Of a stretch of 64,000 bases of DNA, positions 1 through 64,000 are shown piece by piece. This DNA comes from an uncultured Helicobacteraceae bacterium. GTDB lineage: Bacteria > Campylobacterota > Campylobacteria > Campylobacterales > Helicobacteraceae. The stretch is from positions 372,001 to 436,000 of the forward strand of contig CALUUD010000002.1 in the NCBI GenBank assembly GCA_944323885.1. The letters are read 5' to 3'. Position numbers and translations under genes: made by a program. A model generated the notes under the pieces. It searched no databases. It was given only the letters and a program-made list of their open reading frames with translations, and was not told the origin of the DNA. Within the stretch, counting starts at the first letter, position 1; each line of letters starts with the position of its first letter.

Positions 1-35
1 ATAAAAAGTAAAAATTATTAAAGAGATCTATATTT

Positions 36-41
36 TATAAT
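36..41 (+). promoter_or_regulatory. -10 box candidate for trpB
   Basis: A perfect TATAAT lies 44 bases before the trpB start codon, in AT-rich DNA. No clear -35 hexamer is seen, which is usual for Campylobacterota housekeeping promoters. An AAGGA Shine-Dalgarno sequence sits just before the start codon. Confidence 0.4.
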
Positions 42-85
42 ACTCTATTAAATATGAAATACAAACTTATAATCAAGGAATAAAT

Positions 86-1309
86 ATGAAGATACCATAC
101 TTAAAACAATTTCCAGATAATGGAGGATATTTTGGTAAATTTGGTGGAGCATTTGTTCCAGATAAAATATTAAAACAAATGAAAGAAATTAATGAAGCAT
201 ATGATTTAATTGCACAAAATGCAGATTTTATAGCGGAGCTTAGAAAAATAAGAAGAGATTTTCAAGGTCGTCCAACTCCACTTTATTTTGCCAAAAACTT
301 AACACAAAAATATAATGGTGCTGGAATCTACCTAAAAAGAGAAGACTTAAATCACACCGGGGCACATAAGTTAAATCATTGTATGGGAGAAGCTTTGCTT
401 GCAAAATTTATGGGTAAGAAAAAATTAATAGCAGAAACTGGAGCAGGACAACATGGTGTAGCACTAGCAACTGCAGCCGCATATTTTGGAATGGAATGTG
501 AAATACATATGGGTGAGGTTGATATAGAAAAAGAGTATCCAAATGTTGCAAAAATGAAAATTTTAGGAGCAAAAGTTATACCAGTGTGTTTTGGTGCAAA
601 AACATTGAAAGAAGCTGTAGATTCTGCGTTTGAAGCATATTTAAAAGATCCTATAAATTCATTATATGCTATTGGAAGTATTGTTGGCCCACATCCTTTT
701 CCTAAGATTGTTCGTGATTTTCAAACAATAATTGGAATTGAAGCAAAAGAGCAATTTTATAATTTAACAGGTGATCTTCCAGATATTGTTACGGCATGTG
801 TTGGCGGTGGTAGTAATGCAATTGGTATATTTAGTGCATTTATAGATAATGAATATATTGAATTAGTTAGTGTTGAGCCACTTGGTAAATCAGAATCTGA
901 TAATATAATATTTGGCAGTCATGCTGCAAGTTTATCATATGGAAGTGAAGGTATAATGCATGGATTTAATTCTATTATGTTAAAAGATGATAATGGTAAT
1001 CCAGCAGAGGTATATAGCATAGCAAGTGGTCTTGATTATCCAAGTGTTGGTCCAGAACAGGCATATTTATTTTCAATTGGTAGGACAAAAACAGAAACTA
1101 TAAATGACAAAGAAGCAATAGATGCATTTTTTGAACTAAGTAGATTAGAAGGCATTATTCCTGCAATAGAATCTTCTCATGCATTAGCATATGCATTAAA
1201 AGTCGCACCTTTATTGAAAGGTAAAAAAATATTAGTAAATCTTAGTGGAAGAGGCGATAAAGATATAGATTTTATTATCAAAAATTATGGATATAGCTAT
1301 GATGTATAA
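86..1309 (+). CDS. trpB: Tryptophan synthase beta chain, stand-alone (indole + serine to tryptophan)
   Basis: Pyridoxal-phosphate enzyme of 407 aa, the normal TrpB length, that condenses indole with L-serine. The PLP lysine is K95 in HTGAHKLNH, the catalytic acid is E117 in AETGAGQHG, the phosphate loop GGGSN lies near residue 240 and the family end motif SGRGDKDID is intact, so it should be active. No trpA follows; the next gene is ctpA after 170 bases, and what lies upstream is outside the window. Residues after the PLP lysine ([14 protein letters not shown]) differ from the HKINN/HKTNQ versions I recall from trp-operon TrpBs and look more like a clade seen in fermentative anaerobes. An indole-salvage role is inference. 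The start is supported by AAGGA seven bases upstream. Confidence 0.92.
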
Positions 1310-1482
1310 ATAAAATTGTTATAATATAATCTTTATAGGTTGCTATGCCGTAGCTACAAAAGTAATCTAAATATTAATAGTGCAAATAAAATTCTAAAAA
1401 TCTATCTAAAAAGAATAATAAATTAAAGCACAGCTTAGTATTTTTTATATAGAATTCATAAAATTTATTCCTAGGTCAAACA

Positions 1483-2799
1483 ATGAGATATTATAGATTT
1501 ATATTAATTGGTTTTTTATCAGCCTTTATTGCTAGTAGTTTGTTATTTAGCAATTTATTTGGAAATGATGGTCTAAATTCAAATCAGTCAAGATTAGATG
1601 CATATAATAAACTAAGAAATGTAATTTTATCTGTTGAGAATTATTATGTAGATGAAGTAGATATAAATGAAATAGTTAATAAAGCTATAAGTGGTCTTTT
1701 AACAAATTTGGATGCACATTCTGCTTATCTTCCTCCAAAAGATTTTCAAGATTTAAAAGTTCAAACAGATGGGGAGTTCAGTGGCATTGGTATTCAAATT
1801 GCAATGAAAGATGGTGCATTAACTATTATTGCACCAATAGAAGGAACTCCAGGTGATAAAGCTGGATTGAAATCTGGTGATATTATTCTAAAAATAGATG
1901 ACAAAAGTACTATTAATATGACAATTGATGATGCAATGAATCTTATGCGTGGTAAGAAAAAAAGTATTGTAAAACTAACAATTGTAAGAAAGAGTGAAGC
2001 AAAACCTTTGGTATTTGAGATAGTTAGGGATGTAATATCTATAAAATCAACATATGCAAAAAAAATTGAAAACACAGACTATCTTTATGTGCGTGTAAAT
2101 ACTTTTGATAAAAAAGTGTCACAAGAAGTAGAAAACTTGATAAAAAAGAACAATCCAAATGGTATCATTTTAGATCTTAGGGGTAATCCTGGTGGATTAT
2201 TAGATCAAGCTATAGCACTTAGTAATCTATTCATAAAAGATGGGGTTATTGTATCCCAAAAGGGCAAACTAAGAGAAAGTAGTGAAGAGTTTAGAGCTGA
2301 TGGAAAAGCCGTATTTAGTGATATCCCTTTAGTTGTTCTTGTAAATAGTGGTAGTGCAAGTGCAAGTGAGATAGTGGCAGGTGCATTACAAGATCATAAA
2401 AGAGCTGTAGTTGTTGGAGAAAAAACATTTGGTAAAGGCAGTGTTCAAATTGTATTACCTTTAGATCAAAATGATGGGTTGCGACTTACTACAGCTAGAT
2501 ACTATTTACCTAGTGGAAGAACAATACAGGCAGTTGGGATTACGCCAGATATTATTGTGTATCCTGGTGTTGTACCAAAGGATGAAAATGATTTTACAAT
2601 AAAGGAATCTGATCTTAAAAAACACCTTCAAGGTGAATTAGATAAGATTGAAAATAAAATTGTTAAAAAAACCAATAATGAAAATATTATAACAATTAAT
2701 GATATTTATAATGATATACAATTAAAAAGTGCTATTGATGCACTAAAAATTTTAACGGTTGTTAATAATAACCATATTATAAATATTGCAAATAGATGA
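1483..2799 (+). CDS. ctpA: Carboxyl-terminal processing protease, S41 family
   Basis: Periplasmic serine protease of 438 aa. An N-terminal membrane/signal segment (about residues 5-25) is followed by a PDZ domain (about 95-175) and the S41 catalytic core. The Ser/Lys dyad is intact: S293 in SGSASASE and K318 with Q322 in FGKGSVQ, spaced as in E. coli Prc. The family removes C-terminal peptides from exported proteins. It is first in a tightly packed plus-strand run; purC begins 22 bases later. The 170-base gap upstream holds a weak 4-bp hairpin (GCTA/TAGC) and nothing else I can support. Confidence 0.93.
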   Translation: MRYYRFILIGFLSAFIASSLLFSNLFGNDGLNSNQSRLDAYNKLRNVILSVENYYVDEVDINEIVNKAISGLLTNLDAHSAYLPPKDFQDLKVQTDGEFSGIGIQIAMKDGALTIIAPIEGTPGDKAGLKSGDIILKIDDKSTINMTIDDAMNLMRGKKKSIVKLTIVRKSEAKPLVFEIVRDVISIKSTYAKKIENTDYLYVRVNTFDKKVSQEVENLIKKNNPNGIILDLRGNPGGLLDQAIALSNLFIKDGVIVSQKGKLRESSEEFRADGKAVFSDIPLVVLVNSGSASASEIVAGALQDHKRAVVVGEKTFGKGSVQIVLPLDQNDGLRLTTARYYLPSGRTIQAVGITPDIIVYPGVVPKDENDFTIKESDLKKHLQGELDKIENKIVKKTNNENIITINDIYNDIQLKSAIDALKILTVVNNNHIINIANR

Positions 2800-2821
2800 G
2801 TGATGATTTAAAGGAAAAAAG

Positions 2822-3535
2822 ATGGAAGTAGAAAAAAAAGAGTTACTTTATGAAGGCAAGGGTAAAAAATTATATAAAACAAATAACGAAGATTTTGTAA
2901 TAGCAGAGTTTAAAGATGATTTAACAGCTTTTAATGCACAAAAGAAAGGAACTGAATATGGCAAGGGCTCTCTTAATTGTCAAATTAGTTCGCTTATATT
3001 TGAGTTGCTAAATAAAAAAGGTATAAAAAATCATTTTATAAAACAAATAGATGACAATAATATGCTTTGTAAAAAAGTAAAAATTATTCCTCTTGAAGTT
3101 GTAGTTAGAAATATCTCGACAGGATCTTTATCAAAACGACTTGGCATAAGAGATGGATTAAAATTACCATTTACTTTAGTTGAATTGTATTATAAAAATG
3201 ATGAATTAGGTGATCCTATTATAAATGATGAACATTGTAAAATTATGGATATTTTAGACAATGATGATGATATTAATTATATAAAAGATACCGCAAGACA
3301 AATTAATAATATATTAATAGATTTTTTTGATTCTAAAAATGTAACATTGGTTGATTTTAAAATAGAATTTGGGAGAGATATCTATAATAATATAATCTTA
3401 GCTGATGAAATAAGTCCAGATAGTTGTAGATTATGGGATAAAGAAAATAATAAAAAAATGGACAAAGATATTTTTAGAGAAAATCTTGGTAATGTGGTAG
3501 ATGCTTACCAAGAAATATTAAGTAGAATTAAATAA
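2822..3535 (+). CDS. purC: SAICAR synthetase (purine biosynthesis)
   Basis: Phosphoribosylaminoimidazole-succinocarboxamide synthase, 237 aa, the usual bacterial size. It joins CAIR and aspartate with ATP in the purine pathway. Visible family features are the N-terminal [11 protein letters not shown], the segment [12 protein letters not shown] and the signature [11 protein letters not shown] near residue 180. It is followed by purS and purQ, so three purine genes form one block. An AAGGA sequence eight bases upstream supports the start. Confidence 0.96.
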
Positions 3536-3555
3536 AATATATAGGGTATTGTATT

Positions 3556-3798
3556 ATGAAAGCAAAGATTGAAATTTCATTAAAAGATGGTATTTTAGAT
3601 CCACAAGCAAAAACTATTTTAAAAGCATTAGAGTCACTTGGATTTAACTATATAAAAGATTTAAAGACAAGAAAAGTTATTGAGCTTACTTTAAATATAG
3701 ATAACAAGGAAGAAGCATTAGAGCAAGCAAAGGAAATGAGTGAAATGCTGCTTGCAAATCCTGTAATTGAAAATTACACTATAGAGTTAATATCGTGA
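3556..3798 (+). CDS. purS: FGAM synthase subunit PurS
   Basis: Small (80 aa) subunit of the three-part phosphoribosylformylglycinamidine synthase PurLQS. It has the PurS-family pattern: an N-terminal IEISLKDGILDPQ, then LESLGF, then a C-terminal NPVIENYTIE. Its stop overlaps the GTG start of purQ (GTGA), which suggests translational coupling. The large subunit purL is not in this window. Confidence 0.94.
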   Translation: MKAKIEISLKDGILDPQAKTILKALESLGFNYIKDLKTRKVIELTLNIDNKEEALEQAKEMSEMLLANPVIENYTIELIS

Positions 3799-4445
3799 TA
3801 GCTATATTACGATTTTTAGGCACTAATTGTGAATTGGATATGGCGTATTCATTTGATTTATTAAACAAACCTTATACTATAGTCTGGCACAAAACAGAAT
3901 CTCTTCCAAGTGATACATCATTAGTTATTATTCCAGGTGGATTTAGTTATGGAGATCATCTTAGAAGTGGCGCCATAGCTCGTTTTGCACCAATAATGAA
4001 AAGTGTAATTAAGTATGCAAATAATGGTGGTTTAGTCCTTGGTATATGCAATGGTTTTCAAATATTAACAGAGGCAAATATGTTACCTGGTGCATTAATG
4101 AGAAATAAAAATATTTCTTTTAACGCAAAGATAGTTGAATTAGAAGTATCGTCTATAAATAATAAACTTCTAAAAGAATACACTTTAAACCAAAAAATAA
4201 ATATACCTGTAGCACATGCAGATGGTAATTATTATATCAGTAATGACGAATTAGAAATATTAAAAGAAAATGATCAAATAATACTTAGATATACAAATGA
4301 TATAAATGGTTCTGTTGATAGAATCGCTGGAATATGCAATAAAGATAAAAACATATTTGGAATGATGCCACACCCAGAACGTGCAATAGAAGCTATACTT
4401 GGTAGTTGTGATGGCTTAAATATGCTAAGGAATATAAGTGAGTAG
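3795..4445 (+). CDS. purQ: FGAM synthase glutaminase subunit PurQ
   Basis: Class I glutamine amidotransferase subunit, 216 aa, that supplies ammonia to PurL. The nucleophile is C85 in GICNGFQIL and the catalytic His/Glu lie in MPHPERA near the C-terminus. Start codon GTG overlaps the purS stop by four bases, and its own stop overlaps the next gene by eight bases. This argues for a single coupled transcript. Confidence 0.95.
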
Positions 4446-5514
4446 AATCTTACTCTTATTTTTACCGCTATTATTATTTGCAGATAATCAAGCAAAGTTA
4501 ATATATATAAAACAAGAAAATTTAAATCAAAATAATCAAATTTATATAGGTCAAACTATTGCTATAAAATATAATATCTTGGTCTTAGATGATTCATCTA
4601 TTAGTTCAATAGGATTTTTAGATACTCCAAATTCTAATACTACTTTGAGAAATCCAGATTCATCATGGAGTGAACTTAGTGATGGATCCTTAGAAAATAC
4701 TTATTTTTTTAAAATTAATAATTCAAAATTTAGTATACCAAAAATTGAGGTTATAGCTAACAATAAAATAAGTGAAGAAAAAGAAACAAGTATGGAAATA
4801 AGTGGTAATGCGATATCACTAAGCAACAATCATCCACTATATAGTGGTGTTACAGCTACACGATTAAGTATAGATCACTATAGTGTTAAATTTTATGATC
4901 AAAATAGTAATATTGTAGTATTTAACATTAATGCAGATTACTCAAATCTTGAAGATTTTAAACTATATCAAGCATTAGAACAAGGGTTTGAAAGAAAAAA
5001 TATAGGAATAAATCAATCTAGTGGAATATATTATGCTATCATACCAAATAGTAGTAGAGATATTGAGTTTGAATATTTTAATTTAGAAACACAATCCTAT
5101 AGAAAAATTTCTATTCGAAATGCTATAAACAAAGAGCAAATAAGTGTAAATAAAGATATTAATCCTGTTAATAAGGCATTAATTTTTCAAAATATAACCA
5201 TATTTGTATTTTTACTGTTATTTATGGGAATATGGTTTATAAAAAAGATTCCGCTAAAGATACGTATAATATTTATTATGATTATAATTACAATATTATT
5301 ATATTTGTTATTCTCATTAAATTTTAAAAAAGAAGTAATAATTGTAAATAATGGTTATATTACAATCCTTCCTACACATAATTCAACTATTATAGAACAG
5401 GTAACAGCAAATACAAATGCTGAAATTATTAATTCCTATGGTGACTATTATAAGATTATCACAAATGATGGAAAAATAGGTTGGATTCATAAAACTAATA
5501 TAAAGAATAAGTAG
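4438..5514 (+). CDS. Membrane-anchored periplasmic protein with C-terminal SH3-like domain
   Basis: 358 aa, GTG start overlapping purQ. A short signal peptide (residues 1-16) is followed by about 220 residues of beta-rich sequence. Two close hydrophobic helices (about 248-264 and 273-292) come next, then a bacterial SH3-like domain of about 55 residues ending in [10 protein letters not shown]. The helical hairpin would leave both ends in the periplasm. It occupies the place of the hypothetical protein between plsC and the protease gene in H. pylori. Function unknown; SH3 domains of this type often bind cell-wall material, so an envelope role is inference. Confidence 0.8.
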
Positions 5515-5522
5515 GTATATTG

Positions 5523-6239
5523 ATGAAAAATATAATTAAAATTAATAAAATAAGGGGATTGTGGGCTGTAATAAGCACTTCAATAATACTTGCTATAATC
5601 ATAGCATTAATGTATATTTTTCGTCCTATTAATAGAAAGATTAGAAAGTTTAGCAAAGTATTCTTTTGGATAAATGGTGTTAGTGTAGAAAGAATTGGTG
5701 AATTTGATAAAGAAGCACAAATACTTGTGTTAAATCATCAAGGTATTATGGATATTTGTTACTTTGAAGCCTACTACCCTTGGGATATATGTTGGATTGC
5801 TAAAAAAGAATTAGGAGATATTTTTCTTTATGGACATGCACTAAAAGCTCCTAAAATGATTTTTATAGACAGGGAAAGCAAAAAGTCATTAATACATCTT
5901 ATAAAAGAAGCAAAAAAAAAGATAGATGAAGGTAGAATTTTAGCAATTTTTCCAGAGGGAACAAGAAGTCAAGGTGATAGGAATCTATTACCATTTAAAG
6001 ATGGAGCTAAAATATTAATAGAGAAATATAAATTAAAAATTCAGCCAATAATTGTAATTAATACGAGAAAGCTTTTTGATGCTGCAAAGGTAGAAATAAA
6101 TTCAAGTAGAGCAAGAGTCGTATGTTTAGATGCATATACACCTGATTTTTCAAATATAAATTGGTATAGCGAATTAAGAGATAATATGGAAAAAACATAT
6201 CATAATCATTATGATATCATTAATGGAGAAAACAATTGA
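5523..6239 (+). CDS. plsC: 1-acyl-sn-glycerol-3-phosphate acyltransferase
   Basis: Membrane enzyme of phospholipid synthesis that acylates lysophosphatidic acid, 238 aa. An N-terminal hydrophobic helix (about 14-34) precedes the acyltransferase motif NHQGIMD (H72, D77). The glycerol-phosphate binding motif FPEGTRS lies near residue 140. I chose the ATG; a TTG directly before it could add one residue. The gene contains a run of nine A inside a lysine-rich stretch. Its stop overlaps the TTG start of the next gene (TTGA). Confidence 0.93.
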   Translation: MKNIIKINKIRGLWAVISTSIILAIIIALMYIFRPINRKIRKFSKVFFWINGVSVERIGEFDKEAQILVLNHQGIMDICYFEAYYPWDICWIAKKELGDIFLYGHALKAPKMIFIDRESKKSLIHLIKEAKKKIDEGRILAIFPEGTRSQGDRNLLPFKDGAKILIEKYKLKIQPIIVINTRKLFDAAKVEINSSRARVVCLDAYTPDFSNINWYSELRDNMEKTYHNHYDIINGENN

Positions 6240-6871
6240 AAATAATTGTATCAATAATATTATTTATCGTATATGTTAGTGCAAATACTCAAGATGTACC
6301 TGAACAAACATCTAATAATACAAATCAAATTAAATTAGAAAAATCAACAGTAGATCAACAAACTAAAATTAAAAAGGTAAATAATTTTTTTAACACAGCA
6401 AAAATATCCAATACTTCCTATAGTGCTTTTATGGTTGGATATGAGATGCTTAATAAAAGTATAGATAGCAAAAAAAGTAGAGCACAAGGTATGTATTTTG
6501 AACTTGATAGGGGTTTTTTACTTGCTAAGAACATCTTACTTTTAGGACTATCATTAGATGGAACTGCTGGTGGATTTTACTCAATAAATTTAAATACAAA
6601 ACTTGGAGTAAGAATCTTTGATGGCAGAATAATACCTAATATAAGTTTTGGATATGGATTGCTTAACCATACAATAAATAGTAAACAATATAATTTACAC
6701 GGAGCAACATCAACCATATCTATTTTTATAGATATAGGAAGTGGATTTGGGTTAGAAGCTGGATATAGAGTTGGGCTACACCCATTTCATACAACACAAA
6801 AAACAAATATTAAGGTTAATAATATAGGTGCGTTTATGTTTAATTTTAAATTTATAGATTTTAGTATTTGA
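6236..6871 (+). CDS. Putative outer-membrane beta-barrel protein, function unknown
   Basis: 211 aa with TTG start coupled to plsC by a TTGA overlap. A signal peptide is clear (KIIVSIILFIVYVSANT). A polar linker rich in Asn, Gln and Thr follows. The second half alternates hydrophobic and polar residues in short Gly-bounded strands and ends in an aromatic-rich strand (FMFNFKFIDF), typical of small outer-membrane barrels. I do not recognise a named family. Confidence 0.65.
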   Translation: MKIIVSIILFIVYVSANTQDVPEQTSNNTNQIKLEKSTVDQQTKIKKVNNFFNTAKISNTSYSAFMVGYEMLNKSIDSKKSRAQGMYFELDRGFLLAKNILLLGLSLDGTAGGFYSINLNTKLGVRIFDGRIIPNISFGYGLLNHTINSKQYNLHGATSTISIFIDIGSGFGLEAGYRVGLHPFHTTQKTNIKVNNIGAFMFNFKFIDFSI

Positions 6872-6872
6872 T

Positions 6873-7220
6873 ATGAAATACATTATTACTATTATTTTAT
6901 TACTAAATATCGCATTATCTTGTAGCGGAGATTGTAGATCTTGTCATTCTAGCTTAGATTATAATGATTTAAAACATAATATTATGTTGAATTGTAAAGA
7001 TTGTCATACAGATGAAAAACTAGCAAGAGTACAAATGCAAAACTCATGTGGTCAAGATTGTTTTGAATGTCACAGTGTACAAAAAATAAATTCAATAAAA
7101 AATAAAGAGCACAATTCACTTAATGAATGCATAAATTGCCATAGCTCACTTAAAAATACATTAAAAGAGAAATTAAATAACAACAAACCTCTATTTGACT
7201 TTTTAAATAATAAAAAATAA
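6873..7220 (+). CDS. Small tetrahaem c-type cytochrome
   Basis: 115 aa periplasmic protein with a signal peptide and four CXXCH haem-attachment motifs (CRSCH, CKDCH, CFECH, CINCH). Additional histidines could serve as distal ligands. The spacing resembles short class III / cytochrome c3-like electron carriers. It begins one base after the preceding stop and is the last gene of the compact ctpA-to-cytochrome block. Its redox partner is not evident from the neighbours. Confidence 0.85.
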   Translation: MKYIITIILLLNIALSCSGDCRSCHSSLDYNDLKHNIMLNCKDCHTDEKLARVQMQNSCGQDCFECHSVQKINSIKNKEHNSLNECINCHSSLKNTLKEKLNNNKPLFDFLNNKK

Positions 7221-7284
7221 TATTTAGAAATTAAATTTTGAATATTGATAATGCATGATTTATATTTTTAATTAAGGAGTAGAT

Positions 7285-8376
7285 ATGCTTTTAGATTCTA
7301 ATTTAAATGAAGTAAAAGAAGGAAAGAGAATAAGTGCAATAGGATATGCTGTATCAAATAAAGATGATAAATTTAAACCATTTTCTTTTAGTCGCCATGC
7401 ACTTGGGGATAATGATATTTTGATAGAAATATTATTTGCTGGCATATGTCATAGTGATATTCATTCTGCAAGAAGTGAATGGCATGATGGTATATATCCT
7501 ATGGTACCAGGGCATGAAATAGCAGGACGAGTGGTAGCAATAGGAAAAAATGTTACTAAATTTAAGATAGGTGACTATGCAGGAGTTGGATGTATGGTAA
7601 ATTCTTGTGGTATATGTGAAGCATGTAAGCAATCAAATGAACAATTTTGTGAAAACGGTAAAACAATTTTTACATATGATTGCATAGATTGCTTTCATGA
7701 TGATGAACCAACTTATGGTGGATATTCTAATAATATAGTAGTAAGTGAAAAATTTGCTATAAATGTCCCATCTGATGCACCACTTGATAAAGTTGCGCCA
7801 CTGCTTTGTGCCGGGATTACAACTTATTCACCACTAAAATTTAGTAATGTTAAACAAGGTGATAAAGTTGCTATAGCCGGATTTGGTGGTCTTGGTGTAA
7901 TGGCTGTAAAATATGCTATACAAATGGGTGCTGAAGTTTATGTCTTTGCAAGAAATAAAAATAAAGAAAATATCGCAAAAAAACTTGGGGTAAAAAATCT
8001 ATATGATAACACTAAAAATGTAAATGAAAGATTTGATTTAATTATATCTACTATTCCTACAAAATACGATCCAATAGATTATATTAATCTTTTAAAAAAT
8101 GGTGGAGAAATGGCAATAGTTGGACTTCCACCTGTAGGAGAAACTATACCAACAGATCTAACAAGATTAGTATTTTCTGCAAACAAAAAAGTGTATGGTT
8201 CGCTTATAGGCGGTATTAAAGAAACACAAGAAATGATAGATTTTTCATTAAAACATAAAATCTACCCCGAGACTGAAATCATTAGTATAAATGAAATTAA
8301 TGAAGCTTATGAAAATTTAACAAATGGAAAGGCTAAATTTAGATATGTTATTGATATGAGTAGCTTAAACAAATAG
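7285..8376 (+). CDS. Zinc-dependent alcohol dehydrogenase (cinnamyl-alcohol/YahK type)
   Basis: NAD(P)-dependent medium-chain dehydrogenase, 363 aa. Catalytic zinc ligands are C55 in GICHSD and H77-E78 in PGHE. Structural zinc cysteines are C108, C111, C114 and C122. The Rossmann motif is GFGGLGVMA near residue 200. Members reduce a broad range of aldehydes; H. pylori has a homologue of this type. Monocistronic: an AAGGAG Shine-Dalgarno lies seven bases before the start and a strong hairpin follows the stop. Confidence 0.92.
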   Translation: MLLDSNLNEVKEGKRISAIGYAVSNKDDKFKPFSFSRHALGDNDILIEILFAGICHSDIHSARSEWHDGIYPMVPGHEIAGRVVAIGKNVTKFKIGDYAGVGCMVNSCGICEACKQSNEQFCENGKTIFTYDCIDCFHDDEPTYGGYSNNIVVSEKFAINVPSDAPLDKVAPLLCAGITTYSPLKFSNVKQGDKVAIAGFGGLGVMAVKYAIQMGAEVYVFARNKNKENIAKKLGVKNLYDNTKNVNERFDLIISTIPTKYDPIDYINLLKNGGEMAIVGLPPVGETIPTDLTRLVFSANKKVYGSLIGGIKETQEMIDFSLKHKIYPETEIISINEINEAYENLTNGKAKFRYVIDMSSLNK

Positions 8377-8407
8377 ATTATAATAGGTGATTTACACCTA
8401 TTATAAT
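8377..8407. terminator. Perfect 13-bp hairpin between convergent genes
   Basis: The stem ATTATAATAGGTG pairs perfectly with its complement across the loop ATTTA. It lies exactly between the stops of the alcohol dehydrogenase and the convergent alanine dehydrogenase. It is symmetric and lacks a long T run on either side. Its core is nearly identical to a second hairpin downstream of rplT. Confidence 0.7.
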
Positions 8408-9516
8408 TAACTAATTATAGATTTAATGTTTCTATAATCAATATTAAATGCTTTACTTACAGCTTCATAAGTACAAAATCCATTATATGTATTAATCCCT
8501 TCTAAAATTGCCTGGTTTTTTAATGCAGCTTCTTTTATGCCAATATCTGCAATTTGCAATCCAAAATTAAGTGTAGAATCAGTAAGGGCAAGAGTAGAGG
8601 TTTTAGCTACACATCCAGGCATATTTGCTACACAATAATGCATTATACCATCTATATCATACACAGGATTACTATGTGTAGTTGGTTTAGAGGTTTCAAA
8701 ACAACCACCTTGATCTATTGCTACATCAACTAGTATTGATGATTTTTGCATAATTTTCAAATCTTCTTTTTTAACCATTTTTGGTGCTTTTGCTCCAGGA
8801 ATTAATACTGCTCCAATAACTACATCTGCATCTTTTAAAAGTGATAATAAATTCCCTCTTGAACTATATATTGTATGAACTTTCATATCAAAAATTTGAT
8901 CAATATACGCTAATCGTTCTGTATTTATGTCTAATACACTTACATCAGCACCTATTCCAACAGCAATTTGTGCAGCATTTAATCCTACGACACCACCACC
9001 AATAATTACAACTTTACTTTTTCTTACTCCCGGAATCCCACTTAATAACATTCCATTACCACCAAATGTTTTTTGGGAATATTTAGCAGCTTCTATTACT
9101 GCTAATCTCCCTGCAATAGAACTCATAGGTGCAAGACAAGGTAGAGAATTACCCACTTTTATAGTTTCATAAGCTATAGATTTAATTTTTTTATCTAAAA
9201 GCATTTTTGTTAGAGATTCATCTGCTGCTAGATGTAAATATGTATACAGAATTTGCCCTTCTTTGAAATACTCATATTCACTTTGAATTGGCTCTTTTAC
9301 TTTGATAATCATGTCACTTTTTGCAAATAATTCTTTTTTATCAACAATACTAGCTCCAGCTTCTTCGTATAAGGCATTACTAAATCCTATTGAATCACCA
9401 GCATTATCTTCTATGAGAACTTTATGCCCATGTGATATATACTCTTTTACATTATCTGGTGTTAAACCAACCCTATATTCATGAGTTTTAATTTCTTTTG
9501 CGCAACCAATAATCAT
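8407..9516 (-). CDS. ald: Alanine dehydrogenase
   Basis: NAD-dependent, interconverts L-alanine and pyruvate plus ammonia; 369 aa, normal for the family. N-terminal IIGCAKEIKTHEYRVGLTP, the substrate-domain histidine in YLHLAADE, and the Rossmann motif IGGGVVGLNAA are all present. I placed the start at the ATG preceded by AAGGAGAATAAA; a longer reading frame would run back into the upstream transporter. It follows the SNF transporter by ten bases, so the pair probably imports and deaminates alanine or a related amino acid. Confidence 0.94.
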   Translation of the reverse strand: MIIGCAKEIKTHEYRVGLTPDNVKEYISHGHKVLIEDNAGDSIGFSNALYEEAGASIVDKKELFAKSDMIIKVKEPIQSEYEYFKEGQILYTYLHLAADESLTKMLLDKKIKSIAYETIKVGNSLPCLAPMSSIAGRLAVIEAAKYSQKTFGGNGMLLSGIPGVRKSKVVIIGGGVVGLNAAQIAVGIGADVSVLDINTERLAYIDQIFDMKVHTIYSSRGNLLSLLKDADVVIGAVLIPGAKAPKMVKKEDLKIMQKSSILVDVAIDQGGCFETSKPTTHSNPVYDIDGIMHYCVANMPGCVAKTSTLALTDSTLNFGLQIADIGIKEAALKNQAILEGINTYNGFCTYEAVSKAFNIDYRNIKSIIS

Positions 9517-9526
9517 TTTATTCTCC

Positions 9527-10894
9527 TTAATTAAAAGTTTTACTAATACCACTAATAAAAATTATAAATATAATAAGTGGTACAATAAATTTCACATAAT
9601 AAAACCAAATATTAATAAATTTTTTACCATTAAATCCATTACTCAACTCTTCTTTAGCATCATCTTTTAATACCCAACCAACAAATATAGCAGTTCCAAA
9701 TGCTGTTAACACAAAGAATATATTTCCACTAATTACATCAAAAGCATCAAAGATATTTTTGTTAAATATTGTTATATCTTTCCAAGGACCATATGCCATA
9801 ATACATGGTATATTTCCTGCAATAAAAGTTAGAAATAATACTAGTGCTACAGCTTTTTTTCTTGCAATTCCTAATTTTTCTTGTGCAGTTGTTATTAATG
9901 GTTCATAGAGTGTAACAGAAGTAGTAAATGCAGCTACTAAAAGTAATATAAAGAATGCTACAGCAACAAATGCACCAAAATGCATTTTAGAAAACACTAT
10001 AGGCAGGACTTCAAATACAAGTTTAGGTCCAGAATCTGGCTCTAATCCAAATGTAAATAGTGAAGGAAAAATCATAAGTCCTGCTAAAAGTGCAATTATT
10101 GTATTCAAAATTCCTGTTGCTACAGCAGTTTTTACAAGATTTTCTTGTTTATGAAGATATGATGAAAGTGTAATCATTACTGCAAAACCAAGTGAAAGTG
10201 CAAAAAACACTTGACCTAATACTTCAATAAAAAGTTTTGGTGTAATCTTACTAAAATCTGGATTAAGATAAAAATTTATACCTTCACTAGCACCTTCAAG
10301 CGTTAAATTTCTTATTACAATGCCAATTAGACAAATAAACAATAATGGCATAAGAAACCTTGCAGCTTTTTCTATACCATCTGACACACCCCTTATTAAT
10401 ACAATAAAATTTAATCCAACAAATATCAATGTATAAAAAGTTATCATAACTGGATTATTTTCGATATTTGCATTATAAAATTCCTTTGTTACTTCTTTTG
10501 ATACTGGATTACCTAAATCAAGATTACCACTAATAATATTTATAATATAAGTAATAACCCATCCACCAAGCACCATATAATATGCAATAATACCAAAACA
10601 ACCAATAAGTCCCATATAACCAATAATTTTCCAAGCTTTAGAAAAAGTCTTTTTTTGGTATTCTGGGTCAAAAGCATCAATAGCATTTTTATGTGCTCTT
10701 CTTCCTATGATATTCTCTGCCAAAATCATAGGTATACCTATTACAATCATCGCAACAATGAAAGTTAAAACATATGCCCCTCCACCATTTTGACCTACAA
10801 GATATGGAAATCTCCATGTAGCACCAAAGCCTATAGTAGCACCGGCGGTAACTAACACATAGCTTAAAGTGCTAGACCAAGAATGTCTCATCAT
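9527..10894 (-). CDS. Sodium-dependent amino-acid transporter, SNF/NSS family
   Basis: 455 aa, about eleven to twelve hydrophobic helices. The family's first helix is conserved (TAGATIGFGATWRFPYLVGQNGGGAY), including the residues that bind sodium and substrate. Bacterial members import single amino acids with sodium. It is in one operon with alanine dehydrogenase, making alanine the best guess for substrate (inference). The start has AAGGAG spaced for translation. Confidence 0.92.
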   Translation of the reverse strand: MMRHSWSSTLSYVLVTAGATIGFGATWRFPYLVGQNGGGAYVLTFIVAMIVIGIPMILAENIIGRRAHKNAIDAFDPEYQKKTFSKAWKIIGYMGLIGCFGIIAYYMVLGGWVITYIINIISGNLDLGNPVSKEVTKEFYNANIENNPVMITFYTLIFVGLNFIVLIRGVSDGIEKAARFLMPLLFICLIGIVIRNLTLEGASEGINFYLNPDFSKITPKLFIEVLGQVFFALSLGFAVMITLSSYLHKQENLVKTAVATGILNTIIALLAGLMIFPSLFTFGLEPDSGPKLVFEVLPIVFSKMHFGAFVAVAFFILLLVAAFTTSVTLYEPLITTAQEKLGIARKKAVALVLFLTFIAGNIPCIMAYGPWKDITIFNKNIFDAFDVISGNIFFVLTAFGTAIFVGWVLKDDAKEELSNGFNGKKFINIWFYYVKFIVPLIIFIIFISGISKTFN

Positions 10895-11049
10895 ATTCTC
10901 CTTTATTTAAAAATAAACAACTTATAATGATTTTTATTTTTACACATAGACTATAAGAAAATAATATAATTACATTTAAATAATAAATGATGAGTTACAA
11001 TTTTAAACAAAATTACTTATGAGAAAATTGTAGATTTCTAGGAGTTGTT

Positions 11050-12162
11050 ATGTTAAAAATTATTGTTATAGGTGGTGGTTATGCAGGATTATCTTTCATT
11101 AAGAATTTAGATTACAGTATCACAAAAAGTGCAAATATTACACTAATTTCAAATACAAAATTTCATTATAAAAGTATATTATTGCATAATGTAGTAAGCC
11201 ATAAAGATGATATTACTATTCCATATGAAGAATTACTTCCAAATTTTATAAATTTCATCAATGATGAAGTAATTGAAATAAAAGATAAAGTCATTATCAC
11301 AAAAAATGATAAATATGAATACGATATTTTGGTGGTAGCACTTGGATTTAGTAGTGATGATTTTGGTATAAAAGGTGTAAAAGAATATACTTATAGCATG
11401 ATTAATTATGATAATTGTTTAGAACTAAATCAAATACTAGAAAAACAATCAAATAGTGACATTGTTATTTGTGGTGCTGGTTTTAGTGGTATTGAATTAA
11501 TTGGAAATCTAGCTAATAAATTTAAAAATTCAAAAGATATAAAATTAAAATGTATCGAGGCTATGCCAACGATTTTGCCAATGTTTGATTCTACAAATGC
11601 ACTTTATGCAAAAAAATATTTAGAAAATCTTGGTGTGGAATTTTATTTAGGTTGTAAAATATTAGAGGTAAAACAAGATTCTATAATGGTAGAAAATAAT
11701 GGAAAGCAAGAATATATAAAATCAGATTTTACTTTATGGACTGCTGGAGTAAAAGGAAATAATGTAATAGATGATTCAAAAATTTTTGAATCTAAAAAAA
11801 GTAAAGTAGAGGTGGATGAATACCTAAATCCTATAAATTGTAATAATAAAAATATATTTATAATAGGTGATTGTGCTTTATTAAAGGATAATAAAAGTGG
11901 AAAATTTTATGCTCCAACAGCACAAATAGCACTAAAACAAGGAAAATATTTAGCACAAGCAATAAGTTCAAAAATTAAAAATAAAAAATTTGATAAAAAA
12001 TTTGTTTATAAAAATCAAGGCACTATTTGTTCACTTGGCAAAGACTGTGCTATTGGGATAATTGGAGGTAAAGCAGTAAAAGGTAAATTAGCAAGTGTGC
12101 TTAAAAAGTTAATAGAATTAAAATGGGATTTAAAATTAAAGGGCATAAAAGCATTATTCTAA
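11050..12162 (+). CDS. ndh: NAD(P)H dehydrogenase, type II (FAD flavoprotein)
   Basis: 370 aa pyridine nucleotide-disulphide oxidoreductase fold. The FAD motif GGGYAG lies at residues 8-13, a second GxGxxG (CGAGFSGIE) near 140 and the C-terminal FAD motif IIGDCAL near 275. NDH-2 enzymes pass electrons from NADH to quinone at the membrane; the basic, hydrophobic C-terminus (LKLKGIKALF) could be a membrane contact. It is somewhat shorter than typical NDH-2, so another flavin oxidoreductase is possible. Its 3' end overlaps the convergent gene by nine bases. Confidence 0.82.
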   Translation: MLKIIVIGGGYAGLSFIKNLDYSITKSANITLISNTKFHYKSILLHNVVSHKDDITIPYEELLPNFINFINDEVIEIKDKVIITKNDKYEYDILVVALGFSSDDFGIKGVKEYTYSMINYDNCLELNQILEKQSNSDIVICGAGFSGIELIGNLANKFKNSKDIKLKCIEAMPTILPMFDSTNALYAKKYLENLGVEFYLGCKILEVKQDSIMVENNGKQEYIKSDFTLWTAGVKGNNVIDDSKIFESKKSKVEVDEYLNPINCNNKNIFIIGDCALLKDNKSGKFYAPTAQIALKQGKYLAQAISSKIKNKKFDKKFVYKNQGTICSLGKDCAIGIIGGKAVKGKLASVLKKLIELKWDLKLKGIKALF

Positions 12163-12789
12163 TTTTTTAAATTGAATATCATAGATAAAATCAATTATCT
12201 TATCTAATGTAATAATTTTATTATTACTTGATATTCCAATTAAATTATATTCTTTATCAAAATATGGCATTCCTTGTTCTGCTGATATTGTATGCATACA
12301 ATTCTTATAGAAGAATGGACTTTCAATGCTTATCATTTCAATTTTTTTTGGTTTTTGATGATGTAATATTTGAATCATTTGACTTTTTATTAATTCCTGA
12401 TGATATATTTTTTTATGTGAATAGTTACAATAATCATCAGTATAATTTATAAGTTTTAACATGGCTAAAGATTTATTTGCATCACTTGCTAACAGTCTTG
12501 CTTTTGCTATACATATTATTAAGTCTGTATCATCATCTTTTATTTTTACATTTATATCAACTGGAAAACCAAGACTTGTAATCTCAGAACTTGTTATTAT
12601 TGTATCTTCATCTAAAAAAAATCCAAATGTACTTCCAAATGCACCATTACTAAAATTAATATCAAGTTTTATTACACCTAGAATCCAGTCTTCCTTATTA
12701 ATAATCATATATTCTTTTGGATTATTATATAACTGTTTGCTATCAAGTAATGATATAAATAATATTAAGAACAATATTTTATTAAACAA
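12154..12789 (-). CDS. Secreted trypsin-like protein lacking the catalytic triad (pseudoprotease)
   Basis: 211 aa with a signal peptide (about 1-17). Three segments align by eye with the active-site regions of DegP/trypsin-like proteases, each with the key residue changed. GFFLDEDTIITSSE (56-69) has Ser where the His should be. ANKSLAMLKL (104-113) has Ser where the Asp of DLALLK lies. AEQGMPYFDKEYNLIGI (170-186) has Gln for the Ser of GNSGGP. The fold is therefore inferred while catalysis is unlikely; a binding or scaffold role is possible. Monocistronic and divergent from the cyclophilin gene. Confidence 0.7.
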   Translation of the reverse strand: MFNKILFLILFISLLDSKQLYNNPKEYMIINKEDWILGVIKLDINFSNGAFGSTFGFFLDEDTIITSSEITSLGFPVDINVKIKDDDTDLIICIAKARLLASDANKSLAMLKLINYTDDYCNYSHKKIYHQELIKSQMIQILHHQKPKKIEMISIESPFFYKNCMHTISAEQGMPYFDKEYNLIGISSNNKIITLDKIIDFIYDIQFKKLE

Positions 12790-12790
12790 T

Positions 12791-12836
12791 GTAAAATAAG
12801 CCTTGTAAAATAAATTTTACAAAACATCGGTAAAAT
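12791..12836. promoter_or_regulatory. Operator-like array of four GTAAAAT sites
   Basis: GTAAAAT occurs at three places in plus orientation and once inverted within 46 bases. The two central copies form a perfect 20-bp palindrome (TTGTAAAATAAATTTTACAA). The array fills the divergent promoter region between the pseudoprotease gene and the cyclophilin gene. I do not recognise the regulator. Confidence 0.45.
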
Positions 12837-12872
12837 TTTATATATATTTAAATATTTAAAGGAAATAAAACT

Positions 12873-13385
12873 ATGGAAACACTAAAGATTTATGATATTA
12901 ACCAAGAAATTTTAGATAACAGCAAATATGCAACTATAAAAACCAATAAAGGTGATATTATTATTGAATTATTTGGAAAAGATGCACCACAAGCAGTTTT
13001 AAATTTTACCTCATTAGCAAATAATGGATATTATAAAAACTTAAAGTTTCATAGAGTTATAAAAGGCTTTATGGCACAAGGTGGTTGTCCATACAGTAAA
13101 GAAAATTTACCATATGTTGGTACAGGTGGTCCTGGATATAGAATAAAATGTGAAGTTACAAATAATCCAAATTTGCATAAAAGAGGTGCTTTAAGTATGG
13201 CACATGCAGGAAGAGATACAGGCGGTAGTCAATTTTTTATATGTTTTGTTGACTGCCCTCATCTAGATGGGGAACATACTGTATTTGGCAATATAATAAC
13301 AAGTGATAATAATAGTTATACTGTTCTTGATAACATAGAGCAAAATGATATTATAAAAGATATTGTTATTAGTAAAGAAATATAA
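12873..13385 (+). CDS. ppiA: Peptidyl-prolyl cis-trans isomerase, cyclophilin type
   Basis: 170 aa, single cyclophilin domain, no signal peptide, so cytoplasmic. The family core is present: FHRVIKGFMAQGG, then GALSMAHAGRDTGGSQFFIC, then LDGEHTVFG. Active-site Arg, Phe, Gln and His can all be found in these segments. It assists protein folding by proline isomerisation. A strong AAAGGA lies upstream. It is the first gene of a run with the SMR pair. Confidence 0.95.
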   Translation: METLKIYDINQEILDNSKYATIKTNKGDIIIELFGKDAPQAVLNFTSLANNGYYKNLKFHRVIKGFMAQGGCPYSKENLPYVGTGGPGYRIKCEVTNNPNLHKRGALSMAHAGRDTGGSQFFICFVDCPHLDGEHTVFGNIITSDNNSYTVLDNIEQNDIIKDIVISKEI

Positions 13386-13389
13386 AATT

Positions 13390-13731
13390 ATGAAACTAGA
13401 AAAACAAACTATACTTGCCTGGATATTTTTATTACTAGCAATTTTTGCTGAGGTTTTATCTACTGGTATTTTAAAAGCATGGAATGGAACCTTATATAGC
13501 TATGTATTTATGGCTATATTTATTGCTATGTCATATTATCTAATGGCACTTGCAATCAAAAAAATTCAAGTTGGTATAGCATATGCTATGTGGGAGATAC
13601 TAGGTTCTAGCTGTATAGTCTTAATGTCTGTATTTATATTTGGTGAAGTATTGACTATCAAACAAACAATTGGAATCTTACTTGCAATATTTGGAATTAT
13701 ATTAATCAATCTTGGTGAAGTTAAAGAATGA
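13390..13731 (+). CDS. SMR-family efflux subunit, MdtJ-like
   Basis: 113 aa with four transmembrane helices. The membrane-embedded proton/substrate glutamate is E21 in FAEVLSTGILKAW. It also has YAMWEILG in helix 3, closest by eye to MdtJ of the MdtJI spermidine exporter. I chose the ATG four bases after the cyclophilin stop; a TTG further upstream would overlap that gene. It is coupled to the second SMR gene by an ATGA overlap, so a heterodimer is expected. Confidence 0.85.
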   Translation: MKLEKQTILAWIFLLLAIFAEVLSTGILKAWNGTLYSYVFMAIFIAMSYYLMALAIKKIQVGIAYAMWEILGSSCIVLMSVFIFGEVLTIKQTIGILLAIFGIILINLGEVKE

Positions 13732-14042
13732 ATCTATATCTTATAATTATCATTATTTCTGCACTCATTGATGTTGTTGCAAATTTATTACTAAAAAAAT
13801 CAGATGGTTTTAAATATAAAAAATATGGAATAAGTGCAGTATTACTTGTAATTATTGCATTTATCTTACTTTCTTTTGCGTTAAAATATATAGAGCTTAG
13901 TATTGCATATTCAACTTGGGGTGCTATTGGAATTATTGGAACATGTCTTGGTGGATATATATTTTATAAGGAAAAACTAAATTATATAGGCATTGTAGGA
14001 ATTGTTATTATTATATGTGCTGTAATACTTTTAAATTACTAA
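13728..14042 (+). CDS. SMR-family efflux subunit, MdtI-like, with Asp in place of the helix-1 Glu
   Basis: 104 aa, four transmembrane helices. The first helix LIDVVANLLLKKSDGFK matches the MdtI pattern LEIVANVFLKFSDGFR, except that the normally invariant acidic residue is Asp15 rather than Glu. Helix 3 has YSTWGAIG. It overlaps the upstream SMR gene by four bases. Together they most likely form a paired SMR exporter, for polyamines or small cations (inference from the MdtJI likeness). Confidence 0.83.
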   Translation: MNLYLIIIIISALIDVVANLLLKKSDGFKYKKYGISAVLLVIIAFILLSFALKYIELSIAYSTWGAIGIIGTCLGGYIFYKEKLNYIGIVGIVIIICAVILLNY

Positions 14043-14100
14043 TTTTACGATACACTATAAAAATGACTAAGTTTAATGTATCTATAAAAAAAGGGGAATA

Positions 14101-14829
14101 ATGAAAGTTTATTTTTTTGCCACTTGTCTAGGTAGTATCGCTTATTCGAATACTTGTATAAATGCAATTAAATTATTGCAAAAAGAGGGTGTTGAAGTAA
14201 TTTTTAAAAAAGATCAAACATGTTGTGGTCAACCTAGTTATAATTCTGGATATTATAATGATACCAAACAAGTAGTTCTTCATAACATTAATCTTTTTAA
14301 TGAGCCATATCCTATTATTGTTCCATCTGGATCTTGTGCTGGCATGATGAAAGTTGATTATTTAGAATTATTTGATAATGATGGCAATTATTCAATGGTT
14401 GAAGAATTTTCATCTAGAGTTTTTGAACTAAGTGAATTTTTATTAAAAGAATTAAAAGTAGATTATGATGATTTTGGAGAAAAAACAAAAGTTACTTGGC
14501 ATTCTAATTGTCATGCCTTAAGAGTATCAAAAAGTATAGAATGCTCAAAAGCGTTAATAAGACAATTTGATAATGTTGAGCTGATAGAATTAGATCATGA
14601 GGAAGAATGTTGTGGTTTTGGTGGTACATTTTCTATAAAAGAACCTGAAGTATCAAAAGCAATGGTATACAATAAAATTGCAGATATAAAAAGCAAAGGT
14701 GTGGATTATGTAATATCTGGAGATGCAGGATGTCTTATGAATATAAGCGGAGCAATGAATAAAATGAATCTTAAAATAAAGGGTATACATTTATACGATT
14801 TTATAGCACAAAGAATTAACTTGCAGTAA
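14101..14829 (+). CDS. lutA: L-lactate oxidation complex subunit LutA
   Basis: 242 aa, (Fe-S) oxidoreductase made of two cysteine-rich CCG domains: TCCGQPSYNSGY near residue 40 and ECCGFGGTFS near 165. LutABC (LldEFG) oxidises L-lactate to pyruvate and feeds electrons to the respiratory chain. The gene has AAGGGGAAT before its ATG. lutB follows 14 bases later. The 58-base gap upstream holds a 6-bp inverted repeat GATACA/TGTATC that might be an operator. Confidence 0.93.
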   Translation: MKVYFFATCLGSIAYSNTCINAIKLLQKEGVEVIFKKDQTCCGQPSYNSGYYNDTKQVVLHNINLFNEPYPIIVPSGSCAGMMKVDYLELFDNDGNYSMVEEFSSRVFELSEFLLKELKVDYDDFGEKTKVTWHSNCHALRVSKSIECSKALIRQFDNVELIELDHEEECCGFGGTFSIKEPEVSKAMVYNKIADIKSKGVDYVISGDAGCLMNISGAMNKMNLKIKGIHLYDFIAQRINLQ

Positions 14830-14843
14830 ACGAGGGAATTATT

Positions 14844-16298
14844 ATGAGTAAAATAAGCAATTTTCATTCTAAAGAGCAATACGAGGCGATAATACATCAA
14901 AAATTAAACGATAATCAATTAAGAGAAAATCTGCAATCTGTTATGCAAACATTAAAGAAAAATAGAAAAAATACTATTGGAGCAAGATATACAAATTGGG
15001 AAGAACTAAGAGAATTAGGAAGAAAGGTAAAACAAAATGCACTTGCAAATCTGCCAACTTTGTTAGAGAGATTTGAGCAAAATGCAATTAAAAATGGATT
15101 TAAAATACATTGGGCTTCTAGTGCAAAAGATGCAAATGAAATTATTTTATCTTTAATGAAAAAAAATTCTCAAAATATCATACTAAAAGGCAAGTCAATG
15201 GCGAGTGAAGAAATTCACTTAAATGCATACTTAAAAGAAAATGGTATTAATGCTGTTGAAACTGATTTAGGAGAATTGATAATACAATTAATAGATGAAC
15301 CACCAGTGCATATTGTTGCTCCTGCTATACATAAAAATAGATATGAAATAGGTAAAATTTTTGAAGAAAAACTTCATTCTCCACTTGAAAGTGAACCTGA
15401 AAAATTAAATAATATAGCAAGAGAACATTTAAGAAAAGAGTTTCAAGACTTTAAAATAGGATTATCTGGTGTAAATTTTGCAATTGCAAATGAGGGTGCT
15501 ATATGGCTTGTTGAAAATGAAGGAAATGGTAGAATGAGCACAACAGCGTGTGATATCCATATTGCAATTTGTGGTATTGAAAAAGTAATAGAGAGTTTTG
15601 AAGATGCAAGTATCTTAGATTTATTATTAGTTCCAAGTGCGACAGGTGCAAACATAACTTGCTATAACAACATTATTACAAGCCCAAGAAAAGATGGAGA
15701 TTTAGATGGACCAAAAGAAGTTCATATAATTTTACTTGATAATAATAGATCAAAGATTCTAGCAGATAAACATTATTATAGGGCACTTAGTTGCATTAGA
15801 TGTGGAACTTGTTTAAATCATTGTCCTGTATACGACAAAATTGGTGGTCACGCGTATTTATCAACTTATCCAGGTCCAATTGGGGAAGTAATATCACCAC
15901 AATTATTTGGTCTTGATAATTGTGCACCTATGTTGAATTTATGTTCACTTTGTGAAAGATGTTCTGAAGTATGTCCTGTTAAGATTCCACTAGCTAGTCT
16001 TATAAGAGATTTAAGAAGTGAAAAAATAGGAGAGGGTAGAGGAGGTGTTGTAGGATATCATAACACATATCGAAGTAAAACAGAAAAGCAAAGTTTTGCA
16101 ATATTTAGAATCTTGGCTACAAATGGGATAAGATGGAGATTATTAATATGGCAAGTTAAAATATTTGGTAAATTTGGGAAAGTATTTGGCAATATAATAC
16201 CGGGACTAAAAAATTGGCTTAGTTGCAGAAATTATCCAGATCTTGATGCAACACTTCACTCTAGAGTAAAGCAATTACAAGGGGTTATATATGAATAG
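14844..16298 (+). CDS. lutB: L-lactate oxidation complex iron-sulphur subunit LutB
   Basis: 484 aa. An LUD domain fills roughly residues 60-300. Two 4Fe-4S motifs follow, CIRCGTCLNHCPVY near 317 and CSLCERCSEVCPVK near 368, and a C-terminal tail. This is the usual LutB architecture and length. It lies between lutA and lutC, and its stop overlaps the lutC start by eight bases. Confidence 0.95.
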   Translation: MSKISNFHSKEQYEAIIHQKLNDNQLRENLQSVMQTLKKNRKNTIGARYTNWEELRELGRKVKQNALANLPTLLERFEQNAIKNGFKIHWASSAKDANEIILSLMKKNSQNIILKGKSMASEEIHLNAYLKENGINAVETDLGELIIQLIDEPPVHIVAPAIHKNRYEIGKIFEEKLHSPLESEPEKLNNIAREHLRKEFQDFKIGLSGVNFAIANEGAIWLVENEGNGRMSTTACDIHIAICGIEKVIESFEDASILDLLLVPSATGANITCYNNIITSPRKDGDLDGPKEVHIILLDNNRSKILADKHYYRALSCIRCGTCLNHCPVYDKIGGHAYLSTYPGPIGEVISPQLFGLDNCAPMLNLCSLCERCSEVCPVKIPLASLIRDLRSEKIGEGRGGVVGYHNTYRSKTEKQSFAIFRILATNGIRWRLLIWQVKIFGKFGKVFGNIIPGLKNWLSCRNYPDLDATLHSRVKQLQGVIYE

Positions 16299-16911
16299 AG
16301 ATTCAATTCTATCAAGCGTAAAAACAGCATTGAAACAAAATAAATTATCCGCAACTAATAAACAATATAAAGATTTAATAAAACATTCATCAAACGATAT
16401 TTTAGAAGAATACAAGATAATGCAAAATGCCAACAAAGCTATATTGATAGAATCTAATAATGCTATAAATGACATAAGAAATATACTTAAAACATTAGAA
16501 TCAAAAAATATAATATATACACCTGATTTAGATATAGATCTTTCTAGTTTTAATGGTGAATTCTCAATTGCACCATATAATAAAAGTATAGATGAAATGC
16601 GAGAAGCATTGTTTGATACTGATACATCAATAATAAGAGCTGTGTGTGGAATAGCAGATATAGGTGTATTTGGAGTTGCATCAAGTAGTAAACACCCAAG
16701 ACTAGCATCTCTTATTACAAAAAACTGCATAGTTATTTTAGAGAAAAAAAATATAGTTCAAAGTATTAATGATGGTATAAACATGCTAAAATCTAGTGGT
16801 AATCCTAGCAATATGATACTTATTGCAGGACCATCTCGCACAGCTGATATAGAGTTAAAAACTGTATTTGGTGTTCATGGACCACAACAAGTATATATTA
16901 TATTAATATGA
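16291..16911 (+). CDS. lutC: L-lactate oxidation complex subunit LutC
   Basis: 206 aa LUD-domain protein. The conserved segments ICGIADIGVFG-like (CGIADIGVFGVASS), IVILEKKNIV and the C-terminal GPSRTADIE, followed by VFGVHGPQQVYIILI, are visible. This third subunit completes the lactate complex. Its stop overlaps the next start as ATGA, so yaaA is probably co-translated. Confidence 0.93.
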   Translation: MNRDSILSSVKTALKQNKLSATNKQYKDLIKHSSNDILEEYKIMQNANKAILIESNNAINDIRNILKTLESKNIIYTPDLDIDLSSFNGEFSIAPYNKSIDEMREALFDTDTSIIRAVCGIADIGVFGVASSSKHPRLASLITKNCIVILEKKNIVQSINDGINMLKSSGNPSNMILIAGPSRTADIELKTVFGVHGPQQVYIILI

Positions 16912-17636
16912 TAGTTTTATTTAGTCCTAGTGAAGATAAAAATTTTATATACGAAACTAATAATAATAAAGATTTTAGTTTCTTAGATAATCTAATATTT
17001 AATGAGCTAAATTCACATCGCTTAGATATATTAAATTCATATATTAAATTCTTAAAATATTCTTCAAGCAGAGATATAGCTAGAATCTTTGGTCAAAAAA
17101 TAATAAAAGATTTGGATACTATCAGTGCTTGCAGTAATATATGCAATGCGAATATAATACAATCTATATATCTTTATAATGGTGTTGCATTTAAAGCACT
17201 AGATATGAAATCTATTCCAAAACATGGTATAGATTTCATAATGAATAATGTAATAATATTTAGTAATTTGTTTGGTGCAATAAGAGCATCAGATAAAATT
17301 CCATATTATAAATTGAAACAAGGTGAAAGTTTTTTTGATAACAATATAAATAGTATCTACAAAGGATTTGATACAGTATTAGATAATTATTTAAAAGGAA
17401 ATGAAATACTAGATTTAAGAGCTGAATTTTACAATAAAGCTTACAAAATAAAGTTTCCACATACAAAAATTAATTTTATTAAAAATGGCAAAAAAAGTAC
17501 TCACTATGCAAAATATTATCGTGGGTTATTACTTAGGAATATAGCTATTAATGGAAAAATAACACATCCATTTAAATTGATATCTAGTAGAATAGCAAAT
17601 AATATTAGAATCTTAGAATATGAGGTCTTAGAATAA
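16908..17636 (+). CDS. yaaA: YaaA family protein (peroxide stress, DUF328)
   Basis: 242 aa with the YaaA family opening MIVLFSPSEDKNF, the central YNGVAFKALD and a C-terminal HYAKYYRGLLLRNIA. In E. coli YaaA lowers free iron during hydrogen peroxide stress and binds DNA. It overlaps lutC by four bases and its stop shares one base with the next start. Co-expression with an Fe-S lactate oxidase would fit an iron-protection role (inference). Confidence 0.88.
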   Translation: MIVLFSPSEDKNFIYETNNNKDFSFLDNLIFNELNSHRLDILNSYIKFLKYSSSRDIARIFGQKIIKDLDTISACSNICNANIIQSIYLYNGVAFKALDMKSIPKHGIDFIMNNVIIFSNLFGAIRASDKIPYYKLKQGESFFDNNINSIYKGFDTVLDNYLKGNEILDLRAEFYNKAYKIKFPHTKINFIKNGKKSTHYAKYYRGLLLRNIAINGKITHPFKLISSRIANNIRILEYEVLE

Positions 17637-19495
17637 TGCAATTAAAAATTATAAGCATTTTTTTTTATTTTTTATTTATATCATCATTAAATGCAGATAA
17701 TATAAAGACTCAGCCACCACTTATAGTAGAATTTCCTGTATTTAAAGAAGCAGAAAAAATATGCAATGGAAGTGACTATACAAAGATTCCTTGTTTAATT
17801 GAAAATCTAAAAAGCTATAATAATAAAATATATACAAAAAAAAGTGGTCAATTAGGAAAAATTAGTGTAATCTTATATGCCTTAGATTCTAATGGCAAAA
17901 TAACTTATCCTCAAGAAAAATTAGATAATAAATATTGTGAATTTGTTGATACATTTGGTAGAAGAAAATTTTCTACACTAAGTGGAAATGGTTTTCATTA
18001 TGTATTGAATTATAATTTTGATTATTCTTCATCATATACAAAAGCTTATATTGCGTGTCATATAACAAAATCTGGAAAAACTATTTCTCAGATTAGTCAG
18101 CCAATTAGTGTAATACCAGATAAAATAGAACTATATATGTCTTTACAAACTACACAAAATGCTATTTATCCTTTAAATATTAATAATTTAGATAACAATA
18201 ATATAGATTTAGTTTTAAAATCACAAAATAATCCAATTATTATTAATACAAATTCTTATGCAAGAACAATGAGTGGTGAAATAGATAGAGGTTTTAGTGA
18301 TGCATTAATTCCATTGTCGATTAATTTTAATAGAGATAATGGCAAATGTGACAATATTGGTGAAAGTATTCAAGGAGCTATAAAGTTTAATAATGGAAAG
18401 TATAGCAATAGCAACTTAAATATAAGTTTCAATGATGTTGCAAGCGGAGAATTGCAATTTATTATAGGACATAATTTATCTAAAGATGATATGATGCAAG
18501 GGAAATGCCTAACCTCACTCCCAAATAGTATAAATATAACAAATGCAGGAAAGATTTTATGTCAAGAGCCAATTATTGTTAGAAAAAGAGTTGATATAGT
18601 ACCTTATTCATTTTTTGTAGAATTAGATAATAATGGGAGACAGATATACTATAATCAACATACATTCATACCAGCAATAATAAATCTGCCAACAACAAAA
18701 TTAAATATCAAAGCTTTAAATTATAAAAATCAAACACTTAAAAATTTCAATAATGAATGCTTTGCAAAAGATATATCAATAAAAATAAGTGATAATAAAA
18801 ATAATCTTATATTTATTAATGAAAATATGCAAGATTCAATTATTCCAAAAACAACATTTTTAAATAATTCAGAATCTAAAGTTATACGCAAATTATCAAG
18901 TAGTGGTATCTTAGATAGAGATCTAACACCTGTTGATGCATTTTATTCAAATATTATAAATTTAAATAATACTGTGATGAATATACAGTTTTATAATGCT
19001 GATACAAAATATCCAATTTATAATATAAAACCCATAATAAAAAATGATTGGCGCATAGCATTATTACGTGGTAGAATATCGCTAATTAGTAATACAAATC
19101 AAAGTGATGCTTTAGTTGCAAACCCAAAAATTAATTATGAATTTTATTGTAAGGCACCAGTGTGTAATATAGCTGATATAGAAAGTGTATTATCTCCAAG
19201 GACTAGATTTCCTGCATCAAATACTAAAAATTGGTATATCAATACAGCTCATCCCACTAATCTAAAAGTGCAAGAAAATAACTTAACAATGCCTGATAAT
19301 TTAGCTATACAATCCATTGGAAATATAGTAAATGGTGTTCAAACTATGGCAATAAAATCAAACATAAAAGGTGATTTTGATATAAAAATAAACCAAGGCT
19401 TTGGATATGATGACTTTGCTTTATTTTTATATTTTTCACCTAGCTATATAAATATAAGAGATAATGTAGGAGTAAATACAAAAATAAGTTTCTAA
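17636..19495 (+). CDS. Large secreted protein of unknown function
   Basis: 619 aa with a signal peptide (QLKIISIFFYFLFISSLNA). Rich in Asn, Ile, Ser and Lys, with about nine cysteines spread singly, and no transmembrane segment after the signal. No domain recognised; beta-rich patterning suggests an exported or surface protein. The start of the gene carries a run of nine T in the signal region. Last gene of the lut operon, ending 13 bases before the convergent serA; no terminator-like hairpin is seen between them. Confidence 0.75.
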   Translation: MQLKIISIFFYFLFISSLNADNIKTQPPLIVEFPVFKEAEKICNGSDYTKIPCLIENLKSYNNKIYTKKSGQLGKISVILYALDSNGKITYPQEKLDNKYCEFVDTFGRRKFSTLSGNGFHYVLNYNFDYSSSYTKAYIACHITKSGKTISQISQPISVIPDKIELYMSLQTTQNAIYPLNINNLDNNNIDLVLKSQNNPIIINTNSYARTMSGEIDRGFSDALIPLSINFNRDNGKCDNIGESIQGAIKFNNGKYSNSNLNISFNDVASGELQFIIGHNLSKDDMMQGKCLTSLPNSINITNAGKILCQEPIIVRKRVDIVPYSFFVELDNNGRQIYYNQHTFIPAIINLPTTKLNIKALNYKNQTLKNFNNECFAKDISIKISDNKNNLIFINENMQDSIIPKTTFLNNSESKVIRKLSSSGILDRDLTPVDAFYSNIINLNNTVMNIQFYNADTKYPIYNIKPIIKNDWRIALLRGRISLISNTNQSDALVANPKINYEFYCKAPVCNIADIESVLSPRTRFPASNTKNWYINTAHPTNLKVQENNLTMPDNLAIQSIGNIVNGVQTMAIKSNIKGDFDIKINQGFGYDDFALFLYFSPSYINIRDNVGVNTKISF

Positions 19496-19508
19496 AAGAA
19501 AATTATTT

Positions 19509-21101
19509 TTAAATTACCGCATAACTTACGCTAATACAAGCATCTATCTTTTTTAATTCAGATAATATATCATCTGTAATATGACTATCAACAATAATAA
19601 TAGCCAATGCTTCTCCATTTTCTTTTTTTCTACCAAGTCTAAAATCTGCAATATTTATGTTATTTTTTTCCATAATACTACCAATATTGCCAATAACACC
19701 AGGTACATCAGTATTTCTAAATAATATTATCTTACCACTTGGCTCAATATCAATACAAAATCCATTTATATCAATAATTCTTAATTTATCTTCATCAAAT
19801 ACACAACCACTAATTGATATAGTTTTTTCTATTGTTGAAATTTCTATATTAATTAAATTTTTGTATACACTTGATAAACTATCTTTTGAATCTATAGTAA
19901 TATTTATGCCCCTATCTTTTGCAACAAACATAGCATTTACATAATTTATAGAATCTCCCAAAGAGTGCTTTAACATCCCAAGTGTTGCAAATGTTCCAAA
20001 AGATTCTGCATATGGTATCAATTTACCACTACAAGTAATTTTTATACTTCTTATAGCTTCCTTTGTAATTTGAGATAAAAAGAATGCCATTTTTTGTGAT
20101 AAATCTAAATAAGGCTTTACAAAGATAGGTATTTCATTTTCTTTAATAGGAAGATTTAAAGCATTTGGGTAGCTACTTCCCCTAGCAGATTCTACTGCTA
20201 TACTTGCTGCTTGAATTGAAATTTTTTCTTGAGATTCAAGTGTATTGGCGCCAATATGTGGAGTTACATATATATTCTCCAAATCAAGTAATGGATTATT
20301 TATAGCTGGCTCTTTATTAAAGACATCAATTCCAAGCCATCGTATCTTTTTATTTTTAGTAGCTTCTAATATATCATCTTCATTATACAGTCCACCTCTA
20401 GCACAATTTATTAATATTACTCCATCTTTCATTTTTGCTATTTCATTTTTAGTGATCATATTTTTTGTTTCAGTATTTTTTGGTGTATGGATTGTTATAA
20501 TGTCACACTTTAAGATATCATCTAAATACTTAGCACATGATATGCCAGCATCAATAATAACAGAATCTTTTACATATGGATCATATGCAATTACCTCCAT
20601 CTCAAATGCTTTTGCTCTTGCTGCAACTCTAGATCCAATATTGCCAAAGCCTATAATTCCCAATACCTTACCTTTCAACTCTGTTCCATACCAATCTTCC
20701 CTTTTCCAAATTTTTTGATTTTTTAATTGATAATTAGCACTAGGAAAATTTCTTACTGCATTAATGATATGTGCCATTGTAAGCTCAACTGCAGCAATAG
20801 TATTTGCAGTTGGGACATTCATAACTATAATACCACGTTTACTACAATCATCTATATTTACATTATCAACACCAACTCCTGCTCTTACTATTGCTTTTAG
20901 CTTTACAGCTGAATTAAGAAATTTTTCATCAACATCAGTTGAGCTTCTTGTTATGACAACATCTGCATCTATAAGCTTTTCTAATAAATCATCTTTATTT
21001 AAGTGAGAATAATCAACAAATTCAACATCATCTTGCTTGCACAAAAAATCTAGACCTGATTGATGTATGTGGTCACATACTACTATTTTATATTTTGACA
21101 T
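19509..21101 (-). CDS. serA: D-3-phosphoglycerate dehydrogenase (serine biosynthesis)
   Basis: 530 aa, the long form. The N-terminal catalytic domain has the Rossmann motif GFGNIGSRVAARA near residue 150 and the catalytic region NCARGG to TPHIGANTLE. An intervening domain and a C-terminal ACT domain (VIGNIGSIMEKNNINIADF) follow, the usual serine-feedback site. It oxidises 3-phosphoglycerate with NAD. It sits after the small membrane protein gene and rpsA, the same order as HP0397-HP0399 in H. pylori. Confidence 0.96.
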   Translation of the reverse strand: MSKYKIVVCDHIHQSGLDFLCKQDDVEFVDYSHLNKDDLLEKLIDADVVITRSSTDVDEKFLNSAVKLKAIVRAGVGVDNVNIDDCSKRGIIVMNVPTANTIAAVELTMAHIINAVRNFPSANYQLKNQKIWKREDWYGTELKGKVLGIIGFGNIGSRVAARAKAFEMEVIAYDPYVKDSVIIDAGISCAKYLDDILKCDIITIHTPKNTETKNMITKNEIAKMKDGVILINCARGGLYNEDDILEATKNKKIRWLGIDVFNKEPAINNPLLDLENIYVTPHIGANTLESQEKISIQAASIAVESARGSSYPNALNLPIKENEIPIFVKPYLDLSQKMAFFLSQITKEAIRSIKITCSGKLIPYAESFGTFATLGMLKHSLGDSINYVNAMFVAKDRGINITIDSKDSLSSVYKNLINIEISTIEKTISISGCVFDEDKLRIIDINGFCIDIEPSGKIILFRNTDVPGVIGNIGSIMEKNNINIADFRLGRKKENGEALAIIIVDSHITDDILSELKKIDACISVSYAVI

Positions 21102-21117
21102 TTTACACCCTTATATT

Positions 21118-21582
21118 TTATTGAATACTGTATGAAATATTATATTTATTTAATTCACCAACCAACATATGTTTTAAATTTTCATTATCAAGAATAACTT
21201 CTAAAATTACAGAATCTGCTATTCTTTGATATGCAAATTTTATGTTATTACTTTTTAAAACCTCATTTAAACAAAAAAATTTATAAGAATCAAGATTTGT
21301 GATTTTTAATATATTTGTTCTTCTTTTATCTGAAAAATCTAATGATATAAAAAGCTCTGAACTTGGATAACTAAAGTTATATAACTCCTGTTTTGATAAA
21401 ACTTGCACCCAAGAATGATTGTCCATATCTTTAGGTTCTTTAACATTCTTAACCTTAGTATCAATACTGGTATAATTTAACATACTTGCAGAATTATTAA
21501 TATAAATACTGATAGCTACAAATGATGCAACTATCATAATAATAAATATAAAAGATAATAGTATATTAACTAGTAAATTCAT
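21118..21582 (-). CDS. Single-pass membrane protein of unknown function (serA-rpsA neighbour)
   Basis: 154 aa. One N-terminal transmembrane helix (about 4-26) is followed by a soluble domain of mixed alpha/beta character. Its start overlaps the rpsA stop by four bases and it lies 16 bases before serA. A gene of similar size and position stands between serA and rpsA in H. pylori, so it is conserved but uncharacterised. Orientation predicts a periplasmic or cytoplasmic C-terminus; I cannot decide. Confidence 0.78.
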   Translation of the reverse strand: MNLLVNILLSFIFIIMIVASFVAISIYINNSASMLNYTSIDTKVKNVKEPKDMDNHSWVQVLSKQELYNFSYPSSELFISLDFSDKRRTNILKITNLDSYKFFCLNEVLKSNNIKFAYQRIADSVILEVILDNENLKHMLVGELNKYNISYSIQ

Positions 21583-23255
21583 CTAAGTCTATCTTTTAAA
21601 ATATCCCCTAATGTCATTTTTTCATCACTATTATAACTTTTAATCTCTTCTTGTTCTTTTTTTCGGGCTAGTTTTTTTACAGATAATCTTATTTTACTAT
21701 TATTAGAATCTATATTGATTATACTAGCTTCAATATTATCACCCATTTTCAATTCATCTTTTTTAAGAGGTGCTAAATCTTCATTTTTTATCAATGCATC
21801 TATGTTTTTATCTAACTGAATAAATATACCAAAATCTTTAATTTCAACTATATTACCAGATACAACATCACCTATTTTATGAGTTTTAGCAAAAATACTA
21901 GCAGGAGATTCTATTAATGCTTTTCTACTTAAAGAGATTTTTTCACTCTCTCTATCTATCTTTAAAATCTTTACTTTAATTAAATCTCCAACTTTTAATA
22001 TATTTTTACATCTATCTTGCTTATCCCAAGATAAGTCCTCATTATGCAGCAACCCATCTATATTGCCAAATCTTACAAAAGCTCCAAAATCTGTAATGGT
22101 AGCAATCTCACCATCTAAAATATCACCCTCTTTATATTTTTTTACAAACTGAGTAAATGGCTTATCCGATAATTTTTTCAATGATACCCTAAGTCTTTTA
22201 TTTGATGGGTCTAATTCTATAATTTCAACATCAATTTCCTGCCCAACTTGCAAATAATTATCTGGTTTTTTGATATTCTTTTCCCAAGAAATCTCTGTAA
22301 TATGCAAGAATCCCTCTATGTCATTACCTGCATCAATGAAAACACCATAAGGTTGCAAACTACTAACTATAGCTTTTATAGTATATCCGACTTTAAGCTG
22401 GTTTTGAATATCCTCCCAAGGATCTTTAGTTAATGCTTTGATAGACAAAGAAAGCTTGGATTTTTCTTCATCATAATTTAAAAATTTAACCAAAACATTA
22501 TCTCCTACTTTATAAAGACTCTCTGGATTAACGAAATTCTTATGAGATATTTCACTTGAATGAACTAAACCTTCCACATTATCAATGCTTACAAAAATAC
22601 CAAAATCCTTAACACTTACAACCTTTCCTTGCAAAGATTCTGCATTTTTCATGTTATTAATTTTTTCTTTTTTATCTTTGTTTGATATATCAAAATATCG
22701 CTTTCTAGATACAACAATACCACTATCACTTAATTTAATAATACAAACCTTGATAATTTTGTTACTAAATTTTGAATTTGCCTTTAGAGCAGATTCTTTT
22801 ATAGGCAAGAAACATTCAACATTTTCATTTTTCCAATTTACAATAAAACCACCTTTGTTTTTTCTAAGGACTTCAACTTCAATAATTTTGTCTTGATAAT
22901 TATCTTTAATTCTTTCTATCAATTCTTTTGTTTTTATATATCTCAGAGCTTGTTTATAAGAAATTCTACTTTTTCCATTAATTTCATTAATAAGTAAATC
23001 TATCTCATCACCCTCTTTAAATACTAACTCACCATTGGTATCTATAATCTCACTTACAGACATCTTAGATTCAGCTTTCTGCCCTATATCAACCATTACA
23101 CTATCATTATTAATTTTAACAATTTTACCTTTTGTCAACATTGTTGTGTTGCTTAATTTTTCATTTTTTTCACTTTGCTCGTAAAATGATGCAAATTCTT
23201 CATAACTCTCTTGATCTTGAGTGCTTAATTCATATTCTTCTATTGTTTTTGTCAT
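21579..23255 (-). CDS. rpsA: 30S ribosomal protein S1
   Basis: 558 aa containing six S1 RNA-binding repeats, the usual number for Proteobacteria. Clear repeat signatures are VKDFGIFVSIDNVEGLVH, LQPYGVFIDAGNDIEGFLH, ITDFGAFVRFGNIDGLLH and IKDFGIFIQLDKNIDALI. S1 helps the ribosome engage mRNA, and is important where leaders are AU-rich as here. The 220 bases between rplT and rpsA hold only the rpsA upstream region and the rplT hairpin. Confidence 0.96.
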   Translation of the reverse strand: MTKTIEEYELSTQDQESYEEFASFYEQSEKNEKLSNTTMLTKGKIVKINNDSVMVDIGQKAESKMSVSEIIDTNGELVFKEGDEIDLLINEINGKSRISYKQALRYIKTKELIERIKDNYQDKIIEVEVLRKNKGGFIVNWKNENVECFLPIKESALKANSKFSNKIIKVCIIKLSDSGIVVSRKRYFDISNKDKKEKINNMKNAESLQGKVVSVKDFGIFVSIDNVEGLVHSSEISHKNFVNPESLYKVGDNVLVKFLNYDEEKSKLSLSIKALTKDPWEDIQNQLKVGYTIKAIVSSLQPYGVFIDAGNDIEGFLHITEISWEKNIKKPDNYLQVGQEIDVEIIELDPSNKRLRVSLKKLSDKPFTQFVKKYKEGDILDGEIATITDFGAFVRFGNIDGLLHNEDLSWDKQDRCKNILKVGDLIKVKILKIDRESEKISLSRKALIESPASIFAKTHKIGDVVSGNIVEIKDFGIFIQLDKNIDALIKNEDLAPLKKDELKMGDNIEASIINIDSNNSKIRLSVKKLARKKEQEEIKSYNSDEKMTLGDILKDRLR

Positions 23256-23436
23256 TATATTCCAAACCTAAATTAAATTTAATATGCAACATTAAATACT
23301 AGCAATCAATGTGGCATTACGAAAGGTATTTTATACAATGCAAGTTAATATTTAGCTTACAAAATTCTTAATTTAATAAGATAAATACTATAAATAAACA
23401 AATGGTTACGGAATATTAAATGAAATCAGATGGAAC

Positions 23437-23458
23437 AATAGGTGTAAATACACCTATT
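23437..23458 (-). terminator. Hairpin downstream of rplT
   Basis: A perfect 10-bp stem AATAGGTGTA/TACACCTATT with a two-base loop lies about 20 bases beyond the rplT stop. It has no T run after it in the direction of rplT; a T-rich stretch precedes it instead. The core matches the hairpin at the end of the alcohol dehydrogenase gene. Confidence 0.5.
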
Positions 23459-23477
23459 CTTAATTAAAAAAAATAGA

Positions 23478-23828
23478 TTATATTTTTTCCTTGATGGTTT
23501 CTACTATTTTAGAGAATGCATTTGGGTTACTTATAGCCATATCAGCTAATATTTTTCTATCTAAATCTATATTTGCTAATTTTAACCCATGAATAAATTT
23601 AGAATAACTTATATTATTAATTCTGCAAGCTGCATTAATTCTTATAATCCATAATTGCCTAAAATCTCTTTTTTTACGTTTTCTATCACGGAATGCATAA
23701 TACATACTTCTTTCAAGCTGTTCTTTTGCTTTTCTAAAATGTTTTCTTCTTCCGCTATAAAATCCTCTTGCAAGCTTTAAAATTTTTTTATGTCTTCTTC
23801 TTCTAACAACACCAGTTTTTACTCTCAT
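23478..23828 (-). CDS. rplT: 50S ribosomal protein L20
   Basis: 116 aa, highly basic, opening [20 protein letters not shown] and [17 protein letters not shown], the strongly conserved L20 N-terminus that threads into 23S rRNA. It follows rpmI after 97 bases containing RNA-structure candidates and a -10-like box. In many bacteria L20 represses its own operon by binding a mimic of its rRNA site. The usual upstream partners thrS and infC are not here. Confidence 0.97.
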
Positions 23829-23874
23829 TTTTTATCCTTTACCTTAAAATATTTTAATTAATTTAAATCTTTAG

Positions 23875-23915
23875 GTGGTAGCTTTCAGCTTCACTTGCCC
23901 ATATGGGGGATTATA
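23875..23915 (-). promoter_or_regulatory. Structured rplT leader with internal -10 box candidate
   Basis: In the rpmI-rplT gap, reading the minus strand: a TATAAT at 23910-23915 preceded by TAC, then a 10-bp palindrome CCCATATGGG, then a hairpin with GTG/CAC and AGCT/AGCT stems. The segment is much more GC-rich than its surroundings. A separate rplT promoter and/or an L20 binding site is the likely meaning (inference). Confidence 0.4.
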
Positions 23916-23925
23916 GTATCTATAT

Positions 23926-24120
23926 CTATGCCATACATAAAAGCTTTTTAACTTGCTTCACATTTGTATCATCAACATAATGTGGAGCATTTAAATTGGC
24001 TTTTCTTTTTGGTGATTTTTTTGTCAAAATATGACTTTTAAAAGCAGTGCCTCTTTTAATAAGATTTTTTTTAACTTTAAATCTTTTGGCAGCACCACGA
24101 TTTGTTTTCATTTTAGGCAT
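23926..24120 (-). CDS. rpmI: 50S ribosomal protein L35
   Basis: 64 aa, basic, with the L35 signature [18 protein letters not shown] and a C-terminal [11 protein letters not shown]-like ending ([12 protein letters not shown]). It is the first gene of the rpmI-rplT pair here. An AAGGAGAAT Shine-Dalgarno precedes the ATG. It is divergent from ansA. Confidence 0.97.
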
Positions 24121-24155
24121 TTATTTATTCTCCTTTCCAAAAATTAAAAGTGGCT

Positions 24156-24161
24156 ATTATA
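24156..24161 (-). promoter_or_regulatory. Extended -10 promoter for rpmI-rplT
   Basis: On the minus strand the sequence reads TGCTATAATAG, an extended -10 box, about 35 bases before the rpmI start. No clear -35 is visible, in keeping with promoters of this phylum. Confidence 0.5.
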
Positions 24162-24203
24162 GCATTTAAAAAATAAATTTTATATTTTATTAATTAATAA
24201 TAT

Positions 24204-24233
24204 TTGAATCTAAATAAAGTCTAATAGATTCAA
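24204..24233. repeat. Inverted repeat TTGAATCTA/TAGATTCAA between divergent genes
   Basis: Perfect 9-bp arms separated by 12 bases, in the non-coding stretch between rpmI and ansA. The arms contain GAATCTA, the core of the word over-represented throughout the window. It is too far from either start to be a terminator; an operator or uptake/recombination-type site are open possibilities. Confidence 0.5.
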
Positions 24234-24310
24234 TGTATTAATTATCTTAAGATATTTAATTTTGTTAAAATAGCAAATCATTATTCTATGAAAATTTAAG
24301 GTTTTTTGAT

Positions 24311-25285
24311 TTGTTTAAAATATTAATAATTAGTCTTGGTGGAACAATAGGAATGAATAAAGATAATGAGCTTAATGCAGGAATACCAAGAAGTAATGCA
24401 GATACATTTATATCAAGATTGAATGCAATTGGAGATTTAGAACCAAACATAAGATTAGAATCTAAAAGTTTTTGCAATATACCAAGTGGTAGTCTAGATT
24501 TTTCAATACTAAGTGAAGTTCTAGAGTATTCAAGATATATGGTTGATAGTGGAATAAATGCAATCATTATTACACAAGGAACAGATAGCATAGAAGAAAG
24601 TAGCTTTTTTTTTAATTTATTTTGGGATAAAAAAGAAAGTGTAATTTTCTGCGGTGCTATGAGAATGGAAGGTGAATTTGCTTATGATGGACTATGGAAT
24701 CTAAAATCAAGCATAATGCTTGCATATAATAAGAATAGTATTAATAGAGGCGTGTTAGTTGTATTTGGAGATAAAATTTTTTCTGCAAACTGGATAAAAA
24801 AAATATTTTCCACTTTTATTGATGCATTTGATGGGATGTGCTTAGAAGGCGTAATACTAGAAGATCAACCTATGTTTTTTTCTAAACCATTAGATAGGAT
24901 TACATATAAATTACCAAAAGATAATAAAAAAATTTTATTTTTAGAGCAGAATCTTGGCGAAAATAATGAAATTTTAGAAATTTGGAAAAATTTTGATGGA
25001 ATTATCATAAATGGATTTGGTTCTGGACATGTTAGTGCAAAAAGTATGAAATACATAAAAAAAATAAAAATCCCAATTATAGTAGCATCAAGAGCAGTAT
25101 TTGGTTTTGGAACAAAAAAAACATATGGATATAATGGTAGCGAAATTGATTTACAGAATAATGGAGCGATAATAAGCAGAATCTTGGATGCTAGAAAAGC
25201 TAGAATATTGCTTTGGTGTATTTTGGGAAATGGGTTAGAACTAAGCGAATTTGAAAGATTTGAAAATAGTCTTTTCCTAAGCTAG
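24311..25285 (+). CDS. ansA: L-asparaginase
   Basis: 324 aa, hydrolyses asparagine to aspartate and ammonia. The N-terminal catalytic-threonine motif is SLGGTIGM and the second motif TQGTDSIEES (canonical THGTDT). There is no signal peptide, so this is a cytoplasmic (type I-like) enzyme rather than the periplasmic form known in H. pylori. Start is TTG, with AAGG about ten bases upstream; no ATG fits the family N-terminus. Confidence 0.9.
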   Translation: MFKILIISLGGTIGMNKDNELNAGIPRSNADTFISRLNAIGDLEPNIRLESKSFCNIPSGSLDFSILSEVLEYSRYMVDSGINAIIITQGTDSIEESSFFFNLFWDKKESVIFCGAMRMEGEFAYDGLWNLKSSIMLAYNKNSINRGVLVVFGDKIFSANWIKKIFSTFIDAFDGMCLEGVILEDQPMFFSKPLDRITYKLPKDNKKILFLEQNLGENNEILEIWKNFDGIIINGFGSGHVSAKSMKYIKKIKIPIIVASRAVFGFGTKKTYGYNGSEIDLQNNGAIISRILDARKARILLWCILGNGLELSEFERFENSLFLS

Positions 25286-25360
25286 AATCTATAATTAAAT
25301 CCATTTTAATCATAACTTGTACATACAAATATATAATTAAATTCAATATTAGGAGAAATA

Positions 25361-26392
25361 ATGATTTTTATTGATGCATGTAATAGAAAAGAGACATCAT
25401 ATACACCTATTTGGATGATGAGACAAGCTGGAAGATATTTAAATGAATACAAAGAAGTTAGGGCAAAAGTTGGTAATTTTTTAGATTTATGTAAAAATGT
25501 GGAATTAGCAACAGAAGTTACACTACAACCAATTGATATTCTAGATTGTGATGCTGCAATTTTATTTAGTGATATTTTAGTTATTCCGCTTGAAATGGGG
25601 CTAGAATTAGATTTTATTAAAAATGAAGGTCCAAAATTTCGACAATGTATAAGAGATGAAAATGATTTAAATATATTAAAACCTATGGCACACAAAAGAC
25701 TTGATTATGTATATGATACGATTTCACTAACTAGATCAAAGCTAGATAAAAAGAAGGCATTAATTGGATTTTGTGGGGCGCCATGGACGCTTGCTACTTA
25801 TATGATTGAAGGTCAAGGTAGTAAAACATATTCTAATTGTAAAAAAATGCTATATACAAATCCAAAGTTATTACATAAAGTATTAGAAAAGCTAAGTAAT
25901 GAATTAAAAATATATCTTGAATCTCAGATTAAAGCTGGTGTAAATGCAATAATGATTTTTGATTCATGGGCTGGAGCACTGGAAAAAAAATCTTATTTTG
26001 AATTTGGTTTTGATTACATAAATGATATTGCAAAATATATAAAATCCAAATATCCAAATATACCAATCATTGTATTTCCAAAAGGTATTGGTGGTTTTTT
26101 ATATGCATTTAATCAAATAGAAAAAAATTTTGATGTATTTGGTATTGATTGGGGAATTGATATGCAATATGCAAAAAATGCATTAGGAGAAAAGTTTGTA
26201 TTACAAGGAAATTTAGAACCTTGTAGACTCTATAATTTGAATACTATGGAAGAAGGAATTGAAGAAATAGTAAGAATTATGGGCAATAAAAGTGGTCATA
26301 TATTTAATCTAGGGCATGGCATGCTTCCTGATTTACCAAGAGAAAATGCAATCAAACTAGTGCAAATAGTAAAAGAAAAGACAAAAAGATAA
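25361..26392 (+). CDS. hemE: Uroporphyrinogen decarboxylase (haem biosynthesis)
   Basis: 343 aa. Converts uroporphyrinogen III to coproporphyrinogen III. The signature [10 protein letters not shown] lies near residue 20, followed by FSDILVIP with its substrate aspartate and later [16 protein letters not shown]. The C-terminal [10 protein letters not shown] is present. AGGAGAAAT precedes the ATG. Probably transcribed on its own or with the downstream flagellar genes; a separate sigma-54 promoter lies in between. Confidence 0.96.
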
Positions 26393-26403
26393 ATGTTTAA
26401 AGA

Positions 26404-26419
26404 TGGAATATGATTTGCT
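26404..26419 (+). promoter_or_regulatory. Sigma-54 (RpoN) promoter
   Basis: TGGAATATGATTTGCT fits the TGGCAC-N5-TTGCW consensus, with the invariant GG and GC exactly ten bases apart. The predicted start site falls about 43 bases before the FlgJ-like rod gene. Flagellar rod and hook genes of Helicobacter are class II, RpoN-dependent, activated by FlgS/FlgR, and flgS is the second gene of this unit. Confidence 0.65.
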
Positions 26420-26472
26420 TCAAATCTTGGTATTGGGATTTATGTATAAAAATTAAATAGTTAGGAATAAAT

Positions 26473-26760
26473 ATGCAAATAAATACAGCAATTTATAATC
26501 AACCTATACAAAATATCAATGCAAATTCTGATGATTTTAAATTAAAAGAACAGACAGATTCCTTTGAGGCATTAATATTAAAAGTTCTACTTGATACAGC
26601 ACTAGATATGGAAAATTCGTTATATCCTAAAGAGGCAGGCAATGAGATATATCAATCGATGTATAAAGATAGTATTTCTCAAAGCTTAAGTGGATCATTT
26701 GGATATAGCGATTTATTGTTTAACTATCTAAAAGACTTGCAGTATAATCAAAAAAAATAG
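26473..26760 (+). CDS. Flagellar rod-binding protein, FlgJ N-terminal domain type
   Basis: 95 aa. The segment [37 protein letters not shown] resembles the rod-binding half of FlgJ; there is no muramidase domain, as is usual in Campylobacterota. It would cap or scaffold rod assembly in the periplasm. It sits seven bases before flgS and downstream of an RpoN-type promoter, matching the hypothetical gene beside flgS in H. pylori (HP0245). Confidence 0.75.
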
Positions 26761-26766
26761 TAATTT

Positions 26767-27789
26767 ATGGATAATTTTGAAGATATTTTCAAATCTATTT
26801 CATCAAATATAAAAACAAAAGATCAAAAAGATCATATATTAGATATTTTAGATGAGTTTATAAAACAAACATATAAGGCAGAAAAAGAATTCAATGATTT
26901 AAAAGAAGTTTTTAGCCTAGTATTAGAATCTATACCAAATCCAATATGGGTTATCAATGATGATAATAGCTATTTTTACTATAACTCATATGCAAAAAAC
27001 ATAGATGAGATCTTAAAAATGTATCCAAAAGAGTTAGATGAATGTGAAATTTTGTTTGATAAAGAATATTATTTGATGCAGAGAAGTAAAAAAAATAATA
27101 AAACATTAATAACTGCAACAAATATTACAAATGAAAAAAGAAAAGAGCGTCTTGCATCAATGGGTCAAATATCTGCACATCTAGCTCATGAAATAAGAAA
27201 TCCAATAGGTGCAATTGCATTAATGCTATCAAGTTTATCAAAAAATATTGACTCTAAACATAATATTTATATACTAGAGATGAAAAAAGCATTATGGAGA
27301 GTAGAGCGTTTAATTAATACCACACTCTTATTTTGCAAGGGCGTAAAAGCAGCAACTTTAAAACACAATAGTTCTGTTATACAATCTAGTATTGAAGATT
27401 CTATAATATACTTTGAATATGGTAAAAATATAGATTTTGCATATGATATCAAAGAAGATTATATTATATGTGATTTAGAATTATTGGAATTATTGCTACA
27501 AAATTTAATATTTAATGCAATTGATGCCATAGAGGAACATGAAGAGATAGATAAAGGTCTTATAAAAATAGAATTTTTCATAAAAGATAACTATCAAATA
27601 CTAAAAGTATATGATAATGGTATATTAGCAAGTGATATAGATAGTCTTTTTGAAGCATTTAAAACCACAAAAATTAAAGGCAACGGATTAGGATTAGCAT
27701 TTTGTAAGCAAATAGCAGAAGCACATGGTGGAAATATTACATATAACTATGAAAATGAAAAATATTTTCTAGTTTCATTTAGATTGTAG
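26767..27789 (+). CDS. flgS: Flagellar sensor histidine kinase FlgS
   Basis: 340 aa, cytoplasmic (no membrane helix). A PAS-like N-terminal region (about 45-110) precedes the dimerisation domain with H141 in LAHEIRNPIG. An ATPase domain follows with N box LIFNAIDAIEEH and G box KGNGLGLAFCKQ. It phosphorylates FlgR to turn on RpoN-dependent flagellar genes in response to the export apparatus. Being behind an RpoN promoter, it may be positively autoregulated (inference). gyrA follows after 72 bases. Confidence 0.9.
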   Translation: MDNFEDIFKSISSNIKTKDQKDHILDILDEFIKQTYKAEKEFNDLKEVFSLVLESIPNPIWVINDDNSYFYYNSYAKNIDEILKMYPKELDECEILFDKEYYLMQRSKKNNKTLITATNITNEKRKERLASMGQISAHLAHEIRNPIGAIALMLSSLSKNIDSKHNIYILEMKKALWRVERLINTTLLFCKGVKAATLKHNSSVIQSSIEDSIIYFEYGKNIDFAYDIKEDYIICDLELLELLLQNLIFNAIDAIEEHEEIDKGLIKIEFFIKDNYQILKVYDNGILASDIDSLFEAFKTTKIKGNGLGLAFCKQIAEAHGGNITYNYENEKYFLVSFRL

Positions 27790-27861
27790 TGTTACTTATT
27801 TTTTATATTTTTAAAGTAGAATTTTAAATTTTAATTCTTTATGATAGAGATGAGGGGATAA

Positions 27862-30342
27862 ATGGACGACTTAATGAGCAATACTGATGTTGTTGATGTT
27901 AATATTGAAGATTCTATTACTGATAGTTATCTTGATTACTCGATGAGTGTTATTGTAGGGCGAGCATTACCAGATGCAAAAGATGGACTAAAACCGGTAC
28001 ATCGTAGAATCTTATATGCTATGCATGAACTTGGAGTAACATCAAATACAGCATATAAAAAATCTGCAAGAATTGTTGGTGATGTAATAGGTAAATACCA
28101 TCCACATGGAGATACTGCTGTTTATGATGCTTTAGTTAGAATGGCTCAAGATTTTTCTATGAGATTAGAATTAGTTGATGGTCAAGGAAATTTTGGAAGT
28201 ATAGATGGTGATAGTGCTGCTGCTATGCGTTATACAGAAGCTAGAATGACTAAAGCTAGCGAAGAAATACTAAAAGATATAGAAAAAGATACTGTAGATT
28301 TTGTTCCAAATTATGATGATACTCTAAAAGAACCAGATGTTATGCCAACTAGAATCCCAAATTTATTAATAAATGGTTCAAGTGGTATTGCTGTTGGTAT
28401 GGCAACAAATATCCCTCCACATAGAATTGATGAGATAATTGATGCACTAATATACATTATAAATAATAATGATGCACAATTAGAAAATATAATGGAATTT
28501 ATCAAAGGTCCAGATTTTCCAACTGGTGGAATTATATTTGGTAAAAATGGAATTATTGAAGCTTATAGCAGTGGAAAAGGTAAGATAAAAATCCGTGCAA
28601 AAACACATATCGAAAAAACAAAACAAAGAGATATTATTGTAATTGATGAGATACCATATCAAGTAAATAAAGCTAAATTAGTAGAACAAATTAGCATCCT
28701 TGCAAAAGATAAAGTTATAGATGGCATCTATGAAGTTAGAGATGAGTCAGATAGAGATGGCATTAGAGTTGTAATAGAATTAAAAAAAGATGCAATGGCA
28801 GAAATAGTTTTAAATCATCTCTTCAAAACAACAACAATGGAAGTAACTTTTGGAATTATATTACTTGCTATAAACAATAAAGAACCTAAAATATTTACAT
28901 TACTTGAATTGCTACATCTGTTTTTAAATCATAGGAGAACTATTGTCATTAGACGAAGTTTGTTTGAACTTGAAAAGGCTAAAGCTAGAGCACATATTCT
29001 AGAAGGTTTAAGAATTGCACTTGATAGTATTGATGAAGTAATAGCATTAATTAGAAATTCAAAAGATACTCAGATAGCAAAAGATGAATTAATTGCTAAA
29101 TTTGATTTAAGTGAGATTCAAGCAAAAGCAATTCTAGAAATGAGGCTTCAAAGATTAACAGGTCTTGAGAGAGATAAAATAGAAGAAGAATATAAACAAT
29201 TATTAGAGGAAATAGAAAGACTTAGTGCTATATTAAAAAGTCAAGATAAATTAAATGAAATCATAAAAGAGGAATTAATAGCTATAAAAGATAAATTTAG
29301 CACAGAAAGAAAAACAGAGATAGAAGATGATTATGATTCAATTGATACTGAAGACTTAATACCAAATGAGTCAGTGGTTGTTACTATGAGTCATAGAGGA
29401 TATGTAAAAAGAGTTCAATTAAAAGTATATGAAAAACAAAATAGGGGCGGTAAAGGTAAAATTAGTGGCAATACGCATGATGATGATTTTATAGAATCAT
29501 TCTTTGTTGCTGATACTCATGATACTATAATGTTTATTACAAATAATGGACAATTATACTGGTTAAAAGTATACAAGATTCCAGAAGCTAGCAGAACTGC
29601 TATTGGAAAGGCTGTAGTTAATTTAATAAACAAAGATCAAAATGAAAGAATCATGGCAACAATCACAACAAAAGATTTTAATGATGACAAGTCCTTAGTA
29701 TTCTTTACTAAAAAAGGTATCGTAAAAAGAACAAAACTAAGTGAATATAAAAATATTAGACAAAATGGGGTAAAAGCAATTAATCTAGATGATGGTGATG
29801 AACTAGTAAGTGCCCATATTGCTACACAGAATACACAAAGTGTCTTGATGGTTACATACTATGGAATTGCAATAAGATTCCCAATTAGTGATTTAAGAGA
29901 AATAGGAAGAGTAAGTAGGGGGGTTACAGGTATCAAATTTAAAATAAAAAATGATTTTGTAGTTGGCGCTGTTATGATTGAAGATGATGAAGACAAATTG
30001 TTCAGTTTAAGTGAACTAGGCGTAGGAAAACAAACCCTTGCAAAAGAGTATAGACTTCAAACTCGTGGTGGCAAAGGTATAATTGCTATGAAATTAACAT
30101 CAAAAACAGGTAATATGGTAAATGTTTTAAACTTTAATAACGCAAATCTTGATTTGATGGTTTTAACTGGAAGTGGAAAAATGATAAGAGTAGATACGGA
30201 TAAAATAAGAGATACAAGCAGAAATACAAGTGGAGTAAAATTTATTACACTAAATGAAAAAGATAAGGTCATACATCTATCACAATGTCAAAAAGAAGAG
30301 AAAGATTTAGAAGATATAGCAGATAATGAAAATAATATTTAA
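27862..30342 (+). CDS. gyrA: DNA gyrase subunit A
   Basis: 826 aa. Breakage-rejoining domain with catalytic Y124 in [10 protein letters not shown], then the tower and coiled-coil region, then a C-terminal pinwheel with the GyrA box QNRGGKGK. The quinolone-determining region reads [14 protein letters not shown]: Thr85 and Asp89, the susceptible type for Campylobacterota. A GAGGGG Shine-Dalgarno precedes the start. Its end overlaps the next gene by 17 bases, and flgR follows, the order seen in H. pylori. Confidence 0.97.
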
Positions 30343-30730
30343 GTTATTATTTTTTATTACTATATCTCAAGGCAATAGTGAATTTATCATCTCATATAAA
30401 GCAATTATAAAAGATCAGATTTTGATTGGAGAGGAATTTAACATAGTAAAAGCTCTAACAAGAAGTAAAGAGTATTCTATTACTGGAGGATGTGATTTCA
30501 TACCAAATAATATGGATATAGAATCTAAATTAATAGATATTTTAAAAATAAATAAAGAAATGGTATTGGAGTGTTTAGAAAAAAATATTAATGCAAAGAT
30601 AACTGATGATACAAAATTCATAAATAATGAAGTTAACTCTAAGACAAAGTTTGAATTTCTACCTCATAGAATCTTAGCTGATATTAAAAATAATAGAATT
30701 GATATACAATTTATAAAGAAGATAAGATGA
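30326..30730 (+). CDS. Small secreted protein between gyrA and flgR, function unknown
   Basis: 134 aa with a short signal peptide ([15 protein letters not shown]). Two cysteines (in GCDFIP and LECLEKN) could form a disulphide. It overlaps gyrA at its start and flgR at its stop (ATGA). A hypothetical gene stands at the same place in H. pylori (HP0702). No domain recognised; possibly a flagellar or envelope accessory because of the coupling to flgR. Confidence 0.72.
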
Positions 30731-32016
30731 ATATAGTAATTGTTGATGATGATATAAATATAAGAAAATCACTTGAATTATCATTGGGCAATTATGATGA
30801 ATTTAATATTAAATCATACAAAAATGCAAAAGATGCATTAAAAAATATAAGTAATGATAATTGCGACATAATTATTACTGATATAAATATGCCAAATATT
30901 AATGGTATTGACTTTTTAAAAAAATTAGATGGCAAATATGAGGCAATTATCATTACAGGATATGCTTCTCTTGGAGTTGCCCTAGATGCTATTAGACTTG
31001 GAGTAAAAGATTTCTTTATTAAAACAGAGCTTGATATTGATTTACTAGTTCAAGCGATAAAACGTACTCAAAAAGAAAAAACAATAAAATCAAAAGTTAA
31101 ATCAATAAAAATAAATAATGAAATAAATCTAGATGGAAAACAATTAGACACTATAAAAAATATTGCACTAAAAAGTGCAAAAAGTGATGTTAATATATTA
31201 CTACTTGGAGAAAGTGGTGTAGGCAAGGAAGTATTTGCAAAATTTATTCATAATAATTCAAATAGAAGCAATGAAAAATTTATAGCAATCAATATGGCTG
31301 CATTACCAGAAAATCTATTAGAGTCTGAATTATTTGGATATGAAAAGGGTGCATTTACCGATGCAACACAAGCAAAAATGGGATTATTTGAACTTGCAAA
31401 TAAAGGCAGTATATTTTTGGATGAAATAGGTGATATGCCTATTTCACTACAAGCAAAATTATTAAGAGCAATTCAAGAAAAAGAAATCACTAGACTTGGT
31501 GGAACAAAAAGTATAAAAATTGATGTTAGATTCATATCTGCTACTAATGCAAATATATATGAAAAAATACAAAATCATCAATTTAGAGAAGATTTATTTT
31601 ATAGATTACAAACAATTATTATTGATATTCCACCATTAAGAGAAAGACAAGATGAAATTATAAATATTGCCAACAAGCATTTAAAAGAAGTAGCTGATAT
31701 CTATCAATGTGGAAACAAAAAATTATCAGATGAAGCAATCAAAGCATTATTATCATATAAATGGCCTGGAAATATAAGAGAACTTTTAAGTATTATTGAA
31801 AGAGCCACTATACTTAGTGAAGGTGAGTATATAACAAAAGATGATTTATTTCTAGAATCTAGAAATAAAAAAGTATCAAAATTTGAAGATTTAGAAAAAG
31901 AATATATAAAAGAAGCATATTTAACAAATAAAAAAGATATCAAACAAACAGCAGATATGCTTGGGATGAATATTGATATTTTAAAATATAAAATTAAAAA
32001 ATTAAATATTTTATAA
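30727..32016 (+). CDS. flgR: Flagellar RpoN activator FlgR (NtrC family)
   Basis: 429 aa. Receiver domain with phospho-acceptor D52. AAA+ domain with Walker A GESGVGKE (161-168), sigma-54 contact loop GAFTDA (208-213, where most activators have GAFTGA) and Walker B GSIFLDEIGD (227-236). A C-terminal Fis-type helix-turn-helix spans about 390-429 (LEKEYIKEAYLT, DIKQTADMLGM, LKYKIKKL). H. pylori FlgR is known to lack this DNA-binding domain; here it appears intact. Partner of FlgS. Confidence 0.93.
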   Translation: MNIVIVDDDINIRKSLELSLGNYDEFNIKSYKNAKDALKNISNDNCDIIITDINMPNINGIDFLKKLDGKYEAIIITGYASLGVALDAIRLGVKDFFIKTELDIDLLVQAIKRTQKEKTIKSKVKSIKINNEINLDGKQLDTIKNIALKSAKSDVNILLLGESGVGKEVFAKFIHNNSNRSNEKFIAINMAALPENLLESELFGYEKGAFTDATQAKMGLFELANKGSIFLDEIGDMPISLQAKLLRAIQEKEITRLGGTKSIKIDVRFISATNANIYEKIQNHQFREDLFYRLQTIIIDIPPLRERQDEIINIANKHLKEVADIYQCGNKKLSDEAIKALLSYKWPGNIRELLSIIERATILSEGEYITKDDLFLESRNKKVSKFEDLEKEYIKEAYLTNKKDIKQTADMLGMNIDILKYKIKKLNIL

Positions 32017-32056
32017 AATTTATAGTATTATATACAACAATCGTATTTAAATAATT

Positions 32057-32084
32057 ATGGATACAAAATTATGGATACAAAAGC
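32057..32084 (+). repeat. 14-bp tandem duplication at the rhodanese start codon
   Basis: The sequence ATTATGGATACAAA occurs twice head to tail, giving two ATG codons 14 bases apart in different frames. The first ATG would encode only a ten-residue peptide that stops just inside the gene; the second begins the rhodanese. Confidence 0.6.
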
Positions 32085-32391
32085 AATAAAACCAAAAGAC
32101 TTAAAAAATAAAATCAATGATTTTTTATTGATTGATGTTAGAGGTGAGGGATATTATTTAATTGATCATTTAAAAAATGCAATCAATGTTGAATCTACAC
32201 AAAGAATAGGATACATAGCAAAAGAGAATAGTGATAAAAAGATTTTACTTTATTGCCATCATGGAATTACTGCAAAATATATGAGTGATGAACTAGCTCA
32301 AATGGGATTTGACAATGTATATTATATAGATGGATCTTTCTCTGAATTAGTAAAACAAGGCTTTGAAATTGTATTCTACAATAAAGAATAA
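32071..32391 (+). CDS. Rhodanese-domain protein
   Basis: 106 aa single rhodanese domain. The active-site loop is CHHGITAKYM with the sulphur-carrying Cys, preceded by LIDVRGEGYYLIDHLKNAINV, a typical rhodanese opening. Such proteins move sulphane sulphur in the cytoplasm. It lacks a clear Shine-Dalgarno. The following efflux gene starts within its 3' end. Confidence 0.85.
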   Translation: MDTKAIKPKDLKNKINDFLLIDVRGEGYYLIDHLKNAINVESTQRIGYIAKENSDKKILLYCHHGITAKYMSDELAQMGFDNVYYIDGSFSELVKQGFEIVFYNKE

Positions 32392-33751
32392 AATATTTAA
32401 AATAATATATATAATATTATTTTCGACATATTTTTCAAGTGCTCATGATCTTAGCCTAGAAGAGTCTTTTAATCATGTATTAAAAAATAATGATGGTCTA
32501 AAAGCGAGTAAGTTAAACATTGATAAAGCAAAAAAAATTAAAGATGCTACAAATATGTTATATTTTCCTAACATAGATATTATAGGAAATTATACATACA
32601 TTAGCGATCCTATGATACTTGATGTAAATATTCCAGTAAATTTTCCAAACATATCAGGCATTAATCATTCACTTCATATTAGCTCCAATAATCTTGCATA
32701 TGGTGTAATAAGTATCATGTATCCAATATATACAGGTGGTAAAAGACTTTCTACTTCAAATATTGCTAGGTTGAATATAGATGATGCCAATTTTCTATTT
32801 CAATTAAAGAAAATAAATTTATTTGAAAATTTAGTTAAGAATTATTATGGATTAATACTCAATATAGAAATTTTAAAAACTTTAATTGATGTAGAAAATG
32901 GACATAAGGCTCATCTTGAAAATGCAATACAACTAGAAAGAAATGGACAAATTGCAAAACTAGAGTATTTAAGTGCACAAGTTGCTTATGATAAAGCAAA
33001 AAATAAAACACTTGAAGCAAAAGATTCACTTGAAATAGCACTCTTATCCTTTAAAACTATATTGCAAGATGAATATATAACAAACAATGTTAAAGTAATC
33101 GGTAATGGAGTTGTAAATTTAAATCTAACTTCATCATTAGAAATTAGTAAGAAAGAATTAGAAAATATTGATTCATATAAACAAAAGGTATTAAATGCAT
33201 ATCCTATGTTAAAATCAATAGAAACAAAAAAACTTCAAGCAAATGAATTAAAAAATATAGAATTTTCTAACTTTTTACCTACTATTGGTTTGTATGGTGG
33301 ATATTTCTTTAAAGATAATAACCTATTACTAAATAAAATAATCCCAAACTGGAATATAGGCATCATGGCAAGATTCTCTATATTAGACAATAATGGTAGA
33401 ATTTTTAGATATCAGGCAAGCAAAATTGCACAAAATGAAGCAAATCACTTATATTCACAAGCAAAACAAGATATATTACTTTTAACAGAAACAACATACA
33501 AAGAAGTTTTATCTGCAAAAGATAGTTATCTAAATCTATCTTCCAGTTTAGAACTTGCAAAAGAAAATTTACGATTACAAGAAGAAGCCTTTAAAAATGG
33601 TATGAATGATAGTGCAAAAGTTAGCGATGCAAGAAATATGCTTTCTGGTGTAATAATAGAGTTAAAAAGGGCCGAATATAAATACATTATTGCATTAGCC
33701 AAATTATGTGCTTTAAGTAATGATATTAATTCATTTTATACATTTTATTAG
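32363..33751 (+). CDS. Outer-membrane efflux protein, TolC family
   Basis: 462 aa with signal sequence (about 10-27) and two OEP repeats rich in heptad coiled coil. YPIYTGGKRLSTSN near residue 125 and FSILDNNGRIFRYQ near 335 are the twin beta-barrel turn segments of the family. TTG is the only start that keeps the signal peptide; an AAGG lies just upstream. It heads a TolC-HlyD-ABC2-ABC2 set like H. pylori HP1489-HP1486. Confidence 0.88.
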   Translation: MKLYSTIKNKIFKIIYIILFSTYFSSAHDLSLEESFNHVLKNNDGLKASKLNIDKAKKIKDATNMLYFPNIDIIGNYTYISDPMILDVNIPVNFPNISGINHSLHISSNNLAYGVISIMYPIYTGGKRLSTSNIARLNIDDANFLFQLKKINLFENLVKNYYGLILNIEILKTLIDVENGHKAHLENAIQLERNGQIAKLEYLSAQVAYDKAKNKTLEAKDSLEIALLSFKTILQDEYITNNVKVIGNGVVNLNLTSSLEISKKELENIDSYKQKVLNAYPMLKSIETKKLQANELKNIEFSNFLPTIGLYGGYFFKDNNLLLNKIIPNWNIGIMARFSILDNNGRIFRYQASKIAQNEANHLYSQAKQDILLLTETTYKEVLSAKDSYLNLSSSLELAKENLRLQEEAFKNGMNDSAKVSDARNMLSGVIIELKRAEYKYIIALAKLCALSNDINSFYTFY

Positions 33752-33759
33752 GTGGGGTA

Positions 33760-34755
33760 ATGAGAGATTTAAAAGCCATAAAACTATTAAAAATTATGGG
33801 CATTATTAGTGTTGTAGCGATTATTATAATCTGGCTTATTTTTAATTTCTATCTAACATATAAGCCAAAACCATCGTTTATACAAGGACAAATAGAAGCT
33901 ACGCAATATAGTATTTCATCAAAAGTTGCAGGAAGAATCAATGAAATATTTGTAAAAAAAGGTGATCTAATAAAAGAAGGTGACTTGGTATATACTATTT
34001 TTAGTCCTGAATTAGAAGCAAAAATCAAACAAGCACAGGCTGGATATGAAGCAGCAAAAGCACTAAGTCAAGAAACTAATAATGGTGCTAGAATTGAAAG
34101 CATTGAATCTGCAAAAGATGTATACCAAGCAGCAAAAGCTATTGCTGAACTTGCAGAAAAAACATACACAAGAATACAAAATCTTTATGATAGTGGTGTT
34201 GTAAGCCTGCAAAAAAGAGATGAAGCAGAAACAAGTTACAAAAGTGCAAAATTTAATGAAAATACAGCTTATCAACAATACAAAATTGCACTTGATGGTG
34301 CCACAAAAGAAACAAAAGAAGCATTAAGACAAAAAGAATTGGCAGCATTAGGAACACTTGATGAAGTAGAATCTTATGCAAAAGATACACAGGCTTTCTC
34401 TCCAATTAGTGGTGAAATAAGTAATATATTATTACACCAAAATGAATTATCACCAAGTGGTTTTCCTGTTGTTTTAGTAGTAGATATAAATAATGCATAT
34501 GTGAAATTTAGTGTAAGGGAAGATAAATTACAAAATTTTAAAATCAATACTGAGTTTGAAGGATTTATTCCAGCATTAAATAAAAATATTAAATTGAAAG
34601 TTAGATATATTTCCTTGCTTGGAGAGTTTGCAACATGGAAAGCAGCAAATAAAGACAAGGGATATGATATGAGATCTTATGAAGTTGAAGCTGATTTCAT
34701 TGAAAAAATTGATGGATTTAGAGTTGGCATGAGTGTGCTAATACCACAAAATTAA
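33760..34755 (+). CDS. HlyD-family periplasmic adaptor
   Basis: 331 aa. One N-terminal transmembrane helix (about 9-32) is followed by a lipoyl/biotinyl half (SSKVAGRINEIFVKKGDLIKEG), a coiled-coil hairpin rich in Ala/Glu/Lys and the second lipoyl half (AFSPISGEISNILLHQNE). It would bridge the inner-membrane permeases and the TolC channel. It starts nine bases after the TolC gene. Confidence 0.9.
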   Translation: MRDLKAIKLLKIMGIISVVAIIIIWLIFNFYLTYKPKPSFIQGQIEATQYSISSKVAGRINEIFVKKGDLIKEGDLVYTIFSPELEAKIKQAQAGYEAAKALSQETNNGARIESIESAKDVYQAAKAIAELAEKTYTRIQNLYDSGVVSLQKRDEAETSYKSAKFNENTAYQQYKIALDGATKETKEALRQKELAALGTLDEVESYAKDTQAFSPISGEISNILLHQNELSPSGFPVVLVVDINNAYVKFSVREDKLQNFKINTEFEGFIPALNKNIKLKVRYISLLGEFATWKAANKDKGYDMRSYEVEADFIEKIDGFRVGMSVLIPQN

Positions 34756-34760
34756 TATCT

Positions 34761-35903
34761 TTGGATTATAGATTGTTAAATACATTGAATCTAGAAATAA
34801 AAAATATTTTTAAAGATAGATTCTTACTATTTATGTATTTTATTATGCCTTTATTTATTGGAGTTTTTGTATATAACACTATTTATAAATCTTTAATTAC
34901 AGATATACCAATTGGCATTATTGATTTAGATAATTCTAGCGAATCTAGAAATTTAATATTTGATATAGACGCATCAAGCGTAGTAAAAATTATAAAACAA
35001 TACAGAAGTATAGAAGAAGCAAAAAATGATATATCATCAAAAAATATTTATGCACTAGTTGTCATACCAAGTCAATTTGAAAAAGATATAAAGAAACATA
35101 TAATTCCTCAAGTAGCCATTTATTACAATACCCAATTAGTATTTATAGGCAAGAATATACAAAGCGCATTAACTCTTGTATTTAAAAATAAGGATGTAGA
35201 ACTACAATTTACAAGGAATATTGCAGATTCTAAAAATACAATGATAGCACTTGGAAAAAGTATAGAATTTATGCCAAAAATTATATCACTTTATAATGAA
35301 AATAGTAATTTTTCACAATTCCTACTAACAGCAATACTGCCTTGTTCTTGGCAACTATTTATTATACTTTGTATGATAGCATTAGTGGCAAACGATGAAA
35401 GAAAAACAGAGTATATAAAAGATCAAACAAATCAATTAGTTTCTATTTATAAACATTTATTTATAAAGTTTTCAATTAATACAATAATATTTTTTATCTG
35501 GTGGCTTATTATGAGCTATGTATTTTATACGCTGGATTATCCAAATAATGGAAACTTTTATATTTTAATATTAAATGCAATAATAACCATACTTGCATAT
35601 AATAGTATAGGATTATTTATATATGCTTTAATTAGATCGCATATAAGATCAATTAGTATTGCTGCATTTTATTCAGCACCAAGTCTTGCTTTTTTAGGTA
35701 TTACTTATCCATTAAATAGTATGGATTTATTTCCTACATTTTGGAGTTCTATATTGCCTATAATGAAATATATGCAAGTTTATATAGAACAAGCAAATTA
35801 TGGGGTAAATCCTATATATAGTGCAAGATTAATTTTAGAAAATATTATATTTTTATTATTTGGAATCTTGGGTGCAATGATATATAAAAAGAAGCCAATA
35901 TGA
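34761..35903 (+). CDS. ABC-2 type export permease, first of two
   Basis: 380 aa. Topology is YhhJ-like: one helix near the N-terminus (about 22-42), a large periplasmic domain to about 185, then five C-terminal helices. TTG start five bases after the adaptor's stop. Overlaps the second permease by four bases (ATGA). No ATP-binding cassette gene is present next to it, so the energising subunit is unknown. Confidence 0.85.
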   Translation: MDYRLLNTLNLEIKNIFKDRFLLFMYFIMPLFIGVFVYNTIYKSLITDIPIGIIDLDNSSESRNLIFDIDASSVVKIIKQYRSIEEAKNDISSKNIYALVVIPSQFEKDIKKHIIPQVAIYYNTQLVFIGKNIQSALTLVFKNKDVELQFTRNIADSKNTMIALGKSIEFMPKIISLYNENSNFSQFLLTAILPCSWQLFIILCMIALVANDERKTEYIKDQTNQLVSIYKHLFIKFSINTIIFFIWWLIMSYVFYTLDYPNNGNFYILILNAIITILAYNSIGLFIYALIRSHIRSISIAAFYSAPSLAFLGITYPLNSMDLFPTFWSSILPIMKYMQVYIEQANYGVNPIYSARLILENIIFLLFGILGAMIYKKKPI

Positions 35904-37039
35904 TAAAGCTATTTGATACAATAATCAGAGAATTAAAAACAATATTAACCAATTTTTCAATCTTAACTATTATTATTGGTGGAAATATTATATATGCCTT
36001 TTTCTATCCTAGTCCATATCTAAATGATATAGTAGTAAAACAAAATATAGCAGTAGTAGATGATGATAATACAAGTTTAAGTAGAAAATTTATCTTTAGT
36101 GCAAATGCTTCACCAAAAATAAATATAAAATATAGCACTAATATGCAAGATGCTATTAATTTAATAACAAAACAAGAAATACATGGGATATTATATATAC
36201 CAAATGGATTTGAAAAAGATTCTATATTAATGTCTAGTCCAAATGTATATTATATAGCAGATAATTCATACTTTTTTATACATAGCACTATTATTGAGGG
36301 ACTAAATAATTCATCTCATGAATTAAATTTAAATATCAAATTAATGCAGACATTGTATGATAAACATATAAATTTAGAAAATAAAAATATAGTAGATTGG
36401 AAATTTATACCATTATTTAATGAAAGTATAGGATATTTGAATTATGTTATCGCAGCTATATTGATATTCATACTTCATCAAACATTAGTTATGTCTTGTG
36501 GCATATTATGTGGAATGCAAAATCAACAATTTTATCAAGGAAAAATTAGCTATTTTTGTGAGATAAACCCATTTTTACTAATAAGTGCAAGGATAATTTC
36601 ATTTTGTATTATATATATTCCATTATTTCTATTTTATTTTGGTTTTATATATAACCTATATAATATTACAACACTTGCAAATTATATAGAAATCATAATT
36701 TTTGGAATGGCATTTATAATATCAACAAGCTCATTTGGTGTATTTCTTGGAAGTGTTTTTAATAGAATGGAATATGTTCCACAAATAGTATTAGTTATGA
36801 GTATGCCATTATTATTTGCACTTGGATTTATATGGCCAGTTGAAATGATACCAGAATGGATCAAGTTTTTTATGTGGTTTATACCTATCACTCCAAGTAT
36901 TGATGGGTTTTTAAAATTAAATCAAATGGGTGCAGACTTTTTATTAATACAAGAAGATTTCTATCATTTGATATTTCTAGGTATTTTATATATGTTGCTG
37001 TCCTATTTAAATATTTATTTTAGATTCCATAAAAAATAA
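35900..37039 (+). CDS. ABC-2 type export permease, second of two
   Basis: 379 aa, same topology as the upstream permease: an N-terminal helix, a periplasmic domain, then five or six C-terminal helices with the ABC-2 segment LVMSMPLLFALGFIWPVEMIP. The pair probably forms a heterodimer working with the HlyD and TolC partners. Substrate is unknown. Confidence 0.85.
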   Translation: MIKLFDTIIRELKTILTNFSILTIIIGGNIIYAFFYPSPYLNDIVVKQNIAVVDDDNTSLSRKFIFSANASPKINIKYSTNMQDAINLITKQEIHGILYIPNGFEKDSILMSSPNVYYIADNSYFFIHSTIIEGLNNSSHELNLNIKLMQTLYDKHINLENKNIVDWKFIPLFNESIGYLNYVIAAILIFILHQTLVMSCGILCGMQNQQFYQGKISYFCEINPFLLISARIISFCIIYIPLFLFYFGFIYNLYNITTLANYIEIIIFGMAFIISTSSFGVFLGSVFNRMEYVPQIVLVMSMPLLFALGFIWPVEMIPEWIKFFMWFIPITPSIDGFLKLNQMGADFLLIQEDFYHLIFLGILYMLLSYLNIYFRFHKK

Positions 37040-37047
37040 AAATTAAT

Positions 37048-37758
37048 ATGAACTTTATTACACTAAAAGATGCATTCTTAAAAGATATAGAAGTTATTAT
37101 TGGTTATATCTCTATGGGAATAACATTTGGGATTCTATTAAAAGCAAGTGGATTTGGAGCGTTATGGGCTGCAGGGATGAGTATCTTTATATACTCTGGT
37201 GTTATGCAATTTTTAGCAATCAGTTTTTTTAGTGGCAGCTTTGGTTTGTTAAATATTTTTATTACAACCTTAATGTTAAATTCTAGACAAAGTATTTACA
37301 CACTAATACTTCTTCCAAGATATAAAAAAATGGACAAAAAAAGATTTTTAAATATTTTTTGCCTAACAGATGAAACATTTGCAATAATACAAACAAAAAA
37401 ACCAAATAAAAATTCCGATCCTGACTTATTTGTATTTTTTATATCAATATTTAATTATATTTCATGGATACTTGGATGTATATTAGGGACATTTGTAAAT
37501 AGTATATTTAAGTTTAATGATGATGGACTTGAGTTTATAATGACTGCAATATTTGTAGTGATTTTTCTTGATCAATGGAAAAATTCAAAAGAACATATAA
37601 CTACAATTATTGGTATATGTGTAAGTATTTTTTTCCTTATTGCAATAGGTTCTCAATATTTTTTAATCGTATCAATTATCGTATGTATTATTATCTTTGC
37701 TATTTTAAAAGATAAAATAGAATCTAAAATATCAACAATAGATAAAACCAATGGATAA
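37048..37758 (+). CDS. azlC: Branched-chain amino acid exporter subunit AzlC
   Basis: 236 aa polytopic membrane protein with the AzlC pattern GYISMGITFGILLKASGFG and later LNSRQSIYTLILLPRYK and LTDETFAI. AzlCD exports branched-chain amino acids or analogues. It overlaps azlD by eight bases. H. pylori carries the same pair (HP1331-HP1330). Confidence 0.9.
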   Translation: MNFITLKDAFLKDIEVIIGYISMGITFGILLKASGFGALWAAGMSIFIYSGVMQFLAISFFSGSFGLLNIFITTLMLNSRQSIYTLILLPRYKKMDKKRFLNIFCLTDETFAIIQTKKPNKNSDPDLFVFFISIFNYISWILGCILGTFVNSIFKFNDDGLEFIMTAIFVVIFLDQWKNSKEHITTIIGICVSIFFLIAIGSQYFLIVSIIVCIIIFAILKDKIESKISTIDKTNG

Positions 37759-38065
37759 TTTATATATAATCTTAACCATTGCAATAGCAAATCTAATAAC
37801 TAGATTTCTGCCATATTTTATTATGCCAAAAGAAATTCCCCCATTTATAAAATATATTTCAAATATATTACCAAATGTTATTATTGCAATGCTTGTTGTA
37901 TATTGTTTAAAAGATATAAACCTTAGTAAACCATTTTATGGATTAAAAGAGTTTTTAAGTATTTTAGTAGTTGTAATACTTCACATAAGCATTAAAATAC
38001 CTATAATAAGTATTTTAGGTGGAGTTATATGCTATATGATATTGGTGCAAAAAATTGGGATTTAA
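37751..38065 (+). CDS. azlD: Branched-chain amino acid exporter subunit AzlD
   Basis: 104 aa with three or four hydrophobic helices and the AzlD features ITRFLPYFIMP and ISNILPNVIIAMLVVYCLKD. It works together with AzlC. Its 3' end overlaps the TTG start of nadD by eleven bases. Confidence 0.88.
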   Translation: MDNLYIILTIAIANLITRFLPYFIMPKEIPPFIKYISNILPNVIIAMLVVYCLKDINLSKPFYGLKEFLSILVVVILHISIKIPIISILGGVICYMILVQKIGI

Positions 38066-38591
38066 TATAGCTATTTTTGGTGGTTCCTTTGATCCTCCAC
38101 ATTCTGGACATAAAGATATTATAAAAGAATTATTAAAATTAAATTTTTTAGATTTAATAATAATTCTCCCAACATTTTTAAATCCACTTAAAAATCAATC
38201 ATTTTTATCCACAAAGGATAGAATTTTATTACTTAATAAATTGATACAAAAAAATAAAAGAATATTAATATCAGATTATGAAATAAAACAAAATCAAATT
38301 ACTTATACAATAGATTCTATTTTATATTTTAAAGAACTTTATAAACCAGATTCTATACATCTTGTAATTGGTGCAGATATCTTACAAAACTTACATAAAT
38401 GGTATAAAATTGATGAAATAATAAAACATGTGAATTTTATTATAGCAAAGCGAGATAACATAAATATAGAATCTAGCAGATTTTATAAATATGGCAAAAG
38501 TATTATTCTAAATACAAATAATAATAATTCATCTACTAAAATAAGAAAACAAAATTTTGCTAATTTTAAAGATTCTAAGCTAGAATCATAG
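38055..38591 (+). CDS. nadD: Nicotinate-nucleotide adenylyltransferase
   Basis: 178 aa enzyme of NAD synthesis that adenylylates nicotinate mononucleotide. The nucleotidyl-transferase motifs are FGGSFDPPHSGH near the N-terminus and a C-terminal NNNSSTKIRKQ (ISSTxIR type). TTG is the only start giving the expected N-terminus; GGTG lies eight bases upstream. The last codons form an inverted repeat of GATTCTA/TAGAATC. Confidence 0.93.
   Translation: MGFNIAIFGGSFDPPHSGHKDIIKELLKLNFLDLIIILPTFLNPLKNQSFLSTKDRILLLNKLIQKNKRILISDYEIKQNQITYTIDSILYFKELYKPDSIHLVIGADILQNLHKWYKIDEIIKHVNFIIAKRDNINIESSRFYKYGKSIILNTNNNNSSTKIRKQNFANFKDSKLES
38571..38587. repeat. Inverted repeat GATTCTA-AGC-TAGAATC at the end of nadD
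   Basis: Perfect 7-bp arms with a three-base spacer, overlapping the final codons of nadD. The arms are the over-represented AGAATC word in both orientations. Could act as a weak terminator or attenuating hairpin between nadD and rsfS. Confidence 0.5.
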
Positions 38592-38617
38592 GCTTTAATT
38601 CCAAATAAGAGGTATTT

Positions 38618-38944
38618 TTGAAAGAAAGATTAAATTTTATAATTGACTTATTAGATAGCAAAAAGGGTGAAAATATTATGCTATTTGACTTAAAAAATAG
38701 CGGATATATTACACAATATGTAATTATAGTCACAAGCCTTGCAGATAAACATAGTTTTGCATTATTGGATCATCTAAAAGATGAATTAAAACCAAAAGGT
38801 GAAACTTTTTATTCTGTTGATGAAGAAAATGGTGATTGGATAATTGCTGATTTAGGTGATATTATGGTGCATATATTTACAGAGAATCATAGAAAAAAAT
38901 TTAATTTAGAAGAATTTCTTAGAAACTATAATTGTGAAAAATAA
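38618..38944 (+). CDS. rsfS: Ribosome silencing factor
   Basis: 108 aa. Binds ribosomal protein L14 and blocks subunit joining in nutrient-poor conditions. Recognised by the RsfS/Iojap pattern: YVIIVTSLADKHSFALLDHLKDEL, then GDWIIADLGDIMVHIF and REFY-like FNLEEFLR. TTG start with AGAGG six bases upstream. Commonly next to nadD in bacteria, as here. Confidence 0.93.
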   Translation: MKERLNFIIDLLDSKKGENIMLFDLKNSGYITQYVIIVTSLADKHSFALLDHLKDELKPKGETFYSVDEENGDWIIADLGDIMVHIFTENHRKKFNLEEFLRNYNCEK

Positions 38945-38965
38945 TACAAATTTATAATCTTTCTT

Positions 38966-39055
38966 TTATTCTCCAAAATCATCCCATGTATTACTTATAG
39001 GTTTAAATAAGAATACATCTATAAAAATTAAAATATGAGTTTTATAGTTATTACC
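38966..39055 (-). pseudogene. Possible decayed gene remnant
   Basis: In the 217-base gap after rsfS the minus strand reads GNNYKTHILIFIDVFLFKP then ISNTWDDFGE and a stop, without a start codon. The composition (Trp, Asp, Gly, Glu) looks like a real protein C-terminus rather than AT-rich noise. No parent gene recognised. The remainder of the gap holds only the upstream region of the radical SAM gene. Confidence 0.25.
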
Positions 39056-39161
39056 TCATTTATTGTTATCATTTTATAGTATTTATAATTGAATATTTTA
39101 AATAATATAAAAGCTATTTTAAAGTATAAAAAATTTTTAGACTATAGAATCAAGGATTAAA

Positions 39162-40091
39162 ATGCCAAGTATAACATTTGGTCCAATACAATCAAGAAGA
39201 TTTGGCATCTCGCTTGGCGTGGATTTATCACCATATAAAAAACAATGTAATTTTGATTGTGTATATTGTGAATTACAGCCAGTAAAAGCACCAGAATCAA
39301 AAACAACATCAAAATTTAGTGAAATATTACCATTGGATGAATTGCTAGATAGTGTAAAACAATCACTAAAACAGCATGAAGAAATAGATGTTCTCACAAT
39401 TACAGCAAATGGAGAGCCGACATTATATCCTTATCTAAAGGAATTTATTGTTGGAATAAAGCCATATATCCCTAAAAAAACAAAAAGTCTAATACTAAGC
39501 AATGGATCACTTTTTGGGGATAAAAATATACAAGAAGCGTTAAAAGAATTTGACATTGTAAAATTTAGCTTAGATTCTGTATTGCAAAGTAGCTTTAAAA
39601 AAATTGATAGAGCCCATAAAGGATTGATGATAGATGATATCAAAGATGGAATTAAAAGCTATGCAAATATTAGAAAAAATATATTAATTTGTGAAGTGTT
39701 AGTAGTTAAAAATATCAATGATAATGATAAAGATATGAAGTTAATTGCTGATTTTTTAAGAGAAATCAAGGTTGATAGAATAGATTTAGGAACAATAGAT
39801 AGACCACCAGCATATAATGTAAAAGCAGTAGATTATGATAAGCTGATAGAATTAAGCAAAATATTTGATGGATTATTTATATCATTACCACAAAGAAAAA
39901 ATATAAATATAGAGAAACTAATAAATTTAGATGATAAAGAAATATTAAATTTATTACAAAGAAGACCAATTGCAATAAATGAAATAGAAAACTTATTTAG
40001 CAAAAACAGTATAGAAAGATTTCAAAAATTATTTAATAATGGAATTATTAAAATAAAAAATACAGGTTTAATTGATTTTTATACACTTTAA
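39162..40091 (+). CDS. Radical SAM protein (COG0731-like)
   Basis: 309 aa. The 4Fe-4S/SAM motif is C29-x3-C33-x2-C36 (CNFDCVYC), followed by the glycine-rich TANGEPTLYP and LSNGSLFGDK. An opening GPIQSRRFGISLGVDLSP is typical of this subgroup. The substrate is unknown; a homologue exists in H. pylori. AAGGATTAAA precedes the ATG. Monocistronic. Confidence 0.87.
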   Translation: MPSITFGPIQSRRFGISLGVDLSPYKKQCNFDCVYCELQPVKAPESKTTSKFSEILPLDELLDSVKQSLKQHEEIDVLTITANGEPTLYPYLKEFIVGIKPYIPKKTKSLILSNGSLFGDKNIQEALKEFDIVKFSLDSVLQSSFKKIDRAHKGLMIDDIKDGIKSYANIRKNILICEVLVVKNINDNDKDMKLIADFLREIKVDRIDLGTIDRPPAYNVKAVDYDKLIELSKIFDGLFISLPQRKNINIEKLINLDDKEILNLLQRRPIAINEIENLFSKNSIERFQKLFNNGIIKIKNTGLIDFYTL

Positions 40092-40145
40092 AAATATAAT
40101 CATTAATTCCAAATAATTATCATAAATCACAAGGGAATTTAAGTT

Positions 40146-40796
40146 ATGGGTTTGTTTGATAGATTTTTCAATAAACAAGAAGAAGAAATAATAGAAGAAG
40201 TGAAAGAATATAACGGAAACTTTTTTAATATAGCACGATCTGGAAGCCTTGATGATGTAAAAAATGCTATAAAAGAAGGTGCAAATATTACCGATAAAAA
40301 TGATGAATGGTGTACTCCATTAATGTTTGCAGCAGAGGAAAATAAAGATCCTCAAGTAATAAAAGAATTAATTAAAGCAGGTGCTATTTTAGAATTTAAA
40401 ACAAAAGGTGGGGCAACTCCACTAATGGGAGCAGCACAAAAAAATTCAAATCCTGAAGTACTACAAGCACTAATTGATGCAGGTGCAAATGTGAATATGG
40501 TAAATGATATAGGTTTTACTCCATTGATTTATGCCGCAACATTTAATCCAAATCCGGAATTTATTATCAGATTAGTAAAGGCAGGCGCAAATGTGAATTA
40601 TTCCAATAAAATAGGATATACAGCATTTATCTATGCTGCATTAAATAATAAGAATGTCACAATATTAAAAACATTGCTTAATTTAGGTGCCAACCCAAAT
40701 CACAGAGATATGAATGACTTAAGGGCTATAGATCACTTGAGAAAAGAGAAAGATTATGAAAACAATGAAGTGTATAAATTCTTATCCACTTTATAA
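40146..40796 (+). CDS. Ankyrin-repeat protein
   Basis: 216 aa. An acidic N-terminus (EEEIIEEVKEYN) is followed by about five ankyrin repeats (from about 27 to 205), with repeated GADVN-like turns: GANITDKND, AGAILEFKT, AGANVNMVND, AGANVNYSNK and LGANPNHRD. No signal peptide, so probably a cytoplasmic protein-protein interaction module. Partner unknown. A GGGAATTTAAG segment precedes the ATG. Confidence 0.88.
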   Translation: MGLFDRFFNKQEEEIIEEVKEYNGNFFNIARSGSLDDVKNAIKEGANITDKNDEWCTPLMFAAEENKDPQVIKELIKAGAILEFKTKGGATPLMGAAQKNSNPEVLQALIDAGANVNMVNDIGFTPLIYAATFNPNPEFIIRLVKAGANVNYSNKIGYTAFIYAALNNKNVTILKTLLNLGANPNHRDMNDLRAIDHLRKEKDYENNEVYKFLSTL

Positions 40797-40831
40797 TCTT
40801 AGCAATTATAATAAAAATTTAAATAAAAATA

Positions 40832-40860
40832 TTGACTTTAATTTGGATTTTAATTATAAT
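40832..40860 (+). promoter_or_regulatory. Sigma-70 promoter for tRNA-Asn
   Basis: TTGACT and TATAAT separated by exactly 17 bases, with the -10 ending 12 bases before the tRNA. One of the best canonical promoters in the window. Confidence 0.7.
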
Positions 40861-40872
40861 TATTTCTTTTAT

Positions 40873-40947
40873 TCCGGATTAGCTCAGCGGTAGAGTAGGT
40901 GGCTGTTAACCACTTGGTCGTAGGTTCGAATCCTACATCCGGAGCCA
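40873..40947 (+). tRNA. tRNA-Asn (anticodon GTT), CCA encoded
   Basis: Complete cloverleaf. Acceptor TCCGGAT pairs with ATCCGGA, the D arm has AGCTCAGCGGTAGAG, the anticodon loop CTGTTAA contains GTT, and the T arm is GTAGG-TTCGAAT-CCTAC. Discriminator G and genomic CCA follow. It sits in the 318-base gap between the ankyrin gene and asd, the rest of which holds its promoter and that of asd. Confidence 0.97.
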
Positions 40948-41050
40948 GGTACTACTATTCTTATTAAACTTAAACTACAAATTTTAGATCTAGGCTTTCA
41001 AATTATATTGTTTTATTTTATTAGTTTTGATATCTATTCTAATAAATTAT

Positions 41051-41081
41051 TTGTTAAAACTATTTTTCATTAGGTTATAAT
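41051..41081 (+). promoter_or_regulatory. Promoter candidate for asd
   Basis: TTGTTA and a perfect TATAAT 19 bases apart, with the -10 box 33 bases before the asd start codon. The long spacer makes the -35 uncertain. Confidence 0.4.
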
Positions 41082-41114
41082 ACAGCTTTCTTTTTTATTT
41101 AAGGATTATTGCAG

Positions 41115-42140
41115 ATGGAAGATTTTAAAGTTGCTGTTGTTGGTGCAAGTGGAGCTGTTGGTGAAGAAATAATTAGTATATTAGAAAATATAAATTTTAA
41201 AATAAAAGAGTTGATTCCTCTTGCAAGTAAAAAGAGTGCAGGAAAGGAAATATTATTTAAAAATAAAAAGATAAAGATTAAAGAAACTACACATGAAATA
41301 TTAAAACAATCAAATTTTGATATTGTATTTTTTTCTGCAGGCGGAAATGTAAGTGCTGAATTTGCACCAAGTGCTGCAGAATCTGGTGCATTAGTAATTG
41401 ATAATACTAGTTTTTTTAGAATGCAAAATGATATACCTCTTGTTGTTCCAGAAGTAAATCCAGAAGATATTAGACTATGGAATAAAAGAGGAATCATAGC
41501 AAATCCAAATTGTTCAACTATACAAATGGTTCAAGTATTAGCACCATTACATAAAGAATTTAATATACAAAGAGTTGATGTAAGCACATACCAAGCAGTT
41601 AGTGGTGCAGGAAAAAAAGGAATGGAATCTTTACTTATCCAAACATCAAATATAATAAATAATAGTAATGATAAAAATTTTAATGTTTTTCCACATGAGA
41701 TTGCATTTAATTTAATACCGCATATAGATGTATTTTTAGATAATGGATATACAAAAGAAGAAATAAAAATGATAAAAGAAACTAATAAAATAATGCATTC
41801 TGATTTTCAAATTAATGCCACTTGTGTAAGAGTTCCAATATTAAGAAGTCATAGTGAATCTATTAGTATAAGGTTTAATAAAAAAGTAACCGCAGAAAAA
41901 GTAAAACAAATATTAGAAAATGCAGAAAATATAGTTGTTGTAGATGATATAAACAATAATAAATATCCAATGCCAATTACTGCTACAAATACAGATAATA
42001 CATATGTTGGTAGAATCAGAGAAGATTATTTTGATAAAAATACTATACATCTTTTTTGTGTTGCAGATCAGATTAGGGTAGGTGCAGCAACAAATGCTAT
42101 TAGAATAGCGCAAAAATGGATTGAAATAAGAGAGAAATAA
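41115..42140 (+). CDS. asd: Aspartate-semialdehyde dehydrogenase
   Basis: 341 aa. Reduces aspartyl phosphate in the lysine/diaminopimelate, methionine and threonine pathway. It has VVGASGAVGEEIISIL (NADP binding), the catalytic cysteine in NPNCSTIQMV and the SGAGKKGMESL substrate segment. I chose the ATG nine bases after AAGGA; a TTG two codons earlier is too close to that Shine-Dalgarno. A hairpin with a T-rich tail follows the stop. Confidence 0.95.
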   Translation: MEDFKVAVVGASGAVGEEIISILENINFKIKELIPLASKKSAGKEILFKNKKIKIKETTHEILKQSNFDIVFFSAGGNVSAEFAPSAAESGALVIDNTSFFRMQNDIPLVVPEVNPEDIRLWNKRGIIANPNCSTIQMVQVLAPLHKEFNIQRVDVSTYQAVSGAGKKGMESLLIQTSNIINNSNDKNFNVFPHEIAFNLIPHIDVFLDNGYTKEEIKMIKETNKIMHSDFQINATCVRVPILRSHSESISIRFNKKVTAEKVKQILENAENIVVVDDINNNKYPMPITATNTDNTYVGRIREDYFDKNTIHLFCVADQIRVGAATNAIRIAQKWIEIREK

Positions 42141-42157
42141 TCTCTCATTAATTTTTT
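42130..42157 (+). terminator. Rho-independent terminator candidate for asd
   Basis: Stem GAGAG/CTCTC around a seven-base loop that includes the stop codon region, followed by ATTAATTTTTTATTT. The stem is short, so strength is uncertain. Confidence 0.45.
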
Positions 42158-42197
42158 ATTTACTTTATTATATTTTTTACTTAATTAAAAAATATTT

Positions 42198-42228
42198 TTG
42201 ACAAAACTAATGTATTCTCCGATATAAT
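42198..42228 (+). promoter_or_regulatory. Promoter for the FadL-type porin gene
   Basis: TTGACA and TATAAT, both perfect consensus, 19 bases apart, leaving a leader of about 70 bases before the gene. The match to both hexamers is rare in this phylum and suggests strong expression. Confidence 0.6.
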
Positions 42229-42304
42229 GCTTGTTTTATTTTAATACCACATAAAGCAATAATTAATTTTTAAATTTTATTGCAAAGATTGCGATGGAGA
42301 ATTA

Positions 42305-44602
42305 ATGGTAAAAGTAAATAAAAAGTTAATAAAAATAATTCCGATATTTTTTGCTTTTTACACTGAAATTTATGCATCTGGTTTTAAGGTTAATGAACAA
42401 AGTTTAAAATCAGTAGCACTAAGTTCAGCTTATGTAGCTGCTGCTTACGGTGCAGATTCTAGTTATTTTAATCCTGCGAATATGGGTTTTTTGGATAATG
42501 TAAGAGAAGATGAAAATGAACTAGAAATAGCACTAACAACAATATATATACCTGGTTTTAAATTTAGCACTGATACAAGAACAAAAAAACTAGGTGAAGG
42601 TAGTATAAATTGGGGATTAACATCAGAGACACATATGCATGTGCCATTGAGTGATACAACATTAAGTTTAGCAGCTGCTGTTGGTATTGATTTAAAATCA
42701 TTGAAAGATCCAATAATTGTTGATCATGGTGGAACTGGTAATAAAAATCAACATGGAACTATCGGATATGTAAATGAAGGTGCTAATGTAAAAGGTTCTG
42801 CAGATAGTACAACATTTCCAGTACCAAAAGTATTCTATAAAAGCAAAAGCTTTTTAAATGCTGGTGGAGGAGGATTTAATGTTGGTATAGCATTTACTGC
42901 TCCAAGTGGATTAGCTATGAATTGGAATGGTGAAGCTGGTGCATTTTTAAAAGATGTGATGATTGCTATGGTAGAATTGTCGCCATCAATAAGTTATCAA
43001 TATAGAGAAATTATTGGTATAGGTTTTAGTCCTAGAATTTTATATGGTATGGGAAATTTTAATAATATAGTATATGTCCCATTAAATGGAACAATTCTAA
43101 CAAATCTACAAGGGTATGATGAAATACCAGAAGATATGATACCGGAGGTAATGCAGGATTTAATTTATGCAGTAAATACTACAACTGGTGTAGCTGGTGT
43201 AGCTGGTTTAGTTGTTGGTGCTGGTGCGCACACAAATAATGAATTTAGATATGATATGCCAACTGTATTTAGCCCAGAGGTATGGTTTGGTATGCCACCT
43301 GTATCAGAACTTGGTGATCCAAGAAATATTGCTGAATACAATAAGAAAGTAGAAGAGGTAAACAAGAAAATAAAAGATAATTGGAATCATTACTTGGGTG
43401 AGTGGGAGAATGGCAATCTTGATTGGAGATATAATGATAAAACATGTGCAGATCAAACATCAATATGTCTACCGACACTATTTAACCCCGTACCAGATAA
43501 GACATATCAAACTAATTTAAATGGACAAACTTTAACAGGATATAAACATGTAAATGGCGTAAACTATTGTATTCAAAATGGATACTCAACAAGTAGTTTT
43601 TTTGGATGTCAAAATCTAAAAAATACTATGGAAGAGGCAAAAAAATTGGGTGCATATATTAACTGCTACACTGGAACTTTTTATGATTTTAATGGTAATC
43701 TACAAACAACAAATCCTGGACCTTGCTCTTATCCTGATCCAACTGAAACAGATGCTGATGGTGCACCAAGAGGATATTTACCTTTGATGGATGCAAAAGC
43801 AGTTGCAGAAGCTTTTGGAATGGGAGATATGAATATTTCTACAGCACTTCGTGGTTCTACTAGGGTTGATCAAAAAAGTAATGGAGCAGATCTTGCTTTT
43901 GGATATAGAGCTGGTTTAACCATTAGACCTATAAATCTAGAAAATTATTCATTAACTATTAGTGGAGTGTACGATTCTCCTGTAGTATTTGATCTTAAGG
44001 GTAAATTAGATGCAACAACCTATATAGGTGGCAGTCTTGGAAATATTAATATGAAAGCAGACTTGAATCTACAAACACAACTTCCAGCACAATTAAAAAT
44101 TGGTGTTGCACAAAGATTCTATGGTCTTACAGTTGAACTTATGTATGAAAGAATTTATTGGGCTGATGGTAAAAAGTTTGATTTTTCATTTTCTAATCCG
44201 GTATTTACAGCACTTGACCCAAATAGTATAATAGGATCATTTTCTCAAGAACAAATTGAGAGTATGATGAGCTTAGCAAACTATGATGCTGTAGCTATGG
44301 GAAAAGGATGGAAAGATACCAATGCCTATAGATTAGGAGTAAGCTATAGATTGTCTGGTGGATCTGTTATTATGGGTAGCTTAGCATACGATGAAAGCCC
44401 TGTACCACAAGATCAAATAGGCATACCAGATAGTACTGCATATGTCATTGGTGGTGGAATTAATATACCAGTAACAAAACACTTTAGTCTTGGGGCTTCA
44501 ACAAGTATATATTTAAAAGATGGTTCAAAAAGCATATACCAATCAGAAAATGGTATGGGAAAACTTATACTTGCAAATGTATCTATGGGATATTCTTGGT
44601 GA
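42305..44602 (+). CDS. FadL/OmpP1-family outer-membrane transporter with a large Cys-rich insertion
   Basis: 765 aa, against about 430-450 in classical FadL. A signal peptide ends near residue 24 and the mature N-terminus SGFKVNEQSLKSVALSSAYVAAAYGADSSYFNPANM is the FadL hatch segment. The C-terminal barrel ends in a terminal Trp (VSMGYSW). An insertion of about 250 residues (roughly 260-510) carries six cysteines (381, 388, 422, 435, 454, 474). Such proteins import hydrophobic molecules. A homologue annotated OmpP1 exists in H. pylori. Confidence 0.88.
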   Translation: MVKVNKKLIKIIPIFFAFYTEIYASGFKVNEQSLKSVALSSAYVAAAYGADSSYFNPANMGFLDNVREDENELEIALTTIYIPGFKFSTDTRTKKLGEGSINWGLTSETHMHVPLSDTTLSLAAAVGIDLKSLKDPIIVDHGGTGNKNQHGTIGYVNEGANVKGSADSTTFPVPKVFYKSKSFLNAGGGGFNVGIAFTAPSGLAMNWNGEAGAFLKDVMIAMVELSPSISYQYREIIGIGFSPRILYGMGNFNNIVYVPLNGTILTNLQGYDEIPEDMIPEVMQDLIYAVNTTTGVAGVAGLVVGAGAHTNNEFRYDMPTVFSPEVWFGMPPVSELGDPRNIAEYNKKVEEVNKKIKDNWNHYLGEWENGNLDWRYNDKTCADQTSICLPTLFNPVPDKTYQTNLNGQTLTGYKHVNGVNYCIQNGYSTSSFFGCQNLKNTMEEAKKLGAYINCYTGTFYDFNGNLQTTNPGPCSYPDPTETDADGAPRGYLPLMDAKAVAEAFGMGDMNISTALRGSTRVDQKSNGADLAFGYRAGLTIRPINLENYSLTISGVYDSPVVFDLKGKLDATTYIGGSLGNINMKADLNLQTQLPAQLKIGVAQRFYGLTVELMYERIYWADGKKFDFSFSNPVFTALDPNSIIGSFSQEQIESMMSLANYDAVAMGKGWKDTNAYRLGVSYRLSGGSVIMGSLAYDESPVPQDQIGIPDSTAYVIGGGINIPVTKHFSLGASTSIYLKDGSKSIYQSENGMGKLILANVSMGYSW

Positions 44603-44621
44603 TTACCCAAGGTATTTTTTT
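44595..44621 (+). terminator. Rho-independent terminator of the porin gene
   Basis: CTTGGT pairs with ACC(C)AAG around a four-base loop, followed by GTATTTTTTT. It overlaps the stop codons of both convergent genes, which abut with no gap. Confidence 0.6.
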
Positions 44622-45088
44622 GCTAGAAGTTTAATCTTCTCATATACTGAGTTAAAATCTACACCATAAACTCTACTATTTCCAATTGATGTTATAAAAT
44701 TTGTGTCACCATTCCATCTTGGCAATAAATGAAGATGTAAATGTTGTGGTATTCCTGCACCACCTACAGATTTTATATTCATACCCATATTAATTCCATG
44801 TGCACCATACTCATACAAAATATTCATAGAATCTTGGGCGATACTAAACATACTTAACCATATATTCCTTGGTAATTTCTCTGGAGAATCTACATGCATA
44901 TATGGAATAATCAATATATGACCTGGGGTGTATGGATATTTATTCATTACAATAAATAAATCCTTATTTCTAAAAACAACACTATTGTCATTATCGCTAG
45001 ATGGAGAATTTACAATATCACAAAATACACAATCACTAAGATCATCTGTAAAATATCCTTCTCTCCATGGTCCATACAAAATATCCAT
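44603..45088 (-). CDS. HIT-family nucleotide hydrolase/transferase
   Basis: 161 aa. The histidine-triad motif is QHLHLHLLPRW; a CxxC pair (CVFCDI) near residue 22 could bind zinc, as in the HIT branch that acts on AP4A-like nucleotides. It is last in the long minus-strand block, 10 bases after murF. Exact substrate is not predictable. Confidence 0.9.
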   Translation of the reverse strand: MDILYGPWREGYFTDDLSDCVFCDIVNSPSSDNDNSVVFRNKDLFIVMNKYPYTPGHILIIPYMHVDSPEKLPRNIWLSMFSIAQDSMNILYEYGAHGINMGMNIKSVGGAGIPQHLHLHLLPRWNGDTNFITSIGNSRVYGVDFNSVYEKIKLLAKKYLG

Positions 45089-45098
45089 ATCCTACCTC

Positions 45099-46538
45099 TT
45101 ATATATAATTAGGTGCATCATTTGAAAATAATATTAAATCACCATCACTGCAAAATTTACTTAATATACTATTTAAATTGATTTTATCTTTTATTATTAT
45201 TTTTTGTGCATTAGATATATTATCAGATAGTATTTTGCTATTTAAATCACCTGTAATAATTGCTACGTCAAATACACTATCTATCATTCTAGCAAGCTTA
45301 ATATTGTTTTCTATACTATTTTCTACAATACCTGGCGTAACAATAATTTTTTTACCATTTGTATGAAGTGAAGAAAGCTTAATAGCTTCTTTCATTCCAT
45401 TTAAATTACCATTAAAACTATCATCTAAAATAATTTTTCCATTTATTTCAATCTTTTCTAATCTATGTTCTATTGGCTTCATATTTTCAACTAATGAAAT
45501 TATTTTATTAGGAGATATTCCAAATTTATATGCAATCATAATAGCAACTGATAGATTAACAACATTAAATTCACCCAAAACTTTTGTTTTAAAGTCATAG
45601 CATGTTTCACCTAGATTCATTGTAAATGTGCTACCTGATAGATTACTACAAATATTTGAAACATCCTGTGGGAACAATGTAATTGGAATGCTTGCATTAC
45701 TTGGCAAATCATTATTTTTAAATAGAAACACTTCCTTTAATCTATTACTTTTAAATAACTCATATTTAGTATTTTTAATATTTTCAATAGTTTTAAAATA
45801 TTGAAGATGCATTTCACCAATTTCACCAATTACTGCATAATGATGATTAATTAAATTTGCAATTTTTTCTATATCACCTTTTTGTCTCGCTCCAGCTTCA
45901 ACAATATATATATCGCAATCATATGGGAGATTATTGTTAATATCACTTATAATGCCATTAATAGTATTAATACTCCTTGGTGTAGCATATGTCTTAAATT
46001 GTTTTGAGAGCAAAGTATGTATAAAATTTTTAATACTTGTTTTTCCATAACTCGCAGTAACTGATATAATAATTAAATTATTCATAGAATTTAATTTTTT
46101 TATAGCAAGCTTTTTATATTGCCTCATAATAACTAATTCACTCAAGAAAGATACCAAGAAAGATACAAATAAAGCTACAAATAAAATATATCTTGTTATA
46201 TCAAAATTGATTAATACAATAAAACTTACTAATAACAAAATACAATATGCAATAAAAAATCTATTAACTCTACTTGTAAATACTATTTTTTTATCAAGCT
46301 TTATATACCAAATAATAAGTATACATATATGAAATATATTATAGTAAATAAAATAATCACCAAGTAAAAAGAATAATAATACTGGTAATATAAAATATAA
46401 TAAATGCCAATAAAATTTATTATGTTTTAGAATCACACGAAAAATATTATAGTTATACCACTGCAGATTCTGCATTAAGTAATATCCTAAAGAAAGCATA
46501 AAAATAATATTTGATATTTGAAGTAATATATTATTCAT
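45099..46538 (-). CDS. murF: UDP-MurNAc-tripeptide--D-alanyl-D-alanine ligase with N-terminal membrane domain
   Basis: 479 aa. The Mur ligase centre and C-terminal domains are recognisable: P-loop TASYGKTSIKNF near residue 165, NTINGIISDI, EAGARQKGDIE and the C-terminal HRLEKIEINGKIILDDSFNGN. Instead of the usual soluble UDP-binding N-domain, the first ~140 residues hold about five hydrophobic helices, so the enzyme is membrane-anchored. It follows ddl and a hydrolase gene, the H. pylori order HP0738-HP0740. It overlaps the hydrolase gene by eight bases. Confidence 0.9.
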   Translation of the reverse strand: MNNILLQISNIIFMLSLGYYLMQNLQWYNYNIFRVILKHNKFYWHLLYFILPVLLFFLLGDYFIYYNIFHICILIIWYIKLDKKIVFTSRVNRFFIAYCILLLVSFIVLINFDITRYILFVALFVSFLVSFLSELVIMRQYKKLAIKKLNSMNNLIIISVTASYGKTSIKNFIHTLLSKQFKTYATPRSINTINGIISDINNNLPYDCDIYIVEAGARQKGDIEKIANLINHHYAVIGEIGEMHLQYFKTIENIKNTKYELFKSNRLKEVFLFKNNDLPSNASIPITLFPQDVSNICSNLSGSTFTMNLGETCYDFKTKVLGEFNVVNLSVAIMIAYKFGISPNKIISLVENMKPIEHRLEKIEINGKIILDDSFNGNLNGMKEAIKLSSLHTNGKKIIVTPGIVENSIENNIKLARMIDSVFDVAIITGDLNSKILSDNISNAQKIIIKDKINLNSILSKFCSDGDLILFSNDAPNYI

Positions 46539-47235
46539 TAACGATCCTATCTATTATTTTAGGATATTTTACAAAAAAGAAATGGTCTCCTTCTAAAATA
46601 TGTAATTTAGAGTTATCAATTATACTATGAATCTTTTCAGCCATATAGATAGGTGTTATATCATCGTATTTGCCCCAAAAAATAAAAGCTTTATTTTTAA
46701 AATTAGCAAATACATAGCTTAAGTCCTCACTAATTGCAATTTTCAAACATTCATACATATTTTGTGGCATATTATAAGCATCCTTTGTACGAAATATAGT
46801 ATTTTTTAAACCAAGAAATTTGCATATTTTTGCTAGTTTTATTTTTAATTTAACTTTAATATTTTTCACTTTTGGAATTCCAGCACTACTTAATAAAACT
46901 AAAATTTTTGGATTAAGCAGTATAGCTATTTTGCCACCAAAACTATGACCAACAGCAACATCTATTTTTATTCCCAATGCATCTAATAAAGCACAAATAA
47001 CATCGCTATATTGTCTAGAATCTAAAATATAATCATTAGTGCTATTACCAAATCCCGGTAAATCAACATATATATGATTATATGAAGTAAATGTATTTAA
47101 AAATGTATCTTGCAATAATTCCTTATTGCTTCCCCAACCATGTAAAAAAATAACCCAATAGGGAGAATTATTATTTTTTATAATATAAGACAAATCAAAC
47201 TTCTTATTATCTACAAAAATCTCCCTTAGTGCCAT
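46531..47235 (-). CDS. Alpha/beta hydrolase
   Basis: 234 aa, alpha/beta-hydrolase fold. Nucleophile elbow GHSFGGK near residue 97, oxyanion segment FLHGWGSNKE near 31, catalytic Asp in GKYDDITP and terminal His in EGDHFFF. The substrate is unknown; its fixed position between ddl and murF in Helicobacter suggests a cell-wall link (inference). Overlaps the ddl stop by one base. Confidence 0.88.
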   Translation of the reverse strand: MALREIFVDNKKFDLSYIIKNNNSPYWVIFLHGWGSNKELLQDTFLNTFTSYNHIYVDLPGFGNSTNDYILDSRQYSDVICALLDALGIKIDVAVGHSFGGKIAILLNPKILVLLSSAGIPKVKNIKVKLKIKLAKICKFLGLKNTIFRTKDAYNMPQNMYECLKIAISEDLSYVFANFKNKAFIFWGKYDDITPIYMAEKIHSIIDNSKLHILEGDHFFFVKYPKIIDRIVNE

Positions 47236-48266
47236 TATTTACCTTTAGAGGCCTGAATCTTTGATATGTATTTATAGTCAATCTTTATCATATTTCTATG
47301 AGGTAAATTTAATGCAAGTAAATCTATTTTTTCTTGAAAATTATCAAAAAGATATGATGCCATAGAGCCAGGAATAGGATTTATCTCATTTAAATAAACT
47401 TTATCTTCAATAATAAAAAAATCACATCTAATAAGAGAACCCTCAAAACAATTTTTATAAATAGCAATAAATGTATTTTTTACTTTATCTTCTATATCCT
47501 GTGTTAAATTTGCTTTTTTTGGTTTATTTGTTGCATTAAAATCAAGATATTTTTTATCAAAATCTAAGAATTCATCTTTTGTTACTTCTTCTATCATAGA
47601 AAATATTATCTCACCATTTAAAGAAAATCCAGCTAAATTATATTCTTTGACATTAGAAATAAAATGTTCAACTATGATACTATCATCAAATTCAAAAGCT
47701 ACATCTAGTGCATATTCTAATTCATCATAATTTTTAACAACAGAAATACCAATAGAACTACCAAGTCTTAGAGGCTTAATGATTGCTGGTAATTGGATAT
47801 TATTTACACTATCACCTTTATGAAATATTTGATAATCCACTACATTAATTCCTCTATTTTTTGCAAAATCTTTTGTTAATGCCTTATTAAAACTAATAAC
47901 ACTTGCTTCTATTCTAGGTCCAATAAATTTTAAACCATAAAAACTAAGCAATGAAGCTATCTCTCCATCTTCACCACTTTTCCCATGTATCAGATTAATA
48001 ACAACTCCACTAATTATCTTATTACCAAATATACACTTCTGCAAAAATCCACCATTTACAAGTTGTAATTCCTTATCTTTTTTGTAAGATAATGTTGCAA
48101 AATGTTTGGATTTCATACTTTCACTAGGTATTAGATAAAATTTACTACTAGAATCTAAAAAAATAAAATAATCTATGTTATTTAGTTTTTTTTTAATTGT
48201 TATTGCACTAACTATGCTTATCTCATGTTCAAATGAATTGCCGCCAAAAAGGATAATAAAACCCAT
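47235..48266 (-). CDS. ddl: D-alanine--D-alanine ligase
   Basis: 343 aa ATP-grasp enzyme that makes the D-Ala-D-Ala dipeptide for peptidoglycan. It has LFGGNSFEHEISIVSA at the N-terminus, LIHGKSGEDGEIASLL, KPLRLGSSIGISVVK and the C-terminal NEINPIPGSMASY metal-binding segment. The H/E in the first motif is the Helicobacter type. Followed by a hydrolase and murF, which uses its product. Confidence 0.95.
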   Translation of the reverse strand: MGFIILFGGNSFEHEISIVSAITIKKKLNNIDYFIFLDSSSKFYLIPSESMKSKHFATLSYKKDKELQLVNGGFLQKCIFGNKIISGVVINLIHGKSGEDGEIASLLSFYGLKFIGPRIEASVISFNKALTKDFAKNRGINVVDYQIFHKGDSVNNIQLPAIIKPLRLGSSIGISVVKNYDELEYALDVAFEFDDSIIVEHFISNVKEYNLAGFSLNGEIIFSMIEEVTKDEFLDFDKKYLDFNATNKPKKANLTQDIEDKVKNTFIAIYKNCFEGSLIRCDFFIIEDKVYLNEINPIPGSMASYLFDNFQEKIDLLALNLPHRNMIKIDYKYISKIQASKGK

Positions 48267-48282
48267 AACTTCTCCAAATAGT

Positions 48283-49392
48283 TTAATTTAATATTTTATG
48301 ATACAAAGCAATGACCCTATCTATCATTTTATATTGTGTAAATTCATCTATATACCTATCATAAGCATTATTTGCATAATACTCATAGTTAGATTCTATT
48401 GATTTTATGGCATCAGATATTGCTTTTGGATTTTTTGATTCTACTACTAAACCTGTTTTGCCATTTTGATTAATCCAATCATTTCCAGATGGAAATAGTT
48501 TAGTGCAAATTACAGGCTTTTTAAAACTCATAGCCTCAATAAGAACTATTCCATAAGATTCTTGAATAGATGGTAGAACAAAAATATGACAATTAGAATA
48601 GTAATATTTTAAGTTATTTCTATCAACTTTACCCATCAAAATAACTTTTTTTTGTAAATTATTTCTTACTATCAATGAACTTAATTCATTTGTTAATCTT
48701 CCACTTCCTCCAATATAAATCATGTAATCATCATCTAGGTATTTAGCACTTTCTATTAAATATTCAAAACCTTTATTTGATGCCATTCTACCAAGAGAAA
48801 AAATTACTTTTTTATGTTTTGGAAACTTAATAATAGAATCTTCATTGATATGTGAATTTAATAAAACTTCTTTATCTACCCCAATTGGAATTCCAATACA
48901 CTTATGACTAAAAGGGGGCAAAAATGAGGATTCATATATATATTTATTTGTTGTTGTAATAATAGAATCTGCTATCTTTAGTAATTTAGTTTGCAATGGA
49001 ATATAAAATTTTAATAGTTGCTTTTGTTTAATAATATCTGAATGCCAATGTAAGATAATTTTTTTATTTTTATAATTTGATAAAAGTAATGCTAAATTAG
49101 CCATAGGATCTGGTAAATGCATATGAATAATATCATAATCATTAATTACCTCTCGTAGTTTAAAAATCATTTGAGGGGATATTGATGTAGAAGCTAGTTT
49201 TCCAAAAGATGCACAACGCATAATTTTAGCACCACAATGCAATATTTCTTCTTTATACTCTTTTTTTGAATTAGAGCATAAAACATCACAAGTAATACCA
49301 TTTACATTTAATGCGAGTGTTAAATCTTCTATAACAGTTTCTATTCCACCAATATCTGGGGGATAAAACTTTCCAAATTGTAAAACCTTCAC
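48283..49392 (-). CDS. Glycosyltransferase family 4
   Basis: 369 aa GT-B fold. N-terminal FGKFYPPDIGGIETVIEDL and C-terminal donor site PSIQESYGIVLIEAMSFKKPVICT with the E-x7-E motif. It probably adds a sugar during lipopolysaccharide or capsule/O-chain assembly; substrate not predictable. Overlaps the preceding glycosyltransferase gene by four bases and lies 16 bases before ddl. Confidence 0.9.
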   Translation of the reverse strand: MKVLQFGKFYPPDIGGIETVIEDLTLALNVNGITCDVLCSNSKKEYKEEILHCGAKIMRCASFGKLASTSISPQMIFKLREVINDYDIIHMHLPDPMANLALLLSNYKNKKIILHWHSDIIKQKQLLKFYIPLQTKLLKIADSIITTTNKYIYESSFLPPFSHKCIGIPIGVDKEVLLNSHINEDSIIKFPKHKKVIFSLGRMASNKGFEYLIESAKYLDDDYMIYIGGSGRLTNELSSLIVRNNLQKKVILMGKVDRNNLKYYYSNCHIFVLPSIQESYGIVLIEAMSFKKPVICTKLFPSGNDWINQNGKTGLVVESKNPKAISDAIKSIESNYEYYANNAYDRYIDEFTQYKMIDRVIALYHKILN

Positions 49393-50354
49393 ATAATATC
49401 CTTATTGCATTTTGAAGATTCTAAAATTTCTAATATTCTAGGATAATAATTTATTATTGATTTCAATTGCACATCATTTCCACTTACTAAATTATCTAAC
49501 CATAATGATGTATTATTTGGTGATATAGTCATAGCATTTCCATTTGCCATTAAGTTATTTTTTACAACAGCAATTTTACTGCCATTTAAAATAGCCATAG
49601 CCCAAAGCCATAAATCATCAGCCTTTGGAGATAGCTTCATAAATCTTATAGAATCACATACATCCTTGTATAAAGAATTTGGAGGATATAAAACGCCACC
49701 AACTCCTTCTAAAAATAAATGAAATGAAGGTTTTTCTTGCCTATTAAAATCATTTTTCTTTATTAACTTCCAAGTACTAAAAGAGTCTATAATTCTATCA
49801 TGATAATTAATAGTCCTAGCTCTTTGTGTCCAAATTACATTCTTATTATTCAAATGGGCTTCAAACAACCCTTTTAATAAGCCTTGTGGATAAAATATAT
49901 CATCATCTAATGTTATAATTACCTCATCACCATATTTTTCTAAAATAGGAATAATTTTATTATATTGTCTTAAATTTTTATCATTCCATAAGATTTCTAA
50001 ACCATATTTTTTAAATTCTAATACCTCATATGGTAAAACCTTATCTAAAAATTCTTCACTACTAAGCGATAAAATAACTTTCTTTGGCTGTAAATTCTGC
50101 ATAAATATGGAATAGAGCGTATATTTTAATGAATTAATCCTTGCTGGAAATGTAGTGAGAGAAACAATAAAATTTTCTTTTTTATGTTTCAAACTTGATA
50201 TATCAATTGATATAAAATTACTTAATTCTTTTTCATTTAGCTCATAATCTCTACCAAAGAATTTTAATAGTTTATTTTTAATATTGCTACTTGGAATAGC
50301 TGCATGAAAAACAAACTTTAAAAAAAGTTTTATTCTTAGTTTAAGACGACTCAT
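49389..50354 (-). CDS. Glycosyltransferase, GT-A type (metal-binding DDD)
   Basis: 321 aa. N-terminal basic/hydrophobic region, then FIVSLTTFPARINSLKYTL and VITLDDDIFYP with the DDD that would bind metal and nucleotide-sugar, and a later KADDLWLWAMA acceptor-type segment. It resembles glycosyltransferases in surface-polysaccharide clusters. Fourteen bases separate it from the family 2 gene upstream. Sugar and acceptor unknown. Confidence 0.75.
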   Translation of the reverse strand: MSRLKLRIKLFLKFVFHAAIPSSNIKNKLLKFFGRDYELNEKELSNFISIDISSLKHKKENFIVSLTTFPARINSLKYTLYSIFMQNLQPKKVILSLSSEEFLDKVLPYEVLEFKKYGLEILWNDKNLRQYNKIIPILEKYGDEVIITLDDDIFYPQGLLKGLFEAHLNNKNVIWTQRARTINYHDRIIDSFSTWKLIKKNDFNRQEKPSFHLFLEGVGGVLYPPNSLYKDVCDSIRFMKLSPKADDLWLWAMAILNGSKIAVVKNNLMANGNAMTISPNNTSLWLDNLVSGNDVQLKSIINYYPRILEILESSKCNKDIM

Positions 50355-50368
50355 CGCTCATATCTTTC

Positions 50369-51328
50369 TCATATTTTTTTAACACCAAATGAAAATATAT
50401 AAATTATTATTTTTATGATTGTTTGCCATCGTGGCATATATTTCATTGATAAAATAGAATATTTAAAGTAAGGTGGAATTATATCATCATTATGAATAAA
50501 TTTTTTAGAAAAACAAATAAAATAATGAAGCATACTATCAATATTTTTAAGAGATTTTTTATAATATTTGTGTAATTTTAATTCATTATCATTTTCAATT
50601 AAATGTAATACTGATATCAAATAGGTTCTGTCATTAACTTGCTTTTGTAATCTGTCTTGAGTTTTTATTCTTGTAATTGAATTATTATTTTCACAATAAA
50701 TATATAAATTTTGTTTTATGCCTACACTCTTATGAGCTAAAAGACAAATAATAAAAAATAAAATTGTATCTTCAGATGAAATCAAATGTTTATCAATAAA
50801 GTCTATCTTTGAAATAGCTTTTTTGACTAATTGTGTCTTATACATTCTACCACATAAATTTAACCAAGACTTATTAAAGTTATTAATGATAATTTCTTTT
50901 ACTATATCTTCATTATATAAATTATTGGTATATATTTTTGGCAAAGTAGCATATTTTTTAAATGGCTCATGAATAATTCCAAAATGAATCATATCGGCAT
51001 CTTTTATGTTATCTAACAATACTTCTATAGTATTTTTCAATAAATAATCATCAGAATCTAAAAATAATATATACTCACCACTTGCTATTTTTATGCCTTC
51101 TTTTCTTGCTAAAAATGTACCTAGATTAATAGAATTTTTCACTACTTTTACTCTTTTATCATTAAAAGATTCTATTATTGATAAACTATCATCTATGCTT
51201 TTGTCATCTATAACTATAATTTCAATATCTTTAAAATTCTGGTTTATACAAGAATTAATAGATCTACTTACATAATCTTTGGTATTAAATACTGGTATTA
51301 CTATCGATACTTTAGGTATTTGCATCAT
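50369..51328 (-). CDS. Glycosyltransferase family 2
   Basis: 319 aa with the GT2 pattern KVSIVIPVFNTKDYVSRSI, VIDDKSIDDS and FLDSDDYLLK (DxD). An inverting transferase for surface glycan is likely. Its start lies one base beyond the histidine kinase stop, so it is translationally linked to the two-component genes. Two adjacent ATGs are possible starts. Confidence 0.9.
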   Translation of the reverse strand: MMQIPKVSIVIPVFNTKDYVSRSINSCINQNFKDIEIIVIDDKSIDDSLSIIESFNDKRVKVVKNSINLGTFLARKEGIKIASGEYILFLDSDDYLLKNTIEVLLDNIKDADMIHFGIIHEPFKKYATLPKIYTNNLYNEDIVKEIIINNFNKSWLNLCGRMYKTQLVKKAISKIDFIDKHLISSEDTILFFIICLLAHKSVGIKQNLYIYCENNNSITRIKTQDRLQKQVNDRTYLISVLHLIENDNELKLHKYYKKSLKNIDSMLHYFICFSKKFIHNDDIIPPYFKYSILSMKYMPRWQTIIKIIIYIFSFGVKKI

Positions 51329-51329
51329 T

Positions 51330-52529
51330 TTATATATTCCATGTCAAATTAAAAGTAGTTCCATTTGAATCTGTTTTAATATCAATATTGATATTATACT
51401 CATCACATATTTTTTTTACTAAAAATAAGCCTATGCCAAACCCGCCAGAATCTGTACTATATCTAGTATAACGCTCATATATTTTATTTAGATCCTTAAT
51501 ATTAATACCCTTTCCACTATCTTTTATCATAAATCTACTTCTATCTAATAATATATGTATATATCCATCTTTAAAATTATATTTAATCGCATTACTTAAT
51601 AAATTATCAAATAAGAGTATAAATTTTTCTTTACTACCATTAAATGAAGTAGGCTTGATATCTGTAGATATGCTTATATTCTTTTGTATAAAAAATGGAG
51701 TAAAGAAATTTATTCTTTCTTGTAAAATTGTATCAAGCTGCAATTGAGTATTATTGTTTTCCAAACTATGTGGAAAATTATGTGCAACCAGATCTCTATA
51801 GATTTTGTTTAACTGTATAGAAGCAATTTTTATTCTATCTATTTTCTTTTGTTCTTCTAGTTCTAAATGATCTTTTTTTAATGTTTCTATACTCATTAAA
51901 ATTACACTAATTGGAGTATTAATCTCATGTGTTGCGTCCTTTATAAACATATCTAAAGTTCTTATATATTCATTTAGTGGTTTTAAAAAAATTTTTACTA
52001 AAATAGCAGCAATAATACCTATAATTGTAAGTGTTAAAATAAAAAATACCCCAAATCGAATCTTCATAAAAAATATTTTTTTATCCATAGAACTATCTTC
52101 TAAAAAAACCTTAAATGGAAGTGGTTTTGGATTTGGTCCTCTTGTGTTTCTGATTTTGTATGGCACCATTTCTGGATTTGCAATAATTCTATCTCCAACC
52201 CTATATATTCCCCTATCTAACTCAAATTTATCTGGATTTCTAATAAGATTAGAATAAATTAATTTATCATTTCTATTATATATTGCAAACGGAACTTCAA
52301 CAGTCATAAGTATCTCTGGTATTGCTTTTTTAATATCATTATTATATTTACGCAATATGCCAAAAATATCAAATGAGACACTTCTTAGACTTGACATCTG
52401 TGAAAAAATAATATTTTCTGTTTCCTTAATGATTAAAGAATAAAAACCTATACACAAAAATATTGCACTCGTGCCTAAGTATAAAAGTAATATTTTAAAA
52501 ATTGTTTTTTTTGATGAGCTATTTAACAT
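51330..52529 (-). CDS. Sensor histidine kinase, CrdS-like
   Basis: 399 aa. Two membrane helices (about 12-33 and 153-178) flank a ~120-residue periplasmic sensor domain with a Pro-rich patch (RGPNPKPLPF). The H box DATHEINTPISV carries the phospho-histidine, the N box is DNLLSNAIKYN and the G box GFGIGLFLVKK. It resembles by eye the H. pylori copper-responsive CrdS. Overlaps the regulator by eleven bases. Confidence 0.88.
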   Translation of the reverse strand: MLNSSSKKTIFKILLLYLGTSAIFLCIGFYSLIIKETENIIFSQMSSLRSVSFDIFGILRKYNNDIKKAIPEILMTVEVPFAIYNRNDKLIYSNLIRNPDKFELDRGIYRVGDRIIANPEMVPYKIRNTRGPNPKPLPFKVFLEDSSMDKKIFFMKIRFGVFFILTLTIIGIIAAILVKIFLKPLNEYIRTLDMFIKDATHEINTPISVILMSIETLKKDHLELEEQKKIDRIKIASIQLNKIYRDLVAHNFPHSLENNNTQLQLDTILQERINFFTPFFIQKNISISTDIKPTSFNGSKEKFILLFDNLLSNAIKYNFKDGYIHILLDRSRFMIKDSGKGINIKDLNKIYERYTRYSTDSGGFGIGLFLVKKICDEYNINIDIKTDSNGTTFNLTWNI

Positions 52530-53214
52530 AACAATAGCCTTTATTGTGACTATTAATTATTTTGTCCTTGCCTATTATTTTTCTAAGATTCTTTATATAA
52601 GCTCTAAGACTTAATTCGCTTGGCTCCTGATCTAACTCCCATAATTCATCAAAAATAATATTTTGAGATACATAAGAATTAGCATTTTGTAATAAGAGGT
52701 TTAACAATAAACTCTCTTTTTGTGTTAATGAAATAATCTTACCATTTTGATATAGCATTTTTGATACAAATGAAAACTTAAGTCCATTACCAAAATCTTC
52801 ATATTCATCTATACGGCTTTGAAAAACTCTCTTTAACAAAGTTTCTATTCTTAATTTTAATTCTAACAATTCAAATGGTTTCTTTAAAAAATCATCACAA
52901 CCGACAATATACCCATTTTGAATATCTTGTATACCAGATAATGAAGTGATAAAAATACAAGGAGTAGTTTTATTTGCTTCTCTTAATGTTTTTAATAATT
53001 CAAATCCTGGAAGATATGAAGTATTCAAAAAATGATCACCCTCAGGAACTTTAACATCTAAAAGCCAGATATCAAATTGCTTTTCATATGCAAGATTTAA
53101 TGCACTACTAGCATCATCACAATGTGTAACTTCAAATCCTTGCTCAACTAAAAATTCACATATTATCTCTGATAGTATAAAATCATCTTCTAATAATAGA
53201 ATCTTTGCTGCCAT
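52519..53214 (-). CDS. OmpR-family response regulator, CrdR-like
   Basis: 231 aa. Receiver with phospho-Asp in WLLDVKVPEG and a conserved Lys in LKKPFELLE; a winged-helix DNA-binding domain fills the C-terminal ~95 residues (SLRAYIKNLRKIIG). The loop after the phospho-Asp is longer than usual (GDHFLNTSYLPG). Pairs with the adjacent kinase. A 9-bp inverted repeat upstream of the operon is a candidate target site. Confidence 0.9.
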   Translation of the reverse strand: MAAKILLLEDDFILSEIICEFLVEQGFEVTHCDDASSALNLAYEKQFDIWLLDVKVPEGDHFLNTSYLPGFELLKTLREANKTTPCIFITSLSGIQDIQNGYIVGCDDFLKKPFELLELKLRIETLLKRVFQSRIDEYEDFGNGLKFSFVSKMLYQNGKIISLTQKESLLLNLLLQNANSYVSQNIIFDELWELDQEPSELSLRAYIKNLRKIIGKDKIINSHNKGYCYVK

Positions 53215-53239
53215 GAATTCTCCAAATTTGAAACTAAAA

Positions 53240-53560
53240 TTATTTATTTACATAAACCTTTATACCATATGAATGTGCTTTTTCAAGCAACTTAGAAAAT
53301 AAAGCAATATTCATATTGCTATAATTATTTTTATTAAATAAAAAATTGTAAGTGTCTTTATATTTAACAACTAATTCATAATCACTAGAATCCAAATAAT
53401 TTAACATATCATCTAGTGTATTACTATTTAAATTAAATTTTTTATTCAATGCTTTGATTAGCCCTCTATAAATATTATCACCTAAGTTTTGCAGATACAA
53501 AAGTGACATATTTGAATTTATCTCACATTTCAATAAATAGCTTTTGAATATTATAGTCAT
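53240..53560 (-). CDS. Small protein of unknown function in the two-component operon
   Basis: 106 aa, no signal peptide or membrane helix, rich in Asn, Leu, Tyr and Lys, predicted mostly helical with a C-terminal GIKVYVNK strand. I placed the start at the ATG six bases after AAGGTG; an earlier GTG lies inside that Shine-Dalgarno. It stands between the His-rich periplasmic gene and the response regulator. No family recognised. Confidence 0.6.
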   Translation of the reverse strand: MTIIFKSYLLKCEINSNMSLLYLQNLGDNIYRGLIKALNKKFNLNSNTLDDMLNYLDSSDYELVVKYKDTYNFLFNKNNYSNMNIALFSKLLEKAHSYGIKVYVNK

Positions 53561-53575
53561 AATATACACCTTAAA

Positions 53576-54043
53576 TTATGGCTTAGGTGATGGTTTTGGC
53601 CTAATATGAGAATCCATATCATTTAATTTACCTGGTTTGTGTTCCATATCATGATGATGTTTTGCTCCTTTGTGATTATTTTTTCCATCTGGTTTATCTA
53701 ATCTAGGACCCATCTTATTACATAATTCTGAATTATTTTTACATTGTTTTTCTATAGCATCACGAATTTCTTGTTTTCTAAGTTTTAAATCTTTAACTTT
53801 CATATCATCATAAACTCTATCCTCTTGTTCTCTTATCCTATCTCTAAATTCTTTAGCCTCTTTTTTAGTCATATTATCTATTCGATTTTCTATTTCTTTT
53901 CTATAATCTAGTATATCTTTTGGATCAACAATACCAGATAATTTTATTAATTCATCATTAGTCTTTTTACTAAAATCAGCACCAAAAATAACTCCACTAA
54001 ACACAAAACTGCTAATTAAACTTATTTTAATCATTTTATGCAT
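53576..54043 (-). CDS. Periplasmic His-rich protein, DUF1104-like
   Basis: 155 aa. Signal peptide (about 1-22), then a highly charged helical domain (TKKEAKEFRDRIREQEDRV, LRKQEIRDAIEKQ) like DUF1104 proteins of Campylobacterota. The tail is His- and Pro-rich (HKGAKHHHDMEHKPG, HIRPKPSPKP) and suited to binding metal. A CKNNSELC pair may form a disulphide. First gene of the operon with the CrdRS-like pair, so it is a plausible signal partner or target (inference). Confidence 0.75.
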   Translation of the reverse strand: MHKMIKISLISSFVFSGVIFGADFSKKTNDELIKLSGIVDPKDILDYRKEIENRIDNMTKKEAKEFRDRIREQEDRVYDDMKVKDLKLRKQEIRDAIEKQCKNNSELCNKMGPRLDKPDGKNNHKGAKHHHDMEHKPGKLNDMDSHIRPKPSPKP

Positions 54044-54074
54044 GATAAAAATCTCCTAATTTTAAAAATTTTAA

Positions 54075-54106
54075 ATTATCCAAGAAATAATCTCACTTTG
54101 GATAAT
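54075..54106. promoter_or_regulatory. Inverted-repeat operator candidate
   Basis: ATTATCCAA and TTGGATAAT are perfect 9-bp inverted arms separated by 14 bases, so their centres are 23 bases (about two helical turns) apart. They lie in the 150-base divergent gap between the His-rich protein operon and the GDP-fucose synthase gene. Suitable for a dimeric OmpR-type regulator. Confidence 0.5.
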
Positions 54107-54195
54107 AGAATATTAAATTTTAAGTGTGTAATATTTGTGAAATAAATTATCTTGAATTGATAATTTTAAATCTTAATAATATTTCTGGAGATTAT

Positions 54196-55230
54196 ATGAA
54201 TTTAAATTCTCACATTTTTGTAGCTGGACATAAAGGATTAGTAGGTAGTTCAATACTAGAAGTATTAAAACAAAAAGGTTACAACAATATTATTACAAAA
54301 AGTAAAGAAGAATTGGATTTAAAGGATTCTAATAAAGTGGAATCTTTTTTTAGTTCAAATAAAATAGACATAGTGATATTAGCTGCCGCAAAAGTAGGCG
54401 GGATTATGGCAAATAATACATTTCGTGCTGATTTTATATTTGAAAACTTGGCAATTCAAAACAATGTTATACATAATTCTTATAAATACGGGGTAAAAAA
54501 GTTATTATTTCTTGGATCAAGTTGTATATATCCAAAACTATGTCCACAACCAATTAAAGAAGAATATCTTTTAAATGGAGAATTAGAATACACAAATGAA
54601 CCATACGCAATAGCAAAAATTGCTGGATTGAAGATGTGTGAATCTTATGCTCTACAATATGGATGCAATTTTATATCTGTAATGCCTACAAATCTATATG
54701 GGATAAATGATAATTTTGATTTATATAACTCTCATGTACTTCCAGCATTAATTAGGAAAATGTATTTAGCAAAATGCCTTCAAGAAGATGATATAGAATC
54801 TATTATTAAAGATATTGGAGAAGACTATAATGAAATTTTAAAAGAATTTGGAATATCAAAAGATAATATAAATATTTGGGGTAGTGGTAATGTAAGAAGA
54901 GAATTTTTGCATTCTATTGATATGGCCAAAGCTTGTGTATTTATAATAGAAAATATAAATTTTAAAGACTTAATTAAAAATTATAGTAATATAAGAAACA
55001 CACACATTAATATAGGATGTGGAAATGATATAAGTATAAGAGAATTAGCATACCTAATAAAGGATATAGTTGGTTTTGATGGAGATATAATATTTGACCA
55101 TACAAAACCAGATGGAACACCACAAAAACTACTAGATATATCCAAACTTAAAAACCTAGGTTTTAAACCAAGCATAAACTTAGAAGATGGAATAAAAGAA
55201 GTTTATTTGCATTATAAATCAAGAAAATAA
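54196..55230 (+). CDS. fcl: GDP-L-fucose synthase
   Basis: 344 aa extended short-chain dehydrogenase that makes GDP-L-fucose from GDP-4-keto-6-deoxymannose. N-terminal VAGHKGLVGSS (NADP binding), SSCIYP with the catalytic Ser, YAIAKIAG with Tyr/Lys, and WGSGNVRREFLHSID are family hallmarks. The ATG after CTGGAGATTAT is the best start; a longer frame from an upstream ATG adds 24 AT-rich residues with no family match. No gmd (GDP-mannose dehydratase) is adjacent. Confidence 0.93.
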   Translation: MNLNSHIFVAGHKGLVGSSILEVLKQKGYNNIITKSKEELDLKDSNKVESFFSSNKIDIVILAAAKVGGIMANNTFRADFIFENLAIQNNVIHNSYKYGVKKLLFLGSSCIYPKLCPQPIKEEYLLNGELEYTNEPYAIAKIAGLKMCESYALQYGCNFISVMPTNLYGINDNFDLYNSHVLPALIRKMYLAKCLQEDDIESIIKDIGEDYNEILKEFGISKDNINIWGSGNVRREFLHSIDMAKACVFIIENINFKDLIKNYSNIRNTHINIGCGNDISIRELAYLIKDIVGFDGDIIFDHTKPDGTPQKLLDISKLKNLGFKPSINLEDGIKEVYLHYKSRK

Positions 55231-55236
55231 ACAATG

Positions 55237-55935
55237 CTAGAATATATATCTATATCCAATTGTAAGTGCACCATTTAATTTGATACTAGATTTTAACTCT
55301 GGCTCTTTTACATCATTTTTATATAAATCATTTGTACCATAAATCCTATATGGTGTAAATTTATATCCTAATTCTATTTGATGGCTATCAAAAATAATTG
55401 CTTGTAATCCAAGATTATATACAAGTCCATCACCAGATATATTTTTAATATTACCTGAGATATCTATACTGCCTGGTCGATTAGAGAAAATATCAATTTT
55501 AGTATTTTTAAAATTTGCATATTCATAGCCAATACCTACAAATGCACCCATTCCAAATACATCTACAAAATCTATCTTAAATAATAAATCTACATTAGCT
55601 CCTAAGTTATAACCTTTATATCTAGCTTGACCACTAGCTTTAATTGGATCAAATCCTGCTGATTGTAATATAGTGATATCATTAATTATCTCAACTAAAT
55701 TAGCACTACCATAAGCTCTAAGTCCAATAAACCCAAAATATTGTTGATATCCTAATTTCAAACCATAAATAGGGCTAATTTTATTCTCATTTGAAGATTC
55801 ACCTGCACTAGATTTTACAAAATCCTTATTATTAAGATATATTCCAGCATCAGCACCAATAAATAAACCACTTTTAGCATATAAAAAAATGCTTGTAACT
55901 ATAATAAATATAGGAGCCAAAAATATTTTATTCAT
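55237..55935 (-). CDS. Helicobacter-type outer-membrane protein
   Basis: 232 aa. Signal peptide (KIFLAPIFIIVTSIFLYAK), then GLFIGADAGIYL and alternating beta strands ending in ALTIGYRYIF with a terminal Phe, the pattern for insertion into the outer membrane. It resembles small Hop/Hof-like barrel proteins. Convergent with the GDP-fucose synthase with a six-base gap; AAAGGA precedes its start. Confidence 0.83.
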   Translation of the reverse strand: MNKIFLAPIFIIVTSIFLYAKSGLFIGADAGIYLNNKDFVKSSAGESSNENKISPIYGLKLGYQQYFGFIGLRAYGSANLVEIINDITILQSAGFDPIKASGQARYKGYNLGANVDLLFKIDFVDVFGMGAFVGIGYEYANFKNTKIDIFSNRPGSIDISGNIKNISGDGLVYNLGLQAIIFDSHQIELGYKFTPYRIYGTNDLYKNDVKEPELKSSIKLNGALTIGYRYIF

Positions 55936-56022
55936 TTTTATCCTTTAAATCAATCTATTGCTAAAGAATATATTTTACAATTAAGTATTTCAAGATTAAA
56001 TAAAATTAAAGACATTTTTCAT

Positions 56023-56028
56023 CATAAT
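56023..56028 (+). promoter_or_regulatory. -10 box candidate for 6S RNA
   Basis: CATAAT lies about seven bases before the proposed 5' end of the 6S RNA. No recognisable -35. Confidence 0.35.
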
Positions 56029-56034
56029 AACATC

Positions 56035-56236
56035 CGCCTAAATGGTGCGCTTTTCTGTATAAATTGCAAGTCCGATAAAGTATGTTTTTAGAATCTCGTA
56101 GTCATTTACATGTGATGATGTTTCTGCTATTAAATACTTAGGGTATTTAGGATTTGTCGCCTACGTAAGTGCTCGGAATCTAGGTTTAGTATCTCGCATT
56201 GGGGCTAGACAATTTAAAGTAACGCCCATTTGGGTA
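56035..56236 (+). ncRNA. ssrS: 6S RNA (formerly the purD RNA motif)
   Basis: A ~200-base segment clearly richer in G+C than its surroundings, without an open frame, directly before purD. The ends pair: CCTAAATGG (56037-56045) with CCATTTGGG (56226-56234). An inner stem CGTAG/CTACG (56097-56101 with 56161-56165) closes an apical arm that holds the hairpin AAATAC-ttag-GGTATTT. Established knowledge: the purD motif of Campylobacterota was later recognised as 6S RNA, which binds RNA polymerase. This fills most of the ~325-base gap between the outer-membrane protein and purD. Confidence 0.75.
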
Positions 56237-56260
56237 TATCAAATGATAAAGGTTTTAATT

Positions 56261-57526
56261 TTGAAAATTTTAATTATTGGTAGTGGAGCAAGAGAATACA
56301 GCATTGCTTTAAGTTTATTGAATGATATAAGATTAAGCCAACTTTATTTTTGTCCAGGAAATGGTGCTACAAGTGAATTAGGACAAAATATCGATATAAA
56401 AGGAAATGATGAAATAGTTGCTTTTTGTATCAATAATAATATATCACTTGTTATCATTGGCCCTGAGGCTCCATTAATTTCAGGATTAAGCAATCAATTA
56501 AGAGAAAATAATATAAGAGTTTTTGGTCCAAGCAAAGAAGCTGCTATGCTTGAAGGGTCAAAAATATTTATGAAAAATATACTAAAAAAATACAATATTA
56601 ATACAGCAAAATTTACTAGTGGTAATAATAAAGATGAACTTTATAAATTCATTGATACTTTAGATGGTGAGAAAGTAGTATTAAAAGCAGATGGATTATG
56701 TGCTGGAAAAGGCGTAATAATAACAAATAAAAATGAAGCAAAAGAAATACTAAATGATATGCTTAGTGGAATACTATTTGGGGAATCTGGAACAAATGTA
56801 GTAATTGAAGAATATCTTGATGGATATGAATTATCAATATTTGCTATATGTGATGGGGATAATTTTATAATACTTCCTAGTGCACAAGATCATAAAAGAT
56901 TATTAGATGATGATATAGGTCCAAATACAGGTGGAATGGGTGCATATAGCCCAACACCATTATGTAGTGATAAATTATTAAATGATATAAAACAAAATAT
57001 CATAAAACCTACTTTAGATGCTTTAAAGATGGAGGGAGCAGAGTTTAGTGGAGTATTGTTTTGTGGAATAATGGTAGTAAATGATAAACCATATGTCCTA
57101 GAGTTTAATGTAAGATTTGGTGATCCAGAATGCGAAGTAATTTTACCATTATTAAAAACTCCACTTCTTGATATTATAAATGCTAGTATTGATAAAAAAA
57201 TTAAAGATTTTAAATACGAAACTCTAAATAAGAGTTGTGTTGGTGTTGTTGTGGCATCAAAAAATTATCCATTTAAAATATCTCCAAAAGAAGAAATACA
57301 ATATTCTAAAATAAACTTTTTAAGTAATCAAATATCTCATATATCATTTGCAGGTGTAAGTAATATAGATGGAAAGCTATATGCAAATGGTGGAAGAGTT
57401 TTTGTATCAGTTGGTATAGGTGATAATATTTTAGAGGCAAAACAAAATGCTTACAAACTAATAGAAAATATACATTTCCAAGATATGCAATTTAGAAGTG
57501 ATATTGCAAATAAGGCATTAAAATAG
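56261..57526 (+). CDS. purD: Phosphoribosylamine--glycine ligase
   Basis: 421 aa ATP-grasp enzyme, second step of purine synthesis. N-terminal KILIIGSGAREYS (usual GSGGREHA), GPEAPLISGL, KADGLCAGKGVIIT, the ATP-site EEYLDGYELSIFA and GGMGAYSP are present. I prefer the TTG start because AAAGG lies eight bases upstream and the product then matches the family N-terminus; an ATG six codons earlier lacks a Shine-Dalgarno. The 6S RNA ends about 25 bases upstream. Confidence 0.93.
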   Translation: MKILIIGSGAREYSIALSLLNDIRLSQLYFCPGNGATSELGQNIDIKGNDEIVAFCINNNISLVIIGPEAPLISGLSNQLRENNIRVFGPSKEAAMLEGSKIFMKNILKKYNINTAKFTSGNNKDELYKFIDTLDGEKVVLKADGLCAGKGVIITNKNEAKEILNDMLSGILFGESGTNVVIEEYLDGYELSIFAICDGDNFIILPSAQDHKRLLDDDIGPNTGGMGAYSPTPLCSDKLLNDIKQNIIKPTLDALKMEGAEFSGVLFCGIMVVNDKPYVLEFNVRFGDPECEVILPLLKTPLLDIINASIDKKIKDFKYETLNKSCVGVVVASKNYPFKISPKEEIQYSKINFLSNQISHISFAGVSNIDGKLYANGGRVFVSVGIGDNILEAKQNAYKLIENIHFQDMQFRSDIANKALK

Positions 57527-57993
57527 TGAATATTCAAGAGATATTAGATAGAGAAGGATTATTTTTAGCAAAAAATGAAAAAAGGGTGTTAGCATATATT
57601 ATTGATGATTTTATAATAACATCTATAATATTTATTGCATTTTATAATCAAATTATATCTCTAAATGGAGATATACAAGCAATAAGGCAATTATTCATAG
57701 AATTAATATCATACATTATGATATTAGCAATAGCATATCATACTATATTTACTGCTATGTATGGTGGAAGTATAGGAAAAATTATATGTAAAATTAAGGT
57801 TATAAGAATTGATACACTTGATAAACCAAATTATATCCAATCATTTTATAGATCTTTTATTAGAGTAATAAGTTCAAATATATTTTTTTATATACCATTA
57901 CTTTTTTCTTTTGTTGATATATTTAAAAGAACATTGCATGATATTGTAATGCAAACAATAGTAATTGATGTAAGCATTCCTCAAGATATATAA
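57526..57993 (+). CDS. RDD-family membrane protein
   Basis: 155 aa. N-terminal RVLAYIIDDFIITSI supplies the Arg-Asp-Asp pattern; about three transmembrane helices follow, with GGSIGKIICKIKVI and a C-terminal LHDIVMQTIVI typical of RDD proteins. Function unknown, possibly transport. GTG start shares one base with the purD stop, and lptD follows after four bases. Confidence 0.85.
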   Translation: MNIQEILDREGLFLAKNEKRVLAYIIDDFIITSIIFIAFYNQIISLNGDIQAIRQLFIELISYIMILAIAYHTIFTAMYGGSIGKIICKIKVIRIDTLDKPNYIQSFYRSFIRVISSNIFFYIPLLFSFVDIFKRTLHDIVMQTIVIDVSIPQDI

Positions 57994-57997
57994 ATTA

Positions 57998-60151
57998 ATG
58001 CAAAAATTTTTATTATTCATTTTATTGCTTGATATATTATATGCAGAAATTGCAATAGAGCAATACGATAAGAATAATAATAAAATTTTTGAATTATACG
58101 CAGATAATATAAACTCTATTGATTACAATACAATAATTGCCACTGGAAATGCTGTAGTAGTTAGTGAAAATATATATGTTATAGCTGATTATATAAAATA
58201 TGATATCAATAAACGTGAAGCAAATATTTCAGGAAATGTTAAGCTTTACAGAGATGGAACACTATTTTCTAGGACACAAAAAGCATTTATTAAGTTTGAT
58301 GATAACTATGCTGCAATAGAACCATTCTATATACAGGATACCAAAAGCGGTGTATGGATAAGTGCGTCATCTGCAGAGAATATTAAAAATGAATATGAAT
58401 TAAAAGATGTAATAATGTCAGGATGTGATATAGATAGCCCTATTTGGCATATAGAAGGGACTTCTGGTTCATATAATAAAGATAGTTATATTGCTAGTGT
58501 ATGGAATCCAAGAATCTATATAAAAAATATACCAGTAATGTATTTACCATATATTTTTGTCTCTACAAGAAATAATAGAACTACAGGATTTCTATATCCA
58601 GAGTTTGCAAGTTCATCACTTGATGGATTTGTATATATTCAACCATTTTTTCTAGCATTGCAAGATTTTTGGGATATGACTTTTAGTCCACAAATAAGAA
58701 CAAGTAGAGGTTTTGGGATAAATACACAGGCAAGATTAATAGATCCATTTGGAGAAATGTTTATTCTTAATGCTGGCATATTTTCCAATAACAATAAATA
58801 CAAAAATAGATATAACATAGAAAATAAAACAATATATGGATTTAATTTTTCTCATCAAAGACGAAATTTATTAAATAATTTCTTAAATTTTGATAGCGAT
58901 GGATTATATTTAGATTTTAATTATATGAATGATCTAGATTATATCAGATTGCAAAGCACAAAAGATACTACAATACAAAATAGAATTCAAACATCAAGAG
59001 CAAATTATTTCTTAACAAAAGATGATCATTATTTTGGGTTATATTTTAAATATTTTTTAGATTTATCAAAATTAAATAATAGTGATACATTTCAAACATT
59101 ACCACAATTTCAATATCATAAATCATTAGAACAAACTGAAGTAAAAAATATTATGTATGCTGTAGATATAAATAGTAAAAATATAGTGCGTTCACTTGGT
59201 TTTGGTTATATAGATAATGGAATAAATGTTCCATTGTTCTTTTCAACACCATTAATTGCTAATTATATTACTATCGGAGGAAAAATAAATCTTAATGCAA
59301 ACATTATTTCAATAAACCATATTAATCAACAAATAAATTCAAAAAATAGCTCATATTTTGGTATAAATTATGGTGCCTTTATTAACTCTGATATAGCAAA
59401 ACAATATGATAAAGTATTTCATACAATGAGTTTTAATGCTACATTTTCAAGTCCATTTTATCAATATTTTAAAGATGATAATAATGTATTTAATCCAACA
59501 CAATCTGGAATATATGGAAGACTAAATGATATTGCACTAATGCAAAAACAGATACAACTTTCATTTTCACAATATTTCTTTGGACTAAATGGAATTGAGC
59601 TTTTATATCATAGAATGCATCAAAGTATTAATCCTGATAATAATACAGAAAAATTATCAAGTCTTAGAAATGAGCTTGGATTTACACCAATTGATAATAT
59701 AGATATAATGACTACCATTTTTTACTCACATCAAAATAAAAATATAGAGGAAGCATCTCTATCATTAAATACTTATTATGCATATTTTAAAGGAAGCTTA
59801 ACATATTTTTTAAGAAAAAAATTTGAATATAAAACATATCTAAATACGAGCAAATATACAGAAGAGACAGCAAACTTTCTTAGAGTAAAATTAAGTAATG
59901 ATTTTGGATACTTTGCTCTTCATGGAGATATAGGATATGATTTTAAGCTTGATTATTTAAGAGATTGGAATATTATTATATCAAAAGATATAAGATGTTT
60001 TGGAATTGGACTTAGATTTGCAAATGAAATTGTTCCTATTTTAACAACATCTGGAGCACAAACAATAAGAAATAGATATGTAAGTTTGGAATTTCGTTTT
60101 GTTCCTATTACTGCAACATCAGTATCATATAGATTTAAGGAAAGTAGATGA
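57998..60151 (+). CDS. lptD: LPS-assembly protein LptD (OstA)
   Basis: 717 aa. Signal peptide (about 1-16), a short periplasmic OstA/LptA-like domain (about 20-125; YADNINSIDYNTIIATGNAVV), then a large beta barrel. It inserts lipopolysaccharide into the outer leaflet with LptE. A conserved Cys lies in MSGCDIDSP, and few cysteines occur elsewhere, so the disulphide network of E. coli LptD is absent. The ATGA overlap links it to the next gene. Confidence 0.9.
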   Translation: MQKFLLFILLLDILYAEIAIEQYDKNNNKIFELYADNINSIDYNTIIATGNAVVVSENIYVIADYIKYDINKREANISGNVKLYRDGTLFSRTQKAFIKFDDNYAAIEPFYIQDTKSGVWISASSAENIKNEYELKDVIMSGCDIDSPIWHIEGTSGSYNKDSYIASVWNPRIYIKNIPVMYLPYIFVSTRNNRTTGFLYPEFASSSLDGFVYIQPFFLALQDFWDMTFSPQIRTSRGFGINTQARLIDPFGEMFILNAGIFSNNNKYKNRYNIENKTIYGFNFSHQRRNLLNNFLNFDSDGLYLDFNYMNDLDYIRLQSTKDTTIQNRIQTSRANYFLTKDDHYFGLYFKYFLDLSKLNNSDTFQTLPQFQYHKSLEQTEVKNIMYAVDINSKNIVRSLGFGYIDNGINVPLFFSTPLIANYITIGGKINLNANIISINHINQQINSKNSSYFGINYGAFINSDIAKQYDKVFHTMSFNATFSSPFYQYFKDDNNVFNPTQSGIYGRLNDIALMQKQIQLSFSQYFFGLNGIELLYHRMHQSINPDNNTEKLSSLRNELGFTPIDNIDIMTTIFYSHQNKNIEEASLSLNTYYAYFKGSLTYFLRKKFEYKTYLNTSKYTEETANFLRVKLSNDFGYFALHGDIGYDFKLDYLRDWNIIISKDIRCFGIGLRFANEIVPILTTSGAQTIRNRYVSLEFRFVPITATSVSYRFKESR

Positions 60152-60819
60152 TAGATAAAATATATGAACCATTTAATGATAGATATGATGCTCTAAATAA
60201 ATTAATAGATATAATTCCTATAAAAACACTAATAAAAGATAATACAATACTTATTGCAATTAGTGCTGGTGGCTTATTGCTGGCAAATGAAATATCTAGA
60301 AAAACAAATTTAACATTTGATTTTTTATTTACAGAACCTATTTTTGCACCTAAAAATTCTGATTGTAAAATTGCAATTGTAAGCGAAACTATGGATATCG
60401 CAATAAATGAAATTCTGGTAGATGCATTTAATATATCTTATGATTTTATTTATGGTGAAGCACAAAGAAAATATGAAGAAAAAATTATACCTGATATATA
60501 CAAATATAGAAAAGGTGAAAATATTAAAACTCTTGATAAAAAAAATGTGTTAATTATTGATGAGGGTATAGAAACTGGACTTTTGATAAATTTAGCAATT
60601 AAAAGTTGTATAAAAAAAGGTGTAAATAAAATTATGGTTGCAGCACCTGTGATAAGTGATGATGTGACATTATTTCTTGATGAATGTGCAGATGTAGTAT
60701 ATAGTGTATATCGCCCAAAACATTTTGTAAATACAAAATATTATTTTAAAAATAAAGAAAGAATAGACTCATCTGTGATCATTGATATTTTAGATAAATC
60801 ACTATCAAAATTAATATAA
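60148..60819 (+). CDS. Phosphoribosyltransferase-domain protein
   Basis: 223 aa PRTase type I fold. The PRPP-binding loop is VLIIDEGIETGLLI near residue 135, preceded by ISAGGLLLANE (nucleotide/pyrophosphate loop). It may act on a purine or be a regulatory PRTase; substrate unknown. It lies in the lptD-pnp interval as in H. pylori and starts within the lptD stop. Confidence 0.82.
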   Translation: MIDKIYEPFNDRYDALNKLIDIIPIKTLIKDNTILIAISAGGLLLANEISRKTNLTFDFLFTEPIFAPKNSDCKIAIVSETMDIAINEILVDAFNISYDFIYGEAQRKYEEKIIPDIYKYRKGENIKTLDKKNVLIIDEGIETGLLINLAIKSCIKKGVNKIMVAAPVISDDVTLFLDECADVVYSVYRPKHFVNTKYYFKNKERIDSSVIIDILDKSLSKLI

Positions 60820-60832
60820 AAGAAGGTTAGCA

Positions 60833-62887
60833 ATGGAAATAAAAATAGAGAATAATAATGAAGTAGAAACTATATATCTAAATAAAGTTGCAAAAGCTGC
60901 AAATGGTGCTATATTATACAAAAAAGGAAAAACCTCAATACTTGCTACAATAGCAACAGATACTAATGCAAATATAGAAGGTGATTTTCTTCCTTTAACT
61001 GTTCAATATATAGAAAAAAGCTATGCAAATGGTAAATTTCCGGGTGGATATATAAAAAGAGAAGGAAAACCTAATGAATTTGAGATTCTAACATCAAGAT
61101 TGATAGATAGAAGTCTCCGTCCATTATTTCCTAAAAGCTATAGATTTCCAATACAAATTACAATTATGGTTTTAAGTGTAGATAAAGAATTAGACTTACA
61201 AACTTTGTCTCTAAATGCTGCATCAATAGCACTACTTATATCTGACTTACCAATTAATAGAGCTGTAAATGCTGCTAGAATAGGAATGATAGATAATGAA
61301 TTTATACTCAATCCAACACTAGAACAAATGAATAAATCAAGTATTGATTTGTTTATATCTGGTGAAAATGAAAATATATTTATGATTGAATTTAAAAGTA
61401 AAATTAAAGAACTTAATGAAGAACAAATGATGGAAGCAGTCAAAATAGCACAACAACATATCAATTCTACCTCAAAAATATATTTGCAAAATTTTAATAA
61501 TCACATAAAACCAAATCTAGAAATAAACTTTGAAGATTCTAATTTTAATATCGATACTTTTAATCTAATAAAAGATAAATATAATAAAACATTAGAATCT
61601 TGCTTTTTAAATATGGCAAAAAATGAAAATGCTACACTATTAAATAATATTATTAAAGATATCGCAAATAATGAAAACTATGACAAAATAGAAGTTGAAA
61701 TTGCAGTATCAAAAATCAAAAGAGAATTTATAAGAAATAAAATTTTAAATGAAGAAATAAGGCTTGATGGAAGAGGATTAGATGAAATTAGAGAAATAGA
61801 TATAGAAACAAATTTACTTCCAAACGCACATGGAAGCACACTATTCACAAGAGGACAAACACAAGTTCTTGCGGTATGCACAATAGGAAATGATAATGAT
61901 ATGCAATCATATGAAATGCTTACATCAAAATATCCATTAAAAAGCAATTTTATATTTCATTATAATTTTCCAAGCTTTAGTACAGGTGAAGCATACCCTA
62001 TTGGTTCCGTAAGTAGAAGAGAATTAGGACATGGTAATCTTGCAAAAAAAGCTTTAGAATCTAGTATTAGGCATGATAATAGAGCAATTAGAATCGTATC
62101 TGAAGTATTAGAATCTAATGGAAGCTCATCTATGGCAAGTGTATGCGGTGGATCATTGAGCCTATTTAGTGCTGGAATTGAGCCACTATTTTTAGTTGCA
62201 GGAATAGCAATGGGTCTTATAAAAGAAGGAGATAAATATAAAATATTGACAGATATAATGGGTATAGAAGATTATGATGGAGATATGGATTTTAAAGTTG
62301 CAGGAAATAAAGATGGTATCACTGCCTTACAAATGGATATAAAAATAAATGATATAGATATTAATATAATAAAAGATTCTCTACTGAAAGCAAAAGAAGC
62401 ACGATTGAACATATTAGAAAAAATGGAAGTTGCTAAAAACAACATTGTATTAAATGATAATACACCTATTACAAAAATATTTCAAATACCAACAAATAAA
62501 ATATCAAGCATTATTGGTCAAGGTGGTAAAAACATCAAAGATATTATAGAAAGATTTAATATTAACATAGATATAAATAAAGAAAATGGAAATGTAAAAT
62601 TAAGTGGAACAAATAAAGAAAACTTAGACAATGCAAAAGATTATATACTATCTAGTATTTTTATAAAGTTAGATGATTTTAAAATAGGTGACAAATACAA
62701 CGGAATAATAAAAAGGATAACAGATTTTGGTGTTTTTGTAGAGTTAAAAGATGGAATAGATGGATTAGTGCATAATTCAAAACTCATTAAAAATAATATT
62801 GATACAAAACAGCTAGCCAAAAATGAGATATTAAATGTAGAGATAATAGCAATTAACGATGATAAAATTGAACTAACAATAATATAA
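60833..62887 (+). CDS. pnp: Polynucleotide phosphorylase
   Basis: 684 aa 3'-5' exoribonuclease. Two RNase PH-like halves: the first has LPLTVQYIEKSYANGKFPGG and LIDRSLRPLFP, the second LDGRGLDEIREIDIE, RGQTQVLAVCT and SVSRRELGHGNLAKKAL. A KH domain (IIGQGGKNIKDIIERF) and an S1 domain (ITDFGVFVELKDGIDGLVH) end the protein. Complete, normal length. Followed by atpE after 109 bases. Confidence 0.96.
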   Translation: MEIKIENNNEVETIYLNKVAKAANGAILYKKGKTSILATIATDTNANIEGDFLPLTVQYIEKSYANGKFPGGYIKREGKPNEFEILTSRLIDRSLRPLFPKSYRFPIQITIMVLSVDKELDLQTLSLNAASIALLISDLPINRAVNAARIGMIDNEFILNPTLEQMNKSSIDLFISGENENIFMIEFKSKIKELNEEQMMEAVKIAQQHINSTSKIYLQNFNNHIKPNLEINFEDSNFNIDTFNLIKDKYNKTLESCFLNMAKNENATLLNNIIKDIANNENYDKIEVEIAVSKIKREFIRNKILNEEIRLDGRGLDEIREIDIETNLLPNAHGSTLFTRGQTQVLAVCTIGNDNDMQSYEMLTSKYPLKSNFIFHYNFPSFSTGEAYPIGSVSRRELGHGNLAKKALESSIRHDNRAIRIVSEVLESNGSSSMASVCGGSLSLFSAGIEPLFLVAGIAMGLIKEGDKYKILTDIMGIEDYDGDMDFKVAGNKDGITALQMDIKINDIDINIIKDSLLKAKEARLNILEKMEVAKNNIVLNDNTPITKIFQIPTNKISSIIGQGGKNIKDIIERFNINIDINKENGNVKLSGTNKENLDNAKDYILSSIFIKLDDFKIGDKYNGIIKRITDFGVFVELKDGIDGLVHNSKLIKNNIDTKQLAKNEILNVEIIAINDDKIELTII

Positions 62888-62911
62888 GTTATTTTTTATT
62901 ATTTATTAGCA

Positions 62912-62965
62912 ATAATTACTGCCCTCAAGGCTATTTGTAAGTAGGGGACAGATCCGAACTAGATT
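62912..62965. other. GC-rich structured segment upstream of atpE
   Basis: This part of the pnp-atpE gap is far richer in G+C than its surroundings and has a bulged stem CTG-CCCT/AGGG-CAG. It could be a leader element, a processed small RNA or a terminator for pnp. A TATAAT at 62978-62983 follows but is too close to the atpE Shine-Dalgarno to serve as its promoter. Confidence 0.35.
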
Positions 62966-62996
62966 GCTTTGAAAATATATAATTTGGAGTTTTGTA

Positions 62997-63320
62997 ATGA
63001 AAAAGGCATTATTTTTATTTTTTGCTTTTGTAGGCGTTGCTTTTGCAGCAGATGGAGTTAGTGGAATAGATCTTATAAAGGCATACTCAGCAATTGGTGC
63101 TGTTATTGGTCTTGGTATTGCAGCACTTGGTGGTGCAATTGGTATGGGAAATACAGCTAGTGCAGCTATTTCTGGTATTGCTAGAAATCCAGGTGTTGGT
63201 GGAAAATTATCAACTACAATGTTTATTGCAATTGCTCTTATAGAAGCACAAGTTATATATACACTTGTTGTAGCTCTTATAGTGCTTTATTACAATCCTT
63301 TACTACAAATTGCAGCATAA
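62997..63320 (+). CDS. atpE: ATP synthase subunit c
   Basis: 107 aa. Ring subunit of the F0 rotor. An N-terminal extension resembling a signal sequence (KKALFLFFAFVGVAFAA) precedes the two-helix hairpin with the polar loop ARNPG and the ion-binding Glu83 in IALIEAQ. The Ala-Gly rich first helix (GLGIAALGGAIGMGN) is typical. Separate from the other atp genes, as in H. pylori. TTGGAG precedes the start. Confidence 0.96.
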   Translation: MKKALFLFFAFVGVAFAADGVSGIDLIKAYSAIGAVIGLGIAALGGAIGMGNTASAAISGIARNPGVGGKLSTTMFIAIALIEAQVIYTLVVALIVLYYNPLLQIAA

Positions 63321-63331
63321 CAACAAATAAA

Positions 63332-63361
63332 TATAGAATCTATAATTTTATGGATTCTATA
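63332..63361. terminator. 14-bp hairpin built from AGAATCTA words after atpE
   Basis: TATAGAATCTATAA pairs with TTATGGATTCTATA across a two-base loop, with one G-T wobble. It lies 12 bases after the atpE stop and five before tRNA-Leu. There is no T run, and the left arm holds TATAAT (63341-63346), suitably placed as the tRNA promoter, so it may act as terminator, promoter element or both. Confidence 0.55.
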
Positions 63362-63365
63362 ATAT

Positions 63366-63450
63366 GCGGTTGTGGTGGAATTGGTAGACACGCCATCTTG
63401 AGGGGGTGGTAAGGAAACTTGTGCGAGTTCGAGTCTCGCCAACCGCACCA
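63366..63450 (+). tRNA. tRNA-Leu (anticodon GAG), CCA encoded
   Basis: Class II tRNA. Acceptor GCGGTTG pairs with CAACCGC, the D arm is TGGTGGAATTGGTAGACA, the anticodon stem CCATC/GGTGG encloses TTGAGGG with GAG, then a short variable arm and the T arm GCGAG-TTCGAGT-CTCGC. Discriminator A and encoded CCA follow. It occupies the 243-base gap after atpE, whose remainder holds the upstream region of the last gene including a C6 run. Confidence 0.97.
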
Positions 63451-63563
63451 TTTAGCCATTTAACAATATCTTACATATATTCTATTTTCATTTAGATTAT
63501 TTTAATCAATTCTTAAACTACCCCCCTAGAATAAATGTCCTATTTAATTGCAAAGGGTTTAGT

Positions 63564-63962
63564 ATGGATAATGGTGTAATATTTTGGATAATCGTTGGAG
63601 CTATTATTTTATTTTTACTTAGGAGAAAGAGAATAGAAAGAAAAGGATTTGATATAAGAGTTGCATTATTAGGAATTAATTATCGAAGAATGGATATGGA
63701 AGCACATAGTATATCAGCAATGAAATTCGACCAAAAATTAGCTAAATTTAGTAATGATGATTTATGCGATATGTTTGACTCTCATTATAGGAATATAAAA
63801 GCAACAAAAATGATGCCAATAGAAGGACTAAAACAATTAATAGGAGAGGAAATAAATCAATCAAAAGTTGCTACAAAAGTAATAAATCAAACAAAAGTGG
63901 CACAAAGGGTAGAGTTCACATTATTAATGATGCTTGATGATATTGACAATGATAGAGTATAA
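63564..63962 (+). CDS. Single-pass membrane protein of unknown function
   Basis: 132 aa. One N-terminal transmembrane helix (about 4-20) followed by a strongly basic stretch (RRKRIERKGFD), so the C-terminus should be cytoplasmic. The soluble part is helical, with an imperfect internal repeat (NQSKVATKVI and NQTKVAQRVE) and an acidic end (MLDDIDNDRV). AAAGGG precedes the ATG. No family recognised. Confidence 0.65.
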   Translation: MDNGVIFWIIVGAIILFLLRRKRIERKGFDIRVALLGINYRRMDMEAHSISAMKFDQKLAKFSNDDLCDMFDSHYRNIKATKMMPIEGLKQLIGEEINQSKVATKVINQTKVAQRVEFTLLMMLDDIDNDRV

Positions 63963-64000
63963 CTATAACATTTATAATAATTATTTTTTTTGAATTTATA

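Follow-up and report, generated by a model that had tools for sequence, protein, structure and literature searches.

The window, a stretch of 64 kb from an uncultured Helicobacteraceae bacterium, probably (at roughly 60% by our estimate) carries the local version of an envelope-stress circuit that is widespread and belongs to the DccRS/CrdRS family, in which a periplasmic DUF1104 protein would be the induced partner or effector. A first-pass annotation had proposed an undescribed four-part metal or misfolding sensor at this locus, composed of a His-rich DUF1104-like protein, a 106-aa protein and a CrdRS-like pair. The analysis identifies DUF1104-regulator-kinase as an old module of three genes, present here with a local 106-aa addition (Table 1). 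The identities of the genes, their linkage, the clade of the regulator and a site common to two targets are established by computation, as is the retention of this site at DUF1104 genes lying apart from the kinase in two genera (g6 and g11).

Table 1. Positions of the genes and predicted promoter elements of the locus within the window
Feature	Position	Strand	Remark
Kinase gene	51330-52529	minus	outside the interval of the first-pass annotation (52519-54043)
Regulator gene	52519-53214	minus	231 aa, ORF call
106-aa ORF	53240-53560	minus	109 aa if started from the upstream GTG
DUF1104 gene	53576-54043	minus	155 aa, first in putative operon
-10-like box TAATAT, 3' of the repeat	54110-54115	minus	putative; sequence reading by analogy with aligned promoters
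Predicted regulator-binding site, 11-bp direct repeat TTCACA-N5-TACACA	54122-54143	minus	matrix score 18.6 bits

A module of DUF1104, regulator and kinase

The 155-aa protein matches the Pfam family DUF1104 (PF06518) with an E-value of 4.4e-23 and 81.9 bits against a curated cut-off of 25, and consists of a signal-like N-terminal stretch, a helical core and the His/Pro-rich tail that had been recognized at first reading. Judged from the N-terminus, as read by eye, and from its conservation, the protein appears to be exported. The regulator contains Response_reg (E 4.2e-19) and Trans_reg_C (E 1.7e-14) domains, while the kinase, whose ORF shares 11 nt with that of the regulator, is a membrane histidine kinase with HisKA and HATPase_c domains according to Pfam and carries His201 in the motif THEINTP. 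In a tree of 85 regulators, a clade of 57 rows with support of 98/99 holds the window regulator together with H. pylori CrdR, the tree program having issued a long-branch warning that includes H. pylori-group CrdR rows. This CrdR/DccR clade separates from ArsR-like and HP1043/CosR-like rows, where the labels ArsR and HP1043 are our own provisional assignments, made in part by length. By its sequence the window regulator is an OmpR-type protein of the CrdR/DccR clade, and the earlier designation of the pair as CrdRS-like is supported.

DUF1104, regulator and kinase are found on the same strand and in the same order in eight genus groups of the Helicobacteraceae. The arrangement extends to Campylobacteraceae and, with few loci, to two further families. 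Applied as a rule to the fetched loci, a family regulator and then a kinase follow on the same strand in 43 of 79 DUF1104 genes; the 36 genes failing the rule include two (L111 and L112) that miss it because the start called for the regulator lies too far upstream. The pair stands beside DUF1104 in 6 of 17 named loci. Across 87 genomes outside genus g2 (34 g2 genomes left out), a co-occurrence table made by hand counts 53 genomes with both DUF1104 and the kinase, 8 with DUF1104 alone, 5 with the kinase alone and 21 with neither (Fisher p 2e-9), at a kinase threshold of E 1e-50 under which G099 (2e-36) and G100 (1e-31) count as kinase-less. Relatedness within genera means that such counts overstate independence, and the shuffled controls used below do not model kinship. 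The kinase is kept without DUF1104 in 4 of 6 g8 genomes, and the pair therefore does not require DUF1104; kinases without DUF1104 occur in g11 too. The flanks of the module differ by genus, comprising genes for TauE, SIMPL, an M23 peptidase, rpoN, dnaB, competence and uracil glycosylase, and were discarded as a functional clue for lack of a theme common to the genera.

A predicted operator shared with an efflux operon

De novo motif discovery on 42 DUF1104 promoters yielded the consensus TTCACA-N5-TTCACA, with 688 bits compared to 367 ± 8 in 8 shuffled sets. These training promoters, out of 73 ORFs, represent kinase-linked loci and the unlinked G114; two g12 loci and the f3 loci that are linked stood outside the training set, and four starts were set by hand. 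When each group in turn was withheld from training, 27 of the 42 promoters scored above the 99th percentile of shuffles. No other site on either strand of the window scores as high as the one before its DUF1104 gene, and the same 18-mer pattern precedes DUF1104 in all four genomes in the genus that have this gene. Among promoters outside training, a score of at least 13 was reached before DUF1104 by 2/2 in g12, 2/3 in g11 and 5/6 of the g6 genes without an adjacent kinase, with a background of 3 to 4 in 787. A second scan, which covered each of the 79 DUF1104 genes as far as the start of the domain, left the group counts as they were with rough starts. A good site is missing before DUF1104 in g8, g9, g3, g2 and f3 and before those g7 copies that are unlinked, and the repeat was found neither before CrdRS of H. 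pylori nor before the 12 DUF1104 genes of four H. pylori-group genomes.

Scanning the window genome for the pattern with at most one mismatch returned 9 matches versus 8 for a reversed control, and another pattern returned 4 versus 5; single sites outside the two promoters therefore mean little. From the mismatch scan the exact sites alone were followed. Two of the three precede dnaA, are in our view likely DnaA boxes and were set aside as regulon sites. Other sites inspected in four genomes lie mostly within genes or before unrelated genes. In single relatives a site also stands before candidate targets encoding PepSY-like, pilin-like and outer-membrane proteins.

The second predicted target is a MacABC-type efflux operon located elsewhere in the window genome, where a predicted site of 13.4 bits precedes it. 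In the window genome (G000) and in G085 this operon encodes an outer-membrane factor (OEP), an HlyD/MacA-like adaptor, an ABC ATPase and a MacB_PCD/FtsX permease; the G000 proteins do not reach the cut-offs of the NCBIfam MacA and MacB equivalogs, and MacB is split into two proteins. Scores of at least 13 were obtained for 17 of 27 outer-membrane-factor promoters versus 3 of 787 other ORFs, using 27 of 29 pump rows after exclusion of the second half of a split gene (L240) and a partial one (L257). The site is present before the outer-membrane-factor gene in 4/4 cases examined in the window's genus, and precedes this gene in three other genera. The pump promoters of G052 and G082 have no good site, and a pump match at E 1e-20 is absent from 4 of 30 genomes. 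For Campylobacteraceae macA, 11 of 14 promoters score at least 9.5 bits (background 13/787) and 4 of 14 at least 13 (background 4/787), five of the 14 being nearly alike and from one genus; a good site is missing before macA in G235, G216 and G150. A literature search on DccRS, which took in the content of the original DccRS and CrdRS papers through later ones, found no description of a direct repeat. The predicted repeat with its -10-like box before DUF1104, common to the pump operon, would, within the reach of this search, be new here. As far as the literature surveyed shows, the linkage also merits the word "undescribed", which does not extend to the DUF1104 family, its fold or the relatives of the pair, all of which are known.

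Comparison with DccRS, CrdRS and CpxP

The regulator clade includes a 221-aa DccR-like homologue from the Campylobacter genome G184 with a hemerythrin flank, which we take to be the mark of dccR. The same genome contains a separate DUF1104-linked pair, and the binder of its pump site may be either of the two regulators. The hemerythrin-flanked pair differs from the module in that no DUF1104 gene lies between pair and hemerythrin genes in the 3.2 kb seen. C. jejuni DccRS is described as having a small regulon made up of membrane and periplasmic proteins, and MacABC (Cj0606-0608) is linked to this regulon (PMC7118207, PMC11365321), which is paralleled by the occurrence of the repeat before macA in Campylobacteraceae.

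The likeness to CrdRS extends to the phosphorylation residues of the H. pylori-group genome G016, whose 213-aa regulator has Asp53, as in the published CrdR D53, and whose kinase has its phospho-His at 173 counted from Met33, as in the published CrdS H173. CrdRS of H. pylori differs from the window's system in having no adjacent DUF1104 gene, no repeat and, in G016 and G006, no MacB match at E 1e-20. HP0721 resembles the window DUF1104 protein in sequence (E 9.3e-13), and its near-identical counterpart in G016 is neither beside a kinase nor preceded by the repeat. HP0719 and HP0721 are listed in PMC13413632 only as hypermethylated, and the RNA-seq paper on CrdRS (PMC9927306) mentions neither HP0721 nor HP0305 in its main text. 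HP0305 is called a YceI-domain protein in one paper and was dropped from consideration.

The AlphaFold model of the mature DUF1104 protein reaches pLDDT values of 87-97, by blocks, over the first 80 residues, with low values in the tail and a modest pTM of 0.57. It matches the HP0721 crystal structure 2xrh with Z 12.3 and rmsd 2.1 over 86 aligned residues. The second-best VIA-align row has Z 5.3, and rows from there on were judged common helix arrangements. Foldseek returned four rows at E ≤10, with 2xrh alone at E ≤0.001 and no CpxP/ZraP-type structure among the four. Their absence from this list is no proof against the comparison, made in the first-pass annotation, with CpxP- or ZraP-type partners of histidine kinases. 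The module does resemble CpxP-CpxRA and ZraP-ZraSR in that a small periplasmic helical protein is predicted to be induced by the adjoining pair, and the sensor stretch of the kinase (residues ~37-150) is modelled as a PAS/PDC-like sheet, with CpxA among its structural rows (Z 6.0) and no Foldseek row at E ≤0.001 (best 0.093). However, the window protein has no match to LTXXQ (PF07813) or Metal_resist (PF13801) at E ≤1, and its gene is the first of a shared operon, whereas cpxP is divergent from its pair. Membership of DUF1104 in these families was ruled out on profile. Among ten other DUF1104 proteins scanned, L159, a remote member with LTxEQ-like stretches, alone matches LTXXQ (0.079) and Metal_resist (0.0044), both below cut-off. 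Kinship with CpxP or ZraP is not borne out on profile; CpxP-like behaviour of DUF1104 is possible.

Proposed circuit and alternative readings

In the circuit we favour, a periplasmic signal would act on the kinase and lead to phosphorylation of the regulator, which, we infer, would bind the TTCACA-N5-TTCACA repeats just 5' of the -10 box and activate transcription of its own operon, with DUF1104 first, and of the MacABC-type tripartite efflux operon. The exported, small helical DUF1104 protein would be induced as a partner in the response and act in the periplasm, where it would most likely bind stress products, be it misfolded protein, peptide or, through its lineage-variable His/Met/Cys tail, metal. 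It would thereby protect the envelope, and free DUF1104 would perhaps damp the kinase.

Alternatively, DUF1104 could be purely an output, a secreted or envelope effector that has regulon and operon in common with the pair and never touches the kinase, a reading to which we give clearly less than even odds. The DUF1104 genes that keep the site apart from the kinase in g6 and g11 behave as expected of an output gene, and the kinases without DUF1104 in g8 and g11 point the same way, as do the H. pylori-group genomes, where DUF1104 has multiplied and is unlinked to the pair in the four genomes mapped. DUF1104 of this group is also reported in outer membrane vesicles (PMC11394524, PMC13136172). The position of DUF1104 as first gene before regulator and kinase across families nevertheless goes beyond expectation for an arbitrary output. 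A more far-reaching proposal, which we regard as tentative and rather doubtful, is that DUF1104 proteins act as the co-sensors, in the periplasm, of an envelope-stress system ancestral to the class Campylobacteria and comprising DUF1104-regulator-kinase and MacABC under one 11-bp direct repeat, with a CpxP-like role and an unrelated fold; HP0719-HP0721 of H. pylori would then be parts that escaped as the lineage lost MacABC and rewired CrdRS.

That the circuit is a metal response of the copper type, in which the DUF1104 tail binds copper or nickel and either delivers the metal to the CrdRS-like kinase or keeps it away from that kinase, seems unlikely to us. The tail of the window protein is indeed in the top 0.75% for His and the top 0.63% for His+Met+Cys among 797 C-terminal 45-mers from other ORFs of the fetched loci, and DUF1104 tails are rich in His, Met or Cys, 48 of 73 exceeding the 95th percentile of this background, but composition varies among DUF1104 proteins and the single f6 protein read, of 80 aa, is tailless. 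The regulator shares its clade with H. pylori-group CrdR, and a review ties CrdRS to copper (PMC9449129); in C. jejuni, however, copper is reported not to activate DccRS (PMC7118207). HP0721 was retained on nickel resin according to PMC2225478, and the tail of its G016 counterpart has 12 His among 45 residues, yet any His-rich protein would be expected on such a resin. Moreover, the sensor stretch of the window kinase contains neither His nor Cys, and the pump predicted as a target is of the MacAB type and not one for metals. Of the metal sensing suggested earlier, the enrichment of ligands in the tails stands, while the kinase, the tailless protein and the C. jejuni result speak against it.

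The 106-aa ORF is by its coding pattern a real gene under purifying selection, since it is 61% identical to its copy in G111 with pN 0.226 versus pS 0.76. Its product lacks a signal-like N-terminus and belongs, as noted before, to no recognized family, with nothing better than E 0.089 in Pfam, no NCBIfam match up to E 1 and none in PDB sequences or phage records. Strong matches are confined to 2 of 121 family genomes, G000 and G111, in both of which the gene sits between DUF1104 and the regulator; it was not found in the other three genomes of the genus (one of them, G113, 56% complete), and 27 further rows at E 0.002 and worse, mostly long unrelated frames, were set down as chance. The protein is a lineage-specific extra, and linkage in relatives, the check originally proposed, holds for the other three genes and fails for this one. 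A four-part sensor in which the 106-aa protein would be essential is, despite the selection on the gene and its position, very improbable and was rejected as a module: the remaining 119 family genomes gave no strong match, and among them is G112 of the same genus, where DUF1104, regulator and kinase lie side by side.

DUF1104 proteins are conserved and secreted but functionally uncharacterized, and the signals that CrdRS and DccRS respond to are not yet settled. The regulon appears to be rewired in the H. pylori group, and findings in H. pylori and C. jejuni therefore need not agree. Operon, predicted operator and common pump target tie DUF1104 to the CrdRS/DccRS family. The inducer of the DUF1104 promoter should then equal the signal of the kinase, and the ligand of DUF1104 may be that signal.

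DUF1104 genes and their CrdRS-like neighbours

The four genes of the locus (see table) are separated by 15 nt (DUF1104 gene to 106-aa ORF) and 25 nt (106-aa ORF to regulator gene), with an 11-nt overlap of regulator and kinase, in a genome of 1.45 Mb whose Helicobacteraceae genus is represented by five genomes.

Genes of the DUF1104 locus in the window, in their order
Feature	Position	Strand	Matches and order
DUF1104 protein gene	53576-54043	-	PF06518, E 4.4e-23 (Pfam); first
106-aa ORF	53240-53560	-	second; between DUF1104 and regulator genes
OmpR-type regulator gene	52519-53214	-	Response_reg and Trans_reg_C
Histidine kinase gene	51330-52529	-	HisKA and HATPase_c; last

DUF1104 is present in 95 of 121 Helicobacteraceae genomes and in 183 of 397 genomes of the class, and a neighbourhood survey, as proposed by the first-pass annotation, bears out its linkage with the kinase in relatives: in the fetched loci, which were our choice and not a random draw, 43 of 79 DUF1104 genes have a regulator and kinase of this family after them on the same strand. 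Among Helicobacteraceae genus groups, linked genes number 3/4 in the window's own genus (g1), 2/2 in g4, 10/10 in g5, 5/11 in g6, 4/6 in g7, 2/2 in g8 and 1/1 in g13; in g12 the rule accepts 1/3, the other two failing it through start calling. Beyond this family, linkage is seen in Campylobacteraceae (f2, 12/14) and in two further families of the class (f3, 2/4; f6, 1/1). The rule finds none in the H. pylori group (g2, 0/12), g3 (0/2), g9 (0/2), g11 (0/3) or family f7 (0/2). The pair adjoins DUF1104 in 6 of 17 named loci, including H. pullorum (L198), H. japonicus (L208), Helicobacter sp. 11-8110 (L206), Helicobacter sp. 16-1353 (L205) and a record titled Campylobacter jejuni (L204). A hand-tabulated comparison of the 87 genomes outside g2, counting kinases of this type at E 1e-50 or better, gave both in 53, DUF1104 only in 8, kinase only in 5 and neither in 21 (Fisher p 2e-9, made too small by the relatedness of the genomes); both are absent from one g4, three g6 and one g7 genome whose sisters carry both.

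The 106-aa protein, described at first as lacking a recognised family, found none in Pfam, NCBIfam, PDB sequences or phage records. Since it is kept at 61% identity in one relative, with pN 0.226 against pS 0.76, we regard the ORF as a real gene; with a strong match in just 2 of the 121 family genomes it does not belong to the shared module, and the proposed four-part sensor is not supported.

In a tree of 85 regulators, the window's, the DUF1104-linked and the H. pylori-group 213-aa regulators fall into one clade of 57 rows (support 98/99), apart from rows that we labelled ArsR-like and HP1043/CosR-like by length. The tree carries a long-branch warning that includes the CrdR rows. The designation of the pair as CrdRS-like thus stands. 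The same clade holds a 221-aa regulator flanked by hemerythrin genes in a Campylobacter genome (G184), which we take to be DccR. The 213-aa regulator of G016, from the H. pylori group, has Asp53 and its kinase a phospho-His at 173, counting from Met33, in agreement with the published CrdR D53 and CrdS H173 (PMC9927306). A variable insertion directly after the phospho-Asp loop of the receiver domain is present in six g1/g7 regulators (window, L082, L083, L085, L086, L088) and absent from the six others viewed.

A predicted operator at DUF1104 and pump genes

Upstream of DUF1104, a purpose-written sampler run on 42 promoters returned the de novo motif A.TTCACATTgAcTTCACA.TT, a direct repeat with a period of 11 bp and a -10-like box downstream; it scored 688 bits, where 8 shuffled sets gave 367 +/- 8. 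Under leave-one-group-out training, 27 of 42 held-out promoters exceeded the 99th percentile of their own shuffles, two g8 and 8/12 Campylobacteraceae promoters being among those below. The predicted site at 54122-54143 has the top repeat-matrix score in the 64 kb (18.6 bits). Two other window sites (13.5 and 13.2 bits) lie at 27029 (-) and 41839 (-). The mechanical GTG start of an epimerase-family (GDP-fucose-synthase-like) ORF at 54124-55230 (+) overlaps the predicted operator, and relatives of this ORF start later, at MNL, about 54196 in the window.

The repeat precedes 5/6 unlinked DUF1104 genes in g6 (14.6 to 22.6 bits) and 2/3 in g11, and because these kinase-distant genes keep it, the tie of DUF1104 to the regulator appears independent of adjacency in both groups. 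It also stands before one of two f7 genes (17.1 bits), before a kinase-distant gene of G114, from the window's genus, whose promoter was in the training set, and at two g12 promoters outside that set (14.9 and 14.7 bits). At 13 bits the H. pylori group gives no sign of such a tie (0/12 promoters), and no DUF1104 site was found in g3 (0/2), g9 (0/2), unlinked g7 copies (0/2) or f3 (0/4; best 11.2, one promoter cut off by a contig end). The direct repeat (12.6 and 19.5 bits) was also seen in G111 and G114 at genes for a family of small membrane proteins (L228 1565-2143, L229 833-1426, L115 4713-5255, L139 3936-4475). This family, presumably PepSY-like (no Pfam match for L228 at E 1e-5), lies directly upstream of DUF1104 or the regulator in g8, and its copy in the window's genome is without a good site.

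Of the exact TTCACA-N5-TTCACA sites in the window's genome, two lie in front of dnaA and one in front of an operon (C1:236109). With one mismatch allowed, the pattern is hardly commoner than its reversed form (9 vs 8); another pattern gave 4 vs 5 for its reversed control there and 5 vs 0, 9 vs 1 and 10 vs 8 in three relatives. Between a ruvC-like and a dnaA-like gene (L215, G000:C1:427440-427468), TTTCACATTAA stands three times in a row; this repeat resembles the regulator site and presumably represents DnaA boxes of the origin. In G111 the 18-mer pattern also precedes a pilin-like and an outer-membrane-protein-like gene (L209 and L213), both named by eye.

The operon after the C1:236109 site encodes an outer membrane efflux protein, an HlyD/MacA-like adaptor, an ABC ATPase and a MacB_PCD/FtsX permease, and so represents a MacABC-type pump whose MacB is divided between two proteins. 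The same four genes are present in G085; in other genomes the outer-membrane-factor gene alone was looked at (29 matching rows in 26/30 genomes, 27 loci scored). Sites of at least 13 bits are present in 17/27 of these promoters vs 3/787 other ORFs, namely in g1 (4/4), g5 (6/6), g7 (5/5) and g6 (2/4, and 0/1 for a paralogue), with none at 13 bits in g4, g12 and g13 (one locus each) or at four distant Campylobacteraceae matches. In Campylobacteraceae MacB is fused and macA comes first; 11/14 macA promoters, five of the 14 being near-identical and from one genus, reach at least 9.5 bits at -53 to -69 (background 13/787), and 4/14 reach 13 bits (background 4/787). A published study connects C. jejuni MacABC (Cj0606-0608) with the DccRS regulon (PMC11365321). 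Two H. pylori-group genomes (G016, G006) gave no MacB match at E 1e-20. In G112 the outer membrane factor gene of the pump is split into two ORFs (L240, L263; G112:C3:353987-355319).

Proposed circuit and possible signals

We favour, with a probability of about 0.62, an envelope-stress circuit in which the kinase would act through the regulator on the 11-bp repeat, the predicted site, and the regulator would induce DUF1104 together with the regulator-kinase pair as well as MacABC. The DUF1104 protein would then act on stress products in the periplasm. CpxP restrains its kinase, and by analogy DUF1104 might also do so here.

That DUF1104 is instead an output only is a less likely reading, overlapping with the others. 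Conservation is low in the kinase sensor stretch (mean top frequency 0.29 vs 0.54 in the cytoplasmic part); its model, built from 7 sequences (mean pLDDT 79.4), is PAS/PDC-like, with structural rows including the WalK, PhoQ, CusS and CpxA sensors at a middling Z of about 6 to 9, and Foldseek gave none at E 0.001 or better. The AlphaFold model of DUF1104 (18 sequences; mean pLDDT 75.8, pTM 0.57) shows a helical core predicted with confidence and a tail of low confidence, and the window protein matches H. pylori HP0721 in fold (2xrh, Z 12.3) and sequence (9.3e-13).

A metal sensing circuit, again overlapping with the other readings, appears unlikely. His, Met or Cys abound in DUF1104 tails, in varying proportions (compared with 797 other C-termini, 48/73 exceed the 95th percentile and 33/73 the 99th), and nickel resin retained HP0721 (PMC2225478). 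The sensor stretch is without Cys in 55/56 kinases and without His in the window's own. The 80-aa f6 protein has little past the core, so the tail is hardly the shared DUF1104 function. A C-x6-C pair follows the core in 8/20 aligned proteins, all g1/g7 (window about 53720-53743). One DUF1104 protein (L154 5332-6015) matches EF-hand twice, in Met-rich surroundings. Growth phase, but neither copper nor 42 degrees, is the reported stimulus of C. jejuni DccRS (PMC7118207), and for H. pylori CrdRS copper and nitrosative stress are reported (PMC9449129), so that lineages may differ in the signal.

DUF1104, the fold of HP0721, DccRS, CrdRS and MacABC are already known. The portions examined of the literature on DUF1104 make no mention of a kinase link, and operator or linkage may be described elsewhere. 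We regard the proposed envelope-stress circuit as a two-component system whose periplasmic accessory protein belongs to an unrelated family.
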